From Cytophagales bacterium (GTDB lineage Bacteria; Bacteroidota; Bacteroidia; Cytophagales; UBA9547), in NCBI GenBank assembly GCA_013297755.1, contig JAAFIH010000020.1, forward strand, positions 1 to 64,000: DNA of 64,000 nt, written 5' to 3'. Each line of letters starts with the position of its first letter. Position 1 is the first letter of the stretch. Below are positions 1-64,000 of this stretch, piece by piece. Below the pieces are notes generated by a model. That model saw nothing but the letters and a program-made list of their open reading frames with translations. It made no database searches and was not told where the DNA came from. The position numbers and the translations under genes were made by a program.

Positions 1-1
1 T

Positions 2-46
2 TATTGTGGCAATAGTATAGGTTTAGTAAAAGTTATTGTAATTTAA
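2..46 (+). pseudogene. 3' stump of a RAYT (REP-associated tyrosine transposase) gene
   Basis: Read in frame this encodes YCGNSIGLVKVIVI followed by TAA, the same C terminus as the RAYT at 2576. The rest of the gene lies outside the window or is lost. Unlike the 2576 copy, this stump keeps a proper stop codon (one more A in the A-run). It is followed by the same REP sequence, so it is the right end of a second copy of that element. Confidence 0.7.
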
Positions 47-171
47 AAAAAAGGACTTTCTTTGTTTATTAAATCGTTGCAAACGATTGTCTCAACCGCC
101 CCCGTTGCAAACGAGGGCGATTGGGTAAACGATTGTCTCAACCGCCCCCGTTGCAAACGAGGGCGATTGGG
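47..171 (+). repeat. REP-like palindromic repeat, with the core present twice in tandem
   Basis: An A-rich lead-in with GGACTTTCTTTG is followed by two identical 45-bp units (81-125 and 127-171) separated by one base. Each unit starts AAACGATTGTCTCAACCG, contains the stem GTTGCAAACGAGGGCG and ends GATTGGG. The same sequence occurs at 3091-3170 and inverted at 2487-2565, so it is a dispersed REP family tied to the RAYT gene. Confidence 0.85.
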
Positions 172-272
172 AAGTAAGCAGAATTGAACAATTAATTAAG
201 GAAAAAAATAAAGATATTAAAATAGTACCCAAAAAAATTACAATTGATGAAAGCAATGAACAAGAAAATTAA
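171..272 (+). pseudogene. C-terminal remnant of a DUF5675-like gene
   Basis: The open frame from 171 to TAA at 270-272 encodes a lysine/glutamate-rich tail (IEQLIKEKNKD, then ITIDESNEQEN). It resembles the tail of the larger DUF5675-like remnant ending at 1732 (MEEEIKEKTKV, then INIDETVEKID). In both places the stop overlaps the next gene's ATG by exactly 26 bp. The upstream part has been replaced by the REP repeat, which suggests the REP removed it. Confidence 0.5.
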
Positions 273-936
273 ATTATTAATTACATTTTACATAGCAAGT
301 ACATGTTTATTATTGGCACAAGAAAATGGATTAATAAAGTACGTTAAACGAATTGAAAATGTTCAAACAATCAATATACCGTTTCTAATTCCTGAAATTA
401 ATATGTTAAAAATTTCAGATACTTTATTTTTTAAAAAATATGAAAAAAGCTTAAAAATTAGTCATAAAAGTTTAAAAAATAATAACTTGGAATTTGTTTT
501 TAATTTTGAAATGATTTTAATCCACAAAAGTTTTGACACAGTTTTATCTTCAAAAAATAAAATTTGGAATAAAAATATTTTTAAAAAGTTAAAAAGATTA
601 ACCCCATTACCCACAGATACACTTTTTTCGATTAATAAAATTAAGCCATTCTTAAATTATCAAACTGATGAAACAAATGTAGAAGACCTGCTTTTGTTTT
701 CAATTTTCATGTTTCAACCTGAAAAAAGTTTAGAAGTATTAGAAAAAAATGAAATAGGTAGTAAGAAAATAAAAAACTGGGAAGAGTCTTTTTATCCTTT
801 TTCATCTTGTGATTACGTTAATAGAATTGAAATTCTATCAAGAATGAAAGTTTATTTGAAAAAATTTAGTAATACAAAAAGTGTTAGACTCAAAAAAATC
901 ATTATTGGTATTAGTAACCAAAAAATTGATTGTTAG
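247..936 (+). CDS. Small secreted protein, paralogue of the gene at 1707
   Basis: Not a family I recognise. The protein is about 229 aa with a signal peptide (KKIKLLITFYIASTCLLLAQ) and a lysine/asparagine-rich mature part, so it is probably periplasmic or surface-exposed. The ATG at 247 is preferred because it reproduces the 26-bp overlap with the upstream DUF5675 tail seen at the paralogue; a second ATG lies at 256. It shares with the 1707 product the order signal peptide, I-x-(I/V)-P-(F/Y)-x-(I/V)-P, a hydrophobic helix and F-x-K-(Y/F), which supports a common origin. An immunity or partner role for the DUF5675 protein is only an inference from the repeated pairing. Confidence 0.6.
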   Translation: MKAMNKKIKLLITFYIASTCLLLAQENGLIKYVKRIENVQTINIPFLIPEINMLKISDTLFFKKYEKSLKISHKSLKNNNLEFVFNFEMILIHKSFDTVLSSKNKIWNKNIFKKLKRLTPLPTDTLFSINKIKPFLNYQTDETNVEDLLLFSIFMFQPEKSLEVLEKNEIGSKKIKNWEESFYPFSSCDYVNRIEILSRMKVYLKKFSNTKSVRLKKIIIGISNQKIDC

Positions 937-1004
937 CTTCTGCTGATTTTTGAACCTTAATAGATCTCGTTTGTAACCAAATGCTGTCCAGCTCCTCGAC
1001 TTTT

Positions 1005-1157
1005 AATTACGCTGTTGGGCACACACATTTAACCAATGATAAACGTTTTTCAAAAGATTATAACAAAGCATTGATGTATAGAGCTGAAATGCTCAAAAAT
1101 GTATTGAAAGGGTGTAAGAGTAAGAAATCACAAAAAGAAATTTTAATTCACTATTAA
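1005..1157 (+). pseudogene. C-terminal relic of a second DUF5675-like gene
   Basis: In frame from 1005 this reads NYAVGHTHLTNDKRFSKDY and runs to TAA at 1155-1157. The start matches NYADGYTHLT inside the next remnant (near 1470-1500), at both DNA and protein level. It is therefore the tail of another copy, with a different C-terminal end (KNVLKGCKSKKSQKE). No start codon or N-terminal part remains. Confidence 0.5.
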
Positions 1158-1732
1158 CGAAGAGGTAGAAATGATTACAGAACTTGGGGTACTTATACCA
1201 TTGTAGGTACAGATTTTACTGGATATATACTTGAAAGAGAAAAAGGTGACAATTCTGCTGCTTTGCAAGATAAAAAAGACATCCAGCAGGAACTTTCAAT
1301 ATTGGATATTCCGAAAACTCTGGAGGTAGCGCAAAATTTAATAACGTTACTTTATATATAGTTGACCATCCTGCTTATAAATTACATGGGGGAAATAGAG
1401 CTGATGATTCAGATGGTTGTCTTTTAATTCAAGAATATTCCTCTCAAAACGATAAGTATCCACAATGTTATAATTACGCTGATGGGTATACACATTTAAC
1501 TAAGACTCAAAAAGATTATTTTAAAAATACAACACCCAAACCACCAAGGCCAAAAAGAAATCCAAGAACTGCAACATCCAATCAATATTATGACCATGAT
1601 GCACCAGAAAATCCTGCAAAAAAATTAAGAGAAAAAGTAAAAGAAATGGAAGAAGAAATTAAAGAGAAAACAAAAGTAAATACCGTTATAATAAAAATTA
1701 ATATAGATGAAACAGTTGAAAAAATTGATTAA
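1158..1732 (+). pseudogene. DUF5675-like protein, frameshifted
   Basis: The first frame reads RTWGTYTIVG, FTGYILEREKGDNSAALQDKK. After a run of six As (1272-1277) the sequence continues one frame over as PAGTFNIGYSENSGGSAKFN, then LYIVDHPAYKLHGGNRADDS and DGCLLIQ. One extra A would restore D-K-K-R-H-P-A-G-T. The order L-E-x-E, P-A-G-T, H-x-G-N, D-x-x-G-C is what I know of DUF5675 proteins; the H..DSxGC part recalls an L,D-transpeptidase-like site but that function is not shown. There is no convincing start codon after the preceding stop. The stop overlaps the next ORF by 26 bp. Confidence 0.6.
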
Positions 1733-2441
1733 GTCCTGCCTTGTCACAACAGGTCTAGCATTGACTATGGTTAGTAGTTTATTTGCTCAAAGCAAAGACC
1801 CTTTGAATCAAAATATTCAAAATAAATTGAAAACACAATTTATTAGAGGCACTATGATCGAAGTACCCTATTATGTGCCAATGGCACATGAATTGATAGA
1901 AGTTTGTAAAGATACTATATGTTTCAAGCAATTTTCAAAGCAAATACAAAGATATTATTATCCTTTATTATCAAAATCAGTCTTAAGTATTGTAGATAAA
2001 TCTAATTTATTGGCATTGAATATGATCTACATAACTGTGAATAATTCTAAACAAGTTTCCCCGGCAAAGAATAATCTGCTCAAGATTTTAGCTCCTTTCA
2101 AAAAGGTTGATTTTGCTATAGATCAAAACTTATTTAAAAAAATGCTCGACACCAGTAATCCTTTATATAATCAAGAGATGGATAATTCCGTTTACGATGC
2201 TGTAGAAATGAATTTGTTTTTTGTTAGTATGAATTTGTTTAAATCGCTTTACAAGGAAAGAAGCATACCCATTTATGGATATTTTCCAAGCGGCATTTTA
2301 GCAGATGATGAGGAAGATGTTAATTTTAGGACTAAATTTAAAGAGGCTATCTTAAACAAGATGATCGAAAGCAAAGATTCAGAGTTTGAACCAAGCATTA
2401 AATATCTAAAACAAATGAAATTGGAAGTGAGAACTGATTAA
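1707..2441 (+). CDS. Small secreted protein paired with the DUF5675-like gene
   Basis: The product is 244 aa with a signal peptide (KSCLVTTGLALTMVSSLFAQ), then a helical, charged mature part without a domain I can name. It is a paralogue of the 247-936 product. It starts inside the 3' end of the DUF5675-like remnant, which implies translational coupling in the ancestral operon. The gene itself is intact although its partner is frameshifted. Export is supported by sequence; function is unknown. Confidence 0.65.
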   Translation: MKQLKKLIKSCLVTTGLALTMVSSLFAQSKDPLNQNIQNKLKTQFIRGTMIEVPYYVPMAHELIEVCKDTICFKQFSKQIQRYYYPLLSKSVLSIVDKSNLLALNMIYITVNNSKQVSPAKNNLLKILAPFKKVDFAIDQNLFKKMLDTSNPLYNQEMDNSVYDAVEMNLFFVSMNLFKSLYKERSIPIYGYFPSGILADDEEDVNFRTKFKEAILNKMIESKDSEFEPSIKYLKQMKLEVRTD

Positions 2442-2486
2442 GCCCAATATGAGTAGAACAATAAAAGTAGCTAATAAAAAAACAAA

Positions 2487-2565
2487 CCCCAATCGCCCTC
2501 GTTTGCAACGGGGGCGGTTGAGACAATCGTTTGTAACGATTATAATAAACAAAAAAAAGTCCTTA
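2487..2565 (-). repeat. Left REP end of the RAYT element (inverted copy)
   Basis: Inverted copy of the REP at 3091-3170: CCCCAATCGCCCTCG, GTTTGCAACG, GGGGCGGTTGAGACAATCG, then TAATAAAC and AGTCCTT, the reverse complement of the right end over almost 80 bp with few differences. It lies immediately upstream of the transposase promoter and start. Confidence 0.85.
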
Positions 2566-2571
2566 TATTTG
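2564..2571 (+). promoter_or_regulatory. Bacteroidota -7 box in front of the RAYT gene
   Basis: TATATTTG fits TAnnTTTG exactly and ends 4 bases before the ATG at 2576. A transcript starting about 5-7 bases after the box would be essentially leaderless. It sits at the inner edge of the REP, so the REP probably carries or adjoins the promoter. Confidence 0.45.
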
Positions 2572-2575
2572 CAGC

Positions 2576-3091
2576 ATGGCAGGCGATAAGTATAGGATTG
2601 GTGATCAAAATGGTGTTTATTATACAACATCTACAATCAAAGAAATAATCACAAAATCGCTTAACTATTGTATAGAAAACAAAGGATTAGAAATATATGC
2701 TTGGGTATTGATGCCCAATCACTTGCATTTGGTTTGTAGAGCAAAAGAAGGCTTTCAATTATCTGAAATATTACGAGATTTCAAAAAATTTACGTCCAAA
2801 CAAATTGTAGAAGAAATAAAAACAAGTAACGAAAGCCGAGCAGAATGGCTGCTGGATAAATTTGCTTATGAAGCGAAAAAGACAGGCAGGGCAGAAAATT
2901 ATAAAGTTTGGCAAGATGCCAATCATGCTATTGAAATTGGTGGTTTTATAAATATAGAAGAAAAAATAAACTACATACACCAAAATCCAGTAAAAGCTGG
3001 TTAGGTGTATCAAGCAGAAGATTATGTGTATAGCAGTGCTGTTGATTATTGTGGCAATAGTATAGGTTTAGTAAAAGTTATTGTAATTTTA
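2576..3091 (+). pseudogene. REP-associated tyrosine transposase (Y1_Tnp/IS200-like), inactivated
   Basis: RAYTs cut single-stranded REP hairpins with an HUH motif and a tyrosine. The HUH is visible (MPNHLHLV, about residues 46-53) and so is the conserved YIHQNPVKAG near residue 133. An in-frame TAG at 3002-3004 stops the ORF at 142 aa, but the frame continues VYQAEDYVYSSAVDYCG, exactly the family C terminus; TGG or TTG to TAG is a single change. The normal stop is also lost (TTA at 3089-3091 where the stump at 44-46 has TAA). Compared with family members as I remember them, a block of about 16 residues around W-x-D-x-F-x-R is missing after residue 17. It is probably dead, unless amber is read through. 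Confidence 0.75.
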
Positions 3092-3170
3092 AAAAAGGAC
3101 TTACTTTGTTTATTAAATCGTTGCAAACGATTGTCTCAACCGCCCCCGTTGCAAACGAGGGCGATTGGGG
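3091..3170 (+). repeat. Right REP end of the RAYT element
   Basis: Contains GGACTTACTTTG, TTGCAAACGATTGTCTCAAC and CAAACGAGGGCGATTGGGG. Same family and orientation as 47-125; inverted relative to 2487-2565. Confidence 0.85.
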
Positions 3171-3212
3171 TGAGTCAAGAAGCCAAAATCATTGATTCCA
3201 TTTTGATAAAAA

Positions 3213-3629
3213 CTATCTTTTGCACTGTGTTCGCAGGTTTGTATACAAAGTGCCTTTGCTTTTTTTGTCAGCCCAAATATGCTTATAAATCCGCTCGTAT
3301 GACACACATTCTATGCCTTCTTTTTTTGCAAATCCTGCTATTTGTTCTGGGCTATATTTAAGCGATAGCTTTTCTGAAATAAAGGATTTTACTTCTGGTG
3401 TTAATTTAGTTTTTTTTGGTTTTGTTACTAACCTTTCCTTGTATTTCTTTTGTGCAAGCTCGTGTTTATATGCACCATTTCGCAAATCGCAGTTGCGTTT
3501 TAGTTCTCTACAAACGACAGATTTGTGTTTGCCAATCGCTGCTGCAATAGCAGTTTGAGAATGTTTTTCTTTGTACATTACACTTATTGTGTATCTTTGT
3601 TTTTCGGTTATATGACTCATGTTTGACAA
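3213..3629 (-). pseudogene. IS30-family transposase, N-terminal fragment
   Basis: The 138-aa ORF begins with the IS30 helix-turn-helix (ITEKQRYTISVMYKEKHSQT, then AIAAAIGKHKSVVCRELKRN) and includes the family motif YSPEQIAG and YERIYKHIWADKKSKGTLY. It stops at QCKR where the family continues into the DDE catalytic domain, which is absent. The break lies about 40 bp from the right REP, so REP/RAYT activity or a deletion probably removed the rest. It cannot transpose itself. Confidence 0.8.
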
Positions 3630-3762
3630 CTTTGGACGGACGCCAACAAAGATAATATATCCATTCGGTAGAAGGGGAATTTATTCCCTTTCTCTGAAAA
3701 AATATGTTATTTATATTAGAATCCTAAAGTTGCATTTGTTATTTGAATCCAAGAAATTTTAG

Positions 3763-4491
3763 ATGAATAGATTTAAATATACAGAATTATTTTTTTTGTT
3801 GTCAATCCATTTAGTTTATTCTCAACCAAATATTTCAAAAATTGATTGCATTCAAGGGATATGGCAGAATATCCCTGGAAATATTAATTATCAAAACGAG
3901 ATTAGATTAATAATAAATAAGGGTAAAAAACAACTATTCATTTATTATGATAAAGAAAAAGTAAAATCTACATTTTGTGTTTACGAACATCAAATAGGAT
4001 TTACCAATTCCTTACCTAGCTCTAATGAAATATTAAGAAAAGATATAATCGATAATGGAAAATATTTTTTAACTATAGATAACATTCAACAAAAAGAAAA
4101 ATATGTTTCAGATGAATTCTCAATAGAGCCTAACTTTGGTTGTGATAATGAAATGTATTACTATTCAAACTCAGGTTCTGGAAGTCCATTTGACCACTAT
4201 AAATTGAATAAATTGCCAGATATAGCTTTGGACTTGTTAATTAGTAAATACAAAAATAAATTTGATTATTATGTAAATGGATACACAAAACAAACACATA
4301 TTAAAATATCTTCTCCCAAATCTTTTTTCCACTCAACTGCTTCAGATTCTACAAAACGCAAATCCTATCTTATCAAAGGTGACAAAGCTACACTTTTAGA
4401 AGAAAAAGGAGATTGGTATTATGTAGAATACAAAGGCACAAAAACCATTAAAGGCTGGATAAAAAAAGCTGATGTGGAGATTTTGAAGTAA
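3763..4491 (+). CDS. Secreted protein with C-terminal SH3-like domain
   Basis: 242 aa. The N-terminal signal peptide (FFLLSIHLVYSQ, cleavage around residue 21) is followed by an unknown, largely beta-type region. The last ~45 residues (KSYLIKGDKATLLEEKGDWY, YVEYKG, GWIKKADV) fit a bacterial SH3_3-type domain, which usually binds peptidoglycan or cell-wall peptides. It probably acts in the periplasm or at the outer surface. It converges on dnaE with a 19-bp gap and no clear terminator. The first two thirds are unassigned. Confidence 0.7.
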   Translation: MNRFKYTELFFLLSIHLVYSQPNISKIDCIQGIWQNIPGNINYQNEIRLIINKGKKQLFIYYDKEKVKSTFCVYEHQIGFTNSLPSSNEILRKDIIDNGKYFLTIDNIQQKEKYVSDEFSIEPNFGCDNEMYYYSNSGSGSPFDHYKLNKLPDIALDLLISKYKNKFDYYVNGYTKQTHIKISSPKSFFHSTASDSTKRKSYLIKGDKATLLEEKGDWYYVEYKGTKTIKGWIKKADVEILK

Positions 4492-4510
4492 TTGTTAAAA
4501 AAACCATTTT

Positions 4511-7500
4511 CTAATTTAATCTATATTTTAACTGATAGCCGTCCATGAAATGAAAAAAATCATTGCTTGGGCTGATGGTATACTTTCTCGAAAACATACT
4601 CAAGTTAGAGCCATTATGATTTATATTGAGCCTCAATTCGCAGTTTCCTTTATTGGCCATGATGGCTTTTTCGAGTTCGTCTATCAGGTCTTTACTTATT
4701 TTGCTTGATGCTATTTCGAGGGTAATTCTTTTTGATCTTTTGTTGCGTATCTCTTGTAATAATTCGGCCGAATATGGTTTTAGTTCATATTTATCTATCA
4801 CATTCCATTTGGCCTGTACTTTGCATCTCAAGTATAGGTATTGGCCTGGCACCATCATATAGCCAAGTTTCATGTAGTCTTCTTTGAAAAGAAAAAATTC
4901 TTGCGACCCAGTGTAGTCTTCAATTTTATAAATACCAAAGTTTTGTCCATTTTTATTTGTTCTTATTTGTGCTGAGGTTATTACTCCTGCTACAGATATT
5001 TCTTTGTCTTTGTATATATCTATGTTTTCGAGTGTGGCCGATACAAAGTTGTCAAATTCTACCTTAAACTCGTCTAAGGGATGACCAGAGATATAAAATC
5101 CTACCACTTCTTTCTCTAAACGCAGTTTTTCTATCTGCCCCCACGGTTCGCATACGGGCATACGGGGATTTGATATGGCCACAGAATTGCCCATATTACC
5201 AAAAAGGGAGTTTGTATTTGAGTTTTTTAGTTCTTGTACTTGCCCAGCATGGCGTATTATTTTCTCTATAAAAGTAGTTTCTTCGCCAGGTTCTTTGTAG
5301 AAAAACATACCTCTGTGTACGTTTGCAAAACAATCAAAGGCACCAGCCTGAGCAAACGATTCAAATGTTTTTTTGTTTACAGTTCGTAAGTTTACCCTTT
5401 CTGAGAACTCAAAAATATCTTTAAAAGTACCTTTTTGGCGTTCTTCTATGATAGCATCTATGGCGGCTGCACCAGTGCCTTTTATGGCTCCTAAGCCAAA
5501 TAATATTTCGCCTTTGTTGTTTACTCCAAATTCTGATATAGATTCGTTTACATTGGGGCCTTGTACTTTTAGGCCCATGCGTTTGCACTCTTCCATAAAA
5601 AAAGTAACTTTATCTATGTTATCTTTTTCGTTGGTTAAGTTGGCAGCCATGTATTCGGCTGGGTAGTGGGTTTTGAGCCAAGCCGTCTGAAAAGCCACAA
5701 AAGCGTAGCAAGTAGAGTGCGATTTGTTAAACGCATACTGAGCAAAAGCCTCCCAGTCGGTCCATACTTTTTCTAATTTTTCTTTGTTGTGGCCTTTGGC
5801 GGTGGCTCCATCCATAAATTTGGCTTTCATTTTGTCGAGTACATCTTTTTGTTTTTTACCCATGGCTTTGCGTAGCACATCGGCTTCGCCTTTGGTAAAA
5901 CCAGCCAAAGATTGCGACAAAAGCATTACTTGCTCTTGGTAGACCGTGATTCCGTAAGTTTCTTCCAAAAACTCTTTCATGTCGTCTACATCGTAAACCA
6001 CGGCTTCTTTGCCATGTTTTCGATTGATATAATTAGGAATATAAGCAATAGGGCCAGGTCTGTAGAGGGCATTCATGGCAATGATGTCTTCAAACTTATC
6101 GGGTTTGAGCTCTTTCATATATTTTTGCATACCAGGGCTTTCAAACTGAAAAATACCATTGGTTTCGCCCCTCTGAAAAGTCTCAAAGGTGGCTTTATCA
6201 GTCAAATCTACATCGTCTATGACAATTTCTATGCCATGATTTTGTTTGATGAGCAATAGCGTATTTTTGATGATAGTGAGGGTTTTGAGCCCCAAAAAGT
6301 CCATTTTTATTACACCAGCGTCTTCTATAATAGCACCCTCGTATTGCGTAAGCAAAAAATTAGAATCCTTGGCTGTAGCCATTGGCATCAATTCAGTAAG
6401 GTCAGATGGAGCAATGATAAGCCCAGCAGCATGCACACCAGTACTACGAACGGAGCCTTCAAGCACTTCGGCATCTTTCAAAATCTTACCTTTGATAGAA
6501 TCAGAATCATAGATGTCTCGCAGTTGTTTTACTCTCTCCAATTCATCAGCGTCTAGCCCTTCTTTGTCGGCAAGGGCACTATATTTTTTATCTAATTTGG
6601 ATTTAATTTCTTTTTTATCGGCCTCTGATAGGTCTTTGCCATTGGTTTGTTTTTCAAATTGATCTTTCTTTTTTTTATCGGCATCTTGTGTTGTAAGTGG
6701 GGCATGAAAAATACGACCAAGCGAGATACCAGCCTTTTCGGGCACTAATTTGGCCAAAAAATTGGCTTCTTCTAAGGGCAAATCCATAACCCTAGACACA
6801 TCTTTTATGCTCGATTTGGCAGCCATAGAGCCATAAGTTACGATTTGAGCCACTTGTGTTTTGCCATATTTATCTACCACATAGTCGATAACTTTTTGGC
6901 GACCGGCATCATCAAAATCGGTATCTATATCGGGCATAGACTTACGGTCGGGGTTGAGAAATCGCTCAAAAAGTAAGTTGTATTTGATAGGGTCTATGTT
7001 GGTAATACCAATGCAATAAGCCACCACTGAGCCAGCTGCCGAGCCACGCCCAGGGCCTATGAATACACCCATATTGCGTCCCTCACGAATAAAATCGGCC
7101 ACAATCAAAAAATAACCTGCAAAGCCCATCGTTTTTATCGTAAAAAGCTCAAAATCAATACGTTCTTGGGCTTCAGGGCTGATGTCTATGTATCGTTTTT
7201 TGGCACCTTCGTAAGTAATATGTTTGAGATATTCCCACTGATTGAGCACATCTGGCACCAGCTCTGAATCTTTGTGAAATTCTGACGATGTATGTGTTTT
7301 AAATTTATCAGGTATAGGGAAGTTGGGTAATAATATATCAGTTTTTAATTTTAATAATTCTACTTTATCGGCCACCAAATTAGTGTTGTCTATGGCTTCG
7401 GGCAAGTCGTGGAAAGTTTCTGCCATCTCTTCGGTAGTTTTAAAATAAAACTCATCGTTGGAGAAAGCAAACCTTCGTTTGCCTGTTTGGTTGGCTTCAT

Positions 7501-8224
7501 CGTCTTCGCTGGTGTCTTTGCTTGAGGGGTCGCTCATTTTAGAACCAGTATTGATGGCCAATAAAATTTCGTGAGGGGCAGCATTTTCTCTCTCTAAATA
7601 GTGGCTGTCGTTGCTAGCTATGATAGGCACATTGTATTTGCGAGCAAATTTTATAAGTACCTCATTCACAATATCTTGGTCGGGTATGCCGTGGCGTTGT
7701 AGTTCTACAAAATAATCATCGCCAAACAAATCGAGCCACCATTTAAACTCAATTTCGGCTTCGGCCTCGCCTTTTTTGAGGATCATTTTGGGTACCATAG
7801 CACCAATACAGCACGTGGTGGCAATCAACCCAGTGTGATATTTTTGTATCAATTCTTTATCTATGCGTGGAAACGTGCCATATTTGCCCTCTATCCAACC
7901 TAGAGAACATAGTTTTGATAAATTTTTGTAGCCTTCTTTGTTCTTTGCAAGTAATAATTGGTGGTATCTTATGTCTTTATCGGTTTTAGAAAATGATTTT
8001 TTGTGCCTGTCAGCTACTACATAAAACTCGCAGCCCACAATAGGTTTAATACCATTTTTGGTGGCTTCGTTTACAAACTGAAACGCTCCAAACATATTGC
8101 CATGGTCTGTAATAGCCACAGCTTTCATGCCGTCAGATGAGGCTTTTTTCATCATTTCGCCAATATCTGTGGCACCATCAAGTAGCGAAAATTTGGTATG
8201 GCAATGTAAGTGGTTGAAAATCAT
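4511..8224 (-). CDS. dnaE: DNA polymerase III alpha subunit
   Basis: Replicative polymerase catalytic subunit, 1237 aa, somewhat longer than the E. coli protein. The PHP domain is at the N terminus (HLHCHTKFSLLDGAT, AITDHGNMFGAF). The palm has PDIDTDFDD near residue 430 with two catalytic aspartates and MDFLGLKTL near 640 with the third. An OB fold is visible near 1075 (ISVAGVITSAQIRTNKNGQN). There is no embedded 3'-5' exonuclease, so this is DnaE rather than PolC. The ATG at 8222-8224 lies within an 82-bp sequence repeated at 10039-10119, so the native upstream region has been displaced by the kinase/HIRAN cassette but the promoter region was preserved by duplication. Confidence 0.97.
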   Translation of the reverse strand: MIFNHLHCHTKFSLLDGATDIGEMMKKASSDGMKAVAITDHGNMFGAFQFVNEATKNGIKPIVGCEFYVVADRHKKSFSKTDKDIRYHQLLLAKNKEGYKNLSKLCSLGWIEGKYGTFPRIDKELIQKYHTGLIATTCCIGAMVPKMILKKGEAEAEIEFKWWLDLFGDDYFVELQRHGIPDQDIVNEVLIKFARKYNVPIIASNDSHYLERENAAPHEILLAINTGSKMSDPSSKDTSEDDEANQTGKRRFAFSNDEFYFKTTEEMAETFHDLPEAIDNTNLVADKVELLKLKTDILLPNFPIPDKFKTHTSSEFHKDSELVPDVLNQWEYLKHITYEGAKKRYIDISPEAQERIDFELFTIKTMGFAGYFLIVADFIREGRNMGVFIGPGRGSAAGSVVAYCIGITNIDPIKYNLLFERFLNPDRKSMPDIDTDFDDAGRQKVIDYVVDKYGKTQVAQIVTYGSMAAKSSIKDVSRVMDLPLEEANFLAKLVPEKAGISLGRIFHAPLTTQDADKKKKDQFEKQTNGKDLSEADKKEIKSKLDKKYSALADKEGLDADELERVKQLRDIYDSDSIKGKILKDAEVLEGSVRSTGVHAAGLIIAPSDLTELMPMATAKDSNFLLTQYEGAIIEDAGVIKMDFLGLKTLTIIKNTLLLIKQNHGIEIVIDDVDLTDKATFETFQRGETNGIFQFESPGMQKYMKELKPDKFEDIIAMNALYRPGPIAYIPNYINRKHGKEAVVYDVDDMKEFLEETYGITVYQEQVMLLSQSLAGFTKGEADVLRKAMGKKQKDVLDKMKAKFMDGATAKGHNKEKLEKVWTDWEAFAQYAFNKSHSTCYAFVAFQTAWLKTHYPAEYMAANLTNEKDNIDKVTFFMEECKRMGLKVQGPNVNESISEFGVNNKGEILFGLGAIKGTGAAAIDAIIEERQKGTFKDIFEFSERVNLRTVNKKTFESFAQAGAFDCFANVHRGMFFYKEPGEETTFIEKIIRHAGQVQELKNSNTNSLFGNMGNSVAISNPRMPVCEPWGQIEKLRLEKEVVGFYISGHPLDEFKVEFDNFVSATLENIDIYKDKEISVAGVITSAQIRTNKNGQNFGIYKIEDYTGSQEFFLFKEDYMKLGYMMVPGQYLYLRCKVQAKWNVIDKYELKPYSAELLQEIRNKRSKRITLEIASSKISKDLIDELEKAIMANKGNCELRLNINHNGSNLSMFSRKYTISPSNDFFHFMDGYQLKYRLN

Positions 8225-8292
8225 AAGGTTTTAGTTTTATGTTTTTCAAATTAAAACAATATTTTTTTAAAGTTTTCAAAAAGTTATGAACG
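8211..8292 (-). repeat. Direct repeat covering dnaE start and promoter (proximal copy)
   Basis: Runs from TGGTTGAAAATCAT (first 14 coding bases of dnaE, reverse strand) through the upstream sequence to GTTATGAACG. It matches 10039-10119 in the same orientation with one C/T change and one base in a T-run. On the dnaE strand it contains TTAATTTG, one mismatch from a TAnnTTTG -7 box. The two copies bracket the cassette at 8293-10038. Confidence 0.85.
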
Positions 8293-8310
8293 AAAAAAGA
8301 GTTTTTAATT

Positions 8311-8970
8311 TTAATTATTAATTCGTATAAAAGCACGTTTTAATGTGCCATTTTTTTCGATAGAAATAGTTTTTAATTTTAAACCTAATGCTCTTTTATC
8401 ATAAAATATTTTTGAATGAATTTTTTTTATATGACCTAAAAAAACACCTGACAGAGTGTATAAATCTACTTGATATTTATCAAATTCAGAAGGACTTTTT
8501 TTCCAAACAATTTCATCTCCAATTTTTAGTGAATCTGTAGGCACATTAGAGTAAGTCAAGCCTGCTATATCAGATACAAATTGCAAATCTTTCGTAACCT
8601 TAAAGTCTGCTAAAAATTCAAAATTATCTGTTGGTACTAATCCTTGTGTGTGAGCTAATAAATATAAAGTATCGTCTTTGTACTTCTCATCAATGTTCCA
8701 AAATTCTAAAAATGATTTGTAGTCAGTTCTTTCAGACCTAAATAATCTTTGTTTGAAAATCTCAAGAACATTTTCATTATATTTTTTTTTAGAATTTGGA
8801 AATTCTGTATAGCATTGAAATCCATCTTCTTTTGCACTTTGTATTTTATTTTCTGGCAAGTATTGAAAAGAAACACCGTTTGTAGCGTTATTTTTGATAA
8901 CACCAACCAAGTGCCTAGAAGAGCCAGGCCCTTTTCTCCAACTCAAATATATGTTTCCAAATTTATTCAT
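8311..8970 (-). CDS. HIRAN-domain protein, partner of HipA-like kinase
   Basis: 219 aa. The N-terminal half (IYLSWRKGPGSSRHLVGVI, GFQCYTEFPN, ENVLEIFKQRLFRSERTDY) matches the conserved segment that precedes HIRAN in stand-alone bacterial HIRAN proteins. The C-terminal half (IAGLTYSN, SLKIGDEIVWKKSPSEFDKY, VDLYTLSGVFLGHI) is the HIRAN fold, linked to DNA processing in eukaryotes. The ATG overlaps the kinase stop (TAATG), so translation was coupled. It probably formed a two-protein module with the kinase; whether it is antitoxin, sensor or effector is not known. It is intact although the kinase is frameshifted. Confidence 0.7.
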   Translation of the reverse strand: MNKFGNIYLSWRKGPGSSRHLVGVIKNNATNGVSFQYLPENKIQSAKEDGFQCYTEFPNSKKKYNENVLEIFKQRLFRSERTDYKSFLEFWNIDEKYKDDTLYLLAHTQGLVPTDNFEFLADFKVTKDLQFVSDIAGLTYSNVPTDSLKIGDEIVWKKSPSEFDKYQVDLYTLSGVFLGHIKKIHSKIFYDKRALGLKLKTISIEKNGTLKRAFIRINN

Positions 8971-10012
8971 TACATTAAAGTAGACAATTTTTCGATACTC
9001 AAAGTTAATAATTTTATTATGATTTCTTTTCTTTCTTTAGGTATAAGCCAATTTTTAAACTTATTTGGAACTTGTTGATCTATTTCAGTAATAATTATTT
9101 CTAATTCTTTAAAATTAAATTTATCAGTTACAATTTTAATGAATGTTTTAAAAGAGTCATCCATAGAAATTATTTTTTCAATTAATTCAAAATGATTCAA
9201 TTTTTCTCTATTCCAATGTGCCTCAGCTAATCCTTTTGTGATGTAATATAGCTAATTTTGGTTGATTTTCTAAATAACTTATTAAAGTAGAATCTGATAA
9301 TTCTCTACCAAGAGAACATCCACTATCATAAATAGGAGAAAATTTAATTTTTCTATTCAATTTAAAGTTCTCATCAAAGTTTTCGTTAGATTTTATATTA
9401 GATGATTGCAAAGGATTAACCAAATTAACAAGCCAAGTGTACATTAATTTTTTTATTTTGTTCTAAGTTTTCAATGTTAAAATTTTCAATTAACGATGGT
9501 GTGTTTTTAGCAATAAAACCCCAGTTCTCTTGGTGGCGGTCGCTATTTCCAATGATGGCATCAAAAATTATCATTTCTATAAGTTTTGAATAGGATATTT
9601 CTAAAAGATTAAACTTCTTTAAAGTGGCTTCAATTAACTGATAAGTATATTTATCTTTTGGTTTTTCATTTTCTATGATAAAAGTATTGTCAAAAGATTT
9701 AAGGTATTTGCCGCCCTCTATTAACTCTTCATCTTCATTTATCATAGACTGAGAAAGACAGCCAATTTTATCATTAAACACTGCAATTTGATATTCAAGT
9801 ACATCAAAACCTAGCATTTTGCCTAAGAAAGAAGCAATTACCTCAGAATAAAATTCATATTTATAGAATTTACCTTTTTCATTATTGTAAGATTCTTTAA
9901 AAAAGTATAATACTCCTTCATTGTTTAGTAATAGTTTTTTGTTTCTTGTTCCACCAGAGTTTAGATGCCTAAGTTCTTGCCAATCAGACGCATCTATTAC
10001 CTCATTATCCAT
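8970..10012 (-). pseudogene. HipA-like serine/threonine kinase, two frameshifts
   Basis: Three consecutive frames rebuild one HipA-like kinase: the first to 9425, the second from about 9444 to 9245, the third to 8970. The catalytic loop is intact in the first (NSDRHQENWGF, the N-x-D-x-H-x-x-N signature) and the metal-binding segment in the second (PIYDSGCSLGREL). Frame 1 to 2 changes in a run of seven T on the + strand (9448-9454), where six would restore N-K-K-L-M-Y-T-W. Frame 2 to 3 changes near 9245-9250, restoring YITKGLAEAHWNREKLNHFE. HipA kinases phosphorylate tRNA synthetases or other targets and act as toxins. The product as written is truncated before the metal-binding motif and should be inactive unless one indel is a sequencing error. 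Confidence 0.8.
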
Positions 10013-10038
10013 GTTATTTATGTCAAATAGTTATAGTA

Positions 10039-10119
10039 TGGTTGAAAATCATAAGGCTTTAGTTTTATGTTTTTCAAATTAAAACAATATTTTTTAAAGT
10101 TTTCAAAAAGTTATGAACG
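10039..10119 (-). repeat. Direct repeat copy of the dnaE start and promoter (distal copy)
   Basis: Same sequence and orientation as 8211-8292. The dnaE ATG is kept and now opens a nine-codon frame, MIFNHTITI then TGA, ending shortly before the kinase ATG at 10010-10012. The duplicated dnaE promoter therefore most likely drives the kinase/HIRAN cassette. Confidence 0.85.
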
Positions 10120-10560
10120 TATAAAAAATGATTGGTTAGAGCAGAACTTTAAAAATTATGTCAAAAAATAATTTATTTTTTTGTACTAAAACAAGATGTT
10201 GTATAATTATATAATGTAAATTTTTATTTTCTTATTATTTTTCTCCTTTTTCTAATACCCAAAAAATGCAATTTTGTTTGTCGAATTAAAGTTAATTTTT
10301 GTCGAATAATTAATGTAGATTTTATCAACATCTTTAATTTTTTTTATATTTGTGCCATAAAGTTGTTTTACTTGATGATTATTTAATATCCTTTCAAAAA
10401 ATGTAAGTATATAAATAGTGCAAATTCAATAAATTTAAAAAAATAAAAACAATTTTGTTAAAAATTTGTATTGATATAAAAAAATGGATTTTAAATGTTT
10501 TTTAACACATTGTTAAAGAATTTTTAAATGCTAAACTCTGATAAACTAATTATTACCAAC
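10120..10560. other. AT-rich intergenic region upstream of the giant adhesin
   Basis: No ORF or RNA gene seen. It separates two divergent units: the kinase cassette to the left and the adhesin to the right. It contains long A/T tracts and one good -7 box (listed separately), leaving a roughly 200-base leader before the adhesin start. Confidence 0.6.
10345..10352 (+). promoter_or_regulatory. Candidate -7 box for the adhesin
   Basis: TATATTTG matches TAnnTTTG exactly in the intergenic region 216 bp before the preferred ATG at 10561. No TTG at the usual distance upstream, so it rests on the -7 box alone. Confidence 0.35.
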
Positions 10561-13500
10561 ATGAAATATTTTACTCCTATCCTATCAAAAAATCTCTATT
10601 TTGTATCTTTTATTTTAATTTGTTTTTTTTCAAAAGCTCAAAATTGTAATAAGGTTTACACAATAAACAATCAAAATCCAACCCTACTGTCAGTTGTCAA
10701 TGATTTAACAGGAGCAACTACTGCTGTTACAACACTTGGCACCAATGCAAGAGCTTTAGCAATCAACCCCTTGAGTGGTGTTATTTTTTTTTCGAGCGAA
10801 ACAGCACCTTACAATCTTGGTACTTATAACCCTCTTACAAGCATTGTTTCGACTATAGGTGCTAGTGGTACATCTACTTTTTTTGATAAACTAACATTTT
10901 CGGCCAATGGTACTTTATATGGATTTTTGAACAATAGCAACATTTTATATACTATCAATATTACCACAGGGGCTGCTACCAATATAGCTACTTTTCCTGG
11001 TATTATTAATTCTGCATTGGATGGCGATATTGTTTTTGCTCAAGACCAAAACGATGTCATGTTTGGGGTTTTTAGGGGAATTACTCCTACACAAAGCCGT
11101 CTATATTCTATAACTGTTACAGGCACTCCTCAAGCGACTTTGCTAGGAAATGTTGCAGGAGATGTTAGAAGTCTTGGGTTTTCAGGTATTGGAAATTTAA
11201 TAGGATTCAATGCCCAACCTACTACAAATCAAATGGTGTATTTAAACCAAAACAATGGTGGTACTATAAGTTTGTATGCTATTTATAACACCCCTTCCAT
11301 TGTAGATATAGCAACTTCTCCCATAGTATTCAACCCTAATGCAGTGCAATTAACAAGTAATTTTGCTTCTTGCAATACTTCAAACACTGGAAATAGCGAT
11401 GCCCTAGTAAGAATAGCTGGTACAAACCCAAGCGATAGATATGATATCGTAACTGGTAGTTCTTACACAGGATCTGCCACATATAGCTCTGCCACAGCAC
11501 TGCCAACAAATAGAATTTTATTATCAAATTTGCCTAATGCAAATGCAACTTACACTGTAAGATTGTTCAGCAATAGTGGTTGTGTGGTAGATAAAACTAC
11601 TTCTATTGTAGCTCAAAGTTGTGTTAATAATTGCGGTAGCCCAGGCAAAGATGGACCAGCACCAAGTACAGCTCAGAGTGTAACTGGCTATAATTCAACT
11701 AGTTTGATTGTAACTGGCTCTCAAGCTACTATTACTGGATTAGGAGTACCCCCTTTGGCTGTAGGCGATAAGTTATTATTTATTCAGATGCAAGGTGCAG
11801 ATATTGTAACCACAAATGGGGTCAATTATGGCACTCCCTCAAATATTACAGCTGGCAACTATGAATTTGCTATCGTAACTTCTGTGAGTGGGACTGGTCC
11901 ATTCTCTATTGGTTTTAAAAATCCTTTACAAAACACTTATGTAAATTCAAATAATACAGGCATCAATTCGCAGGGTAATAAAAGATTTCAAATTATTCGT
12001 GTTCCACAATATTCTTCTATGACATTGCCTGTAGGGGGGTTGAATGTACCCCTTTGGAACGGAACTACTGGTGGGGTTTTGGTATTAGAAGTACAAGGAA
12101 ATATAGACTTTAATGGACAATCCATCAATGGAAGAGGGGCTGGTTTTAGAGGTGGTGGAGGTAGAGCACTTGGTGGTAATGCTGGGTTTTCTAATACTGA
12201 TTATGTAACACCAGCCACTGCTACTCTCAATGGTACCAAAGGCGAGGGCATTGCTGGCACACCACGTTATTTGAACGGCCCATCAGGCTTAATTGATACT
12301 GGAATAGAAGGTTATCCTGGAGGTAGTTATGCCCGTGGATTTGCTGCCAATGCTGGTGGTGGTGGTACAGATGGAGATGTAAATGGAAATTCCGAAAACT
12401 CTGGTGGGGGTGGTGGTGCCAACGCTGGTGCTGGTGGCCTTGGTGGTTGGGGCTGGGATGGCAGTGCAAATTTTGAACAATCTGGTGGGTTAGGTGGATT
12501 TGCTTTTGCATCCTCATCAACCAAAATTGTCATGGGTGGAGGCGGTGGTGCTGGCTCAACTAATAATTCAACTGGTATTTACAAAGGGTTTGGTGGTGGT
12601 TTTGCTTCTTCAGGTTTTTCGGGTGGTGGTATAGTTATCATTACAGCTGGTAGTGTATCAAATGTTGGTACAATTGATGTATCTGGGGCTAGTTGGGAAA
12701 CAACTTCTATTGGAGGAGATGTTTTAGTTAACAACGATGCCGCTGGTGGTGGTGGTGCAGGGGGTAGTGTGGTGCTTAATGTAGCTGCAGTTCAAGGACT
12801 TACAAATATAACTGTAAAAGCAGATGGTGGTAGAGGAGCCTCTTTATCAGCAACAATTCACGGCCCTGGTGGTGGTGGTGGAGGTGGTGCTGTGTTTGCC
12901 AATGGCACATTAAATTCAGCTTCTTCGTCAAAAAAAGGTATCAATGGACAAGCAATACCAACAGGTAATTTTGGATCATCGTCAGCCACACCTGGTGTGT
13001 CGCCAGCGGATGGGGGCACTGTGGTAGGGGCAAATTTTGGCTCAGGATTTACTTGTTTTCCACCTGTACTCAACACTGATAATGTTTCTGTTATTGTTTT
13101 AAATAGTACAACAGGCAATATTTTTTCTAATGACATCAATCCCTACACTGGCGATTTGACTGGTTTAACTTTTACTGGCATTACACCTTTTACCTCTGGT
13201 ATAGGTTCATTTGTTATCAATACATTAACAGGAGTTTATAGCTTTGTAGGAAACAATTTTCCTTCCCTTGGCCAAGGTATGGCTACCACTACCTCCATTA
13301 TATATAGTATGTGCAATATCAATGGATGTACCACAGCACAAGTAGCTTTTTCGGTTGTGGGTGTTAATGATGCTCCATTTTTATCTGCAACTCCTATCAG
13401 TATATCTGGTTTTGCAGGAGCCGTTCGTACGGGTAGTATCACTGGCTTTGGAGATATAGACAATACTTTAGCGCAACTAACCATCAGTGGTTTATCACCT

Positions 13501-15897
13501 TTAAGTACAGGTCCTAATGGAACTATCAATACTATTACAGGTGGTAGAGTTACCATAAGTGGTAGTGGATTGGTTACGTTTCAAAGTTCTGTGCCAGGTA
13601 TTTATACTTTAAATTACCAAATTTGCGACCCTACAGTAACTTGCACCAGTGCTATATTGACATTAAGTATCAATGGAGCTGTGCCAGTTCCTGCCAACGA
13701 TAATTTTACTACAAATGAAAATACAAGCATAGTAGGAAATTTACTGACCAATGATTTTAACCCTAATACAAATCAAAGTATTACTGGCTTGACATTTAAT
13801 ATTGTGCCAACACTTTTAGGAGCTAATATTGGCACATTAAGTGTCAATGGTTCTGGTGGGTTTACCTTTGTGCCTTCTGTTGAGCTTGCCCAAGGAGTTA
13901 CCACTATTACAAATTATGTTTATCAATTATGTAATAATACAGGATGTGCAACTGCTCAAGTTGTATTTTCGGTTACAGGTGTAAACGACCCACCAGTGGC
14001 ATCAACCGTGGGTATCAATGCTACAATTTTCAATTCAATTACAGGAGTTGCGAACCTAATAAGTTCTCTTACTGGTAGCGATATTGATGGTACTGTTACA
14101 GGATTTGTTATAAATTATCCATCATCTTTGGTTGGTGCTGGGGTTTTTGTAGTCAATGGAGTTACAATATCTACCAATACTACTATTGCAGGAGCTGGCC
14201 CATTGTCGGTTACTTTTGATCCAGTACGAACATTTACAGGCTTAGCCCAATTTAATTTTAATGTAAGAGATAATAATTCGGCACTTGGCATTTCCTCAGC
14301 TTTATACAGTGTATCAGTAATAGGCTCAAATCAAGCCCCTTTAGCAATTTTAAATACCACCACAACTAGCGAAGACATACCAGTGTCTGGTATCTTAGCA
14401 GGATTTAGTGATCCAGATGGCGATGCTGTGAGTGTTACAACATTTAGTGGAGCTGTTACAGGTGGAACCATTGTGATAAATGCCAATGGAAGCTATACAT
14501 TTACACCTACTTTAAATTACAATGGAGTAACTACTGTCAATTATAATGTGTGTGATAATTATGTGCCAAGTTTGTGTACTTCAAATAATTTAGTTATTAC
14601 AGTTACAAGCGTTAACGATGCTCCATTTGTTTCAAATACACCATTAACTATTGCAGGATTAGCTGGAAGCATAAGTACAAGAACTATTACAGGTTTTGGA
14701 GATGTAGATAATCCATTAAATCAATTAACTGTAAGTGGATTAAACCCAGTAAGTGTAGGAATAAATGGAACTATCAATACTATTACAGGTGGTACTGCAA
14801 CCATTAGTGGCAGTGGCTTAGTTACGTTTCAAAGTTCTGTGCCAGGGATTTATACATTAAATTACCAAATTTGCGACCCTACTGTAACTTGCACCAGTGC
14901 TATATTGACAATAAGTGTATCAGGCACACCTCCTGTTGCCATATCAAATACAACCACAACAAGCGAGGGAGTTGCAGTTTCTGGAAATGTAATGAATAAC
15001 GACCAAAACCCAAATACAGGAAACAGTACAACTGGTTTAACTGTAACTGGATTTTCTCAAATAGGTACTCCATTAGGCAACTTATCAGCTACAACTTCTG
15101 GTGGGGATTTTACATTTACTCCAAATGTAGAATTAGCACAAGGTGTAACTACAACCACTTCATTTAATTATTCTGTATGTAATGTTTCTGGTTGTTCAAC
15201 CGCAACATTAGCCATAACGATAACAGGCGTAAACGATGCCCCAGTGGGTACAGATGTGAGTACAAGTACAAGCTCAAACACAAGTATTTCAGGTACAGTA
15301 CCATTTACAGATGCAGATCCAAATAGCATAGTAACAATAACGAGCCAAAACATAACCAACCCAACAGGCACATTTACGGTAAGTACAACAGGAGGATATA
15401 GTTTTGTACCTAATGGCACATTTACAGGTATCGTTAGTTTTACAGTCAATGGATGCGATTTGTTTACTTGCACGAGTGCGATAGTTACGATAACAGTAAC
15501 TACCAATACATTATTACCAATAGCAAGATTAGACCAAAACAATGTATTAGAATCAGGCACAACTACTGGTAATATTCTTACAAATGATACCAATCCAATT
15601 ACAGGGAATAACACACAATTAACGATTACAGGCATAACAGTACAAAGTCCATTGGGAAATGTAATTATTACAAATTCCTTGACAGGTGCCTACACCTTTG
15701 TACCCAACCCAAGCGTAGAACTAGCCCAAGGGCAAACGAACACAATTAACGATTACAGGCATAACAGTACAAAGTCCATTGGGAAATGTAATTATTACAA
15801 ATTCCTTGACAGGTGCCTACACCTTTGTACCCAACCCAAGCGTAGAACTAGCCCAAGGGCAAACGACTACTACCAGTGCCATTTACAATGTATGTAA
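10561..15897 (+). CDS. Giant T9SS adhesin, N-terminal part (frame broken by a 127-bp duplication)
   Basis: The ATG at 10561 (MKYFTPILSKNLYF) starts a clear signal peptide ending in SKAQ and is preferred over the ATG 33 bp upstream. Next come a beta-propeller-like region (about residues 20-280), a module ending in SIVAQSC, a beta domain with KLLFIQMQGADI, a long glycine-rich segment (about 520-820: GGGGG runs between short hydrophobic stretches), then cadherin/Ig-like modules each closing with G-V-N-D-A-P. The last ~55 residues (from NTINDYRHNS) are out-of-frame reading of the second copy of a 127-bp duplication. Deleting one copy joins this ORF to the next and gives about 3,700 aa. Likely a cell-surface adhesin. 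Confidence 0.8.
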   Translation: MKYFTPILSKNLYFVSFILICFFSKAQNCNKVYTINNQNPTLLSVVNDLTGATTAVTTLGTNARALAINPLSGVIFFSSETAPYNLGTYNPLTSIVSTIGASGTSTFFDKLTFSANGTLYGFLNNSNILYTINITTGAATNIATFPGIINSALDGDIVFAQDQNDVMFGVFRGITPTQSRLYSITVTGTPQATLLGNVAGDVRSLGFSGIGNLIGFNAQPTTNQMVYLNQNNGGTISLYAIYNTPSIVDIATSPIVFNPNAVQLTSNFASCNTSNTGNSDALVRIAGTNPSDRYDIVTGSSYTGSATYSSATALPTNRILLSNLPNANATYTVRLFSNSGCVVDKTTSIVAQSCVNNCGSPGKDGPAPSTAQSVTGYNSTSLIVTGSQATITGLGVPPLAVGDKLLFIQMQGADIVTTNGVNYGTPSNITAGNYEFAIVTSVSGTGPFSIGFKNPLQNTYVNSNNTGINSQGNKRFQIIRVPQYSSMTLPVGGLNVPLWNGTTGGVLVLEVQGNIDFNGQSINGRGAGFRGGGGRALGGNAGFSNTDYVTPATATLNGTKGEGIAGTPRYLNGPSGLIDTGIEGYPGGSYARGFAANAGGGGTDGDVNGNSENSGGGGGANAGAGGLGGWGWDGSANFEQSGGLGGFAFASSSTKIVMGGGGGAGSTNNSTGIYKGFGGGFASSGFSGGGIVIITAGSVSNVGTIDVSGASWETTSIGGDVLVNNDAAGGGGAGGSVVLNVAAVQGLTNITVKADGGRGASLSATIHGPGGGGGGGAVFANGTLNSASSSKKGINGQAIPTGNFGSSSATPGVSPADGGTVVGANFGSGFTCFPPVLNTDNVSVIVLNSTTGNIFSNDINPYTGDLTGLTFTGITPFTSGIGSFVINTLTGVYSFVGNNFPSLGQGMATTTSIIYSMCNINGCTTAQVAFSVVGVNDAPFLSATPISISGFAGAVRTGSITGFGDIDNTLAQLTISGLSPLSTGPNGTINTITGGRVTISGSGLVTFQSSVPGIYTLNYQICDPTVTCTSAILTLSINGAVPVPANDNFTTNENTSIVGNLLTNDFNPNTNQSITGLTFNIVPTLLGANIGTLSVNGSGGFTFVPSVELAQGVTTITNYVYQLCNNTGCATAQVVFSVTGVNDPPVASTVGINATIFNSITGVANLISSLTGSDIDGTVTGFVINYPSSLVGAGVFVVNGVTISTNTTIAGAGPLSVTFDPVRTFTGLAQFNFNVRDNNSALGISSALYSVSVIGSNQAPLAILNTTTTSEDIPVSGILAGFSDPDGDAVSVTTFSGAVTGGTIVINANGSYTFTPTLNYNGVTTVNYNVCDNYVPSLCTSNNLVITVTSVNDAPFVSNTPLTIAGLAGSISTRTITGFGDVDNPLNQLTVSGLNPVSVGINGTINTITGGTATISGSGLVTFQSSVPGIYTLNYQICDPTVTCTSAILTISVSGTPPVAISNTTTTSEGVAVSGNVMNNDQNPNTGNSTTGLTVTGFSQIGTPLGNLSATTSGGDFTFTPNVELAQGVTTTTSFNYSVCNVSGCSTATLAITITGVNDAPVGTDVSTSTSSNTSISGTVPFTDADPNSIVTITSQNITNPTGTFTVSTTGGYSFVPNGTFTGIVSFTVNGCDLFTCTSAIVTITVTTNTLLPIARLDQNNVLESGTTTGNILTNDTNPITGNNTQLTITGITVQSPLGNVIITNSLTGAYTFVPNPSVELAQGQTNTINDYRHNSTKSIGKCNYYKFLDRCLHLCTQPKRRTSPRANDYYQCHLQCM

Positions 15898-17130
15898 CAT
15901 CAATGGTTGCAGCACAGCCCAAATAGCGATAACGATTACAGGCGTAAACGATGCCCCAGTGGGTACAGATGTAAGTATAAGTACCAGTTCAAATACCTCA
16001 ATCAGTGGCACAGTACCATTTACAGATGCAGATCCAAATAGCATAGTTACAGTAACGAGCCAAAACATAACCAACCCAACAGGCACATTTACAGTAAGTA
16101 CAACAGGAGGATATAGTTTTGTACCTAATGGCACATTTACAGGAATCGTTAGTTTTACAGTCAATGGATGCGATTTGTTTACTTGCACGAGTGCGATTGT
16201 TACGATAACAGTAACTACCAATACATTATTACCTTTAGCAAGATTAGACCAAAACAATGTATTAGAATCAGGCACAACGACTGGTAATATTTTGACAAAT
16301 GATACCAATCCAATAACAGGGAATAACACACAATTAACGATTACAGGCATAACAGTACAAAGTCCACTGGGAAATGTAATTATTACAAATTCCTTGACAG
16401 GTGCCTACACCTTTGTACCCAACCCAAGCGTAGAATTAGCACAAGGACAAACGACTACTACCAGTGCCATTTACAATGTATGTAACATCAATGGTTGCAG
16501 CACAGCCCAAATAGCGATAACGATTACAGGCATAAACGATGCCCCAGTGGGTACAAATGTAAACACCAATACCAGTTCAAATACAAGTATTTCAGGTACA
16601 GTACCATTTACAGATGCAGATCCAAATAGCATAGTTACAATAACGAGCCAAAACATAACCAACCCAACAGGCACATTTACAGTAAGTACAACAGGAGGAT
16701 ATAGTTTTGTACCCAATGGCACATTTACAGGGATTACAAGTTTTACAGTCAATGGATGCGATTTGTTTACTTGCACGAGTGCGATAGTAACGATAACCGT
16801 TACCACCAACACATTATTACCTTTAGCAAGATTAGACCAAAACAATGTATTAGAATCAGGCACAACGACTGGCAATATTCTTACAAATGATACCAATCCT
16901 ATAACAGGGAATAATACACAATTAACGATTACAGGCATAACAGTACAAAGTCCATTGGGAAATGTAATTATTACAAATTCCTTGACAGGTGCCTACACCT
17001 TTGTACCCAACCCAAGCGTAGAACTAGCCCAAGGGCAAACGACTACTACCAGTGCCATTTACAATGTATGTAACATCAATGGTTGCAGCACAGCCCAAAT
17101 AGCGATAACGATTACAGGCGTAAACGATGC
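15237..17130 (+). repeat. 588-bp near-identical adhesin modules
   Basis: A 196-aa module beginning at NDAPVGT and closing with CSTAQIAITITG recurs at about 15237, 15952 and 16540. The spacing between the second and third is 588 bp; between the first and second it is 715 bp, i.e. 588 plus the 127-bp duplication. The copies differ at a few bases only, pointing to recent expansion or gene conversion. Confidence 0.85.
15613..15866 (+). repeat. Exact 127-bp tandem duplication that breaks the adhesin frame
   Basis: 15613-15739 and 15740-15866 are identical, each from ACACAATTAACG to GGGCAAACGA. 127 is not a multiple of 3; removing one copy puts 10561 and 21826 in the same frame. No other module has this duplication. 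Confidence 0.95.
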
Positions 17131-20100
17131 CCCAAATTTGCCAGCAACTACAATTATTGGCTTTGAGGACATCATTCATACAGGTACAATTCTAGGTATT
17201 TCTGATGCAGATGATGATTTGATAACCGTTACAGGGGTTTCTAGCTCACCAAATGGGACATTGTCAGTGTTGTCTAATGGCTCTTACACCTTTACTGGAA
17301 TCCCTAATTTCAATGGTACAATTCCATTTACTATTACATTATGTGATCCTTATACATGTACTTCATCTATTGTAACAATCATTGTAAATCCAACCAATGA
17401 TGCTCCTGTTGCCAAAAATATAATTATTATTGCCACAGAAGATGCACCTCCAGTAACAGGCACTATTTCTGGCACATCAATTTCAAACGCCTCAAACGAT
17501 GTTTTTGATATTGACAATGCTACTTTAACTATCACTTCTATTAATGCTCAAGCAACTGGAAATGGTATAATCCAATTAAATGCTAATGGAACTTACAGTT
17601 TTACGGTTAATTCTGGTTTAACTTTACCTTTAGGACAAATTCTAACAGAAACTATACCTTATTCAGTTTGTGATTTGAATACCTGCACAAGTGCTAACTT
17701 ATTGATAACCATCGTTGGGATTAATAATGCTCCTGTGGCACTCAACAAAACTGCATCTACTGACCCAGGCGTTTTGGTTACCATTCAAGGAATTGCTACA
17801 GACTCCGACAACGATATTCTTACGTATAGTATTGTCAATGTGATTGTCAATAGCAGTGTATCAGGCACTCCAATAGCAACAATAAATAGCACAACTGGCG
17901 TTGTTAGTTATACACCAAGTACAGATTTGAGTATTCATACAGACATAGTTATATACAGAGCCTGCGACCCAAGTGGAGCTTGCAGCACTGCTCAAATGGC
18001 GATTTTTGTGCCAGCAAGTCCATTTCCACCAGTGTCTATTGGTTCAAAATCAACAATAAATGAAGATTCGCCCACAGGAGCTGTTGTTAATCTAAACAAT
18101 TTAGTAAGCGATCCAAATGGAGATGCTGTAACTATTACTGGTTTTGCCCCAATTTCTAATACACAAGGTACAGTTTCGTTGATCAATGGTGTACTTACTT
18201 TTGTGCCAGCACTAAACTTTAATGGAATTGTCGAAATAACATTTACAGGATGCGAAGTCATTAATCCTACCATAAGTTGCACAAGTAATGTAGTTACGAT
18301 TACCGTAAATGCCATCAACGATGCACCAGTATTAACCAATAAAACCAACGTAGGCAACGAAGATAGCACCATCTCTGGTAGTGTTCTCAATGTATTGAAT
18401 GATGTTGATCCAGATGGCACTACATTGTCTGTCAATACAAATCCTGTATCTGGCCCAACCAATGGAACAATCACTTTGAATACAGATGGTACATACTTAT
18501 ATATACCTAATCCTAATTTTAATGGCATAGATGTAGTTACAGTGCAAATGTGTGATAATGGCACTCCATTGCCTCCATTATGCTCAAATTTAACTTTAAC
18601 CATTACAGTAAATGGTGTAAATGATGCTCCAATAGCTCCATTGGTAACCATAGTTGGCAACGAAGATATGTTCGTTAATTACACAATTATTGGTATATCA
18701 GACCCAGATAATGGAGATGTTTTAACTGTATCTACCATAAATGGAGCAAATACAGCTAAAGGGGGCACTATCACAATAACCTCCAATGGCTTAGTTTCTT
18801 ATATTCCAGCTACAGATTTTACAGGTACAGATACCTATACGTACGAAGTTTGTGATAATGGCACTCCAAAATTATGTACTCAAAATACCATCACATTTAT
18901 AATTGCACCAGTAAATGATGCCCCAATAGCTTTGGATGATATTTATTCATTTAACCCAAATCAAACGGTGAGTGGCATTATATCAATGAAAATTAATGAT
19001 ACAGATCCAGATGGCAATACATTAACTTATTCTGTTTTGACAATCACAAGCACTGATATTGCCAATGTTGGTCTTATTACCTCATTTTACACAATAGGTA
19101 TGCTTGATTATTTTACTGGTCTAAGTGCCACTCCACGCACAGATACAATAAAATATCAAGTTTGCGATAATGGTGTGCCAAGCAAATGTGATTCTGCTAG
19201 AGTCATTATAAAAATACCTGCAACAGCTTTATCTCCTATTGTAATCAACGAAAATGTAAAAACACCTGAAGATGTAGCCCTAAATATTACCATAACTGGC
19301 AACGATTATGACCCTAATGGCGATGCCATAACGCACACTATTGCTACCTTGCCCACACATGGTACAATTACATTTAATAGCACTACTGGCGTAGCCTTGT
19401 ATACCCCAAATGCTGATTATTTTGGCACAGACAGTTTCACTTATTTAGTATGCGACCCCACCAGTTCTTGCACAAGTGGTATCGTAAATATTACCATTAC
19501 AGCCGTAAACGATGCACCAGTGGCTCTTAATAGTACAGTAAATACTAATTTTAACACTGTATTAAATGGAACTATATCTGGAATTTCTGATAAGGATAAT
19601 ACACCTAATCAACTTTCGGTAACTACTTTTGCAGGCACTATTCCTGGTGGCTCAATTACCATTAATAGAGATGGAACATATACTTTTGTGCCAAATACTA
19701 CCTTTGTAGGCACTACAAGCTACACATACCAAGTGTGCGACCCAACCATCACTTGTACCAGTGGTGTGCTTTCTATCATAGTTGCTAGTACTTCATCTCC
19801 TATTGTTATAAACGATGAGAATATAACAAACGAAAACACAAGCATTTCTGGCAATGTACTGGCCAATGATATCAACCCACTTACAGGTAATAACACTGAT
19901 TTATATGTATTTAGAATTACTTCTCCTATCAACAATGTAGGTACATTAATAGTAAATTCTTTAACAGGAGCCTACGTTTTTGTGCCAAACATAGAACTTG
20001 AGCAAGGTGTAACAACCATAACTACTTATAAATATTCGGCATGTAGAGATAATGATTGCAATTCTGCTATATTAACCATTACAATCAATGGCGTAAACGA

Positions 20101-21826
20101 TACACCAGTAGCACCAGTCATTTCTTTAAATATTCCACCTAATACCAGTACCTCTGGCACAGCCACATTCACTGACCCTGATGGAATTGTAACTGTTACA
20201 AGTCAAAATGTAACTAATCCAAATGGTACATTTACCGTAAATTCGTTGGGTGGCTACACATTTATACCCAATCCAACCTTTACAGGAATTGTTATTTATA
20301 CCATTGTAGGTTGCGATATGTTTGTGTGTACCAATGCCACAATTACAATTCATGTATTGAGTAGTACTTCTCCAATTTTATTGGCCGATGCCAACACAAC
20401 TGATGAAAACACAAGTATTTCAGGCAATATATTGAGCAATGATACTAATCCATTGACAGGCAATAGCAATGGATTAACAATCACTGGTATTATAAATATG
20501 GGCAATAATTTAGGCTCTCTCAATATAAATAGCATTTCTGGAGCTTATACTTTTGTGCCAAATGTAGAACTGCCACAAGGTATTACTACAATTACATCAT
20601 ATATATATACAGCTTGCAACACAACCAATTGCAGTACTGCACAAATAGCTATTACTATCAATGGCGTAAACGATGCACCAGTAGCTCCACAGATTGTGGT
20701 AAACATTCCTAGAAATACAAGTACCTCAGGCACAGCCACATTCACTGACCCTGACGGAATTGTAACTGTTACAAGTCAAAATGTAACTAATCCAAATGGT
20801 ACATTTACCGTAAATTCGTTGGGTGGCTACACATTTATACCCAACCCAACCTTTACAGGAATTGTTACTTATACCATTGTAGGTTGTGATATGCTCGTAT
20901 GTACAAATGCAGTTATTACAATTAATGTTACAAACTCGAGTGTAGTGGCCAACGATGATTTGCTACTAACAGATGAAAACACTGCCATAAATGGCAATAT
21001 TCTCGACAATGACTTTAACCCAGAAACCAATAGCAGTACTGCATTGACTATCTCTGGATTGACTGAACCTAACAATACTATGGGATTGCTCACTATAAAT
21101 AGCTTGACAGGTGCTTTTACATTTGTGCCAAATATAGAACTGCCACAAGGTGTAGTTACAATCACTACATATAAATACACAGCTTGCAATAGTACCAGTT
21201 GTGGAATTGCTCAAATCAATATCACTATTGTAGGAACAAACGATGCACCACAAACAACAGTAACTGGAGGTATAAATACTCAAAATCTTACAGGTACATT
21301 GCCAGGATTTATCGTTAAAGATGCAGATGGAGACGTACTTACAATAACAGCAGTATCATTAGTGCCAAATGTTGGAAATCTTACTATAAATGAACGTGGG
21401 GCTTATACCTTTGTGCCAGACCCACAATCTACTTATGTTGGTACAGTGCAGTATGCCATTACAATATGTGACCCATACACTTGCACTAGCACAATAATTG
21501 TAGTAACAATACCACCAAAAGCCACCGAAACACCACAAGGCTATGAAGTACCTAATGGATTTTCGCCCAATGGAGATGGTATAAACGATGAATTTGTAAT
21601 TTCTAAACCAATAGATAGCCCAAATGTAAACTTAAAAGTATTTAATCGTTGGGGCAATTTTGTATACGAAAACGAAAACTACGACAACACTTGGGATGGT
21701 TCGTCCAACAAAGGTATAGTGATAGGAAATGGGGGCATTGGCTTGCCAGATGGCACATACTACATCATAGTTGATTACAAAAATGACACACCCAAAACAA
21801 TAAAATATATAACCATAAGTAGGTAA
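15779..21826 (+). CDS. Giant T9SS adhesin, C-terminal part with CHU_C sorting domain
   Basis: This continues the 10561 gene after the 127-bp duplication; the apparent start at 15779 (TTG) is not a real start. It carries about fifteen further cadherin/Ig-like modules (N-D-A-P linkers, paired Cys as in CDLFTCTS and CNINGCS, F-V-P-N or Y-T-P at module ends). The final ~95 residues are the gliding-motility-associated CHU_C domain (VPNGFSPNGDGINDEF, VFNRWGNFVYEN, GLPDGTYYIIVDY), the signal for export by the type IX secretion system. The protein would be exposed on or released from the surface. As annotated, the fragment lacks a signal peptide and cannot be exported unless the frame is restored. 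Confidence 0.85.
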   Translation: MGNVIITNSLTGAYTFVPNPSVELAQGQTTTTSAIYNVCNINGCSTAQIAITITGVNDAPVGTDVSISTSSNTSISGTVPFTDADPNSIVTVTSQNITNPTGTFTVSTTGGYSFVPNGTFTGIVSFTVNGCDLFTCTSAIVTITVTTNTLLPLARLDQNNVLESGTTTGNILTNDTNPITGNNTQLTITGITVQSPLGNVIITNSLTGAYTFVPNPSVELAQGQTTTTSAIYNVCNINGCSTAQIAITITGINDAPVGTNVNTNTSSNTSISGTVPFTDADPNSIVTITSQNITNPTGTFTVSTTGGYSFVPNGTFTGITSFTVNGCDLFTCTSAIVTITVTTNTLLPLARLDQNNVLESGTTTGNILTNDTNPITGNNTQLTITGITVQSPLGNVIITNSLTGAYTFVPNPSVELAQGQTTTTSAIYNVCNINGCSTAQIAITITGVNDAPNLPATTIIGFEDIIHTGTILGISDADDDLITVTGVSSSPNGTLSVLSNGSYTFTGIPNFNGTIPFTITLCDPYTCTSSIVTIIVNPTNDAPVAKNIIIIATEDAPPVTGTISGTSISNASNDVFDIDNATLTITSINAQATGNGIIQLNANGTYSFTVNSGLTLPLGQILTETIPYSVCDLNTCTSANLLITIVGINNAPVALNKTASTDPGVLVTIQGIATDSDNDILTYSIVNVIVNSSVSGTPIATINSTTGVVSYTPSTDLSIHTDIVIYRACDPSGACSTAQMAIFVPASPFPPVSIGSKSTINEDSPTGAVVNLNNLVSDPNGDAVTITGFAPISNTQGTVSLINGVLTFVPALNFNGIVEITFTGCEVINPTISCTSNVVTITVNAINDAPVLTNKTNVGNEDSTISGSVLNVLNDVDPDGTTLSVNTNPVSGPTNGTITLNTDGTYLYIPNPNFNGIDVVTVQMCDNGTPLPPLCSNLTLTITVNGVNDAPIAPLVTIVGNEDMFVNYTIIGISDPDNGDVLTVSTINGANTAKGGTITITSNGLVSYIPATDFTGTDTYTYEVCDNGTPKLCTQNTITFIIAPVNDAPIALDDIYSFNPNQTVSGIISMKINDTDPDGNTLTYSVLTITSTDIANVGLITSFYTIGMLDYFTGLSATPRTDTIKYQVCDNGVPSKCDSARVIIKIPATALSPIVINENVKTPEDVALNITITGNDYDPNGDAITHTIATLPTHGTITFNSTTGVALYTPNADYFGTDSFTYLVCDPTSSCTSGIVNITITAVNDAPVALNSTVNTNFNTVLNGTISGISDKDNTPNQLSVTTFAGTIPGGSITINRDGTYTFVPNTTFVGTTSYTYQVCDPTITCTSGVLSIIVASTSSPIVINDENITNENTSISGNVLANDINPLTGNNTDLYVFRITSPINNVGTLIVNSLTGAYVFVPNIELEQGVTTITTYKYSACRDNDCNSAILTITINGVNDTPVAPVISLNIPPNTSTSGTATFTDPDGIVTVTSQNVTNPNGTFTVNSLGGYTFIPNPTFTGIVIYTIVGCDMFVCTNATITIHVLSSTSPILLADANTTDENTSISGNILSNDTNPLTGNSNGLTITGIINMGNNLGSLNINSISGAYTFVPNVELPQGITTITSYIYTACNTTNCSTAQIAITINGVNDAPVAPQIVVNIPRNTSTSGTATFTDPDGIVTVTSQNVTNPNGTFTVNSLGGYTFIPNPTFTGIVTYTIVGCDMLVCTNAVITINVTNSSVVANDDLLLTDENTAINGNILDNDFNPETNSSTALTISGLTEPNNTMGLLTINSLTGAFTFVPNIELPQGVVTITTYKYTACNSTSCGIAQINITIVGTNDAPQTTVTGGINTQNLTGTLPGFIVKDADGDVLTITAVSLVPNVGNLTINERGAYTFVPDPQSTYVGTVQYAITICDPYTCTSTIIVVTIPPKATETPQGYEVPNGFSPNGDGINDEFVISKPIDSPNVNLKVFNRWGNFVYENENYDNTWDGSSNKGIVIGNGGIGLPDGTYYIIVDYKNDTPKTIKYITISR

Positions 21827-21833
21827 AATAAAC

Positions 21834-21894
21834 AATTAGTAAGAACACGCCAAGAGACGTGTTCTTACTAATTATTTACCTCTTGGCGTGTTCT
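21834..21894 (+). terminator. Strong hairpin after the adhesin, with an overlapping alternative hairpin
   Basis: 21834-21849 (AATTAGTAAGAACACG) pairs perfectly with 21858-21873 around an 8-base loop. 21842-21856 (AGAACACGCCAAGAG) can instead pair perfectly with 21880-21894. The two structures exclude each other. No long U-run follows. Placed 8 bases after the adhesin stop, it fits a terminator or 3'-end stabiliser. Confidence 0.6.
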
Positions 21895-21945
21895 CAAATC
21901 TACTAACCTTTTTGGCGTATTTTCATATTTATCCCACTTTTGGGG

Positions 21946-22038
21946 CTATCTTTTCAATGCGTGAGCAAAGGCTTCAATACTATCAAAAAAACCTCTACGC
22001 AATACTTTTAGGTCTATTATTGGTGTATTATTAGGCAT
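21946..22038 (-). CDS. Possible 30-aa small ORF downstream of the ATPase
   Basis: ATG at 22036-22038 and TAG at 21946-21948 enclose MPNNTPIIDLKVLRRG followed by FFDSIEAFAHALKR. It lies 55 bp downstream of the ATPase stop on the same strand. The composition is protein-like with an amphipathic helix, but no family is recognised and chance is a real possibility. Confidence 0.22.
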   Translation of the reverse strand: MPNNTPIIDLKVLRRGFFDSIEAFAHALKR

Positions 22039-22092
22039 TTTTATATTCTATATAAGTTTGATATCTACAGTGCCTTCTGTCTTGGGTTGTGA

Positions 22093-23520
22093 TTATACAA
22101 ACAAGACACCCAACGGAATTTCATTGGTAACTACACTCAAATAATGTTCGTTTTTTTGGGCACCATTGGAGGTAAGTAAAGTAATAAATATATTTTTTTT
22201 TATTTTTGTCTTTTCTTTAAAAATAGCTATTTTTTGTTTTAGCTGCGTGGCATAATCGCTTGTGCATTCAAACAAACCATCATAAAATTTTAATTCCAAA
22301 ATATTTAAGCAATTATCGCTACGATCTACAATAAAATCAATTTGAGTGCCTTTTTCTTGCTCGTTTCCTTTCCAAAACCAAGAATATTCGTTAGAGATGA
22401 TGCCTTGAATACCTAGTGCTTTTTTGATTTGATATATGTGCTTAAAACACAGGTTCTCAAAACTAAACCCAGACCAAATCTTATAGGTTTGCGTGTTTGT
22501 GATTTGCATCCAGCTGCTATTCGTTTTATTGTTGGCAATAAATTTTAAGTAAAATATCGAATACTCGTCTACTAGCCTATACAGCACATCTTCTTTGTTT
22601 TTGTCAATGGGATAGATTATTTTTATAAATCCACAGGCAGTAAGTTCTTGCAACAGTTTACTAAATCCACCTCCTGTTAGTAGTTTAGTTTCTTTTAATA
22701 ATTGATTTCTTGTAAGTCCTTTATTTTTGGTTGCTAGTGCTTTGATAATTTTGACGTGCAAATCACTATTTTTAAACAATGAAGCATATAAATTTGAAAA
22801 TTCATTTTTGAGTAAAGCTTGTTTTTCAAAAAATAAATTATCCAATATTTGAGCCACACTTTGTCCTGGTTTTATGTCTTTCAGATAAAAAGGTACTCCA
22901 CCAACTGCCATATATAAATTTGAAATATCTTTTTCAGTTAGTTTTACATGCAATAACTTTAAATATTCTTTAGTTTCGTGTAGCGTAAAGGGCATAAGTT
23001 GAATGTGGCTTGTAACTCTATTGTGCAATCCACCTCTATTGTTGATTACTTTGTCGATAATCCAAGATGCTGCCGAGCCACAAATAACCAAAACAATATC
23101 ATCACGTTTTGAGCAATATTGGTTCCAAAAATTATCTAAAGCCGCCAAAAATCCAGATTTAGGTGTTTCAAACCAAGCAATCTCATCTAAAAAGATTACT
23201 TTTTTTTGTTTGCTTTTCATTTTATCAATAGTTGTTTTTAGCAATCGAAATGCCTGAAGCCATGTTTGCGGAAGTGGTGGTTTTTCTTCTTTGTAATTAA
23301 AAGTTTCGGTTATTGTCATCCAAAAATTTTCGAGTTGTTGGCTCATTTCTTTTTCGTGCAAACCACTACACTCAAAAGCTATAAAATCTTTGAAAACTTG
23401 CCTTATCAAATAGGTTTTGCCAATGCGCCTGCGTCCATATACGGCCAAAAACTCTGCATTTTTATTATCAATAAGGTTTTGCATCATTCTGATTTCGTAC
23501 TCCCTACCAGCAACTTTCAT
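22093..23520 (-). CDS. AAA ATPase with winged helix and DUF234/PD-(D/E)XK-like C terminus (copy A)
   Basis: 475 aa. Walker A at 29-36 (GRRRIGKT), Walker B at 108-113 (VIFLDE), a sensor segment CGSAASWI at 147-154. A winged-helix region follows around 265-315 (GLTRNQLLKETKLLTGGGFS). The C terminus has GTQIDFIVDR and, after a short strand, ILELKFYDG: a D-x(n)-E-x-K arrangement typical of PD-(D/E)XK nuclease folds, to which DUF234 has been assigned. It belongs to the archaeal-type ATPase family common in archaea and Bacteroidota, whose cellular role is poorly defined. It is paralogous to the 58805-60226 gene over its whole length. Its promoter lies inside a palindromic repeat array that probably serves as its own binding site. 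Confidence 0.85.
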   Translation of the reverse strand: MKVAGREYEIRMMQNLIDNKNAEFLAVYGRRRIGKTYLIRQVFKDFIAFECSGLHEKEMSQQLENFWMTITETFNYKEEKPPLPQTWLQAFRLLKTTIDKMKSKQKKVIFLDEIAWFETPKSGFLAALDNFWNQYCSKRDDIVLVICGSAASWIIDKVINNRGGLHNRVTSHIQLMPFTLHETKEYLKLLHVKLTEKDISNLYMAVGGVPFYLKDIKPGQSVAQILDNLFFEKQALLKNEFSNLYASLFKNSDLHVKIIKALATKNKGLTRNQLLKETKLLTGGGFSKLLQELTACGFIKIIYPIDKNKEDVLYRLVDEYSIFYLKFIANNKTNSSWMQITNTQTYKIWSGFSFENLCFKHIYQIKKALGIQGIISNEYSWFWKGNEQEKGTQIDFIVDRSDNCLNILELKFYDGLFECTSDYATQLKQKIAIFKEKTKIKKNIFITLLTSNGAQKNEHYLSVVTNEIPLGVLFV

Positions 23521-23536
23521 GTTTTTCTATCAATTT

Positions 23537-24250
23537 ATTATTCGCCAAATATAGCATAAAATCATATAACTTGGCGAATTATAATTTTATTATTCGCCAA
23601 ATATACCATAAAATCATATAACTTGGCGAATTATATTTTATATAAAGTATTGATTATCAGGCATTTATATAAATTTATATTGCCTATATTTCAATATTTT
23701 TATAAAAATATTATGTATTTCTATAATTGATATTTAATTTTATTATTCGCCAAATAAGCCACAAAATCATACAACTTGGCGAATTATAATTTATTTAATA
23801 TGCTGATTATCAGTCATTTATACAAATTAATATCTTCTAAATTTTATTGTATTTTATCCTTATTTATTTCAATAATTGCTATTTAATACTATTATTCGCC
23901 AAATAAGCCACAAAATCATATAACTTGGCGAATTATAATTTATTTAATATACTGATTATCAGGCATTTATATAAATTAATATCCGCTATATTAAAATACA
24001 TTTTATAGAAATATTATGTATTTCAATAATTGCTATTTAATACTATTATTCGCCAAATATAGCATAAAATCATATAACTTGGCGAACTATAATTTATTTA
24101 ACATACTGATTATCAGGTGTTTATATAAATTAATGTCTTCTAAACTTTATTGTATTTTATCCTTATTTATTTCAATAATTGCTATTTAATACTATTATTC
24201 GCCAAATAAGCCACAAAATCATATAACTTGGCGAATTATAATTTATTTAG
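23537..24250 (+). repeat. Array of six palindromic repeats upstream of ATPase copy A
   Basis: Six copies of a ~40-bp dyad, TTCGCCAA - 22 bases - TTGGCGAA, begin at 23541, 23593, 23756, 23895, 24049 and 24198. Flanking A/T bases extend the arms to about 12. The intervening 100-125 bp usually begin with GATTATCAG and are of two alternating types (2-3 like 4-5; 3-4 like 5-6), giving a higher-order period near 300 bp. The spacers resemble each other and are too long for CRISPR. The first copy is 21 bp from the ATPase start. Confidence 0.9.
23546..23553 (-). promoter_or_regulatory. -7 box of ATPase A, inside the first repeat
   Basis: On the minus strand TATATTTG, 26 bp upstream of the ATG and overlapping the repeat arm (TTTGGCGAA). 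Copies 2 and 5 of the repeat also contain TATATTTG; copies 3, 4 and 6 have TTATTTG. A protein bound to the arm would cover the promoter. Confidence 0.5.
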
Positions 24251-24314
24251 TATGCTGATTATCAGGTAGTTAGTATTTTTAAGTATTATAAATTATATAT
24301 ATATTATATAATAG

Positions 24315-25685
24315 TTACTTCAATTTTGGCAAATTGACTGTAAATATTGTTCCTTTTTGCAGAAATGTAATTACATCTATCCTGCCTTTGTGTATGGTAA
24401 TTATTTTTTCGACCAGAGATAGCCCAATCCCATAACCGCTAGGCATTTGTCTATTTGATATACTCCTATAAAATGGCTCAAAAATATGAGGCAAATCTTC
24501 TTCTTTGATGCCTACACCATTGTCGATAAAAACAATTTTGACGTATTTTTCATATACAACCATCAATACTTCTGATGTATTGTTTGACGAAAATTTGCAG
24601 GCGTTTTCCATCAGATTTACAAACGAGGTCTTGAGCAAACTTTCGTTTCCTAAAAGCACCAAAGACTCTTCTTCTTCGGGGAAATTTTCAAAAGATAGCT
24701 TTACTTTATATTTTGAGTTTTTATGTTCTACCTCGTCTTTTGATTGCCATAAAACCTCGTCAATACGAATAGGATTGGGCTGTAGTTTTGTGCCTAGTGC
24801 TGTAATGCGAGCCAGTTCTAGCAATCCGTTTGTCATTTTTGTAAGGCGGCTTACATCATCAAAAACATCATGCAATACAGCTTGATACTCTTCAACGCTT
24901 CGTGTTTGCATCAAAGTTACTTCAATATTTCCTCTGATAGATGTTAGGGGTGTTCGCAACTCGTGTGATGCGTTTGATACAAAGTTTTTTTGCATGGCAA
25001 AGGCTTCTTCTAGGCGCTCGAGCATTTTGTTAAATGTGGCAGATAATTGTGCTATCTCATCGTTGCCTGTACCCGCCTGTACCCGCATATTTAGGTTTGA
25101 TATATTAATGGTATCTACTTGTTTTACAACCATTTTGATAGGCTCAAGAGCCTTGGTAGAAAAGTAATATCCTGCAAAAAATATAATTAAAATTGAAAGT
25201 AAACAGCCAACAGAAATGATTAATTGTAGCTTATTGAGTTTTTCGAGGCCATATTTATCAATGGCAGAAATAAATACGTAATAAATTTTGGCGTTGGCCA
25301 CCAAGTTTAGTCCAATGATTTCTCGGTTTTTATCTTTGGTTTCTACTTTTTTATTTAATACAACATCATTGATCAAAACTGTATCAATAACCATTTTATT
25401 GCTAACGGTTGTATAAATTTCGGTTTTATTTGAATCTAAAATAACTATTTCCTCGTCAAAAAGTGTTTGAAGGTCGTATTTATCAATGATTTGAAGAATT
25501 TTGGAGTCTATTTCGTTGTGTTGAAAAAGCAATTCCACTGTTTTGTGTGCTTTTTTATCTAGTCTTTCATAAAAATCGTTTTCACGATACAGTGAATAAA
25601 AATAATAGATAGAAACCGAAAATGCTACCAAAATCAAGGCAACGATGGAGCAAAAAAGTACTGTTAATTTAGTACGAATATTCAT
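24315..25685 (-). CDS. Two-component sensor histidine kinase
   Basis: 456 aa inner-membrane sensor. A first membrane helix (LTVLFCSIVALILVAFSVSI) precedes a ~135-residue periplasmic domain; the second helix is near residue 160-180 (LIISVGCLLSILIIFFAGYY), then HAMP, the H-box around residue 240 (SNASHELRTPLTSIRG), N-box (NLMENACKF), DNGVGIKEED and GYGIGLSL. It starts immediately after the response-regulator stop, one operon. It is divergent from an RND efflux operon, which it most likely controls; CusS-like architecture suggests metal or envelope stress but the signal cannot be read from sequence. Confidence 0.93.
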   Translation of the reverse strand: MNIRTKLTVLFCSIVALILVAFSVSIYYFYSLYRENDFYERLDKKAHKTVELLFQHNEIDSKILQIIDKYDLQTLFDEEIVILDSNKTEIYTTVSNKMVIDTVLINDVVLNKKVETKDKNREIIGLNLVANAKIYYVFISAIDKYGLEKLNKLQLIISVGCLLSILIIFFAGYYFSTKALEPIKMVVKQVDTINISNLNMRVQAGTGNDEIAQLSATFNKMLERLEEAFAMQKNFVSNASHELRTPLTSIRGNIEVTLMQTRSVEEYQAVLHDVFDDVSRLTKMTNGLLELARITALGTKLQPNPIRIDEVLWQSKDEVEHKNSKYKVKLSFENFPEEEESLVLLGNESLLKTSFVNLMENACKFSSNNTSEVLMVVYEKYVKIVFIDNGVGIKEEDLPHIFEPFYRSISNRQMPSGYGIGLSLVEKIITIHKGRIDVITFLQKGTIFTVNLPKLK

Positions 25686-26360
25686 TTAATCTTTCATTAC
25701 ATAACCCATGCCAACGACTGTATTTATAAGTTTTTTGTCAAAATCTTTGTCTACTTTTTTACGCAAAAAATTTACATACACATCCACTACATTGGTGCCT
25801 GTATCAAAATTTATGTCCCAAACTTTTTCTGAAATATCCATACGAGAAACCACTTTCCCTTTGTTTCTTATAAAATATTCTAGCAAAGCAAACTCTTTGG
25901 CAGTCAAATCTATTCTTTTTCCTGCTCTGATAGCAATTTTTTCGTCCATATTTAGTTCTAGGTCAGCAATCTTGAGCAAATTTGTTACCATATTTGAATG
26001 GCTATTTCGATTATGAAGTGCTTTTACACGTGCCAAAAGTTCTCTAAACTCAAAAGGTTTTACGAGATAATCATCAGTCCCATTTTCAAATCCTTTCAGT
26101 TTATCATCAGTTGTACCAAAAGCTGTGAGCATCAAAATGGGTGTTTTTATTTTTTGCTCTCTTACGGTTTTGCTAACATCAAAGCCATTCATTTCGGGCA
26201 AATTTATATCTAGAATTATTATATCATACCTATTGTTTATGGCCAAATCTTTGCCTGATTTTCCATCAAAGGCACATTCTACATCAAAAAGCTGCTCCTC
26301 AAGTCCTTTTTTAATAAAGGATGATACATTAGGCTCGTCTTCTATCAATAATATTTTCAT
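25686..26360 (-). CDS. OmpR-family response regulator
   Basis: 224 aa. Receiver domain with acidic pair E7-D8, phosphoacceptor D51 (IIILDINLP), T79 and K101 (DDYLVKPF). The C-terminal winged helix (IDLTAKEFALLEYFIRNKGK, then VDVYVNFLRKKVD) is OmpR/CusR-like. Cognate partner of the sensor kinase directly downstream. The promoter faces the efflux operon across a 310-bp gap that contains repeated TTAATCTTA motifs, plausible binding sites. Confidence 0.95.
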   Translation of the reverse strand: MKILLIEDEPNVSSFIKKGLEEQLFDVECAFDGKSGKDLAINNRYDIIILDINLPEMNGFDVSKTVREQKIKTPILMLTAFGTTDDKLKGFENGTDDYLVKPFEFRELLARVKALHNRNSHSNMVTNLLKIADLELNMDEKIAIRAGKRIDLTAKEFALLEYFIRNKGKVVSRMDISEKVWDINFDTGTNVVDVYVNFLRKKVDKDFDKKLINTVVGMGYVMKD

Positions 26361-26383
26361 AGTGTGATTTTGTTATTTTTTGT

Positions 26384-26391
26384 CAAAAGTA
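26384..26391 (-). promoter_or_regulatory. -7 box of the response regulator
   Basis: Minus-strand TACTTTTG fits TAnnTTTG exactly, 23 bp before the ATG. A TTG lies further upstream than usual, so the -33 element is uncertain. Confidence 0.45.
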
Positions 26392-26513
26392 GAAATTTGA
26401 AAATCAGAAAAGAGTGTCAAGCTGTAATTTTAAGCAAATTTTAATATTGAAATGAGCATTAAAATTTAAAATAATTCAAAAAGTAACGCCATATTAAAAT
26501 TTATTCCATTTTT

Positions 26514-26565
26514 TTAATCTTAAAATTAAAACAAGATTAAAGTTTAATCTTACTGATTAATCTTA
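26514..26565 (+). promoter_or_regulatory. Candidate response-regulator operator: repeated TTAATCTTA
   Basis: TTAATCTTA occurs three times as direct repeats (26514, 26544, 26557) with one inverted AAGATTAA at 26533. It lies 106-157 bp upstream of the efflux adaptor start and just upstream of a possible efflux promoter (TTG at 26579, then N19, TTGTTTG at 26601). Tandem direct repeats of this size are typical for OmpR-family binding. Confidence 0.45.
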
Positions 26566-26670
26566 ATTCTAATTTAATTTGGCACGCATTTTTTTTTCTC
26601 TTGTTTGCATCAAAATAATTTTAAAGGTCAGAATTATTTTTGATTCTAAAACTAAATCCTTAAAAATAGC

Positions 26671-27750
26671 ATGAAAACATATAAATTTTTATTGTGTATT
26701 TTACCTTTTTTGATTTTCACAAATTGTACTAAAAAGAAAGAAAAAGAAAAGGAAGATGTGTATGAAGTAACAAGCCCATTGAGAAAAGACACTTCTACCA
26801 CACGCGAATATGTGTGTCAAATCAAAGCCATTCAGCATATAGAACTAAGAGCCTTAGATAGGGGATATTTGCAACATGTATATGTAGACGAGGGCAAGTT
26901 TGTGAAAAAAGGAACATTGATGTTTCAGATTTTACCCATAAAATACCAAGCAGAACTAGAAAAAGCCAAAGCTGAAGCCAATTATGCCCAAATAGAATAT
27001 CAAAATTCAAAATTATTGGCTGATAGCAATGTGATTTCTCCCAATCAATTGGCATTGGTAAGGGCAAAATACGAAAAAGCAAAAGCTGAACTTCGTTTGG
27101 CAGAAGTCTATATGAGTTTTACACGAATTACTGCTCCATTTGATGGATTGATAGACCGTTTTCAAGTGCGACTAGGTAGTTTGCTTGACGATGGAGATTT
27201 GCTAACTACCCTTTCTGATATCAGCGAATTGTGGGTGTATTTTAATGTACCAGAAGCCGAATATTTAGATTATAAACAAGGCGAAAAAGATAATAGCAGA
27301 AGAAAAGTAAAACTCAAAATGGCAAACCATCAAATGTATGACTACGATGGTGTTATCAAAACTATTGAAGCTGATTTTAATAATATGACAGGAAACATTG
27401 CTTTTAGAGCCACCTTTCCTAATCCTGATGCGTTGCTTAGACATGGCGAAACAGGCAATGTAATTGTAACAGTTCCACTTAAAAAAGCGATTTTAATACC
27501 CCAAAAGGCTACTTTTGAAGTATTAGACCAAAAATTTGTATTTGTTGTTGGTAAAGATGACAAACTCGAAGCCAGAAGAATTACTGTTTCTGGCGAAATG
27601 CCTGACATATATATAGTAGCCAATGGCATTAACGAAAACGATAAAGTATTATTGGAGGGTTTAAGAAAAGTAAAAGAAGGAGACAAAATCAAATATGATT
27701 TCAAAGACCCAAAAACGGTGATGTCTAAATTGAAATTACACGCAGAATAA
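26671..27750 (+). CDS. RND efflux periplasmic adaptor lipoprotein
   Basis: 359 aa membrane-fusion protein. Lipoprotein signal (LLCILPFLIFTNC, lipid-anchored Cys about residue 19). Then a biotinyl-lipoyl-like half (ALDRGYLQHVYVDEGKFVKK), a coiled-coil hairpin (about 85-140, rich in A/E/K/L), the second lipoyl half (ITAPFDGLIDRF), beta-barrel and membrane-proximal domains. It bridges the inner-membrane pump and the outer-membrane channel encoded next. First gene of the efflux operon. Confidence 0.93.
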   Translation: MKTYKFLLCILPFLIFTNCTKKKEKEKEDVYEVTSPLRKDTSTTREYVCQIKAIQHIELRALDRGYLQHVYVDEGKFVKKGTLMFQILPIKYQAELEKAKAEANYAQIEYQNSKLLADSNVISPNQLALVRAKYEKAKAELRLAEVYMSFTRITAPFDGLIDRFQVRLGSLLDDGDLLTTLSDISELWVYFNVPEAEYLDYKQGEKDNSRRKVKLKMANHQMYDYDGVIKTIEADFNNMTGNIAFRATFPNPDALLRHGETGNVIVTVPLKKAILIPQKATFEVLDQKFVFVVGKDDKLEARRITVSGEMPDIYIVANGINENDKVLLEGLRKVKEGDKIKYDFKDPKTVMSKLKLHAE

Positions 27751-27752
27751 TA

Positions 27753-27885
27753 GCCCCCTAACCCCCGAAGGGGGAAAGTGCAACTGCATAGCAATTTCAA
27801 TAAGATAAAAAAATAAAAATGTAAATTAGAAATTAACCATTAAACCAAAAGTCCTTCAAAAGTCCCCTTCGGGGATTTAGGGGCA
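27753..27885 (+). repeat. Two GC-rich hairpins in the adaptor-pump gap
   Basis: CCCCCTAACCCCCGAAGGGGG near 27754 (stem CCCCC/GGGGG around GAA) and CCCCTTCGGGG with following TTTAGGGGC near 27865. They stand out against the AT-rich surroundings. A third relative lies at 31188-31212, before the outer-membrane gene. These are dispersed hairpins of a kind frequent in Bacteroidota intergenic gaps and may tune expression within the operon. Confidence 0.6.
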
Positions 27886-27891
27886 AAAAAC

Positions 27892-30800
27892 ATGTTCCAA
27901 AGATTTATACAACGACCAGCATTAGCCATAGTTATTTCGCTTGTCATCGTTTTTGTGGGAATATTGGCTATAACTTCGCTTCCAAAGTCGCAGTTTCCTT
28001 CTATTGCTCCACCCATGGTAATTGTGAGACTTTCGTACCCAGGAGCAAGTGGAAAAGTATTGGTAAACTCTTCTTTGATTGCTTTAGAACAAGCTATCAA
28101 TGGTGTGCAAGGCATGAAATACATGTTTTCAACTGCTGCAAGTTCTGGAGATGCCAATATCCAAATTATTTTTAACTTAGGCACAGATCCCAATCAAGCA
28201 TTGGTAAATGTAACCAACAGAGTACTTTCAGTCAAAAGTATGCTGCCAGAACAAGTGCAGTTGGCTGGAATTGTGGTGCAGCCCATTCAACCCAGTATGT
28301 TGATGTATATTAATTTATACAGCAAAGACACCACAAATGCAGATATGAAGTTCATTTTCAATTATGCATTTATAAAAATGCTACCTGAAATTCAGCGAAT
28401 CAATGGTGTGGCTTTGGCACAAATTATTGGTAGCAGACAATATGCCATGCGTGTGTGGCTCAATCCTGATAGAATGCGAGCTTATAACATCAATGCTGAT
28501 GAAGTAACCAAAGCACTTTTTGAACAAAGTATAATTGCTACTCCTGGCAGATTGGGAAGAGCAGATAGCAAACGCTCAGAATCTATCGAATATGTAATGA
28601 CCTATACAGATAGATATAGCACCCCAGAGCAATATAAAGAGGTGATTATCAGAGCAAATTCAAAAGGCGAAGCCATCAGATTGAAAGATGTTGCAGATGT
28701 AGAATTAGGAAGTACTAGCTATGATATTTATTCTAAAAAAGATGAATATCCTTCAGCTGCAATTATGCTCAATCAAACCTATGGAAGCAATGCTACAGAA
28801 GTAATTGAAAATGTAAAAGTTAAGCTAGAAGAATTGAAAAAAGATTTTCCAGCTGGTATGGAATATGATATTGATTATGATGTTTCAACTTTTCTGGATG
28901 CTTCTATCGAAGAAGTGGTGCATACATTGAGAGATGCTTTTATATTGGTTGCCTTGGTTGTTTTTATTTTCTTAGGCGATTGGCGTTCTACCTTGATTCC
29001 TATTATTGCAGTTCCAGTTTCTTTGATTGGGGCTTTTGCAGTGATGCAAATGTTTGGGCTTACCATCAATTTAATTACCCTTTTTGCCTTGGTATTGGCC
29101 ATTGGAATTGTGGTAGATGATGCCATTGTGGTTGTGGAGGCTGTCCATGCCAAGCTGGAAGAAAACCATCATATTTCAGTATATGATGCTGTAAAAAAAG
29201 TTTTGCGAGAGATAAGTGGAGCCATCATTGCCATTACCTTATTAATGACTTCTGTGTTTATTCCTGTGGCGTTTATGTCAGGACCAGTAGGAATATTTTA
29301 TCGCCAGTTTTCTATCACCATGGCTTCTTCTATTGTAATTTCAGGAATTGTAGCACTTACTTTAACTCCCGTTTTGTGTGCCATGATTTTGAAACGCATT
29401 CATGGACAGCCACGCAGAAGAACTTGGGTTAATAGTTTCATTTCAAAATTTAACATCTTTTTTGAAAATCTTACTGGTGGATATATAAAAATTCTTAGAC
29501 TAATTGTAAACCGAAAAGTAGTTACTTGGGGAGTTTTGGGAATATTCTGTTTGGGAATATTTGGTGTTAACTTAAATCTACCAGCTGGATTTGTACCAAG
29601 CGAAGATCAGGGTATGATTTATGCTATTTTACAAACCCCAGCGGGTTCTACCCTTGAACGAACTTTTGACATAAGTTGCCAATTACAAAATGTTGCCAAA
29701 AAAGTTGATGGTGTAAAATCAGTTTCTGCTTTGGCAGGTTATGAAGTTTTAACACAAGGAAGAGGCTCAAACTCAGGCACTTTGCTCATAAACCTTAAAC
29801 CATGGAATGAACGCCACCACACAGCAGCTGAAATTATTTTGGAATTAGAAGAAAAAGTAAAAGACATTCCAGGTGCAAAAATAGAGTTTTTCGACCCACC
29901 AGCAGTACCTGGCTATGGGGCAGCAGGTGGAATTACCTTACAACTTTTGGACAAAAACACAGACATAGATTATGTGCGTTTAGGAAAAATAACTGACGAT
30001 TTCATGAATGAACTTGAAAAAAGAAAAGAACTTTCAGCTTTGTTTACCTTTTATAGAACTGATTACCCTCAATATGAACTAGAAATAGACAACAATATTG
30101 CCATGCAAAAAGGAGTTTCTATTAGCAAAGCAATGGATAACCTTAGTATTTTGATAGGAAGTTCGTTTGATCAAGGTTTTATAAAATTTGGACGATTTTT
30201 CTGGGTTTTTGTGCAAGCCGAACCAGCATTTAGAAAACAGCCTTCTGATATTTTAGATTTGCTTTATGTAAAAAACGATGAAGGAGAAATGGTGCCTTAT
30301 TCTGCTTTTTTGAAAATGAAAAAAGTGCAAGATATCTATGAAATCAATCGTTTTAATATGTACACCACTGCCTCGATAAGATGCTCTCCAGCAACAGGTT
30401 ATAGCAGTGGCGAAGCCATAAAAGCCATTCAAGAAGTAGCTGCTCAAACCTTGCCAAAAGGATATGACATCGATTGGGCTGCATTGACAAAAGATGAGGT
30501 AATTCGTGCTAGTGGCAATGAAACTATTGTAATATTTATTATTGTATTAATATTTGTGTATTTAGTCTTAGCTGCTCAGTATGAGAGTTTTATATTGCCT
30601 TTTGCCGTAATTTTATCTTTGCCAGCTGGTATTTTTGGTGCATTTTTCTTTGTGCAAATCATGGGATTGGCAAATGATATTTATGCCCAAGTGGCTTTAG
30701 TCATGTTGGTGGGTTTATTAGGCAAAAATGCAGTGTTGATTGTAGAGTTTGCTATACAAAAAAATCTTGAAGGTATGTCAGTGTTAGATGCAGCTATAGA

Positions 30801-31065
30801 AGGAGCAAAAGCCCGTTTTAGACCCATTTTAATGACTTCTTTTGCTTTCATGGCTGGGTTAATTCCGTTGGTTTTAGCACATGGACCAGGAGCCATAGCC
30901 AACAAAACTATTGGCGGATGTGCCCTTGGTGGTATGCTTTTTGGAACTGTTTTTGGTATTGTTATCATTCCAGGTCTTTATTATGTATTTGGAAAAATGA
31001 ATGAAGGTAGAAAATTGATTAAAAAAGAAGATATGACACCATTTACAGAAGCAGAGAAACATTAA
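27892..31065 (+). CDS. RND multidrug efflux permease (HAE1/AcrB family)
   Basis: 1057 aa, full length. Twelve membrane helices in the usual 1+5 / 1+5 arrangement, with two large periplasmic loops. The TM4 proton-relay aspartates are present (GIVVDDAIVVVE) and the TM10 lysine (LLGKNAVLIVEFA). N terminus MFQRFIQRPALAIVISLVIV is typical of HAE1 pumps. Works as a trimer with the adaptor upstream and channel downstream. The drug-type rather than CusA heavy-metal family is indicated by HAE1-like sequence; substrates unknown. Confidence 0.95.
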   Translation: MFQRFIQRPALAIVISLVIVFVGILAITSLPKSQFPSIAPPMVIVRLSYPGASGKVLVNSSLIALEQAINGVQGMKYMFSTAASSGDANIQIIFNLGTDPNQALVNVTNRVLSVKSMLPEQVQLAGIVVQPIQPSMLMYINLYSKDTTNADMKFIFNYAFIKMLPEIQRINGVALAQIIGSRQYAMRVWLNPDRMRAYNINADEVTKALFEQSIIATPGRLGRADSKRSESIEYVMTYTDRYSTPEQYKEVIIRANSKGEAIRLKDVADVELGSTSYDIYSKKDEYPSAAIMLNQTYGSNATEVIENVKVKLEELKKDFPAGMEYDIDYDVSTFLDASIEEVVHTLRDAFILVALVVFIFLGDWRSTLIPIIAVPVSLIGAFAVMQMFGLTINLITLFALVLAIGIVVDDAIVVVEAVHAKLEENHHISVYDAVKKVLREISGAIIAITLLMTSVFIPVAFMSGPVGIFYRQFSITMASSIVISGIVALTLTPVLCAMILKRIHGQPRRRTWVNSFISKFNIFFENLTGGYIKILRLIVNRKVVTWGVLGIFCLGIFGVNLNLPAGFVPSEDQGMIYAILQTPAGSTLERTFDISCQLQNVAKKVDGVKSVSALAGYEVLTQGRGSNSGTLLINLKPWNERHHTAAEIILELEEKVKDIPGAKIEFFDPPAVPGYGAAGGITLQLLDKNTDIDYVRLGKITDDFMNELEKRKELSALFTFYRTDYPQYELEIDNNIAMQKGVSISKAMDNLSILIGSSFDQGFIKFGRFFWVFVQAEPAFRKQPSDILDLLYVKNDEGEMVPYSAFLKMKKVQDIYEINRFNMYTTASIRCSPATGYSSGEAIKAIQEVAAQTLPKGYDIDWAALTKDEVIRASGNETIVIFIIVLIFVYLVLAAQYESFILPFAVILSLPAGIFGAFFFVQIMGLANDIYAQVALVMLVGLLGKNAVLIVEFAIQKNLEGMSVLDAAIEGAKARFRPILMTSFAFMAGLIPLVLAHGPGAIANKTIGGCALGGMLFGTVFGIVIIPGLYYVFGKMNEGRKLIKKEDMTPFTEAEKH

Positions 31066-31066
31066 T

Positions 31067-31212
31067 TATGCCACGAATTCACGAATATATACTAGATATT
31101 ATTTGTTTTTATTCGTGCATTCGTGGCAAATAAAAAATATTCATGAGTATTTTGCTCATAACCCTTGAATATCAACATTTAACATAAGCTCCCTTCGGGG
31201 GTTGGGGGCTTT
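31067..31212 (+). repeat. Inverted repeat and GC-rich hairpin before the outer-membrane gene
   Basis: TGCCACGAATTCACGAATA (about 31069) faces TATTCGTGCATTCGTGGCA (about 31108-31128), a nearly perfect long hairpin, followed by CTCCCTTCGGGGGTTGGGGG near 31190. The latter belongs to the same hairpin type as 27753-27885. No coding. Confidence 0.65.
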
Positions 31213-31220
31213 ATAAAAAC

Positions 31221-32645
31221 ATGAAAAACATATATCAAATCATCTTAATTACTTGTTTTTTTGCCATGCTTTCAAGTTGCATCCCAAGCATTACTAGCAA
31301 AAAAGTAAATAAAAATGTGCCCAGTTCTTATGGCATAAATTCTGATTCATCCAATGCTGCAAAGTTGAGCTGGAAAAAATTTTTCACAGACTCAGCTTTA
31401 GTGAAATTGATTGATACTGCATTGGCTAATAACCAACGATTTAATATGATTTTGCAAGATATAATCATTGCAAATAATCAAATAAAAGCTAGAAAAGGGG
31501 CTTATTTGCCTTTTGTGAGGCTATTTGGTGGAGGTGGAATTGATAAATCAGGGAGATATACTTCAATGGGTGCTTTAGAAAACAATTTGCAAATTACTCC
31601 TGGAAATCCCAAACCTGAAGTTATGCCCAATATATTTTTAGGTGCAAATGTGGCTTGGCAAGTCGATGTTTGGAAACAATTGAGAAATGCCAAAAAATCT
31701 GCACTTTACAACTATTTTGCCAGTGTAGAAGGCAAAAATTTTGCAGCTACCATTTTAGTTTCTGAAGTTGCCCAAAGTTATTATGAATTGATTGCATTAG
31801 ATAATCAATTAGAAATATTAAAAGCCAATATCGAAATTCAAAAAAATGCACTTGAAATTATTATTTTACAGAAAAAAGCAGGAACTGTAACCGAATTGGC
31901 TGTGTTGCGATTTGAGGCAGAAGTGGCTAAAAACAATAGCCGACAATATTATGTGCAACAAAAAATCATTGAAACTGAAAATAAACTTAATTTTTTGTTG
32001 GGCAGATTTCCTAAAAAAATTGACCGAAAATCGGCTGAATTTCTTGATTTAACACCTTCGATAGTTGCTAATGGAATTCCATCACAACTTTTGGAAAACA
32101 GACCAGATATAAAAGCAGCTGAAAATCTGATGTCGGCTGCAAATGTAGATGTAAAAGTGGCAAAAGCTAATTTTTATCCTTTAGTAAATATTACTGGAAA
32201 TATAGGTTATGAGGCTTTTAGTCCACGTTATTTTTTAAGTACGCCTCAGTCTATTTTGGCAAATATGGCTGGAGGCTTAGTTGCACCTTTAATCAACAGA
32301 AATGCCATAAAAGCGGATTATAATGCTGCAAATGCTCGCCAAATTCAGGCTGTATATAATTATGAGCGAACAGTAATTAATGCCTATACAGAAGTGGTTA
32401 ATAATCAATCAAATATTGATAATTTATTGAAAAGTTATGATTTTAAAGCCAAGCAAGTAAAAGCACTTACACGCTCGATTGATATTTCTATTTCTTTATT
32501 CAAATCTGCGTTGGCAGACTATGTAGAAATTCTCTTTACCCAACGCGATGCCTTAGAATCGAAAATGGAATTGGTAGAAACCAAAAAACAACAAATGAAT
32601 GCTGTGGTAAAAATGTATCAAGTGTTGGGTGGTGGGGTGAAATAG
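31221..32645 (+). CDS. Outer-membrane efflux lipoprotein (TolC/NodT family)
   Basis: 474 aa with a lipoprotein signal (ITCFFAMLSSC). Two repeated OEP domains with long coiled-coil helices (YYELIALDNQLEILKANIEI in the first; VNNQSNIDNLLKSYDF in the second) and the family sequence LLENRPDIKAAE. Forms the outer-membrane channel of the efflux system. The last ~100 bp are present again at 33281-33378, downstream of an inserted toxin-antitoxin pair; the two copies differ at synonymous positions and end GGGVK here, GGGVR there. Confidence 0.93.
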   Translation: MKNIYQIILITCFFAMLSSCIPSITSKKVNKNVPSSYGINSDSSNAAKLSWKKFFTDSALVKLIDTALANNQRFNMILQDIIIANNQIKARKGAYLPFVRLFGGGGIDKSGRYTSMGALENNLQITPGNPKPEVMPNIFLGANVAWQVDVWKQLRNAKKSALYNYFASVEGKNFAATILVSEVAQSYYELIALDNQLEILKANIEIQKNALEIIILQKKAGTVTELAVLRFEAEVAKNNSRQYYVQQKIIETENKLNFLLGRFPKKIDRKSAEFLDLTPSIVANGIPSQLLENRPDIKAAENLMSAANVDVKVAKANFYPLVNITGNIGYEAFSPRYFLSTPQSILANMAGGLVAPLINRNAIKADYNAANARQIQAVYNYERTVINAYTEVVNNQSNIDNLLKSYDFKAKQVKALTRSIDISISLFKSALADYVEILFTQRDALESKMELVETKKQQMNAVVKMYQVLGGGVK

Positions 32646-32647
32646 TT
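32548..32647 (+). repeat. 3' end of the efflux channel gene, first copy of a direct repeat
   Basis: Same orientation as 33281-33380, offset 733 bp, from ATGCCTTAGAATCG to just after the stop. About five mismatches, mostly at third codon positions. The pair brackets the toxin-antitoxin genes. Confidence 0.85.
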
Positions 32648-32756
32648 GAAATATTATCAAATTTTAGATATTTTATGAGAAAAAAGAACAAGTTCAGAAT
32701 AAAAATATTTTCGTAAAAGAAAAAGTATTTGAAATAGCTTTTTTACATTTTTTTAT

Positions 32757-32764
32757 ATATATTT
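32757..32764 (+). promoter_or_regulatory. -7 box of the toxin-antitoxin pair
   Basis: TATATTTG, exact TAnnTTTG, 18 bp before the antitoxin ATG at 32783; the leader would be only about 12 bases. Confidence 0.45.
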
Positions 32765-32782
32765 GAATATTAAATTGAAATT

Positions 32783-32986
32783 ATGAATACACTTGTAGTT
32801 CAACCTCAAACCAAAGCACAGGAGGATGTCTTAATGGCTTTAGCTGCGTCTTGGCAAATAAAATGTGGATTTTTGGATGTTAAAATGCTAGAAGATAAAA
32901 AAATTGCTGATTATTTTTTAAACAGAAAAGACAGGGAAGTGATGACAGAATCTGAAGCTGAAATATTTTTACAAAAGATTGGTTAA
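32783..32986 (+). CDS. Putative antitoxin of a RelE/ParE-like module
   Basis: 67 aa, acidic and helical (QTKAQEDVLMALAASW at the start, EVMTESEAEIFLQKI at the end). No DNA-binding fold is obvious, but size, position directly before a RelE/ParE-like ORF and the TAATG overlap with it are typical of the antitoxin in a type II pair. Family not identified. Sits with its partner between duplicated ends of the efflux channel gene. Confidence 0.6.
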   Translation: MNTLVVQPQTKAQEDVLMALAASWQIKCGFLDVKMLEDKKIADYFLNRKDREVMTESEAEIFLQKIG

Positions 32987-33246
32987 TGGTATTGAAATTT
33001 GAGAAAGGCTTTACCAATCAAGCCCTTAAATTGCCAGAAAGTACTCAAGTAAAACTCAAAGAGCTTATTGAGAATATTAAAACCAGTACTACAATGGATA
33101 CATTTAATGTTAGAAGTATCTTAGGTTTTCCATATCTTTTTACCATAGAAATAGATAACTATTTTGTTGGTTATCAAGTTATTAATGGCGAGATTGTATT
33201 TATTGGCGTAGTTTTAAAAGACCAAATCTTGACTATATTTTTTTAA
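32986..33246 (+). CDS. RelE/ParE-fold toxin
   Basis: 86 aa. The layout fits RelE/ParE: helical hairpin (ALKLPESTQVKLKELIENI), then a four-strand sheet (YLFTIEIDNYFVGYQVINGE, IVFIGVVLKD). The usual R-(V/I)-x-Y centre reads VGYQV and the C-terminal catalytic H/R of RelE is missing, so a ParE-type or divergent activity is likely. It begins in the antitoxin stop codon. Chromosomal stand-alone module; target (ribosome or gyrase) unknown. Confidence 0.65.
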   Translation: MVLKFEKGFTNQALKLPESTQVKLKELIENIKTSTTMDTFNVRSILGFPYLFTIEIDNYFVGYQVINGEIVFIGVVLKDQILTIFF

Positions 33247-33280
33247 TTTCCTCTTTTAATATTCTAAAGTTGAAATTCTC

Positions 33281-33378
33281 ATGCCTTAGAATCGAAAATG
33301 GAATTAGTAGAAACCAAAAAACAACAAATGAATGCTGTTGTTAAAATGTATCAAGTGTTGGGTGGTGGGGTGAGATAA
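33281..33378 (+). pseudogene. Detached second copy of the efflux channel 3' end
   Basis: Encodes ALESKMELVETKKQQMNAVV, then KMYQVLGGGVR and TAA in the frame of the channel gene, with no start. Third-position differences from 32548-32645 (GTTGTT versus GTGGTA for two valines) imply a period of evolution as coding sequence, so this may be the original end of the gene or was imported from a relative. Confidence 0.8.
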
Positions 33379-33507
33379 TTTGATGGACATTTCTAAAAAA
33401 ACTTTTATCCTTAGAAAGCGTCTATCATTTTTTCTTAAAACAAGTTCCGTTGTGTTAATAACTTGTGGATAATAAAGCACAAATTCGCTTTCTTAATGTA
33501 GGCTGCG

Positions 33508-34983
33508 ATGAATTATAAGTTTGAACTTCCGTCTGGTTCTAGAAAACCAATCATAAAAGTAATAGGTGTTGGTGGTGGTGGCAGCAATGCCGTAAACTAC
33601 ATGTACCAACAAGGTATACAAGATGTAGAATTTATAGTTTGCAATACAGACGTGCAAGCCTTGAAAACAAGCCCCATCGAGCATAAATTGCAAATAGGCA
33701 CATTGCTTACTGTAGGCTTAGGTGCAGGTACAAATCCAGAAATGGGTAAGCAATCGGCCATGGAAGACAAAGAACGCATCAGGGAATCGCTCCAAGAAAC
33801 CAAAATGTTGTTTATCACTGCTGGTATGGGTGGTGGCACTGGCACTGGGGCAGCACCAGTGATTGCTAAAATTGCCAAAGAAATGGATATACTTACTGTT
33901 GGTATCGTAACTATGCCTTTCACATTTGAAGGACGCAAAAAAGTAAGTTTAGCCGAAGAAGGTATAGCAGAGTTAAAACAATATTGCGATACAGTTATTG
34001 TCATATTAAATGATAAAATCAGAGAAATATATGGCAATTTAAATCTAAGTGAAGCATTCTCTAAAGCAGATGATATATTGACTGTGGCTGCCAAATCTAT
34101 CGCAGAAATTATTACTAAGCCAGGCTTTATAAATATTGATTTTCAGGATGTAAATATGGTAATGAATGGAGCTGGTTCGGCCGTAATGGGTTCGTCTATG
34201 TTTGCAGGTGCCAACAAAGCCATAAAAGCAGCAGAAGCCGCTCTGCACTCTCCTTTGCTCAATAATACATCAATAACAGGTGCCAAGAAAATACTTGTGT
34301 CTATAACTGCAACTGCTCAAGGATTGAGCCTAGACGATTATGGTATCATCAATGATTATTTACAAGATGCTGCTGGTTATGAGGCCCTACTGAAATGTGG
34401 CGTTTCTATAGACGACTCACTGGGAGATAATATAAGAGTTACTGTCATAGCAACAGGATTTGATTCTATAAAAGCTATTGGCGATAAAGTATCAGAAAAA
34501 ACTGTAATAGATTTGGATTCGAGCAAAACAATGCCTGCATCAAAACCTACAATTCTAAACATACCCACCGCCAATCAAGAACCTATTTTTGTTCCCCAAA
34601 ATGGAATTATTGATGTAAACGAGAGAAATAGAATAGAAATTGATGTACGCTCTCGACAAAATAATACACAAAATTCGCCCTTGTTTTCGCAAGAACACGA
34701 AAAAGCTATTGTTACTGATTATCAAAAAATAGACGAAGACAAAAAGAAAAAACAGCAAGAATTACAAGAAATACGAATTACAAAACTATCAGAAACAAGC
34801 GTGTTTAGCAATATGACACCCGAAGAGTATCGCGATAGATTAGAAATACCAGCATACATTCGTAACAAACAAAAATTGTACGAACAACCACACTCGTCAG
34901 AAAGGATTGTATCTAAATTTAGTCTCAACGAAGATGGCGATGTGTTAGGAAATAACAAATTTTTGCACGACAACGTAGATTAA
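33508..34983 (+). CDS. ftsZ: Cell-division tubulin homologue FtsZ
   Basis: 491 aa. GTP-binding G-box GGGTGTGAAP near residue 110, N-terminal VIGVGGGGSNAVN, T7-loop NIDFQD with the catalytic aspartate. Long variable linker from about 320; near the end EEYRDRLEIPAYIRNKQKL is the conserved C-terminal peptide of Bacteroidota FtsZ, followed by a further tail. Polymerises into the division ring. Usually next to ftsA/ftsQ and mur genes in this phylum; here it stands alone between a toxin-antitoxin pair and a desaturase. No promoter box was identified in the 130 bp upstream. Confidence 0.96.
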   Translation: MNYKFELPSGSRKPIIKVIGVGGGGSNAVNYMYQQGIQDVEFIVCNTDVQALKTSPIEHKLQIGTLLTVGLGAGTNPEMGKQSAMEDKERIRESLQETKMLFITAGMGGGTGTGAAPVIAKIAKEMDILTVGIVTMPFTFEGRKKVSLAEEGIAELKQYCDTVIVILNDKIREIYGNLNLSEAFSKADDILTVAAKSIAEIITKPGFINIDFQDVNMVMNGAGSAVMGSSMFAGANKAIKAAEAALHSPLLNNTSITGAKKILVSITATAQGLSLDDYGIINDYLQDAAGYEALLKCGVSIDDSLGDNIRVTVIATGFDSIKAIGDKVSEKTVIDLDSSKTMPASKPTILNIPTANQEPIFVPQNGIIDVNERNRIEIDVRSRQNNTQNSPLFSQEHEKAIVTDYQKIDEDKKKKQQELQEIRITKLSETSVFSNMTPEEYRDRLEIPAYIRNKQKLYEQPHSSERIVSKFSLNEDGDVLGNNKFLHDNVD

Positions 34984-35413
34984 ATTTCAATTTTAGATTA
35001 AAAACAGCCATTCTTCGATTTCTTACCTTTTAGATTAAATGTAATTGCCTTTAAAACAGTTTTGCATCGTTATCTTGTCTGTTGCAATACAAGTTCAAGG
35101 ATAATAGAATTTTGTATCCCTACACAAGTAATATGTAGATTTTAACTTCTAAAGAATACTTTTTTTGATTTTTTTTCAAAATATAAAAGCCTAGAAAGTG
35201 GTTTTCTTTATTCTACCACCAAAATCTTATTTTAGTAACGTTTCTAAATAAAAAAATCAATCTTTGATTATATAAAACATTTTAAATATACAATCTATTT
35301 CGTATTATTAAGAAATTATAGTTTCAATATTGTGGATAATTAATATAATTTCTTTAATTTTGTAGTCAAATAAATCTTAATTCAATTATTTACATTAATT
35401 TTATTTTAATACC
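34984..35413. other. Intergenic region between ftsZ and the desaturase
   Basis: 430 bp, AT-rich, without an ORF or RNA gene that I recognise. TTTTAGATTAAA is present twice (near 34990 and 35027), of unknown meaning. The desaturase promoter is at its right end. Confidence 0.55.
35330..35362 (+). promoter_or_regulatory. Desaturase promoter
   Basis: TTG (35330-35332), 22 bases, TAATTTTG (35355-35362, exact TAnnTTTG). Same spacing as the promoter before the aldolase gene. Leader about 45 bases. Confidence 0.5.
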
Positions 35414-36277
35414 ATGCTCAAATACAAAGCTGACGTCAAATCTATTCTTTATCTTATTATAATTTCTGCCATGTTTGCTTGGCAGTGGAATTATGGCTTC
35501 AATGTGTGGCTGTACATTGTATATTTACATTTTGCGGTAGCCATTTCGGTTATTACCCACAACCACAACCACCTCAATATGTGGGAAAACAAAACATTGA
35601 ATGTACTTACTGATTGGTGGCTTACGGTGTTTTATGGTATTCCAATTTTTTGTTGGATACCCACCCACAACCGCAATCACCACAGATACAACAACAAACC
35701 AGGCGACCACACTGCTGTGTATCGCAATTCAGAAGAAAATCATTTATTCACACTTGTAAGCTACCCTAGCAAAAGCAGTGTGTACCAAATCAAAGAAGGC
35801 ATCATGCCTTTTATGAGAAAATTGAAACAAGATGACACCAAAACATTTTGGGAATACATTACCCAAATAGTAGTTTTGGTTTCTTGGATTGCCTTTTGGT
35901 TGATTATTGATTGGAAAAAAGCCCTACTATTTGTCATCATCCCTCAGCAAGTATCAGGCTATATGGTAATGATATTTAATTATGTGCAACACATCCATGC
36001 CGATGAGGAATCAAAATGGAATCATTCACGAAATTTTATGGGTGTAAATTTCTTTTTGTTTAACAATGGATACCATACAGTACACCACGAAAAAGCAAAC
36101 CTACACTGGAGCGAAACCCCAAAAATGCACGAAGAAATCAAACACTTGATCGATCCTAAATTGATAGAAAAAAGTTTTTATGGCTACATTTTTAGGGTTT
36201 ATGTTTTGGGATTGATATTTCCAAAATTAAAAACACATAATATGCGATTGGAAAGAATTTCAGTTACAGGCAAATAA
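35414..36277 (+). CDS. Membrane fatty-acid desaturase family protein
   Basis: 287 aa integral-membrane di-iron enzyme. Three histidine boxes: THNHNHLN (about 48-55), THNRNHHRY (about 84-92) and HTVHHEKANLHW (about 220-231). Hydrophobic helices at the N terminus (ILYLIIISAMFAWQW, VYLHFAVAISVI) and around 155-195. Uses O2 to introduce a double bond into an acyl chain or a related lipid; substrate and regiospecificity unknown. Own promoter and terminator, so monocistronic. Confidence 0.85.
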   Translation: MLKYKADVKSILYLIIISAMFAWQWNYGFNVWLYIVYLHFAVAISVITHNHNHLNMWENKTLNVLTDWWLTVFYGIPIFCWIPTHNRNHHRYNNKPGDHTAVYRNSEENHLFTLVSYPSKSSVYQIKEGIMPFMRKLKQDDTKTFWEYITQIVVLVSWIAFWLIIDWKKALLFVIIPQQVSGYMVMIFNYVQHIHADEESKWNHSRNFMGVNFFLFNNGYHTVHHEKANLHWSETPKMHEEIKHLIDPKLIEKSFYGYIFRVYVLGLIFPKLKTHNMRLERISVTGK

Positions 36278-36299
36278 AATTATTTGTTTAAATATACTC

Positions 36300-36358
36300 A
36301 AAGCATCTGATTTATACGATTTACCACAAACAAATCATATAAATTAGATGCTTTTTTG
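36300..36358 (+). terminator. Rho-independent terminator after the desaturase
   Basis: AAAGCATCTGATTTA (36300-36314) pairs with TAAATTAGATGCTTT (36339-36353), one G.U, followed by a T-run. Confidence 0.7.
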
Positions 36359-36385
36359 TTTTATTTATTACAAAATAAAGCCAAT

Positions 36386-36418
36386 TTGTAGGAAAATAGA
36401 ATAGAATGTGTATTTTCG
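36386..36418 (+). promoter_or_regulatory. Aldolase promoter
   Basis: TTG (36386-36388), 22 bases, TATTTTCG (36411-36418), one mismatch to TAnnTTTG. ATG is 43 bp further. Confidence 0.45.
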
Positions 36419-36461
36419 CATTTCTTTTTTATTTTCTAAAAAACATTAAAATATAAATTCT

Positions 36462-37532
36462 ATGTCAAAATACAAAGCTGGTGTCCTTTATGGAGACGAA
36501 CTAGAAGCACTTTATAACGATGCAAAAAACAATAATTTTGCAATGCCTGCAGTAAATGTCATAGGCACAGAGTCTATCAATGCAGTATTGGAAACTGCTG
36601 CAAAAGTAAATTCGCCAGTAATCATACAATTTTCTAATGGCGGAGCCCAATTTTATGCTGGCAAAGGCATGAAAAACGACCAACTACAAGCCAATATAGT
36701 AGGAGCAATCTCTGGAGCAAAACATATACACGAAGTAGCAAAATATTATGGTGTGCCTGTAATACTACATACTGATCATGCCTCCAAAAAATGGCTTCCT
36801 TGGATAGATGCCCTTATCAAAGCTGGCGAAGACCACAAAAAATCGCATGGACAACCTCTTTTTAGCTCCCACATGTTGGATTTGAGCGAAGAACCCCTAC
36901 ACGAAAATATAGAAATCTCTACTGAATATTTTAAAAAAATGAACCCTCTTGGTATGGCCATAGAAATAGAACTTGGCGTAACAGGTGGCGAAGAAGATGG
37001 CGTAGACAATAGCGATGTAGACAACGAAAAACTATACACGCAGCCCGACCACGTCTGGCAAATGTATAAAAGTCTATCTACGATAGGCAAAAGATTTTCG
37101 ACTGCTGCTGCCTTTGGCAACGTGCATGGCGTTTACAAATCTGGTAATGTAGAATTGACACCAATAATATTAAAAAACTCGCAAGAATACGTAAAAAAAC
37201 AACTTGGCTCAGCTTCTGATAAACCACTCTACTTTGTGTTTCATGGTGGCTCAGGCTCCGAAAAAGCCAAAATTGAAGAATCGCTTGGCTATGGTGTTAT
37301 AAAAATGAATATAGATACAGATATGCAATGGGCCACTTGGGAAGGTGTTTTGAAATATTATAACAGCAAAAAAGATTACTTGCAAGGCCAATTGGGCAAC
37401 CCAGAAGGACCAGATTCGCCAAACAAAAAATATTACGACCCACGTGTGTGGCTCCGAAAAGGACAAGAAAACTTTGTGCTTCGCCTCGAAGAAGCCTTCA
37501 AAGATTTGAATTGTATCAATAAAAATGCTTAA
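36462..37532 (+). CDS. fbaA: Fructose-bisphosphate aldolase, class II
   Basis: 356 aa zinc enzyme of glycolysis/gluconeogenesis, splitting fructose 1,6-bisphosphate into the two triose phosphates. Zn/active-site HTDHASKKW near residue 107, acid segment AIEIELGVTGGEEDG near 165, substrate-binding HGGSGS near 263 and NIDTDMQWATWEG near 284. Length and motifs fit the E. coli FbaA (class IIA) type. Monocistronic: promoter upstream, strong terminator downstream. Confidence 0.96.
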   Translation: MSKYKAGVLYGDELEALYNDAKNNNFAMPAVNVIGTESINAVLETAAKVNSPVIIQFSNGGAQFYAGKGMKNDQLQANIVGAISGAKHIHEVAKYYGVPVILHTDHASKKWLPWIDALIKAGEDHKKSHGQPLFSSHMLDLSEEPLHENIEISTEYFKKMNPLGMAIEIELGVTGGEEDGVDNSDVDNEKLYTQPDHVWQMYKSLSTIGKRFSTAAAFGNVHGVYKSGNVELTPIILKNSQEYVKKQLGSASDKPLYFVFHGGSGSEKAKIEESLGYGVIKMNIDTDMQWATWEGVLKYYNSKKDYLQGQLGNPEGPDSPNKKYYDPRVWLRKGQENFVLRLEEAFKDLNCINKNA

Positions 37533-37542
37533 TTAATGTATC

Positions 37543-37584
37543 AAAAAAGCCCTTAAAAAAATCAATTTTTAGGGGCTTTTTTTT
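37543..37584 (+). terminator. Rho-independent terminator after the aldolase gene
   Basis: AAAAAAGCCCTTAAAAA pairs with TTTTTAGGGGCTTTTTT with one mismatch, ending in a T-run. Confidence 0.8.
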
Positions 37585-37694
37585 GTAATTAAAAATTTGT
37601 ATTCTTACCTTTCTTTATTTATTTATTTTTTAAATTCAAACTTGCTTTTTTTCTTATTTTTTGTATATTTACCGCTCAATATTGCTTTAATAAT

Positions 37695-38702
37695 ATGGCA
37701 AAATCTCTAAACAAAAATTTACATAAAGCCAAAGCTGGTAAAAACGATGAGTTTTATACCCAATTGCCTGATATTGAAAAAGAAATGAGGCACTACAAAG
37801 ACCATTTTAAAGGTAAAGTGGTGCTTTGTAATTGCGATGACCCACGTGTAAGCAATTTTTTTAACTATTTTGCTTATAATTTTGAATTTCTGGGGTTAAA
37901 AAAATTGATAGCTAATTGCTACAAAAGCCAAAATATGGACTTATTTAGCAAAAATGATTCAGAAATTGCGATTTATTTAGAATACAATGGAGATAAAAAC
38001 GGAAATAAAGTGCCAGATGTAGAAGAAATTGGCATCAAATATTTTAAAGGTGATGGCGATTTTAGAAACAAGGAATGTATAGAATTGCTTAAAGAAGCAG
38101 ATATTGTAGTTACAAATCCCCCTTTTTCGCTTTTTAGAGAATACGTGACTCAATTAGTAGAATACGATAAAAAATTTATAATCGTAGGGCATCAAAACGC
38201 TATTACTTATAAAGAGATTTTTAAATTAATAAAAGATAACAAAATCTGGCTTGGTTATGGATTTAATGGAGGTGCAGCCCATTTTATTAACAAACATTAT
38301 ACTGATTATGCCACAGCGAGTAATCATAAAGATGGCATGATTAGAGTTTCTGGAGTGGTTTGGTTTACAAACTTAGATATTCTGAAACGAAACGATGATT
38401 TATACCTATGTGAAACCTACAAAGACCACGAAAAAAAATACCCCAAATATGATAATTATGATGCTATAAATGTAGATAAAACCAAAGATATTCCTTGTGA
38501 TTATTCAGGAACTATGGGTGTGCCTATTACTTTTTTGGATAAATATAATCCTGAACAATTTGAGATTTTGGGGATGTCAGCATCTGCTGGTTATGATAAA
38601 GATGTTGTTGGTATTTCATTTTTGGGAGAAAAAGATGCTAGACCTTTGATTAAAGGAGAAAATACGTATGCAAGAGTTTTCATTAAAAACAAAAAAATAT
38701 AA
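37695..38702 (+). CDS. EcoRI-family adenine-specific DNA methyltransferase
   Basis: 335 aa, close to the length of M.EcoRI. The N terminus (NKNLHKAKAGKNDEFYTQL) is typical of the family. Catalytic N-P-P-F near residue 140 (VVTNPPFSLF); SAM-binding region near VVLCNCDDPRVSNF. Family members methylate adenine N6 in palindromic sites. The next gene, a DUF262-HNH nuclease, begins two bases after the stop, so the two are one operon. This resembles a two-gene restriction-modification or other defence unit, with the nuclease not EcoRI-like. Confidence 0.88.
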   Translation: MAKSLNKNLHKAKAGKNDEFYTQLPDIEKEMRHYKDHFKGKVVLCNCDDPRVSNFFNYFAYNFEFLGLKKLIANCYKSQNMDLFSKNDSEIAIYLEYNGDKNGNKVPDVEEIGIKYFKGDGDFRNKECIELLKEADIVVTNPPFSLFREYVTQLVEYDKKFIIVGHQNAITYKEIFKLIKDNKIWLGYGFNGGAAHFINKHYTDYATASNHKDGMIRVSGVVWFTNLDILKRNDDLYLCETYKDHEKKYPKYDNYDAINVDKTKDIPCDYSGTMGVPITFLDKYNPEQFEILGMSASAGYDKDVVGISFLGEKDARPLIKGENTYARVFIKNKKI

Positions 38703-38704
38703 GA

Positions 38705-39838
38705 ATGGACATAGTTCTGAAAGAAATTACGATAAGAGAAGTTACAAATGGATATAAAAACAGTGATGAAGAGGGTGTTGTTGGCTATGGAGGTAAACTA
38801 AACATTCGTCCAAAATATCAGCGTGAGTATGTATATGACAATGCACAACGAAATTCAGTAATTGAAACTGTAAAAAAGAATTTTCCGCTCAATGTAATGT
38901 ATTGGGTAAAAAGTGGAGAGGATAGTTATGATGTTTTGGATTTAATTAATCCAAAATCAAAATATACAGATGTGCAATATGAAGTGTTGGATGGACAGCA
39001 ACGCACCATCAGCATTTGTGAATATGTGGCAGGTACTTTTTCGTTGAATAATATGTACTTTCATAATCTTACAGATGTAGAGCAGAATCAAATTTTGGAT
39101 TATAAACTGATGGTTTATTTTTGTGAAGGTGATAATAAAGAAAAGCTCGATTGGTTCAAAACCATTAATATTGCAGGAGCAAAACTTACCAACCAAGAGC
39201 TAAGAAATGCCATATACACAGGCACCTGGCTAACAGATGCCAAAAAATATTTTAGCAAAACAGGTTGCCCAGCTTATCAAAAAGCTAAAGATTACATGAA
39301 TGGTTACCCTAACAGGCAAGAATACTTAGAAACAGTTATAGACTGGATTTCTAAAGGCAATATTGAAGAGTATATGGCTAAAAACCAACATGAGCCAAAT
39401 GCGAGTGAGTTGTGGTTATATTTTAATAATGTAATCACTTGGGTAAAAGTACTATTTACCAACTATCGCAAAGAAATGAAAGGTGTGGATTTTGGCACAC
39501 TTTACAATAGTTATAAAGATGCAAAATTTGATGCAAAAACACTAGAAAAAGAAATTTCTACATTGATGCAAGACGAAGATGTAACCAAAAAATCGGGCAT
39601 TTATGAATATGTAATCACTAGAAACGAGAAATATTTAAGTATCAGAGCCTTTACTGACAAACAAAAAAGGGAGGCTTTTGAACGTCAAGCTGGTGTTTGT
39701 GTAAAATGCAATGTTACTTTCGAACTCAGCGAAATGGAAGCCGACCACATCAAACCTTGGCACCAAGGCGGCAAAACAACTACCGAAAATTGCCAAATGC
39801 TTTGCAAACATGATAATAGAATAAAGTCTAGTAAATAA
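38705..39838 (+). CDS. DUF262 (GmrS-like) - HNH endonuclease
   Basis: 377 aa. The N-terminal DUF262 domain includes RPKYQREYVYDNAQRNS and the hallmark DGQQRT (about residue 97-102), a ParB/sulfiredoxin-like NTP-using fold as in GmrSD. The C terminus is an HNH nuclease: CVKCN, EADHIKPWHQGG, ENCQMLCKHDN, with a zinc-binding pair. DUF262 enzymes are mostly modification-dependent type IV restriction enzymes; the linked methyltransferase instead suggests either protection of self or a target that depends on its methylation. No third gene is visible. Confidence 0.85.
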   Translation: MDIVLKEITIREVTNGYKNSDEEGVVGYGGKLNIRPKYQREYVYDNAQRNSVIETVKKNFPLNVMYWVKSGEDSYDVLDLINPKSKYTDVQYEVLDGQQRTISICEYVAGTFSLNNMYFHNLTDVEQNQILDYKLMVYFCEGDNKEKLDWFKTINIAGAKLTNQELRNAIYTGTWLTDAKKYFSKTGCPAYQKAKDYMNGYPNRQEYLETVIDWISKGNIEEYMAKNQHEPNASELWLYFNNVITWVKVLFTNYRKEMKGVDFGTLYNSYKDAKFDAKTLEKEISTLMQDEDVTKKSGIYEYVITRNEKYLSIRAFTDKQKREAFERQAGVCVKCNVTFELSEMEADHIKPWHQGGKTTTENCQMLCKHDNRIKSSK

Positions 39839-39969
39839 TATTATTCATCAATAACAGACTATTCCCCTCAACCTTTTTTTGAAAATAAAATGTATTTTGC
39901 ATAATTTTTATTATTTTCGTGCCGTTATTGCAATAGAAATATCTTTTTTTTAGACAATATTACCAAAAA

Positions 39970-42900
39970 ATGCTTTCATACAAAAAAATTAATAACATAG
40001 CTGGATGGGCAGTATTTGCCATTTCTACCATAGTTTATGCACTCACTGCCGAATCTACGGCTAGTTTTTGGGATTGTGGCGAGTTTATAGCTTGTGCATA
40101 CAAACTACAAGTACCACATCCACCTGGAGCACCTTTGTTTTTGCTGATAGGTCGTATGTTTTCGTTTCTGGCCCTAGGCGATGTTACTCAGGTAGCCTAT
40201 TGGATCAATATGTCTTCGGTTTTGGCAAGTTCGTTTAGTATTTTATTCCTGTTTTGGTCTATCACATTGTTGGCTCGAAAATTGGTTTTGAGCAGCCGAG
40301 ACGATATTCCTACCCTAAGCCAAACCATCGCCATTATTGGTTCTGGGCTTGTGGGCTCGTTGGTTTATACATTTTCAGATACTTTTTGGTTTTCGGCTGT
40401 CGAAGCCGAGGTATATGCTATGTCGAGTTTTTTTACTGCTTTTGTGTTTTGGGCCATGCTCAAGTGGGAAGTGGTGGCCGATGAACCCACAGCCGATCGT
40501 TGGTTGTTGCTTATTTGCTATATGGTGGGTTTGTCTATTGGGGTGCATTTGCTAAACTTAGTTACAATTCCTGCCTTAGGCTTTTTGTATTATTTTCGTA
40601 GATACAAAACCAGTTTCAAGGGTGCCATGATTGCATTTTTGATTTCTATGGCCATTATTGCTCTTATTCAAGTTGGAGTTATTCTTGGGTTGCCAACCAT
40701 GGCTGGCAAGTTTGAAATCTTTTTTGTAAATAGTCTTGGTCTGCCTTTTGGCTCTGGAGCTTTTGTTTGCATACTATTAGTGGTAGGTAGTGTCGTTTAT
40801 GGCATTATTTATTCTATTAAAAATAATAAAATATTACTAAATACTAGCCTCTTGGGTTTAGCTTTTGTACTTATAGGGTATATGTGCTATACTGTAATAT
40901 TGATACGTTCCAATTTTAATACACCCATTGATGAGAATAATCCAGAGGATGTAATGAGCTTTGTGTCTTATCTCAAGCGTGAGCAATATGGCGATCGTCC
41001 ATTATTATATGGCCCTAGCTACACTGCCGAGTTGGTAGACCAAGAGCGTGGAGCTCCATTGTATAGGAAAGGAGAAAAAAAATATGAGATTTATGATTAC
41101 AAAATAATCAATAAATTTGATCCACGCCACGAAATTCTTTTTCCTCGATTGCATAGCAAGCAAGGTGGCCATGCAGAGGAGTATGCCCGTTGGACAGGTT
41201 CGCCTGCTGGCAAAAAACCAACCATGAGCGACAACATCAAGTTCTTTTTCAATTATCAAATTGGCCACATGTATTATCGATATTTTATGTGGAATTTTGC
41301 TGGCCGCTCAGGCGATATTCAAGATGCCGATTACCTAAGACCCTGGGAGGGCAAAGAAGGTTTGCCTGCTTCCATTGCCAATAGCAAAGCCCGAAACAAT
41401 TATTTTTTCATCCCATTGTTGCTTGGTTTATTGGGGTTTGTGTTTCAGTTTACTAGAAACCGTAAAGATTTTATTGTACTAGGTTGGTTGTTTTTGCTCA
41501 CAGGCATAGCCCTAGTAGTGTACCTTAATCCACCACCAACAGAGCCACGTGAGCGTGATTATATCTATGTAGGTTCGTTTTATGTATTTGCCATTTGGAT
41601 AGGATTGGGCGTATTGGCCATAATAGATTATATTTCTGCTTTTGTCAAAAATGAAAAATTAAGACCTATCTTGGCCACAAGTTTGGGTTTAGTAGCACCA
41701 GTAATTATGTGTGCCCAAGGATGGGACGACCACGACCGCTCAGATAGATATCACTCTATCGATTCTGCAAAAAATTTACTAAACTCTTGTGATAAAAATG
41801 CCATTGTTTTTACTGGTGGCGACAACGATACATTTCCACTTTGGTATGTGCAAGAGGTAGAGGGCTTTCGTACAGATGTGCGTGTATGCAACTTGAGCTT
41901 ACTCAACACTGATTGGTATATCAATCAGATGAAAATGAGAGCTTACGAATCGCAACCACTACCTATTTCGATGGAATTTAAAGACTTTATTCAAGGCAAA
42001 AACGATTATATCCCTTATTATGAAAACAAAGCAGGTGCTGGTGGTATTTCGGTGCCTATCTATATCAAAATGCTCAAAGAGCAAAACGATGCCATTATGG
42101 TGCAGTCGTCTAGTGGCGATGGTATAGCAACACTACCATCAGAGATTTTGGCCTTGCCTGTAGATAGTGCCAAAGTAAGTAAAATGGATTTTGTACCCAA
42201 AAATAGAGCCAAAGATGTGCCCTCACAAATTGTATGGCGCTATGGCAAACAAGCCATAGACAAAGCCACTATGATAATGTTGGATTTGATATCTACCAAC
42301 AACTGGGAACGTCCCATTTACTTTTCGTCTACATTATCAACCTCAAACTACATTGGGCTTAAAGAATATATGCAAATGGAAGGTTTGGCTTATAGATTGA
42401 TGCCCTATCGCACACCTGGAGCCACCCAAGGTGTAGTAAATACAGATGTGATGTATAAAAGAATGACCAAAGACATGTATTTTAGGGGCTTGGCAGACGA
42501 TAAATTTTATGACGAAAATTATAGACGCTTTCCTTATAATGCTCGTATGTCGTTTTACAGGCTAGCAGCCCAATTATATGATGAAGGAATGCAAGAAAAA
42601 GACTCTATCACTATACCAAGCGAAGGAAGCCCAAAAATAGACAAAATAGCTAGAGCCAAAGAAGTAATAAATTATTGCTTAACGGTGATACCCGATCGCA
42701 CCATACCTTACGATGTTACCAGTCCTCAATTTGTGGCAGTATTGATAAAATGTGGCGACAAACCAAAAGCCATGGAAATAGTCAATATCATGTCGAAAAG
42801 AGCAGACGAGGAACTCAATTATTATGTTTCCAACAACATAAATAATGAAATGGAGGTTCAATCAAATCTATATATTCTCAATCAATTGGCTACCATCCTA

Positions 42901-42978
42901 AAAAATGAAGGTATGGAAGAGGAAGGTAAGAAAATAGAAAAAATATTTGACAAATATATTGGTTCTGAAGAACAATAA
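39970..42978 (+). CDS. DUF2723 (GT117) integral-membrane glycosyltransferase-like protein
   Basis: 1002 aa. The N-terminal half has about ten membrane helices and the family signature FWDCGEFIACAYKLQVPHPP near residue 34, related to protein O-mannosyltransferases. The second half is a soluble region (NPPPTEPRERDYIYVGSF, then a long domain with FTGGDNDTFPLWYV). The family is almost restricted to Bacteroidota and is linked to surface glycosylation; the substrate is not known. A -7 box TATTTTCG lies at 39912-39919. Monocistronic. Confidence 0.9.
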   Translation: MLSYKKINNIAGWAVFAISTIVYALTAESTASFWDCGEFIACAYKLQVPHPPGAPLFLLIGRMFSFLALGDVTQVAYWINMSSVLASSFSILFLFWSITLLARKLVLSSRDDIPTLSQTIAIIGSGLVGSLVYTFSDTFWFSAVEAEVYAMSSFFTAFVFWAMLKWEVVADEPTADRWLLLICYMVGLSIGVHLLNLVTIPALGFLYYFRRYKTSFKGAMIAFLISMAIIALIQVGVILGLPTMAGKFEIFFVNSLGLPFGSGAFVCILLVVGSVVYGIIYSIKNNKILLNTSLLGLAFVLIGYMCYTVILIRSNFNTPIDENNPEDVMSFVSYLKREQYGDRPLLYGPSYTAELVDQERGAPLYRKGEKKYEIYDYKIINKFDPRHEILFPRLHSKQGGHAEEYARWTGSPAGKKPTMSDNIKFFFNYQIGHMYYRYFMWNFAGRSGDIQDADYLRPWEGKEGLPASIANSKARNNYFFIPLLLGLLGFVFQFTRNRKDFIVLGWLFLLTGIALVVYLNPPPTEPRERDYIYVGSFYVFAIWIGLGVLAIIDYISAFVKNEKLRPILATSLGLVAPVIMCAQGWDDHDRSDRYHSIDSAKNLLNSCDKNAIVFTGGDNDTFPLWYVQEVEGFRTDVRVCNLSLLNTDWYINQMKMRAYESQPLPISMEFKDFIQGKNDYIPYYENKAGAGGISVPIYIKMLKEQNDAIMVQSSSGDGIATLPSEILALPVDSAKVSKMDFVPKNRAKDVPSQIVWRYGKQAIDKATMIMLDLISTNNWERPIYFSSTLSTSNYIGLKEYMQMEGLAYRLMPYRTPGATQGVVNTDVMYKRMTKDMYFRGLADDKFYDENYRRFPYNARMSFYRLAAQLYDEGMQEKDSITIPSEGSPKIDKIARAKEVINYCLTVIPDRTIPYDVTSPQFVAVLIKCGDKPKAMEIVNIMSKRADEELNYYVSNNINNEMEVQSNLYILNQLATILKNEGMEEEGKKIEKIFDKYIGSEEQ

Positions 42979-43013
42979 ATAGGCCTCAAGACAAGAAAAC
43001 CTCAATCTAATGG

Positions 43014-43120
43014 TTTCAAACGAGAGCGATTGTGCGATTGGATTGGATTGTACAGAAAGTAAGGACAGGGCATGCCCTGTCCTTACGCTAATCCTGCCCT
43101 GTCCTTACACTGTCCCTGTA
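43014..43120 (+). repeat. Palindromic repeat: perfect 28-bp dyad with flanking half copies
   Basis: GTAAGGACAGGGCA/TGCCCTGTCCTTAC at 43059-43086 is a perfect palindrome, followed by two partial half sites (CCTGCCCTGTCCTTAC, TGTCCCTG). A related element is at 54191-54220, and both are followed by AAAGATTnATT..GGC. A degraded relative of the first REP family (CAAACGAGAGCGATTG) is at about 43019-43034. Confidence 0.8.
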
Positions 43121-43240
43121 AAAGATTTATTATTGGCGAAGCTACTTTTGTTTTTTTTTGCCCTTTTTTTTGTTTTTTTATTTTCGTGTGAAACACGAAA
43201 AGTGGTTGGTTTTGATAAAAATATAATGACTTTTTTTGTT

Positions 43241-43510
43241 TTATAGCAAATCTCAGATTTGCATACACCATGACGAAGTCTTGAGACTTCGCCAAACTTT
43301 AGCTTTTACAGACTACTATGAACGGGGATTTGCCACATCATGTGTAGGATGTTCGGCATAGTCTCTAGACTATGTCGAAGCGAACGCAAATCTCTGATTT
43401 GCGTATAAATTAATTCCAATTTTAAAAATATGGACTTTTTTGTTTCTATAGCAAATCAGAGATTTGCATACACCTTGACGAAGTCTGGAGACTTCGCCAA
43501 ACTTTTAGCA
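43241..43510 (+). repeat. Cluster of hairpins with duplicated 65-bp unit
   Basis: A ~65-bp unit (TATAGCAAATC, hairpin GCAAATCTCAGATTTGC, TACACC, hairpin GAAGTCTTGAGACTTC, GCCAAAC) occurs at 43243-43310 and, slightly diverged (GCAAATCAGAGATTTGC), at 43448-43508. Between them are ATAGTCTCTAGACTAT (43358-43373) and CGCAAATCTCTGATTTGCG (43385-43403). Six hairpins in 270 bp, no coding; small ORFs here are by-products. The 566-bp gap 42979-43544 holds nothing else. Confidence 0.8.
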
Positions 43511-43544
43511 TTTTTTTATTCTTCGCCTAGCTGGGAACACTACA

Positions 43545-44984
43545 CTATTTCAAATCCTTGTATTTTTTCCAAAATTGTTTATAATCTTCGAATTTTAAAG
43601 AAGGATAATCTAAATTGTATTTTCTTACTTTAACATATTTGTCTGGTAGTTCAATCCAATTAGGTTTTGCAGTTTTGTAAAAAATCATATAATCAAATAT
43701 GTTTTGCCAACTCAAATTAGTACTATATGTTCCCTCAGAGCGATAATCATATGGATCCATATTGAATTTTACATTTTTATCTAAAATTTTATTAAAGTTT
43801 AAATATTGGATACTGTCCTTGTTTAAAGACAAACTATTTTCTATAAAATCTACTGGTTTTTCATAAAGTTTGTTCGTGTCTTTAATTAGCTCAAAATAAT
43901 CAAAAATAAAATTAGTACTTATAGTAGTCATACTTGCACCATTTCCTAAGTCAGTACTTCCCTCAACTTTACTGTTTTTTTTAGGCACAAATGCAGAATA
44001 TCTTGAAAAATCCCCTAAGATTCCTCCATTTGAAAAACTACCCACTGCTCCATATTTGCTCCCATATTTCTTTTTTAACATAGTTCCTATATCAACTACA
44101 GACAATTTCATGTTTTTATAGAATAAATCTGATTTCATTGCATGCAAATTAGAAGTAATGAGAATAAATTTCTTGTTTCTAAATATGCTATCCTTTAAAA
44201 AAACTACATTTCTAAACATTTGATTCAGCCTATGTTTATCGTTATTTCCAAATACAGATAAAAAAGTTGAATCCTTTGAATCTTCATATTTATAAAATCG
44301 TTTGTAACTAACATAATTTTCAAATGTTTTTAAAAAAATTTTTTGATTAATTATTAATTTTTCAAAACTAGATTTCAAAACTTTAGCGAAATTATTGGTA
44401 ATTAATGTAGTTTCATTGCTATCCAAATCAGCAATATCTTTAAGCCTAACTAATCTTTTACACTCTTGTATTCTTTTTTTATCTTCTAAACCTAGATTCA
44501 ATTCATAAAGTGATTCTAGATTTTTATATGTGATGAATGAATTTTCTTTATCATAAATGTTATAATCTGCTAAATCGAAGCCTACAAAAGTTTTCATTGG
44601 GTTTTTGAGTAAATATTCAATTAATTCAAATTCATAAACATTGAAAAAATTTTTATGAAGTGTTTTTGTGTAAAACTTAATTACTCCATTAACAGAAGTA
44701 TCTTTTTCTATATTTAAAGGTTCGAATAAACCTGCACCTTCATACAAAACAACTTCATACCCATATTTTTCGCAAAGTTGTATTATCAATTCATTTCTAT
44801 GTTGAAGATGATTGCCAAATGTGTGATTGCTTTCAGCTATAGCTAGTATTTCATATTTGGATATTTCTTTTAAAAAAACATCTTTTGTTATTGCGGTACT
44901 ATTGATATCAAGTTGAGCAATTACAGTGTATATTGGGAGTAAAAATATGACACAAATTATCTTTTTACTTAAAAAAGCCGCCAT
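43545..44984 (-). CDS. Secreted erythromycin-esterase-like protein
   Basis: 479 aa with a signal peptide (KIICVIFLLPIYTVIAQ). The mature part fits the erythromycin-esterase superfamily (PF05139): ILAIAESNHTFGNHLQHRNE supplies the E-x-x-H pair, VVLYEGAG the next glutamate and ILITSNLHAMKSD the C-terminal histidine. Family members include macrolide esterases and many proteins of unknown substrate, so macrolide resistance should not be assumed. It starts inside the 3' end of the RHS gene (20-bp overlap, same strand), so it is cotranslated with the RHS tip; a link as partner or immunity is an inference. Confidence 0.65.
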   Translation of the reverse strand: MAAFLSKKIICVIFLLPIYTVIAQLDINSTAITKDVFLKEISKYEILAIAESNHTFGNHLQHRNELIIQLCEKYGYEVVLYEGAGLFEPLNIEKDTSVNGVIKFYTKTLHKNFFNVYEFELIEYLLKNPMKTFVGFDLADYNIYDKENSFITYKNLESLYELNLGLEDKKRIQECKRLVRLKDIADLDSNETTLITNNFAKVLKSSFEKLIINQKIFLKTFENYVSYKRFYKYEDSKDSTFLSVFGNNDKHRLNQMFRNVVFLKDSIFRNKKFILITSNLHAMKSDLFYKNMKLSVVDIGTMLKKKYGSKYGAVGSFSNGGILGDFSRYSAFVPKKNSKVEGSTDLGNGASMTTISTNFIFDYFELIKDTNKLYEKPVDFIENSLSLNKDSIQYLNFNKILDKNVKFNMDPYDYRSEGTYSTNLSWQNIFDYMIFYKTAKPNWIELPDKYVKVRKYNLDYPSLKFEDYKQFWKKYKDLK

Positions 44985-46545
44985 TCATAATAGTATCTAT
45001 AGTTTTAGGAGAAACGAATTTCCATCCATCTGATGTATTCACATAATTCATTTTGAATTCTTTACCATTAATTTCAACAACTTTTTCAATAATATCAATC
45101 ACGAAATTTTGCATGTAATCTGCATTTAGAATCATTAAAAGCCCATTATTATTTTCTAAAGTTTCATAAACTCTCTTGTTTGATTTCCTTGAATCTGGGT
45201 AAGCACTGTGTGAGTTTTCACTATCTTCCTCTATACCAAAGATATAAGAATTTAAAGCGTCATCTTCTGAAATGTAACTCGGTCTTGTAATATTGTTTTT
45301 CTTACTATCTAAACTATTCCTTGTTATCATCTGAGGATATCGACTAATAGCTGCTTTTGCAAGATATCTCCCTCCTGCAACAACTCCATCGCCAATATGT
45401 TCAACAAGTTTTGCTAAACGCTCCAAAGGTATAGTAATAGATTTCCTAGTAGATGATTTTGTTGTTTTCGTAACATCCCTAGAAGGTACTTTATCATGTT
45501 TCAAAGCAGTTTTATCACTTGGGCAAGTATTCCCCTGAGTTTTTTTACCTTTTTTTCCTCCTTTTCCAAACAAACCTAATTCATCTGTAAAATATATAGG
45601 GTTGTCGTTATTGGTTACATATGGACTTTGCCAAGGAAAAGAAATTGGGTCTACATTCCATCTTATTCCCGTTCTACTATCATATTCCCAAAAAGGAGCA
45701 GTATAATGCCCTTGAGCAATTTCGTCTACCTTTTCTTGGGTGTTGTACCCATATCTATAACTCCCACTCGTAAAACTTCTGCTTGGTATAGGTGCACCAA
45801 AGGCATAATAGTCGTTGGCGTTTTGGAGGTTGGCTGTGTAGTAGTCGGCTTTGCCATCAGAGTTGGTGTCTATTGGTTTTTTGTGGGCTGCCACTACTGC
45901 CATTACATTGCCTAGGTGGTTGGTTAGTTCGTAGCTTTTGTGGGCTGGTTTTTGGCTGTAGTCTATGGTGGTTTGTGTGCCTGTGGGTATGTTTAGCTGG
46001 TGGCTTAGTGTGCCTAGGCGGCTGCTGCCATAGAGGGTGTATTCTACGGTGGGCTTTATATTAGTGTTGGCTTCTCGGTGGTAAACGGCCATTACGTTGC
46101 CTGAGGCATCGCGGCTGTAGTAGTCGCAGGTGGGTTTGGTTGCATTTTTTGCGTATCCGCATTTGGATATGCGGTTGCCCATGGGGTCGTAGTTAAATTC
46201 TATTTTTGCTGGGTTGTGGTTAGAGGCAAAGTTTATGCTTTCTATTTTTCCGCTTAGGTTCCAGCTTATGCTGTTTATGCCTTCAGAAATGTCGCCAATG
46301 AGGTTTCCTATGCGGTCGTAGGTATATACATCGGCATCTAATTTTTGAGTTAATCTAAGTACATCTGATTGTTTATTGGGTGCTACATTGGCTATGGTTA
46401 CTTTTCGTAGTTTGTTGTTGGTAAGGTTGTCGGTGGCAGTGTTTTTTTTGGGGATAGCATCTAGTGCCAAAAAAAATCTTTGGGCATAGCAAAAGAGCGT
46501 TTTTGGGTTTCTAAAAATAAACAAGTAGTTTTCAAATATCCTCAT
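44965..46545 (-). CDS. Orphan RHS/YD-repeat C terminus with variable tip
   Basis: 526 aa, much shorter than a whole RHS protein. YD-type repeats (DVYTYDRIGNLIGDI, IEFNYDPMGNRISKCG) lead to the RHS core (YELTNHLGNVMAVV, YYAFGAPIPSRSF, YRYGYNTQEKVDEI, EYDSRTGIRWNVDPI). After NPIYFTDELGLFGKG comes a ~200-residue tip I do not recognise (ERLAKLVEHIGDGVVAGGRY; NADYMQNFVIDII). The first ~50 residues are not RHS-like, so the gene is 5'-truncated or an orphan module able to swap into a larger RHS gene. GC and codon use of the RHS core are richer than the tip. Overlaps the esterase-like gene. Confidence 0.75.
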   Translation of the reverse strand: MRIFENYLFIFRNPKTLFCYAQRFFLALDAIPKKNTATDNLTNNKLRKVTIANVAPNKQSDVLRLTQKLDADVYTYDRIGNLIGDISEGINSISWNLSGKIESINFASNHNPAKIEFNYDPMGNRISKCGYAKNATKPTCDYYSRDASGNVMAVYHREANTNIKPTVEYTLYGSSRLGTLSHQLNIPTGTQTTIDYSQKPAHKSYELTNHLGNVMAVVAAHKKPIDTNSDGKADYYTANLQNANDYYAFGAPIPSRSFTSGSYRYGYNTQEKVDEIAQGHYTAPFWEYDSRTGIRWNVDPISFPWQSPYVTNNDNPIYFTDELGLFGKGGKKGKKTQGNTCPSDKTALKHDKVPSRDVTKTTKSSTRKSITIPLERLAKLVEHIGDGVVAGGRYLAKAAISRYPQMITRNSLDSKKNNITRPSYISEDDALNSYIFGIEEDSENSHSAYPDSRKSNKRVYETLENNNGLLMILNADYMQNFVIDIIEKVVEINGKEFKMNYVNTSDGWKFVSPKTIDTIMNGGFFK

Positions 46546-46640
46546 TTATATAAAATGATTATGTAGCCAACTGCTATATAATTTCAAATGTATCATTTTT
46601 TCTGAACATTACCTAACAAGTTAATAATTTTGTGAGAGTT

Positions 46641-47663
46641 TCAAAAAATATTGACCTCAAACTCTATTTTTATGCCAAAGGTGAGGTATACTGATGCTTG
46701 AATTTCTAAAGCTAAATCTACTATTGCCTGACCAGTAGCTTGTCCATAATTTACTATGACTAAGGCTTGGTCTTTGTGTGCACCAACATTGTTTTTAATT
46801 AAACCTTTCCAGCCACATTGTTCTATAAGCCACCCTGCAGCAAGTTTTATATGTTGGTTGGGTAGAAGGTAGTGAGGCATTTTGGGGTATTTCTTTTCGA
46901 GAGATTCAAAAAAACTTACTTCTATTTCTGGGTTTTTAAAAAAAGAGCCACAGTTGCCAAGTACTTTTGGGTCAGGCAATTTGCTTTTTCTTATAGCTAT
47001 TACAGCATCGCTTACAGCCTTTACGCTTAGTTCTTTGTGGTTTGAGGCAGCCAGTTGGTCTTTGATGGCACCATAAGAAACATTGAAGACAGGTTTAAGC
47101 CACAATCTAAAAGTAACAGAAACGATGATAAATTTATTTTTTTGGCTATTTTTGAATATACTCTCTCTATATCCAAATTGACATTGATTGGTATCAAAAT
47201 TGAAAATCTTACCAGAACAGATTTCGAGGGCTTCTAAAGACTCAAAAACATCAACCAATTCTACGCCATAAGCACCTATATTTTGCATGGGTGCAGCCCC
47301 AACAGTGCCTGGTATAAGCGATAAATTCTCGACTCCACCCCAGCCATTTTCTATACAAAATAGCACAAAATTGTGCCAATACATGCCACTACCTGCTTTT
47401 ATTATTACATTTTCTTTGGTTTTGTTTATGATTTCTATTCCTTGAATAGCGTTTTTTACAACCAAACCCTCAATTTTTTTACTCACAAAAACTATGTTGC
47501 TACCACCCCCTATGACTAATTTAAAATGATTTTTAAATACATCAGATTGTACCAACAATACCATGTCCTCAGAAGTAAAAATTTCGATAAAAATTTGGGC
47601 TTCTACATCAAGTCCAAAGGTATTGTATGATTTTAAATTTACATTATATTGAAAATGCAGCAT
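46641..47663 (-). CDS. murB: UDP-N-acetylenolpyruvoylglucosamine reductase
   Basis: 340 aa FAD enzyme making UDP-N-acetylmuramate for peptidoglycan, using NADPH. FAD site GGGSNIVF (about 51-58) and IPGTVGAAPMQNIGAYG (about 117-133); active-site FGYRESIFK and GNCGSFFKNP with the serine proton donor. The Y-loop (type I MurB) is retained as in E. coli. Stand-alone, not in a mur cluster. Confidence 0.95.
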   Translation of the reverse strand: MLHFQYNVNLKSYNTFGLDVEAQIFIEIFTSEDMVLLVQSDVFKNHFKLVIGGGSNIVFVSKKIEGLVVKNAIQGIEIINKTKENVIIKAGSGMYWHNFVLFCIENGWGGVENLSLIPGTVGAAPMQNIGAYGVELVDVFESLEALEICSGKIFNFDTNQCQFGYRESIFKNSQKNKFIIVSVTFRLWLKPVFNVSYGAIKDQLAASNHKELSVKAVSDAVIAIRKSKLPDPKVLGNCGSFFKNPEIEVSFFESLEKKYPKMPHYLLPNQHIKLAAGWLIEQCGWKGLIKNNVGAHKDQALVIVNYGQATGQAIVDLALEIQASVYLTFGIKIEFEVNIF

Positions 47664-47914
47664 ATTTTTTGATTTTATGCAAAAGTAATTTAAAAAATAA
47701 TAAAAATGGCTTTTTTGATAGATTAAAGCAATTTTACTGGGTTATCAAATATTGTTTTTAAAGTATAAAATCGATATTTGTTTAAAAAAATATCAATATT
47801 TTCGTTTAAAATTCAACAAAATGGTACATCAAAAGTATATTTTAAAACAATTTGATGCACTTAATGTTAGAACAATATTATCAACAATACCACCTCCTTA
47901 AAGTAAGACTATTT

Positions 47915-48796
47915 ATGAGCAGTTATAGTATCAAAGACTTAGAAATTCTTACTGGCGTCAAAGCTCATACGCTTCGTATATGGGAACAAAGATATAATCT
48001 GATAGCCCCACAACGAACGGATACCAATATCAGGCAATATACAAGCGATGACTTAAAATTGCTATTAAATGTATCGTTACTCAACGATAATGGATTCAAA
48101 ATCTCAAAAATAGCTTCTTTGCCTAGCGATATTATCAAGCAAGAAGTTTTAAATATAAGCGAAAAAAATACTGCTTTTGATAATCAAATACAGCTTCTTA
48201 CACTATCTATGATAGATGTAGACGAAGCCAGATTTGATCAAATAATGCAAAGAAATATTACAAAGTTGGGCCTCGAAAAAACAATGATACATATTGTTTT
48301 CCCTTTTTTTGTTAAAATTGGGGTCATGTGGCAAACGGATACCATCAGTGCATCTCAAGAGCATTTTATTACCAATTTGCTCAAACAAAAAATATTTGTT
48401 GCCATAGATTCTCAAAACGATATTCCTTTAGCCAATGCATCTAAGTTTTTGTTGTTTTTGGCCGATGGCGAATTACACGAGTTAAGTTTGCTTTTTACAA
48501 ATTACATCATTAAATCTAGGCTTCACAAAACGATTTATTTGGGTCAGTCGTTGCCTCTAGAAGACTTAAATGTGATTTATAAAAAACAAAAACCACAATT
48601 TATAGTAACTGTACTTACTGTTACACCCAAAGAATGTAGTGTGCAAGAGTATGTACTTATGTTGGGTAGCAAATTTCCCGAAAGCACCATTTTGATTTCT
48701 GGGTCGCAAGTCGTAGGACAGGATTTAAAAATAACTTCTAACACCATCATTTTAAACAAAATCGATGATTTGATAGATTTATTAGAAGAGCTTTAG
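47915..48796 (+). CDS. MerR-family regulator with B12-binding-like domain
   Basis: 293 aa from the ATG at 47915, which opens directly on the MerR fold (SSYSIKDLEILTGVKAHTLR, IWEQRYN, RQYTSDDLKLL); a longer frame from 47852 adds 21 unrelated residues. The C terminus resembles CarH/LitR: a helical bundle with W-x(9)-EH (MWQTDTISASQEHF) and a Rossmann-like domain with E-x-H (GELHELSLLF), where the histidine could be the cobalamin ligand, though the usual following glycine is serine. CarH proteins are light sensors repressing carotenoid genes. Here no such gene is adjacent. A -7-like TATTTTCG lies at 47797-47804. Confidence 0.85.
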   Translation: MSSYSIKDLEILTGVKAHTLRIWEQRYNLIAPQRTDTNIRQYTSDDLKLLLNVSLLNDNGFKISKIASLPSDIIKQEVLNISEKNTAFDNQIQLLTLSMIDVDEARFDQIMQRNITKLGLEKTMIHIVFPFFVKIGVMWQTDTISASQEHFITNLLKQKIFVAIDSQNDIPLANASKFLLFLADGELHELSLLFTNYIIKSRLHKTIYLGQSLPLEDLNVIYKKQKPQFIVTVLTVTPKECSVQEYVLMLGSKFPESTILISGSQVVGQDLKITSNTIILNKIDDLIDLLEEL

Positions 48797-49609
48797 TTGC
48801 TTTTCTATCTCAAAAATACCCTTTAAAGCACTAATTTTGCTCATTTATATCTGATGTAAAACTAGTTTGATTGCTACAAAGTATTTTCAAGTAGCAGTGT
48901 ATAGCTTACTAAATTATCGCTTTTTATACATTTGAAATCTCCAAAATTTGGCTTTCTTTTAAAATTAGTTTTGAAAACTAAATCAATATAACATTGTGTT
49001 TTAATAAATTATTGCCAAATTCATTCATAAGCAATGTCCAGGGCAAACGCATTTAAAAATATTTTAATTTATAATAATAGAATATTACTTTAAAAATATT
49101 ATCTCAAGAAATATTAGTATCAAAAGCCCCTCCCTTTTGGATTCTGTGGCATCGTAACAGAAATTGGGTTGGGGTGGGGCTTAAAAAAAGAGTTTTAATT
49201 TTAAAATAATCTTAAATGCGTTTGCCCTGAGCAATGTCGTTTACTTATATCAAACCAAAAAATTAAGATTACATTCCTATAATTTTTCTCCCAATAGCAT
49301 TAAAAAGGTAAATTTTATTTTGAATTTGTAAAATTCTTTAAAATACTATATTGTTAAAAATTCAAGCATTATTTTTATACTTTTAATATAGAATTGCATG
49401 AGTACAAATTATTACCTATAAAATTCATAAAACATTGATAATCAGCAGTTGGTGGCGTTTAAGGGAAGCCTACTTTAAAATATTAATTTTGAAATAACTT
49501 TTTTGTATAAAATTAGGGTCATTAAAATGTTGAATCAATTATTTTGTAGATTTACTTATTGTTCAACAACAATAGTACTGTTTTTTCGTAATTGTTACAA
49601 TAATTTCAA
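48797..49609. other. Long gene-free region containing a MITE
   Basis: 813 bp without a protein or RNA gene. The only structure recognised is the inverted-repeat element at 49039-49229. On both sides are A/T-rich stretches. Confidence 0.6.
49039..49229. mobile_element. MITE, 191 bp, 18-bp terminal inverted repeats, 9-bp target duplication
   Basis: Left end CAGGGCAAACGCATTTAA and right end TTAAATGCGTTTGCCCTG are perfect inverted repeats. They are flanked by the direct repeat AGCAATGTC (49030-49038 and 49230-49238). Inside is a second hairpin, AAGCCCCTCCC against GGGGTGGGGCTT. No transposase is encoded; a full-length IS elsewhere must supply it. Confidence 0.85.
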
Positions 49610-51913
49610 ATGACCTATTTAGCAAAAATCATTTATATTTTTTTTACATTCTTGTTTTCATATAACTCCATATATGCTCAAAACTATGTATATTCAACCA
49701 CAAATTCGATTAATGTAAGTATAGCTGGCGTGGGCTTGGCCAACCCTTTTACAGGTGGAATAAACAATGCTCAGGCATATAAACTAGAACTTGATGGACA
49801 GTCTGGCGAAGATTTAATATTATTTGATAAATATACCAATAGAGTTTTTACTTATATTTTTAATGGAAATGAGTATATTTATTCTCCAAAATTTGAATAT
49901 TTATTACCCACAGTTACTAATTGGCTCACCATTATAGATTACAATGGCGATGGCAAAAAAGATATTTTTACAAGTGCAGGCGATGAAAGCTTTGTAAGTT
50001 TTGTCAAAGTGTATAAAAATATTTCTACTACAAATAGCATTACAGGATTTGAAAAAGTAACATCCAAACTAGAAGCTACTACTCGAATTGGCAGTACAGA
50101 AATATATGTATCAAATTCTGAAATACCAGCTGTTTTAGATCTCGACAACGACACAGACATAGATATAGTGGTTTATGATGCCAGTGGTGGTGCCAGCTCG
50201 CTTAGTTTTTATCGAAACAGAAGCATAGAAGATGGTACAGTACTAGGACTTAATTTTGAAAAATATACTTCATGTTGGGGTAAATTTTCTATTGGTTCTA
50301 ATTGTAATAATCTTACTACTACCATTACTAATTGCAAAGGTTTCTCTGGCACTACAGATGCCTTACGAATGATGCACAATGGCTCTTCTGTTGCTATCGT
50401 AGACCTCAATGGTGATGGTATAAAAGATGTGCTTTTGGGTGATACTAGCTGCCCATACTTGTATTTAATTACCAATAGTGGCACAAACTTAGATGCCATT
50501 TCAGATGCCACAGAAACAAATTATCCACCATCAAACCCAGTAACTGTAACCTCACAACCTATGGTTTCGATGGTTGATCTAGACAACGACAACAAGGTAG
50601 ATATGATTGTAAGTGGTGTTTCGGCTCCATTTGAAACCAATTTTGCCAATAAAACATCTACATTACAATATTTTAGAAACATAAGCAATACGACCATTCC
50701 TGCATTTGGGGCTGGCACTACAGATTTTTTTGCCAACAACTCAAGCATAGATTTTGGGTTTGATTCTTACCCAGATTTTTTCGATATGGATGCCGATGGC
50801 GATATGGATATAATGGTGGGTTACAGAGAAACCAATGCCAGCAGCAATGCTGTTGGCCTTAAACTGTTTGAAAACATAGGCAATGCCACTGTACCTGCTT
50901 TCAATCTCATAGATACCGATTATTTAGGCTTGTCTACTTTGCTTGGCTTAACCATGATTAAGCCACGTTTTGCTGATATAAACAACGATGGAGCCATAGA
51001 TTTGTACTTTTTGTGCCGAGAAACAAGCAATGCCTACAATATACGATATGTTCTCAATAGTGCCTCTGCATCTCAACCTGTACTTTTTGTGCCAAGAGAT
51101 GTTGTAAGGCTCAATACTACTACCATATCATTTGGCGAAAACTCAAATATTTTTTTGTATGATTTAAACGATGATAACTTACTCGACTTGCTAGTTTGCA
51201 AAAGCGATCAAGGGGTACTCAATTATTACCATAACAGTGGCACTACTTCAATTCCAAAATTTGAGCGTGCCAACAACACCTTAGGAAACATGATTTATGA
51301 CCAAAATAGATTTGGCAATATTATTACTATTGGCAAACTGACATCCAATAGTGCCACCACATCGCTCCTTTGGGTTGATAATAGAGGCAAAATATTTATA
51401 TATCCCAATTTTATGAACGAAAAAACAAATTTTATTACCATAGATAGCATATCTATTGCAGAACAAATTGGTAAAAAGCATCTTGGCGCCAACACAGTAC
51501 CTACCCTAGCCGACCTCAATGCAGATGGCAAAACTGATATATTGCTGGGTGGTCGTGGGGGTGGTTTACGTATTTTTATGAATAATTATTCTAAACCTAC
51601 CTCTACTATTCCTTCGCCTATTATTATACCAGAGCCCACTGTTACTTCAAATATTGTGGGTACAAACAACAAAAATCAGATACAAATCTATCCCAATCCT
51701 ACCCAAGGTGCTATTTATTGGAATAATTATGAAGAGGATTTTAATCAAATAGAAATTATGGATATGCAAGGAGTTTGGAAAGAAAAATCGGTTTTATTGC
51801 CAGAACACAACCACTCTTATTATACACAAAATCTGACGAATGGTATATATATCATCAAACTATCAACACCAAAATCTACCTATTATACAAAAGTTCATTT
51901 TATCAAAAAATAA
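49610..51913 (+). CDS. FG-GAP/VCBS repeat surface protein with T9SS type A sorting domain
   Basis: 767 aa. A signal peptide (TFLFSYNSIYAQ, residues to about 25) is followed by at least eight FG-GAP/VCBS-like repeats with the calcium-loop form D-x-D-x-D-G (DYNGDGKKDIF, DLDNDTDIDIVVYD, DLNGDGIKDVLLGD, DMDADGDMDIMVGY), implying a beta-propeller. The last ~75 residues (IQIYPNPTQGAIYWN, LTNGIYIIKLS) are the T9SS type A sorting signal. It is exported across the outer membrane and probably surface-bound or released; ligand unknown. Confidence 0.9.
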   Translation: MTYLAKIIYIFFTFLFSYNSIYAQNYVYSTTNSINVSIAGVGLANPFTGGINNAQAYKLELDGQSGEDLILFDKYTNRVFTYIFNGNEYIYSPKFEYLLPTVTNWLTIIDYNGDGKKDIFTSAGDESFVSFVKVYKNISTTNSITGFEKVTSKLEATTRIGSTEIYVSNSEIPAVLDLDNDTDIDIVVYDASGGASSLSFYRNRSIEDGTVLGLNFEKYTSCWGKFSIGSNCNNLTTTITNCKGFSGTTDALRMMHNGSSVAIVDLNGDGIKDVLLGDTSCPYLYLITNSGTNLDAISDATETNYPPSNPVTVTSQPMVSMVDLDNDNKVDMIVSGVSAPFETNFANKTSTLQYFRNISNTTIPAFGAGTTDFFANNSSIDFGFDSYPDFFDMDADGDMDIMVGYRETNASSNAVGLKLFENIGNATVPAFNLIDTDYLGLSTLLGLTMIKPRFADINNDGAIDLYFLCRETSNAYNIRYVLNSASASQPVLFVPRDVVRLNTTTISFGENSNIFLYDLNDDNLLDLLVCKSDQGVLNYYHNSGTTSIPKFERANNTLGNMIYDQNRFGNIITIGKLTSNSATTSLLWVDNRGKIFIYPNFMNEKTNFITIDSISIAEQIGKKHLGANTVPTLADLNADGKTDILLGGRGGGLRIFMNNYSKPTSTIPSPIIIPEPTVTSNIVGTNNKNQIQIYPNPTQGAIYWNNYEEDFNQIEIMDMQGVWKEKSVLLPEHNHSYYTQNLTNGIYIIKLSTPKSTYYTKVHFIKK

Positions 51914-52053
51914 GAAAAAAGCCAATTAATATATGATTTAGACCCTAAATTATAAGTAAAAACAAATTTTTATTTGCTTTTATTATATCTATTCATTTAT
52001 AATTATACATATTATGTTTTTGTTAATATGGCTTAAATATAAAAATAATTAAT

Positions 52054-52061
52054 TAAATTTG
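52054..52061 (+). promoter_or_regulatory. -7 box of the debranching enzyme
   Basis: TAAATTTG, exact TAnnTTTG, 57 bp before the ATG. No TTG at the usual spacing. Confidence 0.4.
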
Positions 52062-52118
52062 CACAAAAATACATTATTATACAATACTAAAAATAAAAAA
52101 TATTACTTCATTTAAAAT

Positions 52119-54071
52119 ATGCCAATTTCAATCCATAAAAATATATTACAAAATCAATATCAATCTACAGAGCTAGAGTGGCTCGAGACCAATGGCTTGG
52201 GCGGTTGGGCTATGGGCACGCTATCTGGTGTGCATACACGTAGGTACCATGGCTTGTTGTGTGCCTCTATGAAACCCCCAGTAGAGCGTTTTTTGCTTCT
52301 AAATAAATTGGCAGAAACTATTTGCAACAAAGATGGCAATTTTGAGCTTGATGCCAACAATTTTAATGGCGTAATAACCCCACAAGGGTTTTTGTATCTC
52401 GAGGGCTTCGAGCAAGATTTATACCCTGTTTTTACATATAAAATTGGCGAAACTGTCCTAAAAAAATCAATTTTGATGGTGTATGGCGAAAATACAACCA
52501 TAGTGAGATACGAAGTGCTAGAGGCTGCCCACGATTTTGTGCTTAAACTAAAACCCTTTATTGCTTTCAAAGATTATCATTGGCATAGCAAATGCAACGA
52601 CAATATCAGTTGGGGTTATAATTTTGTAGAAAATACCCTCAAATTGAAGCCATATAGCAATATGACTGATTTATACATAACTGTACCACAATCTGAATTT
52701 CATTATTCGCCAGATTGGTATTATAATTTTTTGTATAAAATAGAACACGAACGTGGCCAAGATTTTATGGAAGACTTGTTTATATATGGCGAGTTTACTA
52801 CAAAAATGAAAAAAGGCCAAACGCTAGATATACTTATCTCGACAGAGCCAACAGCAGGGCGAGATGCCAAAAAACTATTTGAGGCTCAAGTAAAACGTAA
52901 AAAAGAATTGTTGAAGCCCTTTGCCAAGGCCGATTTGTTTGGCAAAAGTTTGGCTTTGGCTGCCGATTCTTTTATTGTACAAAGGGAAGGAAATCTCAAA
53001 ACTATCATTGCAGGTTACCCATGGTTTGCCGATTGGGGGCGTGATACCATGATTTCTTTGCCTGGCCTGTGCCTCACCACAAAACGATTTGACGATGCCA
53101 AAAAAATATTGCAGGCTTTTGCCCATGTTGTCAATCAGGGAATGATACCAAATAGGTTTCCTGATGTTGGCGAAATGCCCGAATACAACACTGTAGATGC
53201 TACTTTATGGTATTTTCATGCCATTAGCGAATACCTGAAAGCCAGTAAAGATACTACTTTTGTGTTTCAAAATTTGTATCCAGTTTTGTCCGAAATTATA
53301 GAATGGCACATCAAAGGCACCAGATATGGCATAAAAGTAGAAAAAGATGGATTGCTTTCGGCTGGTGAACCAGGCACCCAACTCACTTGGATGGATGCCA
53401 AAGTTGGAGACTGGGTGGTAACCCCACGCCAAGGCAAGGCTGTAGAGATAAACGCCCTTTGGTACAATGCCTTGTGTGTAATGCAAGATTTGGCACATCA
53501 ACAAAACCTCGACAAAGAGGCTGATAAGTATCAAAAAATGGCTCTAACCACCAAAAAATCGTTTTTAGCTCAGTTTACTAACGAGCGTGGCACTTTATAT
53601 GATGTAGTAGAAGGCACAAGCAAAGATTCCTCTATACGTCCAAATATGGCTTTTGCAGTAAGTTTACCATATTCTATGCTCGAAAAAGCACAAGCCACCA
53701 AAGTACTTCAAGAAATAGAACTGCACTTGCTAACCCCTCGTGGGCTCAGAAGCATATCGCCACAAGACAGCCAATATATACCTTACTATCAAGGGGCACA
53801 ACTACAACGTGATGGCAGCTACCATCAAGGCACTGTGTGGTCGTGGCCAGTGGGTGCATATTTAGAAGGATTGCTCAATATAGAAGGCAAAAAAGCATTT
53901 CCAAAAGTAATAGAAATATTACATTCGTTTGAAACCCACCTTACAGAGGCAGGCATAGGCACTGTTTCAGAAATATTTGATGGCAATGCCCCACATCTGG
54001 CCAAAGGCTGTATGGCCCAAGCCTGGGGAGTAGCAGAGTGGCTTAGAATTTGGCAAAAAGTGAATGGATAA
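52119..54071 (+). CDS. Glycogen debranching enzyme (amylo-alpha-1,6-glucosidase type)
   Basis: 650 aa. N-terminal GDE_N domain (EWLETNGLGGWAMGTLSGVH, TRRYHGLL) and C-terminal (alpha/alpha)6-barrel from about 280 with the conserved WFADWGRDTMISLPGL, GEPGTQLTWMDAK and RPNMAFAVSLPYS. This is the archaeal/bacterial form lacking the transferase half of eukaryotic debranching enzymes. Removes alpha-1,6 branches from glycogen or imported glucans. No other glycogen gene adjoins it. Confidence 0.9.
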   Translation: MPISIHKNILQNQYQSTELEWLETNGLGGWAMGTLSGVHTRRYHGLLCASMKPPVERFLLLNKLAETICNKDGNFELDANNFNGVITPQGFLYLEGFEQDLYPVFTYKIGETVLKKSILMVYGENTTIVRYEVLEAAHDFVLKLKPFIAFKDYHWHSKCNDNISWGYNFVENTLKLKPYSNMTDLYITVPQSEFHYSPDWYYNFLYKIEHERGQDFMEDLFIYGEFTTKMKKGQTLDILISTEPTAGRDAKKLFEAQVKRKKELLKPFAKADLFGKSLALAADSFIVQREGNLKTIIAGYPWFADWGRDTMISLPGLCLTTKRFDDAKKILQAFAHVVNQGMIPNRFPDVGEMPEYNTVDATLWYFHAISEYLKASKDTTFVFQNLYPVLSEIIEWHIKGTRYGIKVEKDGLLSAGEPGTQLTWMDAKVGDWVVTPRQGKAVEINALWYNALCVMQDLAHQQNLDKEADKYQKMALTTKKSFLAQFTNERGTLYDVVEGTSKDSSIRPNMAFAVSLPYSMLEKAQATKVLQEIELHLLTPRGLRSISPQDSQYIPYYQGAQLQRDGSYHQGTVWSWPVGAYLEGLLNIEGKKAFPKVIEILHSFETHLTEAGIGTVSEIFDGNAPHLAKGCMAQAWGVAEWLRIWQKVNG

Positions 54072-54190
54072 TATCTTATAAAACTTAGAATTATCTTTTG
54101 TTTGTTTTCTAAAAGTTTAAACTCTAATATATAATATTTCTTTATACAAACTATCTTTTTGTAATAAAGATAAATAAGCATACAAGACAA

Positions 54191-54220
54191 TGTAGGGACA
54201 AGGCAAGCCCTGTCCCTACA
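54191..54220. repeat. Palindromic repeat between convergent genes
   Basis: TGTAGGGACAAGGC pairs with GCCCTGTCCCTACA (one mismatch). Related to the perfect dyad at 43059-43086; may act as a shared terminator for the genes at 52119 and 54298. Confidence 0.7.
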
Positions 54221-54297
54221 TTTTCCCTTCAAAAGATTAATTGGCTGTGCTAACAATTACAATTGCTTTACTGTTCATCTGTATCAGAGTATTTTTT

Positions 54298-54828
54298 CTA
54301 TAAGCTCTCAGATTGTTCAATAATTTTTTTACTCACATCAATAGCTGTTTTTTTATCATTATAAAAACAGTGTTTCTGCTTTTCATAGATATTCATTTCA
54401 ATATTAAATTTTCTAAACCATTCTTCAGATGGCTTATATTTGTCATTTTCTCCATAAAATAAATTTATAGAACACTTTGGTTTTTTTTCTTCAAATCTCA
54501 ATCTTGTGGCAGATATTGCAGATAAATGTCCAACTTTGAGACCATCAACTGTCGCTTTCCAAGCTATAAGGCCACCAATACTAAAACCAAGTAAATCAAT
54601 TTTTCCTTTTTCTTTGTCAAGCAAAGCCTTTACAGCTCTTTCTATTCCACCATTAATAAATTGAAAGTGAATTTTTTCTTCTGATAAATCATACAAATCA
54701 ATTTCTGCCAGCTCGCAACAATCATAAAAACAAATGTCAAAATGCTTCTTTAAAATTTTTTCATATTCAACAAACCAATTTGATTTGCCTTTACCCCACA
54801 AGTCTGATAGTACAATAAGTCTTTTCAT
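54298..54828 (-). CDS. Small alpha/beta-hydrolase-like protein
   Basis: 176 aa. Nucleophile elbow GFSIGG (about 81-86), an aspartate in FYGENDKYKP and a histidine in KQKHCFYND give a plausible Ser-Asp-His triad. The N terminus (RLIVLSDLWGKGKSNWF) is an alpha/beta hydrolase first strand and loop. Short for the fold, with a reduced lid. Cytoplasmic; substrate unknown. Confidence 0.7.
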   Translation of the reverse strand: MKRLIVLSDLWGKGKSNWFVEYEKILKKHFDICFYDCCELAEIDLYDLSEEKIHFQFINGGIERAVKALLDKEKGKIDLLGFSIGGLIAWKATVDGLKVGHLSAISATRLRFEEKKPKCSINLFYGENDKYKPSEEWFRKFNIEMNIYEKQKHCFYNDKKTAIDVSKKIIEQSESL

Positions 54829-55100
54829 TACAAATTTTTAAACTGATTTTTAGGTATCGAATATACCAACTTTATTTATTGAAATCTAGCTTTCTACAAT
54901 AATACTGCATTGTAATATTATTTATGTATAGTTGTAATATCAAAATAATTTTGTATAAAATTACGAATACTTGAAATTAAAACCCAAAAATTTTATTTAT
55001 TTTTTAAAACATAATTGTATTTTTAAGTATATATTTTTATTTTTATCAAAAATATTTAAAAGTGTGTTTAAAAACATACTACATTTTCAAAAAAATATAC

Positions 55101-58100
55101 ATGTCAAGCAGTATCAATAAAAATTCTTTTAATAGCACTTGTTCGTATTGTGGCGTTGGATGTGGCATTGTAGTAACAAAAGAAAACAATGGTAAAATAA
55201 AAGTAGAAGGCGATAAAGACCATCCTGTAAACAAAGGTATGCTTTGTTCTAAAGGCATGAATCTACACTATACTGTAATGGACAAATCTGATAGGATTTT
55301 TTACCCAGAAATGCGATGGGGACGCAATCAGCCACGCCAAAGAGTATCCTGGGACCAAGCCTTGGATAGAACTGCTGCCACTTTTAAAACTTTCATTGAT
55401 AAATATGGTCCCGATTCTGTAGGTTTTTATGTATCTGGCCAGTGCCTTACAGAAGAGTACTATGTGATAAATAAATTAATCAAAGGTTTTATTGGATCAA
55501 ACAACATAGACACAAACTCAAGATTGTGCATGAGTTCGGCTGTGGTGGGCTACAAACTCAGCTTGGGCGAAGATGCAGTGCCTGTATGCTACGAAGATAT
55601 AGAAATTGCTGATACATTTTTTGTAACAGGGGCCAATCCAGCTTGGTGTCATCCCATACTATGGCGTAGAGTAGAAGCCCATAAAGCTGCCAACCCAGAT
55701 GTAAAAATAATTGTAGTAGACCCACGCAAAACCCAAACGGCTGCCATTGCTGATTTGCATTTACAAATTCATCCTGGCACAGATGTTACTTTGTATCACG
55801 CCATTGGGCGATTGTTGATAGAAAAAGAGGCCATAGATGTCGATTTTATCACCAATTATGCCGATGGATTTGAAAAATACAAAGATTTGGTTTTTCAGAA
55901 AACATTGAAAGAATCTGCCACCATTTGTGGCGTTAGGGCTGAAGACATACGTTGGGCTGCCGAATACATCAGTCGTGCCAAAGGATTTATGACACTATGG
56001 ACGATGGGTCTCAACCAATCTGTGATTGGAGTAAATAAAAATTTGGCCTTAATAAACTTAAACTTAATCACAGGCCATATAGGCAAACCAGGTTCTGGCC
56101 CATTTTCGCTTACTGGTCAGCCCAATGCCATGGGTGGGCGTGAGGTTGGTGGCTTGGCCAACTTGCTACCCAACCATAGAGACTTGCTCAAAGCCGAACA
56201 TAGAGAAGAGGTAGAAAAATTTTGGGGCAGCCCTGTAAAAATAGCCTCAAAACCTGGCCTGACGGCTACCGAAATGTTTGAAGCCTTGGCGGATGGTCGA
56301 ATGAAAGCCATTTGGATAGTATGCACCAATCCACTTGTAAGTTTGCCTGATGTACGAACCGTAGAAAAAGCATTAGAAAAAGCCAAATTTGTGGTTGTCC
56401 AAGATGCTTCTTGGCTCTCGGATACCACCAAATATGCCGATGTAATATTGCCAGCGGCTTCTTGGACCGAAAAAGAAGGCACCATGACAAACTCAGAGCG
56501 TAGAATTACTTACTTAAATAAAATTGTGGAGGCTCCTGGCGAAGCCCTGCCAGACACAGATATTATATTGAAATTTGCTCAAAAAATGGGCTTTGGCAAT
56601 GCATTTAATTATAAAAATTGCGAAGAGGTATATACCGAACACACAGCACTATCGGCTGGTACAAATACTGATATTTCTGGTTTGTCTTATCAAATTTTAA
56701 AAGACAAAACAAGCGTACAATGGCCTTACCCCAAGGGAGAAAAAAAAGATGGGCTTCAAAGATTATTTACAGATAATATATTTTACACTCCTAACAAAAG
56801 AGCCCAAATACATGCAGTGCCAGACGAAAATTTATCAGAATCACTTTCCGATGATTTTCCATTAGTTCTTACTACTGGTCGTATCAGAGATCAGTGGCAT
56901 ACCATGACCAAAACGGGCAAAGTAAATAAACTAAAACAACACATAGATGTACCCTACTTAGAAATACATCCCTCTGATGCCGAAAAAAGAGGTATTCTGG
57001 ATGGTTCGATAGTGATTATCAATAATATTCGTGGCGATGTGCGAGCCAAAGCTAAAGTAACGACTGATATAAAAAAAGGTGTTGTGTTTTTGCCCATGCA
57101 CTGGGGCAAAACACTAAATAATGATTTTGGAAGAGCCAATAATCTTACCAATAACCTAGTTGATGCTCGCTCCAAAGAGCCTGATTTCAAATATTGTGCT
57201 GTTCAGGTAAAATTGTTTACAAAACCAAAACAAAAAATTATCATCATAGGTGCTGGAGCCGCCTGTTTTGGTTTTTGCAAATCGTACAGAGAACTCAACA
57301 AAGAAGACGAAATACATATTTTTAGCAAAGAATTGTGGCCTTTTTATAATAGAGTAATGTTGCCAGATTACATCTCTGGTCATCAGGTATGGGAGCAGTT
57401 GGTAAAACTCAAAGATGACGAAATACCAGACTGGAATCTGCACGTACATAGAGAAACATTGGTAACAAATATTGATAAAATCAATAAAACTATTACCGAT
57501 GACAAAGGCGTAATTCATACTTACGATATTTTATTTTTGGGCATGGGTAGTAGAGCATTTATGCCAAAAGACGTGCCTATTGGCAAAATGGCAGGTATTT
57601 TTAATATGCGAAGCCGTGTAGATGCCGATATGTTACTGCCTTATTGTAAGCCCAACGCTCATATATTGATTGTAGGTGGCGGACTATTAGGATTAGAATT
57701 GGCTGCATCACTCACAGCCATGAAAGTAAAAATAACAGTTGTCAATCGTACAGACAGGCTCATGGAACGCCAACTTGATACACTCGGTAGCCAACTGTTG
57801 CTAGAAGAATACCTTGAGCGAGATATTCAATTTTATTTCAACGATGAGGTACAATCTTTTTTTGGAAACGAGCATATACAAGCCATAACATTGAAATCTG
57901 GCAAAAAAATAGATTGCGATGCAGCAGTGTTTGCTATTGGTACTACGCCAAATGTAGAGCTGGCTCGAGCTTCGGGTATAGAAGTAAAACGTGGTGTGGT
58001 GGTCAATGAATATATGCAAACCTCAGACCCAAGCATATTTGCAGCAGGCGAAATAGCCGAATTTAAAGGCATGATGTGGGGCATAACAGCCGCAGCCGAG

Positions 58101-58643
58101 CAGCAAGCCGATGTTATAGCCAAATATTTGTCAGGTGATTGGAGTGCTATTTACAAGGGTTCTACTTTTATGAACATCCTCAAGATGGAAGGTTTACAAC
58201 TCTGCTCCATTGGTTTTCCGGAGGCTCCGCCCGATGACCCAAGCTACGAAGAGGTGTTTTTTATCGATAAATCGAAGAGATATTATAAAAAATGTGTTAT
58301 CCATAATGACAAATTGATTGGTGCTATTTTGATTGGCGACAAATCAGAATTTATTGAGTTTAAAGACTTGATTAGTAATAAAATAGAGCTTTCGGATAAG
58401 CGATTAGAATTATTAAGATCAAATAAAAAAGCAGAACCTGTCATTGGTAAACTTATTTGCTCGTGCAACAACGTAGGGGAGGGCAACTTATTGGCCAAAA
58501 TAAAAGCTGGTTGCAAAGATTTGACCACACTTTGCCAACAATCAGGTGCTGGGATGGGCTGCGGTAGCTGCCGCCCCGAAGTAAAAGGTATTTTGGAACG
58601 AGAATCGAAACCTGAAAAAGTAGCAAAATTGGAATTGGTGTAG
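55101..58643 (+). CDS. Fused assimilatory nitrate reductase / NirB-like flavoprotein
   Basis: 1180 aa from the ATG at 55101 (MSSSINKNSF), 39 bp after the first ATG of the frame. Domain order: [4Fe-4S] cysteines C14, C17, C21, C49; molybdopterin oxidoreductase with the Mo-ligand in RLCMSSA; Mo cofactor-binding beta-barrel (DQWHTMTKTGKVN); FAD pyridine-nucleotide reductase (IIIIGAGAACFGF, then ILIVGGGLLGLELAA) as in NirB; and a BFD-like [2Fe-2S] domain (CSCNN, CGSC). This fuses NasC-type reductase with its electron-donating flavoprotein. Predicted to reduce nitrate to nitrite from NAD(P)H. The usual nitrite reductase and transporter are not in the window. Confidence 0.88.
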   Translation: MSSSINKNSFNSTCSYCGVGCGIVVTKENNGKIKVEGDKDHPVNKGMLCSKGMNLHYTVMDKSDRIFYPEMRWGRNQPRQRVSWDQALDRTAATFKTFIDKYGPDSVGFYVSGQCLTEEYYVINKLIKGFIGSNNIDTNSRLCMSSAVVGYKLSLGEDAVPVCYEDIEIADTFFVTGANPAWCHPILWRRVEAHKAANPDVKIIVVDPRKTQTAAIADLHLQIHPGTDVTLYHAIGRLLIEKEAIDVDFITNYADGFEKYKDLVFQKTLKESATICGVRAEDIRWAAEYISRAKGFMTLWTMGLNQSVIGVNKNLALINLNLITGHIGKPGSGPFSLTGQPNAMGGREVGGLANLLPNHRDLLKAEHREEVEKFWGSPVKIASKPGLTATEMFEALADGRMKAIWIVCTNPLVSLPDVRTVEKALEKAKFVVVQDASWLSDTTKYADVILPAASWTEKEGTMTNSERRITYLNKIVEAPGEALPDTDIILKFAQKMGFGNAFNYKNCEEVYTEHTALSAGTNTDISGLSYQILKDKTSVQWPYPKGEKKDGLQRLFTDNIFYTPNKRAQIHAVPDENLSESLSDDFPLVLTTGRIRDQWHTMTKTGKVNKLKQHIDVPYLEIHPSDAEKRGILDGSIVIINNIRGDVRAKAKVTTDIKKGVVFLPMHWGKTLNNDFGRANNLTNNLVDARSKEPDFKYCAVQVKLFTKPKQKIIIIGAGAACFGFCKSYRELNKEDEIHIFSKELWPFYNRVMLPDYISGHQVWEQLVKLKDDEIPDWNLHVHRETLVTNIDKINKTITDDKGVIHTYDILFLGMGSRAFMPKDVPIGKMAGIFNMRSRVDADMLLPYCKPNAHILIVGGGLLGLELAASLTAMKVKITVVNRTDRLMERQLDTLGSQLLLEEYLERDIQFYFNDEVQSFFGNEHIQAITLKSGKKIDCDAAVFAIGTTPNVELARASGIEVKRGVVVNEYMQTSDPSIFAAGEIAEFKGMMWGITAAAEQQADVIAKYLSGDWSAIYKGSTFMNILKMEGLQLCSIGFPEAPPDDPSYEEVFFIDKSKRYYKKCVIHNDKLIGAILIGDKSEFIEFKDLISNKIELSDKRLELLRSNKKAEPVIGKLICSCNNVGEGNLLAKIKAGCKDLTTLCQQSGAGMGCGSCRPEVKGILERESKPEKVAKLELV

Positions 58644-58804
58644 ACACTTCTTAGAAATATTTTGTAGTTTTTTTATTTTTGTTTTTGTTGGCTTTCAAAG
58701 ATAAGTTTTTTAAGTCTAATCTATTCAAAATGTAAGGGGCTTTACGAATTTTGTTTAATCAAATAAAATACTATTTTTCTTGAAAATTGATTGTTTATCG
58801 AATT

Positions 58805-60226
58805 TTAGCAAAAGAAATCCTCTAATAGCACCACTTTATCTATTGTACTATAATAAAAATCGTTTTTCTTGATAGGTAAATTACATACTAGGGTTGTAAA
58901 TATATTCTTTTTTGTACCAGTGAATTGTTTGAGCAATTCCTTTCTTTTGTTGAGAACAGCCGAATATGGTTTGGTTATTTCAAAAGGTTCAGTGTAGTAT
59001 TTACACTCACATATATTTATAGTGTTGTCGGCTCTATCTAGTAGAATATCTATTTGTATGCCCTCGTTGGTATTGTCGGCTATTTTATAAAAACTAGATA
59101 CCTCAGTATATACATTTGCTATGCCCAAGGCTCTTTTTATTTGTGTCAAATGTCGCATACAGAGAGCCTCAAAGGCATATCCTAGCCAAATTTTGTAAGA
59201 TTGTGTTTTGGCTATTTCTTGCCAAACACCTGCACCTGCTTTTTTGTGTGAGGCTATAAAGCGATGATAAAATACCGAAAATTCATCAATCAATCTGTAT
59301 ATTGTACCTTGTTTTATTTTGCCAAAAGGTTGCTGAACTGTTACAAAACCAGATAATACCAAATCCTCCATAGCTCGAGTAAAAGGGCCGCCCATAGCCA
59401 CTTTAGATTTTTGGCTCAGTTCGGCTCTGGTCAAACCAGATCTTGATTTGGCCAATACCCCCACAATGGCTTCGTGGTTGGCTGATTGGTCAAACAATGC
59501 CTTATATAGTTGGTTGTATTCGGTTTTCAGAAATCCACCTTCGGCAAAGCAGAGCCTGTCTATGGCTTCTGTCGCTGATTCACCTTTACGAATCAATTCT
59601 AAATAATAGGGGATACCTCCCAGGGCCATGTATAATTGTGCGACATCAGAGTCGGCCAATTTTATTTTATTACTTAATAAGAAATCTTTAGTTTCGGCTA
59701 GTGTAAATGGGGGTAGCTGTATATGATGTGTGATTCGATTGTGGAAACCGCCTGTATCATTAACTATTTTTTTGTTAATCCAAGAAGTTGCCGATCCGCA
59801 TATAGCTAATATAAAATGTTTTTCTTTGGATAAATAATCGTTCCATAGATGAGCAAGTAATTGAATAAAACCTGAGCGAGGGGTTGCTATCCATGGTAAT
59901 TCATCTATAAAAATAACTTGTTTTTTATTTTTAGGTAAGCTATCCAAATATTTCTTGAATAGGATAAACACTTGTTGCCAGTTTTTAGGCATAGTTACTA
60001 TGGGTATGTTGCTATATTCGGCCATTTTTTGTACAAAGTTTGCAATCTGTGCACTTTGGCTTGCATCTTGTATACCTGTAACCCTAAAGCATCTATTATT
60101 TTGATATACCTGATCTATCAAATAGGTTTTGCCTACTCGCCTCCGACCTGTTACTGCCACGAAATAAGACTTTTTCAAGGCCAGAAGTTCGGTCATTGCT
60201 TCTATTTGTTGTTTACGGCCTACCAT
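58805..60226 (-). CDS. AAA ATPase with winged helix and DUF234/PD-(D/E)XK-like C terminus (copy B)
   Basis: 473 aa, paralogue of the 22093 gene over its full length. Walker A GRRRVGKT (27-34), Walker B VIFIDE, sensor CGSATSWI, then the strongly shared GGFHNRITHHIQLPPFTL. Winged helix around RSGLTRAELSQKSKVAMG. C-terminal nuclease-like motif GIQIDILLDR with ICECKYY (D..E-x-K). As with copy A, an array of palindromic repeats sits directly upstream, but of unrelated sequence. Likely DNA-binding, possibly autoregulatory; real role unknown. Confidence 0.85.
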   Translation of the reverse strand: MVGRKQQIEAMTELLALKKSYFVAVTGRRRVGKTYLIDQVYQNNRCFRVTGIQDASQSAQIANFVQKMAEYSNIPIVTMPKNWQQVFILFKKYLDSLPKNKKQVIFIDELPWIATPRSGFIQLLAHLWNDYLSKEKHFILAICGSATSWINKKIVNDTGGFHNRITHHIQLPPFTLAETKDFLLSNKIKLADSDVAQLYMALGGIPYYLELIRKGESATEAIDRLCFAEGGFLKTEYNQLYKALFDQSANHEAIVGVLAKSRSGLTRAELSQKSKVAMGGPFTRAMEDLVLSGFVTVQQPFGKIKQGTIYRLIDEFSVFYHRFIASHKKAGAGVWQEIAKTQSYKIWLGYAFEALCMRHLTQIKRALGIANVYTEVSSFYKIADNTNEGIQIDILLDRADNTINICECKYYTEPFEITKPYSAVLNKRKELLKQFTGTKKNIFTTLVCNLPIKKNDFYYSTIDKVVLLEDFFC

Positions 60227-60245
60227 ATTTTTTTGCTCTATATTG

Positions 60246-60253
60246 CAAATATA
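60246..60253 (-). promoter_or_regulatory. -7 box of ATPase B, abutting its repeat array
   Basis: Minus-strand TATATTTG, exact consensus, 20 bp before the ATG. The first repeat starts at the next base (60254), so the array occupies the -33 region and beyond. Confidence 0.5.
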
Positions 60254-60500
60254 ATAGAAAAGTACAGATATAAAATATTCAACTTGTATTTTTCTATATT
60301 ATTTTTGATAGAAAAGTACAGATATAAAATATTCAACTTGTATTTTTCTATACTTTTTTTGATAGAAAAGTACAGATATAAAATATTCAACTTGTATTTT
60401 TCTATACTTTTTTTGATAGAAAAGTACAGATATAAAATATTCAACTTGTATTTTTCTATACTTTTTTTGACAGAAAAGTACAGATATAAAATTACGATGA
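60254..60500 (+). repeat. 54-bp tandem repeat array upstream of ATPase copy B
   Basis: Units start at 60254, 60308, 60362, 60416 and 60470 (last one partial): exactly 54 bp each, nearly identical. Each contains a dyad with arms TAGAAAAGTACA and TTGTATTTTTCTA around TATAAAATATTCAAC, then a spacer TACTTTTTTTGA. Because 54 is divisible by three, open frames appear on both strands; I do not consider these genes. Confidence 0.92.
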
Positions 60501-60673
60501 TGCAACCTTATATTATATTATAGTTTTGAAAATTTAAAACATCAGAAATAGTCAAAAATAAACTATTATAAAGATTCCTTGATTTTTTGTTACTTTAAAC
60601 GCCATTTATATAATTTTATTTAAAAATTATTTTTCATTATTAATTTTGTTTTTTGATTAAAATTGGAAATAAA

Positions 60674-61291
60674 ATGACCACCAAAAAAATTCACTATTTA
60701 TCAGGCATGGCTATTACTACGTTTATAGCATTGCATTTATTCAATCATGTATATAGCATTTTTGGGAAAGAATGGCATATAGAAATGATGACTACATTGC
60801 GATTGGTATATCGAAATGTTTTTATTGAAACTATTTTGCTTGTGGCCGTTTGTGTTCAAATATTTTCGGGAATAAAACTTTTTAGAGCCCATCTTAAAAC
60901 ATCGTTTTCGTTTTTTGAACGATTACATATCTGGTCTGGCTTATATTTGGCTGTTTTTCTGATTATTCATGTAAGTGCTGTCTTCACTGGAAGACTGGTG
61001 CTGAAGTTAGACACCAATTTTTATTTTGGCGTAGCAGGGCTCAATTCTTTTCCACATCTTCTGTTTTTTGCACCTTACTATGGGCTAGCTCTTGTTTCAT
61101 TTTTTGGGCATATTGCAGCCATACATGATAAAAAATCGAAAATTATTTTTTTTGGTCTTACCCCTTTTCTACAATCTTGGATAATACTAATGGCAGGAGT
61201 TATATTTACTATACTTGTTTTTTATGGTCTTACTGATCATTTCAGAGGTGTAAAAATCCCAAAAGAATATCAAGTTTTGGTGGGCAAATGA
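60674..61291 (+). CDS. Cytochrome-b-like integral-membrane protein
   Basis: 205 aa from the ATG at 60674; the frame also opens at a TTG 21 bp earlier. Five hydrophobic helices (YLSGMAITTFIALHLFNHVY; ETILLVAVCVQIFSGI; IWSGLYLAVFLIIHVSAVF; a helix near 125-145; WIILMAGVIFTILVFYGL). Histidines inside helices 1 and 3 could ligate haem as in succinate dehydrogenase cytochrome b. No SdhA/B partner is nearby. Function otherwise unassigned. Confidence 0.6.
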   Translation: MTTKKIHYLSGMAITTFIALHLFNHVYSIFGKEWHIEMMTTLRLVYRNVFIETILLVAVCVQIFSGIKLFRAHLKTSFSFFERLHIWSGLYLAVFLIIHVSAVFTGRLVLKLDTNFYFGVAGLNSFPHLLFFAPYYGLALVSFFGHIAAIHDKKSKIIFFGLTPFLQSWIILMAGVIFTILVFYGLTDHFRGVKIPKEYQVLVGK

Positions 61292-61476
61292 TTGTTTGAT
61301 TATTATATTTATCCTCGAAATTTGGAAATATAAATCAATGTCGTTTATCTAAGCATTTTTTATTGCCTTTATCTTAGTCTTTCTCCAAAGGAGAAAGATA
61401 ATCTGATTCTTAAGTAAACGACATTGAAATACAAATTTTGTTTTTCGAGGATAGTTTCTTGTAAAGACAATCATTT
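61286..61476. repeat. Long imperfect palindrome between convergent genes
   Basis: Arms pair from AAATGATTGT (61286-61295) with ACAATCATTT (61467-61476), through TATCCTCGAAA/TTTCGAGGATA, CAATGTCGTTTA/TAAACGACATTG and ATCTTAGTCTTTCTCC, to the centre TCTTTCTCCAAAGGAGAAAGA (61378-61398). It overlaps both stop codons. Serves as a bidirectional terminator at least; its size suggests a MITE-like element. Confidence 0.75.
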
Positions 61477-62236
61477 ATAAAATCAATTTTGATTTTAAAT
61501 CTTCTGCTTTTTTTCTTCCACCCATATAATTTGGGTCTAGCATTATGGCTTTTTCTAAAAAGTCGAGGGTTTGTTTTCTATGTTTTTTGCTTTGATGCTG
61601 ATTGGCCCAAGCATAAAAAACAAAACTCATAATCTTGTTATTGGCATATTCACTATTTTTGTGTTGCTTATCTATGATGGCTTGCATATCTAGTTTGGCA
61701 AATTTTGTTTTAGAAAACATAAACCAAGGTAGATTTTCGGCCACACTTCCTCTAAAAAATTGAGGTAGGTAAGAAAATGCTGCATAATCTTTAACTGCAT
61801 TTTTGAACAAGAAAAAAGATTGAGAAAGTAGTTTCAAACTTCTAGTTTCTGCACTCACCAAAGCCAATGCAGATGCTTTGTAAGAGGATACAAATGGCAT
61901 CAATTCGGCACAAGTGTTGTTATTGGTCGATAATTTATTCAATACATCATAGCTTTTTTGGGCAAAGCCTTTGTAACTTGTTTTCGACAAAAACGTAAGA
62001 TTCAAGGCTATTTCATGATATATAATTCCCAGTCGAACTGTATTTATTTCATTTGAATTTGCTTTATATTCAGACTCAGTTTGATTTAGTTTTGATTTTA
62101 GGAGGCTGGTATCTATCAATTCCATTACATCGTCTAATTGCTGTTCAAATTTTTTTAATTTTAGCATATCCAAATTTTGTGCAGATCCTACTATACTTAT
62201 TCCAAGTGCAAAAGCTGTTATCATTATTTTTTTCAT
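61475..62236 (-). CDS. Secreted helical (TPR-like) protein
   Basis: 253 aa with a signal peptide (IMITAFALGISIVGSAQ). The rest is helical with TPR-like spacing; the last repeat is recognisable (TLDFLEKAIMLDPNYMGGRK). Probably periplasmic. No enzyme motif. Function unknown. Confidence 0.65.
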   Translation of the reverse strand: MKKIMITAFALGISIVGSAQNLDMLKLKKFEQQLDDVMELIDTSLLKSKLNQTESEYKANSNEINTVRLGIIYHEIALNLTFLSKTSYKGFAQKSYDVLNKLSTNNNTCAELMPFVSSYKASALALVSAETRSLKLLSQSFFLFKNAVKDYAAFSYLPQFFRGSVAENLPWFMFSKTKFAKLDMQAIIDKQHKNSEYANNKIMSFVFYAWANQHQSKKHRKQTLDFLEKAIMLDPNYMGGRKKAEDLKSKLIL

Positions 62237-62303
62237 TATTTTATTTGTTTAAATTAATGATACAAAACTAAGCTATGCAACTGCCCTACAACGATGACTT
62301 ATG

Positions 62304-62885
62304 TTAAGATTTTGACTTTTTAAAAATTCTATTTTGGATTCTACTCAAACTTTCGGGGCTTATGCCCAAAAAATTGGCAATATATTTTTGGGGTACACGC
62401 TGAAAAATATTGGACTGGCTAAAGATAAGTTTTTGAAAACGCTCCTCAGGTTTTTGTGAAGACAAAGATATAGCAATTTCTGTGGCTCTTTGTGCAACTT
62501 TTTCGGCCATTAGTCGACCAAAAGTTTCAAATTTTGGGTTTGATTTGTACAACTTTGCAAGGTTTTGTTTTTCTATATAATAAATAGTAGTGTTTTCCAT
62601 TGCTTGCAGATTCATAATGCAAGGTGTACCATTTGTAAAACTTTGAAAATCTGTAACCCACGCATTTTCAAAAGAAATATCGCAGGTTTTTTCGTTGCCA
62701 TCTTTTATATGAAAATGCCTAATTGTACCCTGATGTATAAATGCAATAAAAGGGCATATCTCGCCATTTTCGAGTAAAAACTCTTTTTTCTTAAAAGATT
62801 TTTCGACAAAAAAAGTATCTATTAAATCTAACTCAGAAGCTAAAAATGGCACAACAGAAAGACAATATTTTTTTAATGATTCCAA
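62304..62885 (-). CDS. Crp/Fnr-family transcription regulator
   Basis: 193 aa. Cyclic-nucleotide-binding-like beta roll (FLLENGEICPFIAFIHQGTI, then FENAWVTDFQSFTNG), long C-helix, and a helix-turn-helix (VPQKYIANFLGISPESLSRI). No cysteine cluster like Fnr, and the cAMP-binding arginine/glutamate set is not obvious. Divergent from a second Crp/Fnr gene at 63006 with a 120-bp shared AT-rich control region. Confidence 0.85.
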   Translation of the reverse strand: MESLKKYCLSVVPFLASELDLIDTFFVEKSFKKKEFLLENGEICPFIAFIHQGTIRHFHIKDGNEKTCDISFENAWVTDFQSFTNGTPCIMNLQAMENTTIYYIEKQNLAKLYKSNPKFETFGRLMAEKVAQRATEIAISLSSQKPEERFQKLIFSQSNIFQRVPQKYIANFLGISPESLSRIQNRIFKKSKS

Positions 62886-63005
62886 TATTGTTAATTTAGA
62901 ATTGAAAATTAGTGTATTTAATTAATTTTAATCATTTAATTTAAAATATAATTTAAAAAACAAGTTTTATTTTTTTAAAATTAACTTTCTAAAATAAACT
63001 CATCA

Positions 63006-63596
63006 ATGATGCTCGACAATACTCTGCTGGCACTATATCAAGTTTCTAATCAAATTCACCCACTAAGCCAAACAGAATGGGTGGATTTTGAAAACATTTG
63101 GAAGCCCTATACTGCACCTAGAAAACAAATGATTACCACCAGTGGCAGTACCGAAAAATATCTATATTTTATACTAGAGGGTGTGCAAAGGGTGTTTTAT
63201 TTAGATGACAAAAACAGGGAGGCTACGCTAGTATTTACCTACAATCCATCGTTTGGGGGTGTTTTAGATTCTTTTTTATTGCAACAGTCCTCAAAATATT
63301 ATTATGAATCTCTCACGCCCTCTAAGTTTGTGAGAGCTTCTTTTATGGATATAAACCATTTGATGCAAAAACATCAAGCCATAGAATCATTGATAAGAAA
63401 AGGTGTTTCGCTGGCCAATGCTGGTATTTTGGAGCGTCTAGTAGAATTGCAGTGTTTCTCGGCCGAAGATCGTTTTAAAAACCTACTAAAGCGAAGCCCT
63501 CATATTTTGCAACTTGTACCACACAAATATTTAGCAAATTACTTGGGTATTGATGCAACCAATTTTAGTAAATTTATGAATAAAATAAAAATCTAA
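63006..63596 (+). CDS. Crp/Fnr-family transcription regulator (second, divergent)
   Basis: 196 aa. Beta roll (TTSGSTEKYLYFILEGVQRV, YLDDKNREATLVFTYNPS) and a C-terminal HTH (LVPHKYLANYLGIDATNFSK). Only distantly similar to the 62304 product. It precedes a DUF4345 membrane-protein gene by about 70 bp on the same strand, a possible target or operon partner. Confidence 0.85.
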   Translation: MMLDNTLLALYQVSNQIHPLSQTEWVDFENIWKPYTAPRKQMITTSGSTEKYLYFILEGVQRVFYLDDKNREATLVFTYNPSFGGVLDSFLLQQSSKYYYESLTPSKFVRASFMDINHLMQKHQAIESLIRKGVSLANAGILERLVELQCFSAEDRFKNLLKRSPHILQLVPHKYLANYLGIDATNFSKFMNKIKI

Positions 63597-63668
63597 AAAT
63601 GTTGGTATTTGCCAAGTTTTGGTTCTTTTTTTTGGTCGAGTTTTGTATCACATAAAACAATCAAAAAA

Positions 63669-64000
63669 ATGAAAAATTATCCTATTTTAAAATTTGCAAA
63701 CTATACATTTATTGGTTTTTGTACTTTGAGTTTGCTATATGTCAGTGTCTTAGCTTTTATAAATCCTCAACTAGTTATGGATTTGGTGGCCGTTGAACTC
63801 AAAAACACAGATGCTTATAGCTCTATTCGTGGCATATATGGTGGCGTTGGATTGGCTGTTGTGATTATGCTGGTTTATTTTATGTTTAAAAATCAACCAT
63901 TAGGTTTAGTATTTTTGGGTTTGATTTGGAGTTTATATGCCATTTCTAGGTTGATTACAATCTTTGTTGAAGGCACTTTGGGCAATTTTGGGTCTCAATG
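63669..64000 (+). CDS. DUF4345-like membrane protein (truncated by the window edge)
   Basis: At least 110 codons without a stop. Hydrophobic helices (YTFIGFCTLSLLYVSVLAFI; GGVGLAVVIMLVYFMF; GLVFLGLIWSLYAISRL) separated by VAVELKNTDAYSSIRGIYGG, the recognisable DUF4345 signature. Integral inner-membrane protein of unknown function. Confidence 0.75.
   Translation, partial: MKNYPILKFANYTFIGFCTLSLLYVSVLAFINPQLVMDLVAVELKNTDAYSSIRGIYGGVGLAVVIMLVYFMFKNQPLGLVFLGLIWSLYAISRLITIFVEGTLGNFGSQ

Follow-up and report, generated by a model that had tools for sequence, protein, structure and literature searches.

Organization of the ATPase B and ATPase A loci

The window, by which we mean the whole 64,000-nucleotide stretch of Cytophagales DNA analysed here, carries two related ATPase genes, A and B, both on the minus strand and both preceded by inverted repeats (dyads) at their own promoter. 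The features at B are as follows.

58805 to 60226, minus strand: ATPase B, with ATPase_2, winged helix and PD-(D/E)xK nuclease-like domain (DUF234); PADLOC PDC-S27
60246 to 60253, minus strand: B promoter -7 box TATATTTG, read from the sequence
60254 to 60492, minus strand: array of B dyads, 54-bp period, 4.4 copies (Tandem Repeats Finder)
60254 to 60297, unstranded: B dyad 1, promoter-proximal, containing a damaged -7 box TATATCTG
60308 to 60351, unstranded: B dyad 2
60362 to 60405, unstranded: B dyad 3
60416 to 60459, unstranded: B dyad 4
60469 to 60483 (near 60470), unstranded: B half-site closing the array

An earlier note on this DNA had claimed a 54-bp array beside the -7 box of ATPase B, and this array is real, with a period of 54, 4.4 copies and a 98% match in Tandem Repeats Finder; it contains a single half-site in addition to four complete 44-bp dyads. 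The dyad, read on the minus strand, is ATAGAAAAATACAagttgaatattttatatcTGTACTTTTCTAT, with 12 of 13 arm pairs matched, and the array directly adjoins the -7 box, which is of the Bacteroidota -7 type, TAnnTTTG. The ATG start codon at 60226 (60226-60224) is 27 bp from the start of the array. A sigma-70 and terminator scan gave no signal exceeding that of shuffles and no terminator-like site at B, and the genes beside B do not resemble known defence genes. At ATPase A we found the following features.

22093 to 23520, minus strand: ATPase A, paralogue of B, PDC-S27
23546 to 23553, minus strand: A promoter -7 box TATATTTG, within the right arm of A dyad 1
23540 to 23579, unstranded: A dyad 1, promoter-proximal
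23592 to 23631, unstranded: A dyad 2, 52 bp from dyad 1
23745 to 23784, unstranded: A dyad 3
23894 to 23933, unstranded: A dyad 4
24048 to 24087, unstranded: A dyad 5, one base changed
24197 to 24236, unstranded: A dyad 6

A and B are indeed paralogues, as had been claimed, sharing 41% identity over their full length (E 2e-140). The six A dyads follow the pattern ATTCGCCAA-N22-TTGGCGAA[T/C]; two are 52 bp apart and the rest are spaced at 149-154 bp. As such, the proposed common geometry of the two loci holds for the placement of dyads at each gene's own promoter but not for the details, as A has no plain 54-bp array and its -7 box lies inside a dyad arm. Similarly, the two arrays had been called unrelated, and their letters do differ, but one family half-site layout is common to both. 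Exact B dyads occur four times in the 4.24-Mb assembly, all inside B's own array, and exact A dyads five times, all inside A's own array; because each dyad is found in its own array only, chance can be excluded, in line with the earlier view that this is not a chance tandem repeat. A second perfect palindrome-like motif, CTGATTATCAG, is present at 23803, 23952, 24106 and 24255, where it alternates with the A dyads at a period of 149-154 bp.

The same genome holds a distant third PDC-S27-like relative (L003, G000:C44:2544-3785; 24% identity), with a different dyad, TAGTATAAAA/TTTTATACTA, upstream near its start codon. The orthologue of B in genome G006 (80% identity) has its own 54-bp array, in which the left arm ATAGAAAAATACAAGTTGAAT is as in B and the spacer letters differ, the orthologue of A in G005 (67% identity) has two dyads carrying A's arms, and the B-type core recurs in a Saprospiraceae MAG, at the gene for a 54%-identical relative of B. 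The arrays thus turn over internally with the arms retained. The earlier note had named the loss of the array in close strains, with the ATPase still expressed, as a second adverse outcome; at the level of sequence, the orthologues of A and B both retain an array with matching arms. Identical core half-sites were seen in 1 of 99 pairs of same-genome paralogues; the rate was 4.8% for pairs between genomes in the same identity range. Such low sharing among paralogues of one genome is only suggestive of insulation.

Domain architecture and family membership

Pfam assigned ATPase_2 (PF01637) to both A and B (68 bits against a cut-off of 33.2), and the Walker A and Walker B residues are invariant (G27, R28-R30, G32, K33, T34; D108, E109). 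DUF234 (PF03008, cut-off 22.5 bits) scored 25.0 bits in B and 14.7 in A. Both proteins matched the PADLOC candidate PDC-S27 over their full length through PDLC04984/PDLC04985 (B, E 8e-177 over residues 1-472; A, E 1e-185), and PDLC04984 was matched by all 37 aligned members, with a best E of 1e-207. The fold of residues 1-323 is most similar to the archaeal ATPases PABY2304 (2QEN) and SSO1545 (2FNA), with which the ATPase and winged helix align over about 300 residues (Z 20), followed by STAND proteins of the CED-4/NLR type and ORC/Cdc6. 2FNA and 2QEN align only to this range, beyond which lies the C-terminal nuclease-like domain of PDC-S27. To our knowledge, no cognate DNA site is known for SSO1545 or PABY2304. 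Taken alone (pLDDT 93.8), the C-terminal domain gave best Foldseek matches that were mostly PD-(D/E)xK nucleases, with E 3e-4 and weaker, and residues E353, D393 and E407-x-K409, invariant in 37 sequences, conform to the PD-(D/E)xK catalytic pattern. A sequence search of the PDB returned weak TnsC matches only, and a PHROGs search gave for A only a weak clamp-loader match.

PDC-S27 is a single-gene phage-defence candidate of PADLOC in which, according to its published description, an ATPase and a PD-(D/E)xK domain are fused; it is abundant in archaea, and its genes number thousands in bacteria and archaea (PMC12988326); most PDCs are without experimental validation (PMC12988326). A and B share this ATPase and PD-(D/E)xK composition, whereas the winged helix and the operator are absent from the main text of that paper, where the words "winged", "operator" and "inverted repeat" do not occur (PMC12988326). 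In the open-access literature searched, the coverage of which is incomplete, we found no earlier report of PDC-S27 cognate sites.

A family-wide dyad in phase with the promoter

Homologues are patchily distributed, being present in 10 of 241 genomes of the order, in 48 of 395 in a draw from the class and in 21 of 395 in a draw from the phylum, with up to 11 per genome. Among 110 homologues with usable upstream DNA, 91.8% have a strong dyad upstream, defined as an inverted repeat with a score of at least 9 lying at most 160 bp upstream of the start codon; the corresponding rates were 11.8% in shuffles, 7.6% in far-upstream and 5.9% in downstream controls. In 57 cases the distance of a TAnnTTTG box from the dyad centre is +6.0 or +6.5 bp, a fixed phase between a dyad and its own promoter as looked for in an autoregulated operator, and -7 boxes of a second group are found near -4.5, roughly a helical turn off. 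At 33-36% identity the placement of the dyad is more variable.

Many family genes have one dyad only. Where neighbouring copies are less than 80 bp apart, 60 of 65 spacings fall at 50-56 bp, and the 54-bp spacing first seen at B is therefore a property of the family. The half-site consensus, from inside to outside, is roughly A7 n w9 T10 T11 T12 [G/A/C]13 G14 C15 n16 a17 n n TATAA. As the half-sites lie about 13 bp to each side of the centre, the arrays amount to alternating chains of half-sites every ~26.5 bp. Position 16 carries 0.09 bit, yet is paired between the arms in 89% of dyads, and position 13 is paired in 97%.

B is an outlier of the family, with Met at residue 278 and half-sites placed about 3 bp nearer the dyad centre. 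Together with L004 and L010 it makes up a small subgroup that has the half-site core TTGTA at this closer position. Its embedded -7 box is damaged, and an intact one is found immediately outside the dyad instead. B fits the family plan, yet is no textbook example of the residue 278 rule described below.

A residue-base code between winged helix and half-site

The earlier note had proposed that protein and array co-diverge as cognate pairs, and had asked whether array sequence covaries with winged-helix type, the lack of any correlation being the outcome that would speak against such pairing. A correlation was found, so this objection falls away: among about 8,000 pairs of protein residue and DNA base, the top MI score across 102 proteins (z 15.3) belonged to the pairing of residue 278 and half-site base 13. 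Base 12 paired with 278 came next, and the pairs of residues 284 and 281 with base 16 were within the top five. In 92 of 97 cases residue 278 agrees with base 13 (S/T with G in 59, N with A in 18, D/E with C in 15) and five disagree. At base 16, R284 is mostly found with C (opposite strand G), K with either T or G, and L with G. In the AlphaFold model (mean pLDDT 91.9), the predicted recognition helix of the winged helix (280-291) is N-capped by residue 278 and carries 281 and 284 on its exposed turns.

The code also predicted members that had been held out. With all relatives of more than 60% identity removed, base 13 was predicted by residue 278 at 95%, compared with 74% for the next-best column, 63% for the majority base and 62% for the nearest relative. 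Base 16 was predicted by residue 284, the best column of the protein, at 63% and by the second-best, 281, at 53%, compared with 32% for the nearest relative. Outside the training set the 278 rule was right in eight of the nine members that could be scored (L033, L135, L136, L144 and L155-L158 fit, L143 breaks it), and R284 members had C16 in all four cases. The dyad register was picked with the aid of a family profile, and nine members of doubtful register were excluded from the covariation set. For B, L010 and L004 (the G006 orthologue) the automatic procedure chose the register between dyads; B and L010 were reset by hand, and L004 counts as noise because it was left in that register.

Shared ancestry does not account readily for this agreement. 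With the winged-helix columns left out of tree building, at least 19 residue-class changes at 278 and 21 base changes at 13 were counted, and tree simulations, with 2,000 runs for each of three rates, reached a concordance of at most 70 of 97, where 92 was observed. Independent-pair contrasts on supported branches gave six same to zero opposite for N/A and four to zero for DE/C, although with so few independent pairs the sign tests are weak alone (median p 0.03 and 0.125, respectively). A partial Mantel test that compared sliding protein windows with operator distance was equivocal, in that 273-286 ranked high and Walker A and others higher; because conserved windows outranked the winged helix in this test, we based our conclusions on MI by column and on leave-out prediction. 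Taken together, the pairing first suggested by A and B is supported, and sharpened into a readable recognition code.

Discussion

The dyads, their spacing and fixed promoter phase, the residue-base code and the confinement of the A and B dyads to their own genes come directly from our computational analysis. We consider it likely that each PDC-S27 gene carries its own operator, read by its own winged helix and most likely autorepressing; as judged from sequence, this self-targeting operator probably silences a nuclease that must stay quiet. The operator would be a dyad of two ~15-bp half-sites about 27 bp apart, lying over the promoter and often repeated every ~53 bp, which is about five helical turns. 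Its half-sites would be read by the winged helix of the gene's own protein, via residues 278, 281 and 284, and a dimer, or on an array a phased row of dimers every ~53 bp, would cover the -7 region and repress the gene. Such repression could hold a potentially harmful ATPase-nuclease low until a signal alters its state, and the state of the ATPase may set both release from the DNA and nuclease action. The residue-base covariation may be taken as indirect evidence that each protein binds at its own gene; assembly into dimers or filaments, repression, control of the nuclease and a role in phage defence are further steps that we infer. Since paralogues in the same genome have drifted to different letters, each should control only itself.

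Dyads lying over their own promoter, specificity set by a recognition helix and the divergence of paralogues to separate operators are well known from restriction-modification controller proteins, toxin-antitoxin operators, LacI and TetR. In PDC-S27, by contrast, the DNA reader would be a large ATPase-nuclease, and its operators are often repeated at ~53 bp. A self-operator as such is a known kind of arrangement. Tentatively, and with a good deal less confidence than for the self-operator as such, we speculate that the ATPase might line up in phase along its own array, the DNA-bound state both repressing the gene and keeping the nuclease inactive, and that a changed state of the DNA or array, for example through phage takeover or loss of the locus, might release it. 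The paralogues might then be separately addressed self-monitoring cassettes for defence or addiction, able to travel with their dyads.

A different explanation, which we regard as unlikely, is that of a mobile or selfish cassette, in which the dyads would be the ends or landing site of a one-gene element, the ATPase-nuclease would move, copy or homogenise the cassette, and the overlap with the promoter would be secondary. This reading draws on a cognate dyad that is also present just downstream of the stop codon in 31 of 99 genes (about 31%), compared with 6.9% in a non-cognate control. These downstream dyads are mostly centred 18-60 bp past the stop codon, and some overlap it. L112, L012, L013, L093, L113 and others have dyads on both sides of the gene, with the downstream dyad of L112 equal to its upstream dyad, spacer included; with cognate dyads on both sides, some genes therefore form a minimal dyad-gene-dyad cassette. 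The patchy distribution of the family, its occurrence on plasmids and in Wolbachia phage WO, and the different genomic contexts of B and its orthologue would likewise suit a mobile element. In WO, a family gene lies between head genes, behind two dyads, and WO phages without the ATPase gene (L159, L160, L161, L163 and L162) keep a related dyad in the gap after the minor capsid gene, where L162 has further dyad copies and a transposase gene. Gene loss, trans regulation and insertion at an existing dyad are each possible accounts of a WO dyad without its gene. The WO dyad pattern had zero matches in a viral-contig scan.

However, about two thirds of the genes, A and B included, are without a downstream dyad, the A and B dyads are not dispersed in their genome, and element ends do not require a fixed phase with the -7 box. 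Neither a target duplication nor a clean empty site was found; two family genomes do contain relatives of the gene next to B (at 60653), but in other contexts. A parallel is offered by the RAYT/REP systems, in which a gene is also tied to its own palindromes and these differ between family members (PMC2817692, PMC3686654). Unlike RAYT, a Y1/HUH tyrosine transposase, PDC-S27 has ATPase_2 and PD-(D/E)xK domains, and unlike REPs, which are dispersed and usually number more than 100 copies per genome (PMC2817692, PMC3686654), the exact dyads (four of B, five of A) are each confined to their own array. The self-operator remains our preferred reading, although simple promoter repression does not need the downstream dyads, and the dyads kept in gene-less WO phages also count against it; looping between upstream and downstream dyads would be a further option.

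It is improbable, in our judgement, that the arrays are origin-like or centromere-like, with an ORC/Cdc6-like ATPase acting on phased repeats in the replication or partition of a present or former replicon. The N-terminal part (residues 1-323) does resemble ORC/Cdc6-type initiators in fold, a winged helix is present and phased repeats adjoin the gene, but these are single chromosomal genes, up to 11 per genome and many with one dyad, and an invariant nuclease-like active site is atypical for initiators or partition proteins. Even less credible is an RNA element, with the dyads acting as transcript hairpins in an attenuator or terminator: the inverted repeats are perfect and some lie past the stop codon, but with the -7 box placed in either the loop or the right arm, the upstream dyad mostly precedes the transcription start, the letters track the recognition helix, and B has no terminator-like site. 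Finally, a neutral tandem repeat standing in front of the gene by chance can practically be dismissed, for although slippage or conversion would be expected to give the near-identical units of each array, such a repeat is contradicted by the family-wide presence, phase, spacing and residue-base code.

For a self-operator, the residue-to-base code would provide a direct handle on PDC-S27, as the site becomes predictable from the protein. Short DNA suffices for tests of binding and repression, specificity could be rewired between paralogues, and the roughly one hundred matched protein/DNA pairs form a natural set for studying the evolution of recognition without crosstalk.

Other repeats in the window

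Two further repeats lie elsewhere in the window. A perfect 127-bp tandem duplication at 15613-15866, close to where an ORF of 1789 aa (10528-15897) has its 3' end, overlaps the start of the next listed ORF, of 2015 aa (15779-21826), and a perfect 46-bp tandem repeat of two copies, which includes G+C-rich stretches, is present at 81-171.
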